DNA of 21,918 bases from a virus: positions 1-21,918 of IMG/VR virus record IMGVR_UViG_3300020558_000039; one strand, written 5' to 3'. The notes under the pieces are model-generated. The model was given only the letters and a program-made list of their open reading frames with translations, made no database searches and was not told the origin of the DNA. Below, piece after piece: positions 1 to 21,918 of this stretch (position 1 is its first letter; each line of letters begins with the position of its first letter). A program made the position numbers and the translations under genes.

Positions 1-2
1 AG

Positions 3-209
3 ATCATTATATCTACTGCAAAGTCAATAAAAGAAAAAAATAACGGCAAATTTACAATGATTAATATTACAGAATTAGCTGATACTCTAGGGTTTCCTAG
101 AACACGAATTAAACCTTTAATAGAATATTTAGAAGAGTGTGGCTTTATAAAAGCTGGAACTTATGATAGACTAAGAATATCAATTAATTGGCAACCGACA
201 AAGATGTAA
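3..209 (+). CDS. C-terminal part of a winged-helix DNA-binding protein (5' end outside window)
   Basis: The frame is open from the first bases of the window to a TAA at 207-209, so this is the end of a gene that begins upstream. The last ~50 residues read as a winged helix: a helix (INITELADTLG), a turn, a recognition-type helix (PRTRIKPLIEYLEECGF), then a short wing (IKAGTYDRLRISI). This is the pattern of MarR/ArsR/replication-initiator-type DNA-binding domains; the specific family cannot be told from the fragment. It could be the tail of a transcriptional regulator or of a replication protein. It is followed after 36 bases by a small acidic gene on the same strand, so the two may share a transcript. 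Confidence 0.55.
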   Translation: MIISTAKSIKEKNNGKFTMINITELADTLGFPRTRIKPLIEYLEECGFIKAGTYDRLRISINWQPTKM

Positions 210-245
210 TTACTTCAAATTAAATTACACTCAAGACAAATAACA

Positions 246-473
246 ATGGACGCTAAACAAGTTCTTGCAGAGTTAATACAATCGGTCAACGAAATTGATT
301 TATACAATTTCTTATTACTTTATTCAAATATAGGAATTAAGAGTAAAAATGAAGTTTACGATGAAACCGATTATGGAGAAATTAGGCATGATCAAATCAA
401 TGCTTGGATTGATAAAGCTATAGAAGCGACTTACGAAAAATCAGAAAAAAATGACCGTCCTAATATTGAATAA
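246..473 (+). CDS. Small acidic hypothetical protein (75 aa)
   Basis: A 75-residue, strongly charged protein, unrecognised. The N-terminal half (residues 1-30) is predicted helical and hydrophobic (VLAELIQSVNEIDLYNFLLLYSNIG as a pattern of L/I/V), and the C-terminal half is rich in D, E, K and Y. There is no signal peptide or clear membrane segment. The upstream sequence lacks a strong Shine-Dalgarno motif. It lies between the end of a DNA-binding protein and nrdA, on the same strand, 47 bases before the nrdA start, so it is probably an early or middle accessory gene of the same unit. The reading frame and position support a real gene, but no function can be inferred. Confidence 0.55.
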   Translation: MDAKQVLAELIQSVNEIDLYNFLLLYSNIGIKSKNEVYDETDYGEIRHDQINAWIDKAIEATYEKSEKNDRPNIE

Positions 474-520
474 ACGCTAGGATTATTAAAGTAAAATTAA
501 AAATCTGTAGGAGTAAATAA

Positions 521-2773
521 ATGATTAATGTAATTCAGAGAAATGGAGAAACTCGACCCTTAGACATCACTAAAATTCGACGAGTAGTTGAATGGGCGTG
601 TGAAGGGTTAAAAGTTAATCCCCTCGCTTTAGAATCAGGATTAACTTCTCGATTACGAGATGGGATTACCACTAGAGAAATTCAAGACAATTTAGTCAAT
701 GTAGCTACACAATTGTTTTGTGTAGAAGAAACCGATTGGAAGTATGTAGCCGGAAGACTTCACATCTGGGGATTATGGAAAGATACAAGGATTAAAAGAG
801 AATTTGGCGGCTATTTATCTCGTACGGTTTTTAGAAGATTGGAAGGAACCGACTACGCTAAATATGTCCAGTGGCAAGTGGATAGGGGTGTTTATGATTC
901 AAAAATTACTGAAATCTATGACGAAAACGATTTAAAGATTGCGGGGGATTGGATATACCCAGAATACGATAAAGATTTTGACTACGCTGGTGCAATCATG
1001 TTGTCAGAGAGGTATTTGCTTGATTGTGAATTACCTCAAGAGGCTTTCCTGGCTTGCGCTTTATTGCTTGCGAGCGTAGAGGAAAACCCAGAGAATAGAT
1101 TAAGAATTGCGTTTCAAATTTACTTAGCTATAGCTCAAAGAAAAATCTCTTTAGCTACTCCAATTTTAGGCAATCTAAGAACCCCTAATGGTTCCTTGAG
1201 TAGTTGCTTCATCGTAGCAATGGAAGACAATCTAGAGAGTATTTTTAGCGAGATTACTAATACTGCTCGCATCTCTAAGAATGGCGGCGGTGTTGGGGTA
1301 AATGTAAGTAGAATCCGTGCCACTGGTAGCTGGGTAATGGGGAAAGCTAATGCTTCCGGGGGGATTATACCCTGGATTAAATTACTCAACGATACAGCTA
1401 TTGCAGTCAATCAAGGGGGGAGACGCGCCGGGGCTGTCACTGTTGGGGTTGATATTTGGCATCTAGATGTGCCAGAATTTTTAGAAATGCAGACAGAAAA
1501 CGGTGATCAAAGACGTAAAGCTTATGATGTTTTCCCCCAATTAGTTATTCCCGACGAATTTATGCGTCGGGTAGTAGATAAAGACGAGTGGACATTAGTT
1601 GATCCTTATGAGGTTCGGGCAAAACTAGGGATAGAATTAGCAGAATTATGGGGTGAAAAATTTGAAGATGCTTACAAATTAATTGAAGATAATCTAGGGA
1701 CAGAAATTACTCTCTACAGAAAAGTTAACGCTAGGGAGTTATTTAAAGATGTTATGCGCTCTCAAGTCGAGACAGGTATGCCCTATCTTGCTTTTAAAGA
1801 TACCATTAATCGGGCTAATCCTAATAAACACGACGGGTACATCCCTCAAGTTAATTTGTGCTGTGAGAGCTTCTCTAATGTCACACCGGGTAAAACAGCC
1901 CATTGCTGTAATTTAGTTAGTCTTAATTTAGCCAACATTGACACTCTTACTAATTTAGCGGAAATGTGTCATCTTGCTGTTAGAGTGCTTGACAATACAA
2001 TCGACTTGACTTGTCCCCCGATTGGTGAAGCCAAAACACATAATGACCGTTATCGCACTATCGGAGTTGGGGTTATGGGATTAGCTGACTGGTTAGCTAA
2101 ACAAAAATTATTTTATAAAGACTTTAAATCTATCAATGATTTATTTGAAAGAATTAGCTATTATTGTACTCACGCTTCGATGAGATTGGCTAAAGAACGC
2201 GGTGCTTATCAAGCTTTTTCCAGCAGTGAATGGAGTCAGGGTAAATTACTAGGGGCTAAACCATTAGAATGGTTCAACGTAAATTCTGATAATACCTATA
2301 ATTGGCATCAATTAGCCAAAAGTATTCAACAATTTGGCATTAGAAATTCCCATATTACTGCTGTAGCTCCCAACACTACTTCTTCCTTAATTCAAGGTTG
2401 CACTGCCAGTGTTTTGCCCGTTTTTAAGCGGGTATTTACAGAAAAGAACTCAAAGGGTGCTATCCCTAATTGCCCTCCTTTTATTAAGGATTTCTTTTGG
2501 TATTACCAAGAGAATCAAAATCTTGATCAAAAGATTGTCGTTCAAGCGATTGCTGAAATGCAAAAATGGATTGATACAGGGATTTCTATGGAATTACTAT
2601 TCAATCTTAATCAGGGAGTTTATTTTCCCGACGAACCTAACCGCGTATTAACAGTTAAAGAAATTTACGAAACTCTAGTTTTAGCGTGGGAATCAGAATG
2701 TAAGGCAGTCTATTATGTGCGGACTGTTCAAAAGGATAACTTTAAAGATAGCTGTTCTAGTTGTGCTAATTAA
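521..2773 (+). CDS. nrdA: Ribonucleoside-diphosphate reductase, large (alpha) subunit, with N-terminal ATP cone
   Basis: Catalytic subunit of class I ribonucleotide reductase, which reduces ribonucleotides to deoxyribonucleotides for viral DNA synthesis. Residues 1-90 form an ATP-cone regulatory domain (VIQRNGETRPLDITKI). The ten-stranded barrel follows, with the redox Cys in LSSCF (C229), the radical-site motif NLCCE (N445, C447, E449), the second redox Cys before Asn in HCCN (C463), the APNTTSS phosphate-binding stretch (616-622), the tandem tyrosines Y731-Y732 of the radical-transfer path, and a C-terminal CxxC pair (C745, C748) that would re-reduce the active site. At 750 residues it is of normal length. 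An AGGAG ribosome-binding site lies about 7 bases before the ATG. nrdB is about 730 bases downstream on the same strand, separated by three small genes. All catalytic residues I could place are present, so it should be active. Confidence 0.97.
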   Translation: MINVIQRNGETRPLDITKIRRVVEWACEGLKVNPLALESGLTSRLRDGITTREIQDNLVNVATQLFCVEETDWKYVAGRLHIWGLWKDTRIKREFGGYLSRTVFRRLEGTDYAKYVQWQVDRGVYDSKITEIYDENDLKIAGDWIYPEYDKDFDYAGAIMLSERYLLDCELPQEAFLACALLLASVEENPENRLRIAFQIYLAIAQRKISLATPILGNLRTPNGSLSSCFIVAMEDNLESIFSEITNTARISKNGGGVGVNVSRIRATGSWVMGKANASGGIIPWIKLLNDTAIAVNQGGRRAGAVTVGVDIWHLDVPEFLEMQTENGDQRRKAYDVFPQLVIPDEFMRRVVDKDEWTLVDPYEVRAKLGIELAELWGEKFEDAYKLIEDNLGTEITLYRKVNARELFKDVMRSQVETGMPYLAFKDTINRANPNKHDGYIPQVNLCCESFSNVTPGKTAHCCNLVSLNLANIDTLTNLAEMCHLAVRVLDNTIDLTCPPIGEAKTHNDRYRTIGVGVMGLADWLAKQKLFYKDFKSINDLFERISYYCTHASMRLAKERGAYQAFSSSEWSQGKLLGAKPLEWFNVNSDNTYNWHQLAKSIQQFGIRNSHITAVAPNTTSSLIQGCTASVLPVFKRVFTEKNSKGAIPNCPPFIKDFFWYYQENQNLDQKIVVQAIAEMQKWIDTGISMELLFNLNQGVYFPDEPNRVLTVKEIYETLVLAWESECKAVYYVRTVQKDNFKDSCSSCAN

Positions 2774-2775
2774 CT

Positions 2776-2916
2776 ATGAATATTACCTCTAATGTTATTA
2801 ATGTCATTTTATGTATTGTGCTAATTGTTTTTTTTGATCGTGTTCTATACAATTGGTTTTTTGTTGGATTCACCGAAACTTTCAAAGATTTTATCAATAC
2901 TCGAAAAAATAAATAA
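2776..2916 (+). CDS. 46-aa single-pass membrane protein between nrdA and nrdB
   Basis: A 46-codon frame starting 2 bases after the nrdA stop. Residues 2-22 are a continuous hydrophobic run (VINVILCIVLIVFF), followed by an aromatic stretch (YNWFFVGF) and a short Lys/Arg/Asn-rich tail (NTRKNK). This reads as a one-pass membrane protein with a cytoplasmic positive tail. Spacing to nrdA suggests translation coupled to nrdA termination; no separate Shine-Dalgarno is obvious because the start sits against the nrdA stop. It is unrecognised. Its placement inside a reductase operon next to another predicted membrane protein is the main reason for calling it rather than leaving a gap. Confidence 0.5.
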   Translation: MNITSNVINVILCIVLIVFFDRVLYNWFFVGFTETFKDFINTRKNK

Positions 2917-2921
2917 TCATT

Positions 2922-3212
2922 ATGGCAATAATAATTATTAACTTTCTAGCAACTATTGTATTAAGTATATTTTTACTTTACACTGCTTTAATTTTTGCTG
3001 TTGTCGTGTGTAGAGTGTTTTTTAGATTTAAGACCAATTTAATCTACACAGTTAAACAACTCAAATACTATTCAACAGCTGAATATAATCGGATTAGTTC
3101 TTGTAAATATTATAATCCTGAAACCCATAAAGATTTTAATCTGAAATGTAGTGTAAATCCCTCTATTTCTTGTGTACAATGTAGAGACTGGGAACCTTCA
3201 GATAAACCATGA
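2922..3212 (+). CDS. Membrane-anchored Cys-rich small protein, DUF6464-like
   Basis: 96 residues. Residues 3-32 are a transmembrane helix of I/L/V/A/F. The C-terminal ~40 residues carry five cysteines in the pattern C-K-Y-Y-N ... KCSVNP ... C-V-Q-C-R-D-W-E. That C...N...CxVNP...CxxCRD(W/Y)E arrangement resembles what I recall of cyanobacterial DUF6464 proteins, which end in a similar Cys-rich motif; this is from memory, not a search. The cysteines could bind a metal or form disulfides. It starts 5 bases after the previous small membrane gene, and its TGA stop overlaps the ATG of the next gene (ATGA), so the genes are co-transcribed with nrdA and nrdB. A role tied to nucleotide reduction is possible but not shown. 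Confidence 0.65.
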   Translation: MAIIIINFLATIVLSIFLLYTALIFAVVVCRVFFRFKTNLIYTVKQLKYYSTAEYNRISSCKYYNPETHKDFNLKCSVNPSISCVQCRDWEPSDKP

Positions 3213-3481
3213 TTTCAATAATTAAAAGAATCATAATCGCTCACAAATGGCGTTCATCTAATAAGATGATTAGTACAGCTATTGTTTTTAAAGATAGCTT
3301 AATCGTTTTTGATTGCAATTTAAATTTATTTCAGATTCCGTTTAGTTCTCTGTCAGCACTAAAAAGAATCGAAATATCCGACCAATCAAGATTTACTATT
3401 CCAGAAGACGGCAGCTATATTCACTGGAAAAAATACGACATACATCTTGACCTAGAAGCTTTTAAATCAATCTTCAGATAA
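3209..3481 (+). CDS. Small protein resembling DUF2442
   Basis: 90 residues. The C-terminal segment (IPEDGSYIHWKKYDIHLDLEAF as a pattern) resembles the end of DUF2442-type proteins, where a G-x-x-I-H-W segment is followed by a D-x-D/H-L-D motif. Known DUF2442 proteins are small, are often encoded beside toxin-like DUF4160 partners or phage genes, and may bind DNA; that link is family knowledge and the assignment here is tentative. The ATG at 3209 overlaps the stop of the preceding gene by 4 bases, which supports that start. An internal Met at residue 20 is an alternative. No DUF4160 partner is visible. nrdB begins 17 bases downstream. Confidence 0.6.
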   Translation: MISIIKRIIIAHKWRSSNKMISTAIVFKDSLIVFDCNLNLFQIPFSSLSALKRIEISDQSRFTIPEDGSYIHWKKYDIHLDLEAFKSIFR

Positions 3482-3498
3482 TTTACTCAATCAAAACT

Positions 3499-4566
3499 AT
3501 GACATCAGCAAATCTTGACAATAAAATGCCCATTTCCCCGATCTTCAATCCATCGGGGGATGATGCGACTGAAACTCGATCTATCTGGTTTGGTAACACT
3601 ACCAACCTAATGCAATTAAATGATGTCCGCTACGCTTGGGCTGTAAGTTTGTATCAACAAATGCGTGAGAATTTTTGGATCCCGCAAAAAATAGATATTA
3701 CTCAAGATATAACTGACTATAATAACTTAACCCTTGATGAAAGACGCGCTTATGATGGTATTTTATCCTATCTAACTTTTCTTGATTCTGTACAAACCTG
3801 TAACATTCCTCACTTAAAATCTTGCGTCACAGCCCCAGAGATCAGCCTTTGTATGGCAGAACAAATCTCTCAAGAGGCTATGCACAATCAAAGTTATCAA
3901 TACTTGATTGAGACTATTATTCCCTCAAACAAAAGGGCTGAAATTTATGATTTATGGCGCACCGATAAAATTCTTAGAAATCGCTGTGAATTTATTGCTA
4001 GTTCTTATCAAAAATATATTGACAGCCCAACACAGAGTAATTATTTTGGTTCTCTGTGTTCTAATTATATTCTAGAAGGACTGTATTTCTATAATGGGTT
4101 CCAGTATTTTTATAATCTAGCTTCTAGACATCTAATGGCTGGAAGTGCCGATATTTTTAGGATGATTAATCGAGATGAGTTAAGTCACGTCCGATTGTAT
4201 CAAAAATTAATTGTGGAAGCATTGCAATTATTCCCGAAAGAGTCAATTAAAAAAGGTATAGCAAGTTCTTTCTTGGAGGCTGTTAATCAAGAAATTAATT
4301 GGTCCAACCATATTATCGGTAATCAAATACTGGGCATTACTGAAGAAAGTATAGATCACTATACTAAATACCTTGCCAATATTCGACTAAAAGCCATCGG
4401 CTTAAATCCAATTTTTACCGAGGACAAATACAAAAAATCTCCCTATTCCCATTTAGAGAAATTCTCTGATACTCAAGGGGAAGGTCACACTAAGTCAAAC
4501 TTTTTTGAAGCAACTGTTACCAGTTATGTTATGTCTTCTGGCTTAACGGGATGGGATGATATTTAA
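3499..4566 (+). CDS. nrdB: Ribonucleoside-diphosphate reductase, small (beta, radical-generating) subunit
   Basis: Ferritin-like di-metal subunit that generates the tyrosyl radical for NrdA. The metal ligands are all visible: D96 (TFLDSVQ), E126 and H129 (SQEAMH), E193 (ILEGLYFY), E227 and H230 (NRDELSH). The radical tyrosine is Y133, in the expected position four residues after H129 (ExxHxxxY). So this is a Tyr-radical class I subunit rather than a Phe or Val variant. Length 355 is normal. The C-terminal residues (SSGLTGWDDI) should dock onto NrdA. No strong Shine-Dalgarno precedes the ATG, and expression probably depends on the nrdA transcript. The last 38 bases overlap, on the opposite strand, the end of a tail-gene fragment, so the two units converge here. 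Confidence 0.96.
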   Translation: MTSANLDNKMPISPIFNPSGDDATETRSIWFGNTTNLMQLNDVRYAWAVSLYQQMRENFWIPQKIDITQDITDYNNLTLDERRAYDGILSYLTFLDSVQTCNIPHLKSCVTAPEISLCMAEQISQEAMHNQSYQYLIETIIPSNKRAEIYDLWRTDKILRNRCEFIASSYQKYIDSPTQSNYFGSLCSNYILEGLYFYNGFQYFYNLASRHLMAGSADIFRMINRDELSHVRLYQKLIVEALQLFPKESIKKGIASSFLEAVNQEINWSNHIIGNQILGITEESIDHYTKYLANIRLKAIGLNPIFTEDKYKKSPYSHLEKFSDTQGEGHTKSNFFEATVTSYVMSSGLTGWDDI

Positions 4567-4714
4567 CAGCATCGCTCGATAAGACAGAAAGCCGTTGATG
4601 CCACCTTTTTTTCGGTTGTGCTAAAAGGTGGTTATTATTGCCACTCTTGTCTTGCCATGTGATCAATTCTGCTGGTGGAATACTAATTCCAGCCAAGTAT
4701 TTTCTGTAATTCAA
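4529..4714 (-). pseudogene. LamG-like tail module fragment (61 aa, TTG start), possibly still translated
   Basis: This minus-strand frame contains LITWQDKSGNNNHLL, which matches the SRWNDLSGQNNHLI segment of the complete gene just upstream in the same operon (W-x-D-x-SG-x-NNHL). Only this short middle part of the module is present. The N-terminal strand motif (LWTP...WWDA) and everything after the NNHL region are missing. The frame begins with TTG, preceded by GGAG about 8 bases away, so it may be translated, but it looks like the remnant of a duplicated or replaced receptor-binding module. Its 3' end overlaps the end of nrdB antisense. It could instead be a small real tail protein. Confidence 0.5.
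4601..4631. terminator. 9-bp hairpin between convergent nrdB and tail units
   Basis: CCACCTTTT pairs perfectly with AAAAGGTGG across a 13-base loop, 35 bases past the nrdB stop and inside the last tail-operon fragment. It sits where transcripts from both sides should end. It lacks a clean T-tract after the stem on either strand, so a terminator role is inferred from position only. Confidence 0.3.
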
Positions 4715-4751
4715 TTTAAATTCTCCAAATATTTTCTGATTTTATTTTACC

Positions 4752-5528
4752 TTAAATATCAGAAACAAGAGGTGGACGATTTTTAAAAGGGTGATCTGTA
4801 ATCAACCTTGAAAGTAAAAGCCCCTGCCATCGATGTGCGAAATAACCTTCTATCTTCTGAATATCTGGTATTGTCCAATTCGTAAAAATTACTATTTCAG
4901 TAAAGCGAGAAGTGGATGCAAAAAGATTATTATCGCGCTGACCCAAGCATAGCACAGACGTAATATTGTCTTGGCGAGCGGGCGTAGCTTGTACGGCTCT
5001 CCCGTTTAGGTGCGCTCGCGTCACGTTGTTGCCGCTCTCCCCGTAAGCTCCGCCGATAATGCAATTATCATAAAAAGATTGGGGTGTACCAATCGGCGTA
5101 TCGGCATACGGACCCGTGTCGTTGTTGATGGCTCTTATTGATCCATTAAAAGACAAATGAAGTTCTTGGCAGTTAGAATTAGTTCCATCATTTCTTGACC
5201 AAGCAAATGGAGGCAGAGAATTATTATTTGGATATCCAAAAACGGCAAAAATCGCTATATTTTGTGGTAAGACATTAGTTGTTAATAAAGAGTCATTTAC
5301 TCCATCAAGAGCAACACAAGGTCGTCCTGCAAAAGTGTCATTAATAGGTCGTTTTCCTGCTGTTGGTTGAATCAAATGATTGTTTTGTCCGCTCAAATCA
5401 TTCCATCGTGATACAGCATTATCGACGAGAGTAATAGTTCCACTAAGAGAGGCATCCCACCAACCCAATAATTTAATACCAAGATTAGTAGGTGTCCATA
5501 ATGGGGGACTGGCATTAATTATTAGCAT
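4752..5528 (-). CDS. Tail fibre/receptor-binding protein with LamG (concanavalin-like) domain
   Basis: 258 residues with the layout of LamG/pectate-binding-type beta-sandwich domains found at the ends of phage fibres: LWTP..LG.KLLGWWDAS (9-26), a W-x-D-L-SGQNNHLIQ motif (~42-54), a RPxxxxxFAGRPCVALDGVNDSL stretch typical of the strand that packs the ligand face, and a C-terminal strand (FTEIVIFTNW..PDIQKIEGYFAHRW) common to this fold. It probably contacts the host surface. It starts 8 bases after the stop of the preceding fragment on the same strand, with a weak ribosome-binding site, so it is translated from the tail operon mRNA. Partial copies of the same module flank it on both sides, at 5537-5767 and 4529-4714. 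Confidence 0.8.
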   Translation of the reverse strand: MLIINASPPLWTPTNLGIKLLGWWDASLSGTITLVDNAVSRWNDLSGQNNHLIQPTAGKRPINDTFAGRPCVALDGVNDSLLTTNVLPQNIAIFAVFGYPNNNSLPPFAWSRNDGTNSNCQELHLSFNGSIRAINNDTGPYADTPIGTPQSFYDNCIIGGAYGESGNNVTRAHLNGRAVQATPARQDNITSVLCLGQRDNNLFASTSRFTEIVIFTNWTIPDIQKIEGYFAHRWQGLLLSRLITDHPFKNRPPLVSDI

Positions 5529-5536
5529 TTTTAAAA

Positions 5537-5767
5537 TTACAGACCTTTAAAAATCGCTATCAGATTAATTACTGCTTTTCTAAAGAAAGCAAATACTTTT
5601 TGTAGAAAATGCTGATTACTTCCACCTTTTAAGATAAAAATACTATTATTTTTATCGCAACCAAAAGTAGTATTATCAGTAGCGTCAAACCAGAGATAAA
5701 GTCTTTTAGATTTTAGTTCTACTGGTGTCCACAATTGCGATTCTTGTGATTTTTTAGATTCAAACAT
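5537..5767 (-). CDS. Short tail protein carrying only the N-terminal LamG motif (possible truncated duplicate)
   Basis: 76 residues. QLWTPVELKSKRLYLWFDAT aligns with PLWTPTNLGIKLLGWWDAS of the following gene, and SNQHFLQ with QNNHLIQ. After that the sequence diverges into a hydrophobic basic tail (VFAFFRKAVINLIAIF) and stops, where the neighbour continues for about 200 residues. A good TAGGAG ribosome-binding site precedes the ATG, so it is probably translated. It may be a decayed duplicate of the LamG protein, or a real short adaptor with a membrane-active C-terminus. Its place between the 144-aa structural gene and the complete LamG gene puts it in the tail operon. Confidence 0.6.
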   Translation of the reverse strand: MFESKKSQESQLWTPVELKSKRLYLWFDATDNTTFGCDKNNSIFILKGGSNQHFLQKVFAFFRKAVINLIAIFKGL

Positions 5768-5786
5768 AACAAAACTCCTACAAGAC

Positions 5787-6221
5787 CTAATTATTAAAAA
5801 CCGCAGACACTTTGAGAATATTTTGATTCAACAATTGAGCCAACAGATTTTCGTCGTTGAATTGTTCTGTCACTGCCTGCAAAATATCCGATTCAGAAAT
5901 CGGATTTAATTTATCTCCAATATTAATAGAAAGCGCAAGTCTTGGAGCTTCCCCAAACACTGCTGCCGTCATTCCCAATTTAGCTACATTCAGCTTGACA
6001 TAAGGATTAAAAACGATCATTTCTGATAAAATCCTTTTGTAAACATAAAATCGGACAGATTCATCATCGATTAAATTAGGCTTGATTTCACTATTAAAAA
6101 AAGCTGAATTAGTTGACATTTCATTGAAAGACCCAGATACATTTGTTAGCGCAATTTGGTATCTTTCAATATATTCGGGACTATTTAAAAATAAGCTTTG
6201 AGCAGTTAAACTATTAGGCAT
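5787..6221 (-). CDS. Hypothetical tail-cluster protein (144 aa)
   Basis: 144 residues with no recognised family. It has mixed alpha/beta content, no signal peptide and no membrane segment. The ATG at 6221 directly abuts the stop of the upstream 136-aa gene, and no independent Shine-Dalgarno is visible, which indicates coupled translation. Coding is supported by the continuous tail operon on this strand. The coding strand contains an 8-bp perfect hairpin with a 4-base loop (arms at 5886-5893 and 5898-5905), one of several such hairpins inside genes of this window. A structural or assembly role is inferred from context only. Confidence 0.7.
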   Translation of the reverse strand: MPNSLTAQSLFLNSPEYIERYQIALTNVSGSFNEMSTNSAFFNSEIKPNLIDDESVRFYVYKRILSEMIVFNPYVKLNVAKLGMTAAVFGEAPRLALSINIGDKLNPISESDILQAVTEQFNDENLLAQLLNQNILKVSAVFNN

Positions 6222-6632
6222 TTAAGTTAGCGACGGTGTTTCGCGAAAAATTAACAAAAAAGGGATACTCAATGGTCCACCAGTAACGCTGGTAATATCG
6301 AATCGAATTTCTTGAGCAGTAGTAATAATTTGTCCTTGTCCGGATACTGTAAAATTAGCCCGGGCAGTAGTAAGAGATAGGCTAGATAGTCCTGGTATTG
6401 CCCCAAAAGAAGCACCACTGCCAAAGCTAAAAGTTATTGTAGCACTTCCCGCAGAAGTACGTAAGTTTCGCACTTCTAAAAGAGTAATTTCTCTTAGAAA
6501 AGAAGTAACAGGAATCTGCTGTGCAGCAGAAATGTTCGTAATAGTTACTATCTCGCTTTGCAACCGAGTAGAAACCCATCGGGCTGTAGCGATCGAATCT
6601 AAAGTGTCAGTAGGACCGAGAAATTCTTTCAC
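6222..6632 (-). CDS. Beta-rich tail structural protein (136 aa, GTG start)
   Basis: 136 residues dominated by Ser, Thr, Gly, Ile and Val in alternating patterns (GSATITFSFGSGASFGAIPG, LSLTTARANFTVSGQGQIIT), as in beta-sandwich or beta-helical virion proteins. It begins with GTG at 6632, four bases after the TAG of the upstream fibre gene. There is no in-frame ATG downstream, so GTG is the only plausible start. It ends directly at the ATG of the next gene. The family is not recognised, and it is likely a small fibre or baseplate-associated component. Confidence 0.75.
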   Translation of the reverse strand: MKEFLGPTDTLDSIATARWVSTRLQSEIVTITNISAAQQIPVTSFLREITLLEVRNLRTSAGSATITFSFGSGASFGAIPGLSSLSLTTARANFTVSGQGQIITTAQEIRFDITSVTGGPLSIPFLLIFRETPSLT

Positions 6633-6636
6633 AATA

Positions 6637-7446
6637 CTAAGCTAGTAATTTGGCTACAAATCCATTCACAGGAGGTACTGCTGTAGAGGCAAAAGTTAGA
6701 CGGATTGAAGTATTACTCAATCGTTCCGTAAAAACTCCTACAGTATCTCTATTACCGCTATTGCGAATTACTTCTACGCTGGGATTAGTATCAGTCAGCG
6801 TATGTGTGATCACAAACACCGTATTAGTGCCATCTCCAAAAGGATTAGTAGTTACTGATCGCCGTCTTCCGGACCAACTGGCAAGCAAAGAAGGGGTGAC
6901 ATATTTGGCTGTGTCTGTTCCCGTTTCTAATTCGGCTAAAGTAGCACGCTGTACTTTACCTGCTGTGGTTTCACTTGCGTCAGGAACTCCGGCCCCATGA
7001 ACTTGCCAGATTATAGGAGAAGTTCCCAAAGTCACGGATTGAGTAATCTGCCTGTAAGTCACGCCCTCATCGTTATTCCCACTACCAGAGGCAACAGTTA
7101 CAATCGCGTTTCTGAGTTCGGCTCCTGTACTAGCGTCAGCAGTGCGGGTAGCTGCAACAGAAGCTCCGTTCCAATTATAAAGTCCGTTCTCTGTGTTATT
7201 AGTTTGATTTGCTGCAATAAAGCGAGAATTGGCTAAACTCATAGTTACCCCACCAATTGTCGAGCCAGGAGCATTTAAATTGATATTTGATGGGGCAGAA
7301 GCAAATACTGCGTCCTTGTAATCAAACCCTTCCAGAAGAGCATTTAAAGTACCAAAATTGACCAAATCGTTAGGATTTTCTGGGGCAACAGAAGCCCGAA
7401 TTTTTCCTTTAAATTCAGTGTCAGACCAAAATTCAATAAAAGTCAT
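6637..7446 (-). CDS. Tail fibre protein with phage-fibre repeat segment
   Basis: 269 residues. The start (FIEFWSDTEFKGKIRASVAPENPNDLVNFG as a region) resembles the attachment end of fibre proteins. Residues ~60-150 are the Gly/Asn/Thr-rich fibre shaft seen in many phages, with the NGLYNWNGASVAATRTADAS type of segment. Then DASETTAGKVQRATLAELETG followed by DTAKYVTPSLLAS matches the common phage fibre motif A-T-E-x-x-x-G-x-x-x-x-A-T-x-A-E-x-x-x-G-T-D-x-x-K-x-V-T-P. The C-terminal domain (~195-269) is a separate beta domain, probably for binding. A GAGG ribosome-binding site lies about 7 bases before the ATG, and the gap to the upstream gene is two bases. Confidence 0.85.
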   Translation of the reverse strand: MTFIEFWSDTEFKGKIRASVAPENPNDLVNFGTLNALLEGFDYKDAVFASAPSNINLNAPGSTIGGVTMSLANSRFIAANQTNNTENGLYNWNGASVAATRTADASTGAELRNAIVTVASGSGNNDEGVTYRQITQSVTLGTSPIIWQVHGAGVPDASETTAGKVQRATLAELETGTDTAKYVTPSLLASWSGRRRSVTTNPFGDGTNTVFVITHTLTDTNPSVEVIRNSGNRDTVGVFTERLSNTSIRLTFASTAVPPVNGFVAKLLA

Positions 7447-7448
7447 AA

Positions 7449-7895
7449 TTACCTCGATAAAATTGCATAACCACTAAAGGGACTACTAAAAATAATTTGA
7501 GTAGTATTTAAAGAAAGGTTTTGTACAAAAGCTTCTATTTTTACTCCCCCTGAACTAAAAACTTGAGTCTGTGGCTCAAAGCCTAAATTATGAATAATTG
7601 TCCAGGTTGCAGATGCAGGCGATTGAGTATGCTTGTAAAAAGCACTTCCCTCTCCCGGTAGTCCAGGAGAACCCCGAACATCAACAGCAGAGCTAATTGA
7701 AGAAACTAGCCCAGACGGACCAATATAACCACCCGTTGCTGGAGGAGTACCCGAACCTCCTACCCAATTAACTACCTGAAAAACCCGGCGATTACCATCA
7801 GCAACTAGGGACAAAACAGGCGACCATCCAGCACCTCCAAGAGTAGCTGAAACAATTACTTGCCTAGAACTTCCAGTTATTTCAATTGGCATCAA
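7449..7895 (-). CDS. Tail/fibre-associated protein (148 aa)
   Basis: 148 residues in two parts. The N-terminal half contains ADGNRRVFQVVNWVGGSG ... TGGYIGPSGLVSSISSAVDVRG, a pattern common in fibre-proximal proteins of phages. The C-terminal half (FYKHTQSPASATWTIIHNLG ... VFSSGGVKIEAFVQNLSLN ... IIFSSPFSGYAILS) is the short beta domain found at the end of many tail proteins, with a W-T-I-x-H-N-L-G motif. A small G-x-P-G-x-P-G linker lies between the halves. Its ATG overlaps the stop of the 159-aa gene by 4 bases (ATGA), so translation is coupled. Family assignment is by pattern memory only. Confidence 0.8.
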   Translation of the reverse strand: MMPIEITGSSRQVIVSATLGGAGWSPVLSLVADGNRRVFQVVNWVGGSGTPPATGGYIGPSGLVSSISSAVDVRGSPGLPGEGSAFYKHTQSPASATWTIIHNLGFEPQTQVFSSGGVKIEAFVQNLSLNTTQIIFSSPFSGYAILSR

Positions 7896-8371
7896 ACTTC
7901 CCCCCTAACGACTACGGGAATTAAATCTAGCCCTAAAGGTTCAACAACGAGCCGATTAGCAATAGTTTTAGATGCCTCTAAGTCAGCTTGCCAGTAATCT
8001 CTTCCCACTTTTGGCTGTCCGATTTCCTTAAAAGCGACAGGAGTAACGTCCATCTCAGCAGTGATATTGCTATCGATAATTAAATGAAAATAAGTATAAT
8101 TTTGATATTCAATTGGGTCTTCTCCCTCTTCATAAGCAGGTAAAATAAAATTGCCAAATTGCAACCCATCGATCCGACCGACTGCCATGCGATCTTCTCC
8201 AAATTGCTTTGCTACATAAAAATTAATGTTCCATGTAGTAAAATCCCCCTGAATAAAAAACTCCTCATCCCAAGTCGATCCCTTTTTAATCTCAATAACA
8301 ATTTCACTGGCAATCGTAGGATACGATTGCCCTTTAAGAAAATAGTTACCAGTAAGGACTTTTTGAGCCAT
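7892..8371 (-). CDS. First gene of the tail operon: probable fibre-adaptor protein (159 aa)
   Basis: 159 residues, beta-rich. The segment IEIKKGSTWDEEFFIQGDFTTWNINFYVAKQFG resembles the N-terminal domain of phage upper-baseplate or fibre-adaptor proteins, in which a G-x-T/D-W strand is followed by a D-L/F-T-x-W strand. The rest alternates hydrophobic and polar residues with no membrane segment. It heads a set of eight minus-strand frames with gaps of -4 to 37 bases, so it is the promoter-proximal gene of the tail operon. No strong Shine-Dalgarno precedes the ATG at 8371. A TATAAT hexamer 26-31 bases upstream is a candidate -10 element. Confidence 0.75.
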   Translation of the reverse strand: MAQKVLTGNYFLKGQSYPTIASEIVIEIKKGSTWDEEFFIQGDFTTWNINFYVAKQFGEDRMAVGRIDGLQFGNFILPAYEEGEDPIEYQNYTYFHLIIDSNITAEMDVTPVAFKEIGQPKVGRDYWQADLEASKTIANRLVVEPLGLDLIPVVVRGEV

Positions 8372-8396
8372 CGATGAGGTGCGTACTGTTTCTTGT

Positions 8397-8402
8397 ATTA
8401 TA
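8397..8402 (-). promoter_or_regulatory. Candidate -10 element of the tail operon
   Basis: On the minus strand this reads TATAAT, 26-31 bases before the ATG of the first tail gene, giving a predicted 5' leader of about 20 bases. The sequence at the -35 distance is a poor match to TTGACA, so if this is a promoter it may need a phage activator. Confidence 0.3.
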
Positions 8403-8455
8403 TCTTGAATTTTCTTTTTTGAGATATAATAAAAAGGAAAACATATTTACACCGC

Positions 8456-8497
8456 CGCGCTCTTTTATACCGCACCCGGGAGCGCGTTTATTTTTTT
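8456..8497 (+). terminator. Rho-independent terminator-like hairpin facing right
   Basis: CGCGCTC (8456-8462) pairs with GAGCGCG (8480-8486) across a 17-base loop, followed by a T-rich run ending at 8497. The orientation ends plus-strand transcription, yet no plus-strand gene lies just upstream, since the tail genes are on the other strand. It may stop antisense transcription or form the end of a small RNA. Confidence 0.5.
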
Positions 8498-8500
8498 GTC

Positions 8501-8530
8501 TTGACAATTCTATTAAGACTATGAGAGAAT
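8501..8530 (+). promoter_or_regulatory. Weak sigma70-type promoter candidate between two terminators
   Basis: TTGACA at 8501-8506 is a perfect -35 box. The best -10 partner is GAGAAT at 8525-8530 (18-base spacer, four of six consensus bases). If used, transcription would start near 8537 and run into the terminator at 8553-8583, giving an RNA of about 45 bases. Low confidence. Confidence 0.25.
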
Positions 8531-8552
8531 TTTTTTAAAGATTGACTTGGAT

Positions 8553-8583
8553 TACCGCCCTACGAGGGAGCGGTATTTTTTTT
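8553..8583 (+). terminator. Rho-independent terminator facing right
   Basis: TACCGC pairs with GCGGTA (stem 8553-8576, with further partial pairing of CC and GG inside) and is followed by nine T residues. This is the best-formed terminator on the plus strand in the non-coding region. No plus-strand gene precedes it within the window except antisense sequence. Confidence 0.6.
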
Positions 8584-8639
8584 ATCTATCCGTATTACAT
8601 ATACTACAAATACTACAGAGCGGTTGTTAGGTTGTAGAT

Positions 8640-9295
8640 AGATTGTTAATAAGGTTATCGACAATCGAAACCCTTGCTGAGTATAGGCTTTAGACTTTGT
8701 AGATATTGTCGATGCCTTATAGAGGAAAAGAGAGAAAAGAAGATATACAGCAAAGTCAGCAATAAAAGTGATTAAACGCAAAACTGGCTCCATTGACAAA
8801 AAGCTGTATTTTGGGCTAACTAGAGGATTTTAGAGGTGAGAAGTGGTTCATCGCTAATCTGTTCTTTTTGTATTTGATTGTAGATAAGGTTATCTACAAT
8901 CAAAATCCTTACCCCGACTAGGTTTTAGGCTTTGTAGATATTGTTGATGCTCTATAGAGAGAAAAGAATAAAGAAACCAAACAAGGTCAGCAATAAAAAG
9001 AAACAGGCTCAACAGTAAAACAAAAAAATACACACGGGGTAATCATCAACAATATCAACAAAGAAGTACAGAAATAATGAAAGCTATATATATCAATACT
9101 TTTATCCTTTTTATTTTTGTTAATAAGGGTATTTACAATCTATTTACAAACTAACAATCTAATTAATCGAGGTCAGCAATAAAAACATAAAAAATCCTGA
9201 CACGGGAATAAGGCTAACAACATCAACAAAGTCTAGAGCCTATATATATCAAGACTTCCATTGTTAATATCCTTATCTACAATCTAATTACAAAC
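8640..9295. repeat. Non-coding repeat region with DnaA-box-like 9-mers; candidate replication origin or control region
   Basis: About 1 kb from 8372 to 9415 holds no convincing gene. Within it are two long degenerate direct repeats (about 8645-8795 and 8880-9010), sharing a run of GGTTATC-x-ACAATC, TTTGTAGATATTG and GTCAGCAATAAAA. Parts recur further right: GTCAGCAATAAAA three times in all (8755, 8987, 9172), the TTAATA..TTACAATC unit near 9119 and 9263, and inverted copies of the TTTGTAGATATTG element near 9046 and 9211. TTATCTACA or TTATCGACA occurs at 8655, 8890 and 9273 and in reverse at 8879. Each differs by one base from the E. coli DnaA box TTATCCACA. AT-rich stretches (TATATATATC) adjoin. 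An iteron-type origin or a multi-operator control region would both fit. Confidence 0.5.
8873..8904. repeat. 32-base perfect inverted repeat with two opposed DnaA-box-like sites
   Basis: Fifteen-base arms (8873-8887 and 8890-8904) are exact reverse complements separated by GG. Each arm contains a TTATCTACA 9-mer, so the palindrome presents two head-to-head copies. It is the centre of the repeat region and a likely protein-binding site or a cruciform-forming sequence. Confidence 0.7.
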
Positions 9296-9303
9296 CAACA
9301 AAC

Positions 9304-9330
9304 AAAAAACCCCTGTAGTCTCTACAGGGG
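9304..9330 (-). terminator. Rho-independent terminator of the antirepressor-like gene
   Basis: A 9-bp stem (CCCCTGTAG at 9310-9318 with CTACAGGGG at 9322-9330, loop of three) is followed on the minus strand by six T residues. It lies 85 bases past the stop of the minus-strand gene at 9416, in the right orientation to end it. A strong, conventional terminator. Confidence 0.85.
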
Positions 9331-9415
9331 TTAGCTTTATCAGTTATGTACCAGTTATGGTGTCAATTTCTGTTTTTTATTTTAGCAGTAAACAACCTTG
9401 TTTACTGATTTTCCC

Positions 9416-9838
9416 CTAATATCCCCCCATTAACTCGATTTGTTCCTCTAGAGTAGAGTTCTCGCTCTCAAGCTTTTTAATTTGGTCTTTTAAGCCGAGG
9501 ATTTCATCGATATAGTCAACTTCTCGATAATCCAATTCGTCGATTTTGGCAGTCAATTCAGCAACTTGAGAGCCAAGTCGCTTGTTAGCCTCAATTGCCT
9601 CACTTTTGACCTGAAAACCGGCTAAGGTGTGAAGGAATAAGCGAACGCCCAACTGCATTACTTTTAGGGCTAGTTCGTGATTGTCTTTAATTAGCCACTG
9701 GCAGATTAAATTTTCTGGGATTAATGCAACACCTTGTAACCCGCCTGCTGTCTCGATTTGAGCCTGTTCAAGACCCTTTTCACGCAAACCACTCATAGTC
9801 AAACGGCGAGAAATAGTCGAAGGTATTTTCCCTGACAT
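9416..9838 (-). CDS. Antirepressor/KilA-like DNA-binding protein, main frame (gene frameshifted near its 5' end)
   Basis: 140 residues from the first in-frame ATG. PSTISRRLTM is a probable helix-turn-helix recognition region. It is followed by GLEQAQIETAGGLQGVALIPENLICQWLIKDNHELALKVMQLGVRLFLHTLAGF, a pattern I recall from cyanobacterial and cyanophage antirepressor-like proteins, and a C-terminal coiled coil (residues ~87-135, with V-x-x-L-x-x-K-I-x-x-L repeats). Such proteins bind DNA and often act in the lysis/lysogeny switch or host interference. The same frame continues upstream of this ATG as INTETGESFASISGYAR before meeting a stop, and the family's expected N-terminus sits in the other frame. 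So the intact gene probably starts at 9939, with a one-base deletion or a -1 shift near 9890. The ATG at 9838 has no ribosome-binding site. Confidence 0.75.
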   Translation of the reverse strand: MSGKIPSTISRRLTMSGLREKGLEQAQIETAGGLQGVALIPENLICQWLIKDNHELALKVMQLGVRLFLHTLAGFQVKSEAIEANKRLGSQVAELTAKIDELDYREVDYIDEILGLKDQIKKLESENSTLEEQIELMGGY

Positions 9839-9939
9839 CCGGGCATATCCACTAATTGAGGCAAAGCTCTCACCGGTCTCGGTATTAATATTAATTCAAT
9901 ACCATCGTGATCAAAACGCTGTAAACTAGAATTAGTCAT
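9839..9939 (-). pseudogene. Out-of-frame 5' end of the antirepressor-like gene
   Basis: From an ATG at 9939 the minus strand reads MTNSSLQRFDHDGIELI, then loses the family pattern. Moving back one base at about 9889-9891 restores INTETGESFASISGYARMSGK and joins the downstream frame, giving a 174-residue protein in all. The site is not a classical X-XXY-YYZ slippery heptamer, so a mutation or an assembly error is likelier than programmed frameshifting. Confidence 0.65.
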
Positions 9940-9970
9940 GATTTACTCTGTAGTAGTAATTGTGATGAGT

Positions 9971-9988
9971 CCCCCGTTAACGCGGGGG
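9971..9988. promoter_or_regulatory. GC-rich palindrome in the divergent intergenic region (operator candidate)
   Basis: CCCCCG (9971-9976) pairs with CGGGGG (9983-9988) around a 6-base centre, in otherwise AT-rich sequence between the divergent antirepressor-like gene and the small gene at 10017. A TATTAT -10 candidate follows at 9997-10002, which would place the palindrome at the -35 position of the rightward promoter. An operator bound by the PadR or Cro-like protein is plausible. Confidence 0.4.
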
Positions 9989-10016
9989 CATACCAATATT
10001 ATACCGTATTTAAAAT

Positions 10017-10256
10017 ATGTCTGACAAATTTGACCGATGTGGTGGGTATTCAGCAAAAATTGACCGATTACCAGGTATTCCTCCTGATTTCAAGTCGAAT
10101 GTCGTCAAACCACCACAATCTAGGGTTATTGTTTTGCTGAAAACTGGAGAGATCAGAGAAATCCCCGATGATCAGCTAGAGTCTTTTCTTGAGGAAAACC
10201 AAGATTTAATTCAAGATCGACAATCACCCAGAAAAAGACCGATTAGAAAACTTTAA
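10017..10256 (+). CDS. Hypothetical basic small protein upstream of a PadR regulator (79 aa)
   Basis: 79 residues, unrecognised. The middle (RVIVLLKTGEIREIPDDQLESFLEENQDLIQ) reads as a short beta hairpin followed by an acidic helix. Both ends are basic (SDKFDRCGGYSAKIDR; SPRKRPIRKL). The ATG has no Shine-Dalgarno and lies about 15 bases after a TATTAT box, so the message may be nearly leaderless. The PadR-type gene starts 4 bases after its stop, so the two are co-expressed, and a regulator/partner pair is possible. No known toxin or antitoxin motif is visible. Confidence 0.6.
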   Translation: MSDKFDRCGGYSAKIDRLPGIPPDFKSNVVKPPQSRVIVLLKTGEIREIPDDQLESFLEENQDLIQDRQSPRKRPIRKL

Positions 10257-10260
10257 AGCA

Positions 10261-10554
10261 ATGACAAACAAAGAAATCCTTGTTTTACGCTCTCTTTACA
10301 ATAAAGAATTGTCAGGATTGCAGATAATTGAATCTATAGCCAGTACTAAAGGTAGAAGCCTTGATATTGGCTCGTTTTACCCTGTATTTCAGAAATTAGA
10401 GGAAAAAGGACTCATTAAATCTCGATGGGGAACCGAGCGATCTAACGATAGAGCCGGTGCTAGAAAAAGATACTATCGACTTACCCAATCAGGAGAAAAA
10501 TCCCTTGCTGATATTCAAGGATTTGATAATTCTCTTAATTGGGATTTTACTTGA
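10261..10554 (+). CDS. PadR-family transcriptional regulator
   Basis: 97 residues, matching the winged-helix core of PadR proteins almost end to end: LRSLYNKELSGLQIIESIAS (helices 1-2), GSFYPVFQKLEEKGLIKSRWG (recognition helix and start of wing; the G-S/T-x-Y-P-x-x-x-x-L-E-x-x-G motif is diagnostic), and ARKRYYRLTQSGEKSL (wing and following helix). The C-terminal dimerisation domain of PadR subfamily 1 is absent, as in the short phage and plasmid members. It probably represses its own unit or a neighbouring promoter such as the one at 9940-10016. It is co-transcribed with the 79-aa gene four bases upstream. Its 3' end nearly touches the 3' end of a minus-strand tRNA. Confidence 0.9.
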   Translation: MTNKEILVLRSLYNKELSGLQIIESIASTKGRSLDIGSFYPVFQKLEEKGLIKSRWGTERSNDRAGARKRYYRLTQSGEKSLADIQGFDNSLNWDFT

Positions 10555-10558
10555 TTAA

Positions 10559-10631
10559 TGTGGGGTCTAGGAGTCGAACCTAGTGTTTTAGGCTTATGAG
10601 GCCTATGTGGAAACCATTTCACTCACCCCGC
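10559..10631 (-). tRNA. tRNA with CAT anticodon (Met or Ile2; 73 nt, CCA not encoded)
   Basis: The minus strand folds as a complete cloverleaf: acceptor GCGGGGT with ACCCCAC (one C-A mismatch at pair 2-71), D stem GTG/CAC with a GG-containing loop, anticodon stem TAGGC/GCCTA with loop CTCATAA, a 5-base variable loop, and T stem CTAGG/CCTAG with loop TTCGACT, then discriminator A. The anticodon CAT means either elongator Met or, after lysidine modification, AUA-reading Ile. It lacks the three GC pairs of an initiator anticodon stem. It lies 20 bases downstream of the Cro-like gene on the same strand, so they may be co-transcribed. Identity between Met and Ile is undecided. Confidence 0.85.
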
Positions 10632-10651
10632 TTTGCCAGTATATCACACTT

Positions 10652-10855
10652 TCAATCAATCCAATAGACAATTTCGTTAGGCTGTATCTCGTACCTATCA
10701 CAGATTGCCTGTAAAACTGTGATAGACGGCAAGTGACTAGGATTCTGAGATAGCTTGTATCCCGTGGACATCGCAATCCCTGTTTGCTGAACGAATTTAT
10801 AGATTGTGATGCCTCTAGATTCTGTAAATTCCTTGACTCTGTTTTTTAGTACCAT
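10652..10855 (-). CDS. Cro/CI-type (XRE) helix-turn-helix regulator, 67 aa
   Basis: 67 residues forming one helix-turn-helix domain of the Cro/C1 type: helix 1 VKEFTESRG, helix 2 IYKFVQQTG, recognition helix STGYKLSQNP, then the SITVLQAICDRYEIQPNEIVYW helices that close the fold (the L-x-x-I-C-x-x-x-x-x-x-P-x-E-I motif is typical). There is no extra effector domain, so it is a small repressor of the Cro kind. It is transcribed leftward, away from the accessory operon that starts at about 10940, and the two units share an AT-rich intergenic region. It probably binds there, around the CAATATTG palindrome overlapping the rightward -35 region. Confidence 0.9.
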   Translation of the reverse strand: MVLKNRVKEFTESRGITIYKFVQQTGIAMSTGYKLSQNPSHLPSITVLQAICDRYEIQPNEIVYWID

Positions 10856-10907
10856 TGTATTAGTTTTGTGTCTCTATAATTTATTATAACTTTTTTTGGA
10901 ATAATGC

Positions 10908-10937
10908 TTGACAATATTGCTGACTTTGCGGTAATAT
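10908..10937 (+). promoter_or_regulatory. Promoter of the rightward accessory-gene run
   Basis: TTGACA (10908-10913) and TAATAT (10932-10937) are spaced by 18 bases. CAATATTG just after the -35 box is a perfect 8-base palindrome and a possible operator for the divergent Cro-like repressor. On the other strand, TATAAT-like sequences near 10875-10888 could serve the repressor gene. Confidence 0.5.
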
Positions 10938-11018
10938 ACAGATATAGAGAAAGACGACCACTCCCAACTCCAAATTAGTGTGATCGCCTTTCCGTCAACC
11001 CTTATCAGGTCAAAAGCC

Positions 11019-11456
11019 ATGTTAGCATCCAATCGCGTATCTGTCAAATCTAACTCCGTCCCCGTCGTATCTGGCAATTTTACTATGGTCGCCAAAGGAC
11101 AAAAGCACCGTGTCGCTCTTGAAGTGTGGGGAGAGGGACAAATAACGACCCTCCGAGTCACCTGCCAGCAAACTGGCAAGGAGTGGTGGTTCGATACCTT
11201 CAATGGCAAGTTAAGCCGTGGGTTTAGTCCCGATGGTAAACTTCCCAACTGCGAATTACCTGAGGTTGAGTTTCAACCCGTCAAAAAAGCTTTTGTTATT
11301 TCCCCTACGATGGGACTTGTGAATTGTGGCGGACGCTACTATGAGATTCCTTCCAACGAACCTACGGACGATTTTATTTATGACGATACCGAGCCGTCGG
11401 ATTTAAGTCGGTACAGCGAACCAATGTCTGATCCGATGACATGGCAAGAGTTTTAA
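11019..11456 (+). CDS. Hypothetical protein (145 aa), first accessory gene
   Basis: 145 residues from the ATG at 11019; an in-frame GTG at 10980 would add 13 residues but lacks a ribosome-binding site. The centre is beta-rich (NFTMVAKGQKHRVALEVWGEGQITTLRVTCQQTGKEWWFDTFNGKL) and reads like a compact barrel. The C-terminus is acidic and disordered (PTDDFIYDDTEPSDLSRY). Two cysteines lie in NCE and NCGG. No family is recognised. It follows the promoter at 10908-10937 and is followed by TTATCAG/TGTCAG repeats, so it begins the cassette-like run. Two 6-bp hairpins with loops of 3-4 bases are visible in the coding sequence (TGCCAG/CTGGCA and GGTTGA/TCAACC). Confidence 0.65.
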   Translation: MLASNRVSVKSNSVPVVSGNFTMVAKGQKHRVALEVWGEGQITTLRVTCQQTGKEWWFDTFNGKLSRGFSPDGKLPNCELPEVEFQPVKKAFVISPTMGLVNCGGRYYEIPSNEPTDDFIYDDTEPSDLSRYSEPMSDPMTWQEF

Positions 11457-11458
11457 TT

Positions 11459-11490
11459 AGTTATCAGTTGTCAGTCATCAGTTGTCAGTA
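11459..11490. repeat. TTATCAG/TGTCAG tandem heptamer-like repeat before a gene
   Basis: Four tandem units of (A)GTTRTCAG type, one with TCATCAG, end in a TAAAAAC run just before an AGGAG site. It is the first of six such leaders in 11.4-14.7 kb; similar repeats are scattered in cyanobacterial intergenic regions. Confidence 0.8.
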
Positions 11491-11512
11491 AAAACTATTA
11501 GGAGTCAAAAAA

Positions 11513-11800
11513 ATGAAGGGTATTCGCATCGAAGGTTTTTCTCCGAGGTTAAGCAGCAGAATTGCTGTTATTGTCAGTACGAAATACATACTATGTGTTT
11601 TAGATACTTACGAGAATTTATTACCTTGTCCGCAAATTAAAAACACTGAACAATATTATGTAATATTCGACGATCCAATTGCATCATATTCAGTCATTAC
11701 AACACTTGAATTATCGCCGGGTCTAAAAGAATGGATTGATGAGCAGATCGTTGGTCGAGTTTGGACTGGGTACGGTAACGAGTATGATATTCCTGACTAA
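11513..11800 (+). CDS. Hypothetical protein (95 aa)
   Basis: 95 residues, unrecognised. The sequence has a beta-like N-terminal half (SRIAVIVSTKYILCVLDTY) and a C-terminal acidic/aromatic end (WTGYGNEYDIPD). There is no membrane segment. An AGGAG site precedes the ATG by 8 bases, directly after a TTATCAG/TGTCAG repeat. The next gene begins 55 bases downstream after another copy of the same repeat. These shared leaders argue that this is a real gene of the accessory run, but nothing shows its role. Confidence 0.6.
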   Translation: MKGIRIEGFSPRLSSRIAVIVSTKYILCVLDTYENLLPCPQIKNTEQYYVIFDDPIASYSVITTLELSPGLKEWIDEQIVGRVWTGYGNEYDIPD

Positions 11801-11803
11801 ATA

Positions 11804-11830
11804 TTAGTTATCAGTTATTAGCTATCAGTA
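11804..11830. repeat. TTATCAG-type leader repeat
   Basis: Three degenerate units (TTATCAG, TTATTAG, CTATCAG) precede ACAAATTATTTAGGAG. The segment from the AAACAAATT to the ribosome-binding site is nearly identical to that before the gene at 13918. Confidence 0.8.
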
Positions 11831-11855
11831 AAAACAAATTATTTAGGAGTAAAAA

Positions 11856-12239
11856 ATGATCATCAACGCAACCCCTCACACTATCACCATATTAAACAAA
11901 GAAGCTGGCATCACCCAAGATGAAAAAAAACAGTTTCTGGGAAACAAAGAGGCGATTGTGGTTCTCAAAGAAATCCCAGCATCCGGGATTCTCCCTCGGG
12001 TCAAAATGTCCAACGAACCCGCAGAACCCATTGACGGTATCCCAGTAGAAACCGTTATCTACGGGGAGATCGAGGGACTCCCTGAGTATCAGGAGGAGGT
12101 GTACTATATTGTCTCAGGATTAGTGGCTGCCGCTGCCGCTAAGATAGGTCGCGTGGATTGTTTAGCGCCCGGCGCGTTAGTCCGGGACAAAAATAATCCA
12201 AGTTTAATTTTAGGCTGTTTGTTTTTACAAAAGCCCTAG
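11856..12239 (+). CDS. Conserved phage/bacterial hypothetical of the 'NATPH' type (127 aa)
   Basis: 127 residues. It opens with IINATPHTITILN and continues with EIPASGILPRVKM, GIPVETVIYGEIEGLPE and YIVSGLVAAAA, ending in a LGC-x-x-F-x strand. I recognise this as a widespread small protein found in phages and actinobacteria: it starts with N-A-T-P-H, has a P-S/A-G-x-x-A/P-R-V segment and a V-x-G-x-x-x-G-L-P-x-x-x motif, and its function is unknown. It is probably a compact beta domain. An AGGAG site lies 7 bases before the ATG. It sits in the middle of the accessory run and is followed by a large inverted repeat and a possible promoter for the next gene. Confidence 0.75.
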   Translation: MIINATPHTITILNKEAGITQDEKKQFLGNKEAIVVLKEIPASGILPRVKMSNEPAEPIDGIPVETVIYGEIEGLPEYQEEVYYIVSGLVAAAAAKIGRVDCLAPGALVRDKNNPSLILGCLFLQKP

Positions 12240-12259
12240 ACAGTACAAGTGTTCAAAAA

Positions 12260-12304
12260 TAATTCTCCCACATACTTGACTTTATTGGGAGAATTAGACA
12301 TAGT
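12260..12304 (+). promoter_or_regulatory. 11-bp inverted repeat overlapping a candidate promoter
   Basis: TAATTCTCCCA (12260-12270) and TGGGAGAATTA (12286-12296) are perfect reverse complements around a 15-base centre. TTGACT at 12276-12281 lies in the loop, with CATAGT 17 bases later (four of six -10 bases). This could be an operator-controlled promoter for the hairpin-rich gene, or an intrinsic terminator lacking a T-run for the preceding gene. Confidence 0.45.
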
Positions 12305-12340
12305 AGTTATATAAACAAACACCACAAAGGACGAAAGACA

Positions 12341-13609
12341 ATGAAATCTCAAATTACTCTCGCAGACATCCCCTTTGACCAAGAAGACGGAGGTCTGTTG
12401 TTTGAAACCCGCGTAATCGCGGTACAAGGGGGGTGTTTTTGGTACGATGACGGGTTTGAACCCCGCCTCGTCCCTTTGCCCACTGCCAGTTGGGCAGTGG
12501 TTCCTGTTACGCCAGAAATGGCTCAAACATACGGCGATTACGCTGGTTTATATTTGCCAAACGAGGAAATGACTACAGACGGAAGTCTGTGGGCAAATGC
12601 TTGGGGAATTGATTTTAGTTCCCTAGCTTACTCAGTAGGCTTTGGAGATGATGAAATCAACCAGATAATTAATGATTATCTGGACTCTTTAGAAGCTTCT
12701 AAAGAGTCTTCTAAAAAGGCGAAAGAGGCAAAACAAGCCGAAAAAGAAAAAGCGGCAACAGCAAAACAAGCTGAAGAGGCGCGGGAAAAAGAATGGAATA
12801 GCTACCTGTCAATCAAAGACAGGTTAAAAAAACACAACCTTTATGAAAATAGCGATTACTATGTCGTGACACACGGCATAGTAATCGATGAAAAAACTGA
12901 AAAGTTTTATTCCGAAGGATCAGATACTCTATCATCTGACGGAATGGGATCTCGATCCCATGGCGGTTATGTGACCGTTCGGGTCGTAACCTATCAGCTT
13001 CCCAGTGGGGAAGCCAAACAATTAACCAACCCTCCAAAACCCAGATCGGAAAAAGACTGGGTGTTAAACCACAACTCTGGTTACTGGACTAGAAAAAAAT
13101 GGGATATAGAAAATCCTAAAGTAGAAGCGGTTTCCGAACCCGAACCTGCTCCTATTTCAGCAAATCAAAAATTGATTGAAGATTTTGGGGTGGGATTCCC
13201 CCAACTTGTCGAAGAATCCCTATCTTTAGGGATTCAAATAAGGCTTACAAGTGGCGAAGAAAGACGGGTAGTAGTCCGTAGCCGCGATTTAAGGAATGGT
13301 TACGAATCCTTTCCGAAGGATGCTACCGAACTGCATCAAGCAGTAATCGAAGCCATAGCCTTTAAGTCTCGCAAAAACGAGCTAGAAGCCTTAAAAAGGG
13401 CTGAAGAAGAGCAGATTACTGCTCAACAGAAGGAATCCCAACTTCCTTATAAGACAGCCTGCGAAAAGGCGGGGTACAAAGTGGAGTGGAATCAGGATTC
13501 CTACCTTGCTAAGGTCGGTAAAAGATGGACAGATTGCCGGACTGTCTGCCGGCAAAAAAACCTGCCAGTTGAGTTTAACAAAAAGCCTAAACTCATTCTC
13601 AAAAAATAG
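12341..13609 (+). CDS. Hypothetical coiled-coil protein (422 aa) encoded by an unusually hairpin-dense gene
   Basis: 422 residues, no recognised family. Residues 1-110 form an alpha/beta N-terminal region with aromatic segments (GCFWYDDGFEPRL; YAGLYLPNEE). Residues ~115-160 are a Lys/Glu/Ala coiled coil. Residues 175-225 are beta-like (YYVVTHGIVID, YVTVRVVTYQL). Residues 270-345 and 345-422 include a second short coil and a basic C-terminus ending in KKPKLILKK. An AAGGA site precedes the ATG. The striking property is in the DNA: about 25 short hairpins, almost non-overlapping, occupy the coding sequence outside the coiled coil (see the separate entry). The frame is open throughout, so the hairpins have not broken the gene. 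Function is unknown. Confidence 0.75.
   Translation: MKSQITLADIPFDQEDGGLLFETRVIAVQGGCFWYDDGFEPRLVPLPTASWAVVPVTPEMAQTYGDYAGLYLPNEEMTTDGSLWANAWGIDFSSLAYSVGFGDDEINQIINDYLDSLEASKESSKKAKEAKQAEKEKAATAKQAEEAREKEWNSYLSIKDRLKKHNLYENSDYYVVTHGIVIDEKTEKFYSEGSDTLSSDGMGSRSHGGYVTVRVVTYQLPSGEAKQLTNPPKPRSEKDWVLNHNSGYWTRKKWDIENPKVEAVSEPEPAPISANQKLIEDFGVGFPQLVEESLSLGIQIRLTSGEERRVVVRSRDLRNGYESFPKDATELHQAVIEAIAFKSRKNELEALKRAEEEQITAQQKESQLPYKTACEKAGYKVEWNQDSYLAKVGKRWTDCRTVCRQKNLPVEFNKKPKLILKK
12409..13595 (+). other. Series of about 25 intragenic hairpins
   Basis: Perfect stems visible by eye include: 8 bp (12480-12500), 6 bp with GGAA loop (12575-12590), 9 bp (12661-12683), a 26-base perfect palindrome (12683-12708), 7 bp (12804-12824), 16 pairs including one T-G pair with an ACA loop (12853-12887), 6 bp with GAAA loop (12893-12908), 7 bp with CTCG loop (12944-12961), 7 bp with AGTG loop (12997-13014), 6 bp (13039-13062), 4 bp with TCCG loop (13129-13140), 6 bp (13185-13204), 9 bp with TCTT loop (13214-13235), 6 bp with TCCG loop (13306-13321), 6 bp (13409-13424), 6 bp (13430-13448), 7 bp (13534-13555) and 8 bp (13570-13595). 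The coiled-coil part (12709-12803) has none. Confidence 0.75.
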
Positions 13610-13641
13610 CATCAGTTGTCAGTTATCAGTTGTCAGTAAAA
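13610..13641. repeat. TGTCAG/TTATCAG tandem leader repeat
   Basis: Four units of the (A)GTTRTCAG type follow the hairpin-rich gene and precede the 73-aa gene; the same order of TGTCAG and TTATCAG units is seen at 11459-11490. Confidence 0.8.
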
Positions 13642-13661
13642 ACCACTAAGAGTTAAGTATC

Positions 13662-13883
13662 ATGACACAGCAACAAAATTCTAACTGGAAAGATGAATCT
13701 GAGAAAATTGAAGCGGATATGTGGGCAATTAATCAAGGAATTGACGGTGAGATGATTCATTGGATATGGGAAAAAGCAGGCAGTAAAGCTGAATTTTACG
13801 ATCTTTGCCATAAAGAATTAAATTACCGTCCTGTATGTAATTACACGGAAGAAGAACTAGAAAATTATCTGCTCAATCATTAG
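13662..13883 (+). CDS. Hypothetical acidic protein (73 aa)
   Basis: 73 residues, acidic and aromatic (W at 9, 22, 38 and 40), probably helical. There is no recognised family and no membrane segment. It follows a TTATCAG/TGTCAG leader, although its ribosome-binding site (AAGAG) is weaker than those of its neighbours. Its stop at 13881-13883 overlaps the start of the next leader repeat. Apart from an 8-base GTAATTAC palindrome and one 5-bp stem, this gene lacks the hairpins that fill the preceding gene, which makes it a useful internal comparison. Role unknown. Confidence 0.55.
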   Translation: MTQQQNSNWKDESEKIEADMWAINQGIDGEMIHWIWEKAGSKAEFYDLCHKELNYRPVCNYTEEELENYLLNH

Positions 13884-13895
13884 TTATCAGTAAAC
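13882..13895. repeat. Single TTATCAG leader unit with duplicated RBS segment
   Basis: One TTATCAG unit is followed by AAACAAATTATTTAGGAG, matching the leader of the gene at 11856 almost base for base. This indicates duplication or exchange of the leader between two unrelated genes. Confidence 0.75.
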
Positions 13896-13917
13896 AAATT
13901 ATTTAGGAGTAAAAACC

Positions 13918-14364
13918 ATGACAATGATGGATATAGGGCAATTCCCTAAAATTGATTCAAACCCGCAAGACTTTAAGTTAAAGTGGTACGAAACAAAGTT
14001 ATTCCCGTTTCGATATTCGGAAGGCATTCACTATTTTATTCAAAAGGATCAAGAATGGATAATCGACGAAATTGCTAAATGGGTAAAGAAGGAAGAACAT
14101 AAAGAAGACTTTCCCTCAGTTATTGACTGGAAGTTAAAACTAACTTATCAAAGCTTTAGAGATTCTTGGGGACATATAGCTATGCTAACCTGCGATAGTT
14201 TTAGATTGGCTCAAAAAACCAACATTGAATTATATTACGACGGTGATCGCATAGACGAAGTAAGCTTTTGCTTACTTACTAATCCCGATCCTTCTGGAAT
14301 GATGTTAATGCTTGAAGAAGAATGGATATATTTACTTAGTATTGCATCAAGATTATTTACTTAG
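13918..14364 (+). CDS. DUF6876-like protein (148 aa)
   Basis: 148 residues. FPFRYSEGIHYFIQKDQEWIIDEIAKW followed by WKLKLTYQSFRDSWGHIAMLTCDSF resembles DUF6876 proteins, in which Y-T-D-G-V-x-Y-L-A-E-x-A-x-x-Y-W-L-I/L-D-E/L-I-A is followed by a W-x-L-x-V strand and A-V-L-T-C-D. DUF6876 members occur in phages, plasmids and mobile elements and have no known function. Recognition is from memory and moderate. AGGAG lies 8 bases before the ATG; Met codons at 13924 and 13927 are alternatives. An 8-bp hairpin with a TTTT loop (arms 14258-14265 and 14270-14277) lies inside the gene. TTATCAG leaders flank it on both sides. Confidence 0.65.
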   Translation: MTMMDIGQFPKIDSNPQDFKLKWYETKLFPFRYSEGIHYFIQKDQEWIIDEIAKWVKKEEHKEDFPSVIDWKLKLTYQSFRDSWGHIAMLTCDSFRLAQKTNIELYYDGDRIDEVSFCLLTNPDPSGMMLMLEEEWIYLLSIASRLFT

Positions 14365-14368
14365 TTTC

Positions 14369-14391
14369 GATCAGTTATCAGTTATCAGTAA
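14369..14391. repeat. TTATCAG tandem leader repeat
   Basis: GATCAG plus two TTATCAG units and a TAAAAAA run separate the DUF6876-like gene from the 68-aa gene. Confidence 0.8.
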
Positions 14392-14423
14392 AAAAATTGA
14401 AAGCATTAAAATTGTGATGGCAA

Positions 14424-14630
14424 ATGCAAGATACTGCTCATATAATAGTTCATGGTAAAATAATTAAAGTTTTGCGTCAGTCCGTAAAATATGGTGTTCA
14501 ACTAAAATTGAGAGAATCAGGACAACTAGGAACATTTTTAAGCGATGAAAGCGCATATTTAGGATTAGATGAAGAATTGGCTAAAACCCGTTTAAATGAA
14601 TTACTTGAAGGAAAAGTTATCTATTTGTAA
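14424..14630 (+). CDS. Hypothetical small protein (68 aa)
   Basis: 68 residues, mixed beta then helix: AHIIVHGKIIKVLRQSVKYGVQLKLRESG looks like three strands, and LGLDEELAKTRLNELLEGKVIYL a helix and strand. No family recognised and no membrane segment. The ATG at 14424 has no clear Shine-Dalgarno; GTGATGG just upstream is in another frame and meets an early stop. The frame and its position in the run support it, but less strongly than its neighbours. Function unknown. Confidence 0.5.
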   Translation: MQDTAHIIVHGKIIKVLRQSVKYGVQLKLRESGQLGTFLSDESAYLGLDEELAKTRLNELLEGKVIYL

Positions 14631-14663
14631 GTTATCAGTCAATAAACATCAACCAAATAAAAA

Positions 14664-15215
14664 ATGAAACCTCTGTATAAATTAGGCAAATATCACAATC
14701 TAGACAAGCTAAACAAGATAGTAGAATTGAGCAGTTCTACTACCTTTTCTGCAAGAGCAAAACACAATTGGGTTAACAATCCTTTTTCAGAGTTGTTTGA
14801 TCCTTATTCTCTATGGTGGACATTGGGGCTAGAATGGCACACTGACGACATTGACGAAGATAAAAAATATTCAATTATTTTAGTTGTTGAGAGTGACAAC
14901 TATGAACTCTACTCTTCTACAGTAAACAATGATACCTTAGAAAAACTCTTGAAAAATTATACTCCCTTTAAAAGTATGGATGATCAAATAAACTCTTTAT
15001 TAGTCCAAAGAAAAGATACTCAAAAATTAGTCTTAAAAACGGGAGATATTTTACTACTGGACATATCCTGCTACCATAAGCTGGAAAACACAAAAAAAAC
15101 AGAAGACCCTTTTATTTTTATTACCTTAGATATTGACTTTATTCCAAGAGTCAAAGAAGCTATTAAAGCTGTTAATTATTTTGTTCACGATTTTTTTGTA
15201 ATCAATGAGGAGTAA
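14664..15215 (+). CDS. Possible 2-oxoglutarate/Fe(II)-dependent oxygenase-fold protein (183 aa)
   Basis: 183 residues. WHTDDID supplies an H-x-D pair (H59, D61). A beta-rich stretch follows (YSIILVVESDNYELYSSTV). KTGDILLLDISCYHKLEN places a distal His (H138) after the G-D-I/V-L-L/V-F/L-D strand typical of double-stranded beta-helix dioxygenases, with basic residues K144-K145 where a 2OG-binding residue would lie. The final strand is FIFITLDIDF. This matches the H-x-D...H facial triad, but overall similarity is low and the usual Arg is not clear, so it may be a cupin-like or inactive relative. Its stop lies next to the ribosome-binding site of the following regulator, so the two are co-expressed. 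A substrate cannot be inferred. Confidence 0.55.
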   Translation: MKPLYKLGKYHNLDKLNKIVELSSSTTFSARAKHNWVNNPFSELFDPYSLWWTLGLEWHTDDIDEDKKYSIILVVESDNYELYSSTVNNDTLEKLLKNYTPFKSMDDQINSLLVQRKDTQKLVLKTGDILLLDISCYHKLENTKKTEDPFIFITLDIDFIPRVKEAIKAVNYFVHDFFVINEE

Positions 15216-15219
15216 AACA

Positions 15220-15603
15220 ATGGAAGAATATATGGAAGAAATCGAAGAAACAATCGAAGAAGAAATTGAAGAATGTATGACTCCAAGCCATCGTCATTTT
15301 TGGCTTTGCTGGTATCAATTATCTCTTCTAGAGAAAAAGATCTGTTTTTATTTTCTTTGTGGGTTTGATAACAAAGAAATTGCTAAAAAACTTTTACTAA
15401 AAACTGAAATAGTAAATAATTATACGACGACAATTTTAAAAAAATTTAATATTTCGACTCAACCTAAGTTTATGTTCTTTTTCTATCAGCATACGGGATG
15501 GGATATAGCCAAAGATATGATTGACGATGACGAAGAAGAGCAATGCGCTTTATGGGGTGTTCAAAAATGTCTAATTCCGCCTGGAATATGGAAAAATATG
15601 TAG
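15220..15603 (+). CDS. LuxR/GerE-type helix-turn-helix protein with acidic N-terminus
   Basis: 127 residues from the ATG at 15220. An upstream in-frame ATG at 15205 lies inside the previous gene, whereas GAGGAG at 15207-15212 is ideally placed for 15220, so I chose the latter. The first ~22 residues are almost all Glu plus Met/Ile/Thr (a highly acidic helix). LSLLEKKICFYFLCGFDNKEIAKKLLLKTEIVNNYTTTILKKFNIS is a LuxR-type HTH (L-x-x-x-E/K-x-x-I-x-x-x-x-x-G-x-x-N-K-E-I-A-x-x-L...V-x-N/x-x...I-x-x-K). No receiver or autoinducer domain is present. It overlaps no gene but is coupled to the oxygenase-like gene, and is followed after 14 bases by the HigA-like gene. Confidence 0.8.
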   Translation: MEEYMEEIEETIEEEIEECMTPSHRHFWLCWYQLSLLEKKICFYFLCGFDNKEIAKKLLLKTEIVNNYTTTILKKFNISTQPKFMFFFYQHTGWDIAKDMIDDDEEEQCALWGVQKCLIPPGIWKNM

Positions 15604-15617
15604 TTTAACGAAAATCT

Positions 15618-15896
15618 ATGACTAATACTACCGAGAACACATACACACCAGATTTTGTTTCTCCACCAGGAGAAACCCTTGCTGAAATCCTAAAAGAAAG
15701 AAAAATACCCCGACGAGTATTTGCTAGTCGCATGAAGTTGCCGAAAAAGACTATTAATCAACTCATAAAAGGTAAGGCAGAAATTACTGTTTGTATTGCT
15801 TATAAAATGGAATTAGCTTTAGGCGTACCTTCTGCTCGTTTCTGGATAGAGCGTGAAAGACTTTATCGAGAATTTCTAGTAAATCAAATTGATTAG
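15618..15896 (+). CDS. higA: HigA/VapI-type XRE antitoxin-like protein
   Basis: 92 residues that match the HigA/VapI family end to end: PGETLAEILKERKIPRRVFASRMKLPKKTINQLIKGKAEITVCIAYKMELALGVPSARFWIERERLYREF. The P-G-E-x-L-x-E-x-L motif, the helix-turn-helix and the P-S/A-x-F-W-x-x-x-x-x-x-Y segment are all characteristic. In toxin-antitoxin pairs HigA binds HigB and represses the operon. No HigB-type RelE-fold toxin lies on either side: the upstream gene is a LuxR-type protein and the downstream one an unrelated 58-aa protein. So this is an orphan that may act as a regulator or counteract a host toxin. Confidence 0.88.
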   Translation: MTNTTENTYTPDFVSPPGETLAEILKERKIPRRVFASRMKLPKKTINQLIKGKAEITVCIAYKMELALGVPSARFWIERERLYREFLVNQID

Positions 15897-15925
15897 AATA
15901 TTTTTACAACTATTAACGAGGATTT

Positions 15926-16102
15926 ATGAATCTGTACTTAATTAGAGATTCAGTTACATCATTTGGTCTTCTTATTGCATCAGAATCAGAAACAGAGGCT
16001 ATCTGGCATTGGTGCAGCTATTTTGATGGCAATAACGACAATCCAATCGAAATAGAGCGTATTAACATTAATACTTCTGGTATCGTTTGGGAATGTGGAT
16101 AA
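15926..16102 (+). CDS. Hypothetical 58-aa protein
   Basis: A 58-codon frame with a good GAGG site 5-8 bases before the ATG. The protein reads NLYLIRDSVTSFGLLIASESETEAIWHW ... DNPIEIERINI and ends in VWECG. It is similar in layout to small cyanobacterial proteins of the 'YLIRD...ASSEEEA' kind, with an N-terminal strand and a helix starting at SETEAI, but I cannot name a family. It is the last plus-strand gene before the terminase and converges on it with a 7-base gap. It could be the partner of the HigA-like protein only by position; no RelE-type motif is present. Confidence 0.6.
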   Translation: MNLYLIRDSVTSFGLLIASESETEAIWHWCSYFDGNNDNPIEIERININTSGIVWECG

Positions 16103-16109
16103 ACTACTA

Positions 16110-19001
16110 CTAACCCCTAAAACCGCTCCTAAACCGATTAACAGGAGCAGAAGTAATAATCGTGCTAATAACCTTTTCATGTCCCTGAAACTCATTTTCA
16201 AGGGAATAAAATGCTCCCGATAGGCTATCTACAATGTCATTAGTCGGAGGTGTTTTCTTGCTACCATCAAAACCCTGGCAGGCATTTAAGAACCGAGTGT
16301 TCCATGTCCCATCTCTTAAGATAAAGATTTGTCCCCGACTAGCTGCCGTGGCTACTGGTAAAGCTCGTGTTAGCTTATCCCCTTGAGGTGCTATCGCTCT
16401 AATATCATGATTCGGATGATTTTCTCTAATTACATTAGTAATGGTATTTTCAACAAATTTACCGCTCGATCCCCCTTCTTGTTCCCATCTTACAGCTACA
16501 GTTTTCCCATCCAGTTCAGCAGTATTTTTAAGCATTAATTCCACTTCCCCGACCTTTTTCTGCTCACAGATATTATCGGCAATCACATAAGCAAATTCCT
16601 TAATCTCAGTTGAATCTGGCAGTGTGTTTTTAATTCTTTGGTATTTATAGACAAGAGTGCCACTTGTATAACAATGATAGTTCTCAGCATTCTCTTTAGC
16701 AGTTGCCGCTAAATCCCAGAATCTTACTTTACCTATTAACTTCCAATCATCGGGTATTTTATCGAGAATCTCAAACCAAGTCCGATCAAATACCGTACCA
16801 GCTTCATATTTAACTTTCCAGTTACCCCTGAGAAGTCTTTCCCGCTCAATAGGATGTAAAGCGTAAAGGTTAGCCAAATAGGTAGGGTTAACCCTAATTA
16901 AAGCTGGATTATCAAAAATCGTAGCAGGAATAAAAGTAAAGCTTTTAATCAGATTATCTGGTGTAATATTAATATCTGTATTTGATAAAAACTTTTCTCT
17001 TTTATCTTTAGGAATAAGGTCAAAAAGTTCATCTTTAAGACTAAATTTATCGATTAGTTCTTCTTTAGTATCAGCCCAGTGGATTATGTTTTCTCGTCTA
17101 ATAAAATATTTAACTATTCCCCCTCTTTCTTCAATAGCATACCCAGTCTTAGGGTCGATCCACCAAGAGATAAAATTAGCTACCCAAGAGTCAGCATCGG
17201 GGTTACAGGTTGCTCTAACTGCGGGTTTAATTCCCGATACTGAACGGTTTCTAGAGAGAAGATAGAAAAATTGTTCTTCTGTAAAATGGGTTAATTCATC
17301 AAAACCTATCCTTGCAATTTGTCCCCCTTGATAAACATAGACAGTTTTTTCGTATTGTAAATGTCTAAAAGATATTTTCGATCCAAATGGAAATCGCCAC
17401 CCTGGAGGCTTTTCAATAAAATTACCTTTCACTGCTTGATAGATTTTTTGGCTTTCATCTATTAGTCCACCTGCTTGAGTAAATTCAGGATACGTCCGAC
17501 GAAATATAACAGCCCGATAGTCAGGATTGCTAATAAATTCTTGACGGGCAAAATCAATTAATAGCCCGGCACTATTATGCGTAACTATATAATCATCTGT
17601 TAAATAAAGATGATTTGGATTGCTAACAGTAATACAACGAGCGTAATCAATTTCAGTTGGTTCAATAGAAACAATTCTTTTACCCGGCCAACTTGATCCC
17701 CCATTAAATTGTCCAAGCATTTTCGCTCTTTCAACTTTACGCGGCAAACTAAAAAGTAATTCAAGGTGATTTCCCTCAACAGCCACGACGTAAGCTGTAC
17801 GACCATCTAAATGCTTCCCTTTGTATCTATATTTTGGTTGTCTTTTCGTAATCTTAGCCATATAACCCAAAGAACGAACCAAAGAAGCTACCTGAATAGC
17901 CAAATCTTTACTGGTTGTGCAATAGGAAACTTCTCTTTTTTTGTCTCCAACAGTTCCATCTGTATCAAAAAGACCTTGAGCAAACGCATAACGAAAATCA
18001 AGAGATGCTGATAAATAGCCGTCGGGAAATACTTTTTCCCACGCTCTTTTTCCTTTATATTCATTGTTGCTTATCCAAGACTTAACCCATTGAACTTTTG
18101 TCGCGTTGACGGATAAAACTTCTAAACGGTTATCTTTTATTGGTGTTCGTGTTTTAACGGTAGCTTCTTTCCCTAAAATATCAACGAGTTTATCAGCAAT
18201 AAATCTATCAGAAGTTGTTACGATAATTGAATCACTACAATAAGAACCATCGCCTATTAAACAACCGTAAAAATAGGCTCTGCCAGTATCAGACCTGTTA
18301 AGTGCCGTAAATTGCAATGGCGCGTTAACTGGAACAATAAACCGTCTTCCTTTGCTAATCTCAGTAATCAACCAATTAGTATCCCTAACCCTTGCTCTTG
18401 TAATGTAATTAGTATTCCATCCTCTAGGTGTCAGATTCGACTCAATTCGATTAATCCCGTTACTAGACTTCCTGCGGCTATTACGGCGAGATTCCCAAAA
18501 AGACCATAAATGATCGCCACAGCATTCTGTACTTGTACTGTCTTCAAAAGAAACCCGATAAAATTGCTTGAATCCCTGTTCGTGAATTTGGATGATTTCT
18601 TGATACTGACCATCAGGATTCATAATCTTATCCCCGACTTTAAGATCAGAGAAGTCGATCCATTGACCGCTCCATCCCAAGACCTTTGAATCTTTCATTT
18701 GTGATTCATTAAAACTACTATTATATGATAATAGTCTTTTTCCTAAAAGCGCATCCGCCATAGAAAGCATTTTATCTCGAATCGCTTTTCCTGTCTTGGA
18801 TGCACGCCCTGCTTTTCCACTTCCTGCGCCTCCGCCATAGAAGATTACATCAGCGTCAATTTCCCCAAATAAAGCTTGTTTTCCCTCTTGTAATTGAGGA
18901 AAAACAATTTCTTCTTTGGTGTTAACAAGTCGATATTTTTCGGTCGCTGTTTTTATCTTTGAGAGATTTTTTAATGATAATTTACTCGCTTTCATCGTCA
19001 T
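16110..19001 (-). CDS. terL: Terminase large subunit (ATPase and nuclease) containing an intein
   Basis: Motor protein that cuts and translocates DNA into the capsid. The ATPase P-loop GGGAGSGK (56-63) is interrupted directly after Lys63 by a 413-residue intein (64-476); Ser477 resumes the Walker A motif. Walker B is RIGFDE (D568, E569), the coupling motif is RATCNPD (596-602), and the C-terminal RNase H-like nuclease shows D763 (FWDLA), an acidic VRWEQE region (838-842) and D922/D925 (NDIVDSL). The spliced product is 550 residues, a normal length for a phage TerL. The start overlaps the upstream small-subunit gene by 20 bases. Splicing should be required for ATPase activity, since the insert splits the phosphate-binding loop. 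Confidence 0.96.
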   Translation of the reverse strand: MTMKASKLSLKNLSKIKTATEKYRLVNTKEEIVFPQLQEGKQALFGEIDADVIFYGGGAGSGKAGRASKTGKAIRDKMLSMADALLGKRLLSYNSSFNESQMKDSKVLGWSGQWIDFSDLKVGDKIMNPDGQYQEIIQIHEQGFKQFYRVSFEDSTSTECCGDHLWSFWESRRNSRRKSSNGINRIESNLTPRGWNTNYITRARVRDTNWLITEISKGRRFIVPVNAPLQFTALNRSDTGRAYFYGCLIGDGSYCSDSIIVTTSDRFIADKLVDILGKEATVKTRTPIKDNRLEVLSVNATKVQWVKSWISNNEYKGKRAWEKVFPDGYLSASLDFRYAFAQGLFDTDGTVGDKKREVSYCTTSKDLAIQVASLVRSLGYMAKITKRQPKYRYKGKHLDGRTAYVVAVEGNHLELLFSLPRKVERAKMLGQFNGGSSWPGKRIVSIEPTEIDYARCITVSNPNHLYLTDDYIVTHNSAGLLIDFARQEFISNPDYRAVIFRRTYPEFTQAGGLIDESQKIYQAVKGNFIEKPPGWRFPFGSKISFRHLQYEKTVYVYQGGQIARIGFDELTHFTEEQFFYLLSRNRSVSGIKPAVRATCNPDADSWVANFISWWIDPKTGYAIEERGGIVKYFIRRENIIHWADTKEELIDKFSLKDELFDLIPKDKREKFLSNTDINITPDNLIKSFTFIPATIFDNPALIRVNPTYLANLYALHPIERERLLRGNWKVKYEAGTVFDRTWFEILDKIPDDWKLIGKVRFWDLAATAKENAENYHCYTSGTLVYKYQRIKNTLPDSTEIKEFAYVIADNICEQKKVGEVELMLKNTAELDGKTVAVRWEQEGGSSGKFVENTITNVIRENHPNHDIRAIAPQGDKLTRALPVATAASRGQIFILRDGTWNTRFLNACQGFDGSKKTPPTNDIVDSLSGAFYSLENEFQGHEKVISTIITSAPVNRFRSGFRG
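17574..18812 (-). other. Intein with LAGLIDADG endonuclease, class 3-like (Trp-Cys-Thr), inside terL Walker A
   Basis: In-frame intein of 413 residues ending in YIVTHN, followed by Ser477. The first residue is Ala, not Cys or Ser. Instead, the class 3 signature is present: H164-L-W166 in block B (CGDHLW), C456 in block F (ARCITV) and T474 just before the penultimate His475 in block G. LKVGDKIMNPDG is the block A/B beta strand region. Two LAGLIDADG motifs (YGCLIGDGSY ~245-254; AFAQGLFDTDGTV ~339-351) mark a homing endonuclease domain between the splicing halves. Inteins of class 3 are known from phages and phage-derived genes. The N-terminal segment before LKVGD is longer than usual, with GRASKTGKAIRDKM. 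Confidence 0.9.
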
Positions 19002-19746
19002 CGCTTATCCTAGTGGGAACCATTACATCATCATCAAATTCTGCACTATCACGAATAATCGAGGTCAGTCCGTCGTCGAGTTTCTCTATGCCAGAATGTC
19101 CTATAAGTTTTCCGTCAGGGTCAATAACAGCTAATCCGTGCTTTTGAACAATATTAATTGCGTACTCGATGGTGTCAAAACCTAAAACTTTTTCAAAGGT
19201 ATCAGTCAACGTTTTAGCCATAGTCACTGCGTCTCTATGATTCCAATTTCCGTTAGGTTCAATTGTTATGGCAATCGGACGGCCCGATTCATCTACAGAA
19301 TCTATCCGACGGCGAGAAATCGGATAATTAGTCATCTGTTCAATCTTTTCGAGGTTTTTTAGAGTAATCTTTAGAGTCTTCTCTCGGATTTCTCGTAAAA
19401 TGCTATCAGTGTAAGCTTGCTGCTCTTGAATCTTTAAAAGCCAATAGGCTTTCGCCCGCTCTTCCCATCGATAGTTTTTATGCGCTAACTGCCAGTCATC
19501 GGGGACAGTTTTAGCTCGTTTAAATTTAGTCTTCTCTATCTGTTCCCCAGAAGCTTCCCCGCAGTTACCGTAAGCTCGGTTTAAAGTGCGATAGCCTGAA
19601 GGAATAGGAAGGTAAAAAATCTGAAATCTTTCAAACCAGTCAGGGGTTTCTAGTTCTTGCCGTTCCCAGATAGGATATTTGGTAAACTCGATTACCTCTT
19701 CATGAATAGAGTATGTACGCTTTCTGCCTCGATTAGTGACAACCAT
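18982..19746 (-). CDS. Probable terminase small subunit
   Basis: 254 residues, upstream of terL with a 20-base overlap, so the two are translated together. WFERFQIFYLPIPSGYRTLNRAY ... VPDDWQLAHKNYRWEERAKAYW is the pattern of many phage small terminase proteins, in which a W-x-x-F/Y helix is followed by a S-L-x-x-A-Y helix and a W-x-x-R-A-x-A-Y/W segment. A long helical coiled region follows (KIQEQQAYTDSILREIREKTLKITLKNLEKIEQM), then an acidic C-terminus (ISDDDESE) that could contact TerL. It would recognise the packaging site and load TerL. The small-subunit call is by position and pattern. It is divergent from the ParB-like gene, with only 41 bases between starts. Confidence 0.65.
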   Translation of the reverse strand: MVVTNRGRKRTYSIHEEVIEFTKYPIWERQELETPDWFERFQIFYLPIPSGYRTLNRAYGNCGEASGEQIEKTKFKRAKTVPDDWQLAHKNYRWEERAKAYWLLKIQEQQAYTDSILREIREKTLKITLKNLEKIEQMTNYPISRRRIDSVDESGRPIAITIEPNGNWNHRDAVTMAKTLTDTFEKVLGFDTIEYAINIVQKHGLAVIDPDGKLIGHSGIEKLDDGLTSIIRDSAEFDDDVMVPTRISDDDESE

Positions 19747-19787
19747 TGGTTATTATAGTAGTAGAGTTACTTAATCTTACATCAATC

Positions 19788-20492
19788 ATGACAGATAAAT
19801 TAGAAATTGAGTATCGACGGCTTTGCGACCTAAAACAACTAAAGGGTAATTCCAAAAAACACGCCACTGAAAACACAATAGCTTCAATATTGGAGTTGGG
19901 ATTTAAAGACCCAATTGGCTACGATCCGAGCTTAAACGGCGGAAAAGGGGGGATTACTGAGGGTCATGATCGGTGTGCCGCACTATTAGCAATTAAAAAG
20001 CGCAAAATAGATCGACCTAGAGGTATAGATATTGACAATGATGGAGAGTGGATGGTTCCTATTTTAGTAGGAGTTCACGCTAAAAATGAGGCTCAAGCTA
20101 TAAAATACTCGATTATTCACAACCATTCTACGATTCACGGGGCGGGGCTTGACCTTGCTACGGAATTAAAGCTTTTTGATACTGACTTACTAATTAGCCA
20201 AGCTGAATACCTTGATGAAGAGGGGGAGAATTTAGGAGTAATCGGCGATTTAAATTCAATCCTAGAAGCTTTAAATACTTCAGATAATTTAGATAATTCT
20301 GATAATTTTGAATCGAATATAACAGATAATTTTTCGGGAAAAAACAAAGAAATTGACATTGAGGGTATAGATGGGCAAATGATAATTAAATTAAGTTATA
20401 CAGAAAATGAATACTGGCAAGTAAAAGAACAATTAAGTAAAATAGCATCGACACCCGAACAAGCAGTATGGAAGCTTTTAGGTAATGACTAA
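19788..20492 (+). CDS. ParB-like (ParB/Srx-fold) protein paired with a DNA methyltransferase
   Basis: 234 residues from the ATG at 19788; a TTG at 19746 would extend it but overlaps the divergent terminase gene start. The N-terminal half matches the ParB/sulfiredoxin-like fold of phage proteins: a LEIEYRRLCDLKQLKGNSKKH segment, GFKDPIGYDPSLNGGKGGITEGHDRCAALLAI (the E-G-H-x-R motif of the nucleotide-binding pocket) and MVPILVGV. The middle is Asp/Asn-rich and disordered (180-205: DNLDNSDNFESNITDNF), followed by a C-terminal alpha/beta domain. In phages and mobile elements such proteins are commonly encoded with methyltransferases. The stop overlaps the start of the methyltransferase gene by 8 bases. 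Nuclease, CTPase or only regulatory activity is unknown. Confidence 0.8.
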   Translation: MTDKLEIEYRRLCDLKQLKGNSKKHATENTIASILELGFKDPIGYDPSLNGGKGGITEGHDRCAALLAIKKRKIDRPRGIDIDNDGEWMVPILVGVHAKNEAQAIKYSIIHNHSTIHGAGLDLATELKLFDTDLLISQAEYLDEEGENLGVIGDLNSILEALNTSDNLDNSDNFESNITDNFSGKNKEIDIEGIDGQMIIKLSYTENEYWQVKEQLSKIASTPEQAVWKLLGND

Positions 20493-21558
20493 ACATAAAT
20501 TTGCATATAAGTGGAATTTGTCAGATGGATACCCAGCACCCGGAATTGAAAAACATGGGTTAAAAGTATTTGGTACTTTTATCTGTGGCGGTGGTTCGAC
20601 TATGGGTTACAAGTTAGCAGGTTTTGACCATTTAGGAGGTGTTGAAATAGACCCGCAAGTAGCTAATATATATAAAGCTAACCACAATCCTAAATATTTA
20701 TTTATTGAAGATATAAGAGATTTTGCTGATCGTGCAACTCTTCCTGATGAACTTTACAACCTAGATATTTTAGACGGCTCACCTCCCTGCTCTTCATTTA
20801 GCATGGCAGGAAATAGAGAAAAAGACTGGGGGAAAGAAAAAGTATTTAGGGAAGGTCAGGCTAAACAGCGACTTGATGACCTTTTCTTTGATTACATACG
20901 ATTAGCAAAAAAACTACAGCCAAAGGTCGTTATCGCTGAAAATGTTAAAGGAATTATTCAAGGTAATGCCAAAGCGTATGTAAAGCGAATAAAAGATGAA
21001 TTTGAAAAAGCAGGATATAAAGTACAGTTATTTCTCTTGAACGCCGCAAGCATGGGAGTGCCTCAAAAACGTGAGCGAGTGTTCTTTATTTGTCAAAGGA
21101 ATGATTTAAACTTTAAAAATCTAGAGTTAAATTTTAATGAAGAGCCAATTTTGTTTGGTGAATTTGGAACAAATGAAATTGGAGAAGCAATTAAATGTAA
21201 TTATATAAAAAAACTTTTAAAAAACCCTATAACATCAACAGGTGCGTTACAAACACATAAAAAAAGTTTAAATGGCAAAATCGGCGGTATTGGATTTACT
21301 TTTGTTTGCTTAGAAAATCAAACGCCTTTAACAGTAATAGCAAACAAAAATAAACTAATACACAGTAACTTAAATAATTATATATCAAATAAAGCAACTT
21401 GCCTAATTGGTAGCTATCCACTCGATTACAACTTTAAAAATATCGATCCAAAGTATTTAATTGGTATGTCAGTTCCTCCTGTAATGACTGCACAGATAGC
21501 GCATCAGATTTATTTACAGTGGTTTACAGAACAATCAGTACAAAAATACACACAGTGA
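20485..21558 (+). CDS. dcm: C5-cytosine DNA methyltransferase
   Basis: 357 residues, a class of enzyme that transfers a methyl group from S-adenosylmethionine to C5 of cytosine. Motif I: FICGGGSTMGYKLAG (32-46). Motif II: GGVEIDP (51-57). Motif IV with catalytic C102: DGSPPCSSFSMAG. Motif VI: ENVKG (152-156). Motif VIII: QKRERVFFI (194-202). A motif X-like GMSVPPVMTAQIA segment near the C-terminus replaces the usual G-N-S-V-P-P. The region between VIII and X is a long variable target-recognition segment rich in Asn and Lys. Start overlaps the ParB-like gene by 8 bases, so the two are coupled. No matching restriction enzyme is visible, so a protective orphan methyltransferase is likely. Recognition sequence unknown. 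Confidence 0.93.
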   Translation: MTKHKFAYKWNLSDGYPAPGIEKHGLKVFGTFICGGGSTMGYKLAGFDHLGGVEIDPQVANIYKANHNPKYLFIEDIRDFADRATLPDELYNLDILDGSPPCSSFSMAGNREKDWGKEKVFREGQAKQRLDDLFFDYIRLAKKLQPKVVIAENVKGIIQGNAKAYVKRIKDEFEKAGYKVQLFLLNAASMGVPQKRERVFFICQRNDLNFKNLELNFNEEPILFGEFGTNEIGEAIKCNYIKKLLKNPITSTGALQTHKKSLNGKIGGIGFTFVCLENQTPLTVIANKNKLIHSNLNNYISNKATCLIGSYPLDYNFKNIDPKYLIGMSVPPVMTAQIAHQIYLQWFTEQSVQKYTQ

Positions 21559-21576
21559 CACTTGATAAACTGTCAC
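21555..21576. repeat. Left copy of a 22-base direct repeat (hairpin GTGACA...TGTCAC)
   Basis: A 22-base sequence with arms GTGACA and TGTCAC around CTTGATAAAC, repeated exactly at 21883-21904. It overlaps the last four bases of the methyltransferase gene. The two copies bound the structured region and may be element ends or operators. Confidence 0.85.
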
Positions 21577-21618
21577 GCTTTGCCAACTATCTGAAAATTA
21601 TCATGATATATTTAAAAT

Positions 21619-21806
21619 ATAAGCACTAAACCGAGTGCATCCATTAATTAGAGCCTCCATAAGCTACTGGGCGGATCAGTAACCGACTTGAAATAGTAGT
21701 CGGCTGGTGAGACTGGTTAATGAGTCGTTCTAAGCTTGCTGGTGTAATTCCAGTAACCGATTTGAAATAGTAGTCGGCTGACGCACGCACTTGGTCTAGT
21801 GCTTAT
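21619..21806. ncRNA. Candidate structured RNA with a long closing stem and two matching stem-loops
   Basis: A closing stem pairs 21619-21638 with 21787-21806: a 10-bp perfect part (ATAAGCACTA/TAGTGCTTAT), one A-C mismatch, then nine further pairs including one G-T. Inside, two nearly identical 30-base units start at 21677 and 21751. Each has CAG, a TAA bulge, CCGAYT, a 9-base loop TGAAATAGT, AGTCGG and CTG; the single C/T difference in the stem becomes a G-T pair, so pairing is kept. Each unit is preceded by TAAGCT and a small stem whose 3' arm overlaps the CAG (TACTG/CAGTA or CTGG/CCAG), so two alternative folds are possible. No known RNA class is recognised. Strand is not determined. Confidence 0.55.
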
Positions 21807-21824
21807 TACTTTAAATAGATTCTT

Positions 21825-21880
21825 AGTTATTCCAGTGACAGTAAATCACTGGAATAACTGCTTTAGGGATATCTAAAGCA
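21825..21880. other. 14-bp and 8-bp hairpins in the structured region
   Basis: A 14-bp perfect stem (arms 21825-21838 and 21846-21859, 7-base loop CAGTAAA) is followed by an 8-bp stem (TGCTTTAG at 21859-21866 with CTAAAGCA at 21873-21880). Neither ends in a T-tract, so they are not standard terminators. They lie between the candidate RNA and the second direct repeat. Confidence 0.75.
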
Positions 21881-21882
21881 TT

Positions 21883-21904
21883 GTGACACTTGATAAACTG
21901 TCAC
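21883..21904. repeat. Right copy of the 22-base direct repeat
   Basis: Exact copy of the repeat at 21555-21576, in the same orientation, 328 bases away start to start. The remaining 14 bases of the window hold nothing further that I can identify. Confidence 0.85.
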
Positions 21905-21918
21905 ACTCGGACAACACC

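Follow-up and report, generated by a model that had tools for sequence, protein, structure and literature searches.

The window, the whole stretch of DNA analysed here (21,918 nucleotides), is a 21.9-kb virus record that encodes both subunits of a ribonucleotide reductase, a C5 cytosine methylase and, on the minus strand (16110-19001), a 963-aa terminase large subunit. The terminase contains LAGLIDADG_3 and Hom_end domains, and its insert is probably an intein. The host is likely to be a cyanobacterium: at the nucleotide level, the window's only matches to named phages are short Microcystis phage segments, and the closest named terminase to its own, at 42% identity, belongs to Aphanizomenon phage CL131. 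The 84-kb relative carries an IS605 OrfB/Cas12f-like (TnpB-type) ORF (L028, 11112-12992, minus strand) and a gene that fuses thymidylate synthase and PterinBD-DUF4346 domains (L026, 14108-15646, minus strand). Our analysis concerns one gene of the window, its upstream palindrome and the hairpins inside it:

12260-12296, plus strand: promoter-like palindrome TTCTCCCA-N15-TGGGAGAA, with TTGAC (-35-like) in the loop
12341-13609, plus strand: hairpin-saturated reading frame of 422 aa, without a family match and under purifying selection
12409-12422, plus strand: 5-bp hairpin CCGCG(TAAT)CGCGG; half of the sequences (7 of 14) have it, and it is broken in the others
12480-12500, plus strand: 8-bp hairpin, perfected in the window only
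12575-12590, plus strand: 6-bp hairpin with a GGAA loop; 11 bp in L005
12661-12683, plus strand: 9-bp hairpin; the loop TAATG (12670-12674) is CATTA (inverted) in L005, L011, L013 and L014
12683-12708, plus strand: 26-nt perfect palindrome; AA at 12701-12702 is TT (inverted) in L013/L014
12804-12824, plus strand: 7-bp hairpin
12853-12887, plus strand: 16-pair hairpin; two-sided change from C-G to T-A in five relatives and from G-C to A-T in L012
12893-12908, plus strand: 6-bp hairpin with a GAAA loop; two pairs altered on both sides in seven relatives
12920-12939, plus strand: 6-bp hairpin
12944-12961, plus strand: 8-bp hairpin; the loop TC (12952-12953) is GA (inverted) in L006, L007, L011 and L014
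12997-13014, plus strand: 7-bp hairpin; the loop AGTG (13004-13007) is CACT in L013, not in its close relative L014
13185-13204, plus strand: 6-bp hairpin; all sequences keep the stem and the loop varies
13214-13235, plus strand: 9-bp hairpin
13306-13321, plus strand: 6-bp hairpin with a TCCG loop
13409-13424, plus strand: 6-bp hairpin, invariant in 15 of 15 sequences
13430-13448, plus strand: 6-bp hairpin; the internal deletion of L016 has its right junction at the right arm
13534-13555, plus strand: 7-bp hairpin
13570-13595, plus strand: 8-bp hairpin

The product of the hairpin gene matches no Pfam, PHROG or NCBIfam family, and its AlphaFold model is poor (mean pLDDT 44), with only the last ~45 residues confident. 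Comparison with homologues gave dN/dS values of 0.21-0.39; the protein is therefore made and constrained by purifying selection. The promoter-like module recurs before several unrelated genes in relatives, for instance at 2596, 11580, 12354, 13459, 15302 and 16134 of G005 (L037), and probably marks a phage regulon with one operator. A degenerate short repeat, TCAGTTGTCAGTTATCAGTTGTCAGT, follows the hairpin gene (13610-13640) ahead of the next one, and similar TGATAACTGATAACT strings are found near the palindromic promoter in relatives.

The original prediction described this frame as packed with about 25 hairpins. Every element that it named was located, including the 26-base palindrome, the hairpin of 16 pairs (one of them T.G) around an ACA loop, the two 9-bp stems and the 7-8-bp stems at 12480, 12804, 12944, 12997, 13534 and 13570; in total we count about 24 stems of at least 5 bp. 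Counting perfect stems with loops of 3-12 nt against 100 shuffles preserving both the protein and its codon usage, we found 18 stems of at least 6 bp (3.35 expected), 8 of at least 7 bp (0.60) and 5 of at least 8 bp (0.15), and at each threshold 0 of 100 shuffles reached the observed number. By the same kind of shuffling, no other ORF in the window shows a comparable excess. The downstream 73-aa gene, described earlier as nearly stem-free, is ordinary (1 stem versus 0.71 in shuffles). The coiled-coil region indeed lacks stems in the window, but in relatives it holds a stem of 7-10 bp, and the 8-nt loop of this stem has opposite orientations in L009 and L010; the absence is not a family property. 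GGAA, GAAA and TCCG loops are present as claimed; TCCG, however, is the loop of a listed stem once rather than twice, and since its closing pair is T-A, the argument from stable UNCG loops is weak.

A scan of viral contigs yielded 15 loci, 13 of them with the full-length gene (82-94% protein identity). All 13 full-length homologues are hairpin-rich. More distant homologues were found neither in annotated phages (tblastn) nor in plasmids (nucleotide search) nor in genome contigs. In fragments of related phages of up to 90 kb, the hairpin gene ranks first among the ORFs wherever an intact copy is present, above a whole-genome background excess of roughly 2-fold for stems of at least 7 bp and 3-fold for those of at least 8 bp. 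The gene immediately upstream is also enriched in relatives (G002 43433-43735, G003 15593-15967, G008 1884-2255). Stretches of T4, CL131 and MaMV-DL01 contain nothing similar, as even their most enriched ORFs hold at most a handful of such stems. Since only the two ends of the gene are left in L016, with a frameshift and most of the gene deleted, it appears to be dispensable in that lineage, unless the L016 record is misassembled.

Comparison of the homologues revealed how the hairpins differ. Between phages, several loops are exact reverse complements of each other although they sit between unchanged arms: TAATG/CATTA, TC/GA, AGTG/CACT, AA/TT, GAG/CTC and, over 8 nt, CCAGCAAT/ATTGCTGG. AGCC/GGCT has the same inverted form; here the palindromic AGCT of other relatives could yield both by point changes. 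Inverted loops between intact arms of 7-13 bp occur at seven or more sites in the hairpin gene, and in the close relatives L013 and L014 loop flips make up 3 of the 13 clusters of differences. Across all related contigs, 22 inversion sites have arms of at least 5 bp, compared with 1 in a reversal control; a complement control is not independent, as it overlaps with inversions at symmetric loops such as AA/TT. The homologues recombine and look mosaic, and these counts are not counts of independent events on a tree. Outside the gene, a terminator-like hairpin in G001 near 25256 (L026), ACCCCTGTAG(TCT)CTACAGGGGTTTTT, has the inverted loop AGA in relatives. Loop inversion affects 19 of 231 hairpin sites in the present family, 2 of 100 in T4-like phages and 1 of 51 in Microcystis phages, the present family being more diverged than the other two sets.

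Stems have also been lengthened in single lineages, to 11 bp in L005, 13 bp in L013/L014 and 8 bp in the window. In the last case (12480-12500), two changes gave GTGG where relatives have GAGA, replacing Glu-Ile by Val-Val and extending the stem from 5 to 8 bp. Imperfect repeats were turned perfect in a single lineage (arm homogenization) in L005, L013/L014 and the window; in L005 a second stem of 10 bp shares an arm with the 11-bp stem. Among 736 clusters of directed changes in the gene, 33 contain a 10-nt segment with its reverse complement within 50 nt (controls: 1 reversed, 0 complement, 0.75 distant). The second suggestion of the original prediction, that template-switch repair has been perfecting quasi-palindromes, is borne out by these sources, by the stem-extending clusters and by the inverted loops with intact arms.

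Changes on both sides of a stem are more frequent than in controls, with 16 cells versus 6.1 after shuffling and 1-4 after sliding, and 16 pairs with two Watson-Crick types versus 2-6 after sliding. The hairpin at 12944-12961 has one such change, in L009, and in that at 12853-12887 the T.G pair is mended to C-G in L006/L011. Covariation, the compensating change that the original prediction proposed to look for, was found in 8 pairs (4.2 shuffled, 1-3 slid). This signal could reflect an mRNA selected for strong structure, for stability, ribosome pacing or as a nuclease decoy, with stems kept by compensating changes; the strong folding energy of the whole gene (z = -11.2 sense, -7.2 antisense), the several stems that are invariant among relatives and the slightly lower number of synonymous changes in stems point the same way. 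However, covariation above controls is also expected from template switching, and wobble pairs are not preferred. In stems of at least 6 bp, 59 variable pairs are G.T and 59 are A.C (34 and 27 in stems of at least 8 bp). Selection for RNA folding would favour G.T, which is a wobble pair in mRNA, over A.C, which does not pair, so the equal numbers do not favour it. The antisense strand folds nearly as well: over 100-nt windows in the 13 homologues, the gain over synonymous shuffles is about equal for both strands, with sense marginally ahead in 10 of 13 (related) homologues. The reduction in synonymous variation is small and mostly not significant, being clearest at the stems of L012, the most distant homologue. 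Many stems are broken in relatives, loops invert freely, most of the gene has been lost in L016, and no Rfam match was found up to E = 1. The earlier suggestion of a separate role for the mRNA is thus not supported, and we regard selection for mRNA structure as unlikely. Wobble parity, strand symmetry and the pattern of synonymous variation fit DNA-level copying between arms.

The strand symmetry and the absent wobble preference would equally suit hairpins kept for a role in DNA; as cruciforms or in single-stranded form, they might bind a nuclease, resolvase or packaging protein or distract it. The hairpin sequences are, however, all different, their position and length vary among relatives, and most of the gene is missing from the L016 record, which makes such a role quite improbable. 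Most of the loop inversions alter amino acids (AGTG/CACT, for instance, exchanges SG for HW), and L013 and L014, although closely related, carry different alleles, so the array might be adaptive, with micro-inversions and arm copying diversifying the encoded protein. Against this, dN/dS is in the purifying range, the TC/GA inversion is silent, inversions are also found in intergenic and terminator-like hairpins, and no partner enzyme was seen; we therefore give adaptive diversification very little weight. A related proposal, in which the phage retains a set of small invertible hairpins here in order to vary an accessory protein, each flip or arm copy making a new allele, seems to us very unlikely. 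Finally, many hairpins within a single reading frame could be inserted palindromic elements accumulated in the gene, like Rickettsia palindromic elements or REPs. Each hairpin has its own sequence, so there is no repeat family or consensus, and stems in relatives arise by substitution rather than insertion; this origin is hardly credible.

We consider it probable that template-switch (quasi-palindrome) mutation acts on the DNA of the hairpin gene and has in it an extreme hotspot. During replication, a strand would fold back or jump at a short inverted repeat, copy one arm from the other and then return. Imperfect repeats would thereby be perfected, stems lengthened and changes carried from arm to arm, and the loop would sometimes be flipped. 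Stems would be kept by repeated switching, not by selection, and existing hairpins may seed new ones nearby, since the 11- and 10-bp stems of L005 share an arm. The agent would be phage or host replication. Weak selection could be an alternative source of the two-sided changes and the slightly lower synonymous variation in stems.

A mutational process that acts everywhere does not alone account for a hotspot in which one gene is affected several times as strongly as the remaining genome. Relaxed protein constraint was rejected as the sole cause: with a dN/dS near 0.3, the gene is only a little less constrained than some neighbours that have no hairpins. The shared palindromic promoter was also discarded, other genes behind it being only mildly enriched, as was a phage-specific process, loop inversions being found in T4-like and Microcystis phages too. 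High transcription or a replication pause over the gene could be responsible.

The hairpin loops of chloroplast DNA undergo minute inversions in which the loop is flipped between conserved arms, as here; those are mostly non-coding and scattered, whereas in the present gene they are dense and coding. Abraham and Hazkani-Covo (2021; PMC8604942) published arm homogenization and spacer inversion as signs of template switching in coding DNA of Saccharomyces cerevisiae, accompanied as here by clustered amino-acid changes; the yeast cases are single events across 39 genes, whereas here a single phage gene has at least seven sites. Template switches also create and maintain hairpins in RNA genes, where single events yield several two-sided changes, loops that are inverted and stems that are newly perfect, in resemblance to our observations (Monttinen and Loytynoja, 2022; PMC8794818); in those genes selection on structure acts as well, whereas here a protein gene lacks a signal of RNA selection. 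Perfect inverted repeats in protein genes under purifying selection are likewise known from Nematomorpha, although these are mitochondrial repeats of an animal and far longer (up to 284 bp; PMC6649704) than the 5-16 bp of the viral stems. Given the published footprint and the loop inversions at other sites of these phages as well as in T4-like ones, the process itself is already known. Such a density in one gene is undescribed as far as we searched, in open-access literature only, where absence is weak evidence.

Two-sided stem changes are usually taken as proof of functional RNA; here they occur in a protein gene without RNA-type wobble tolerance. The hairpin gene is thus a cautionary example from nature and a compact system in which to test template switching in viruses, and it makes testable what concentrates template switching in one gene.
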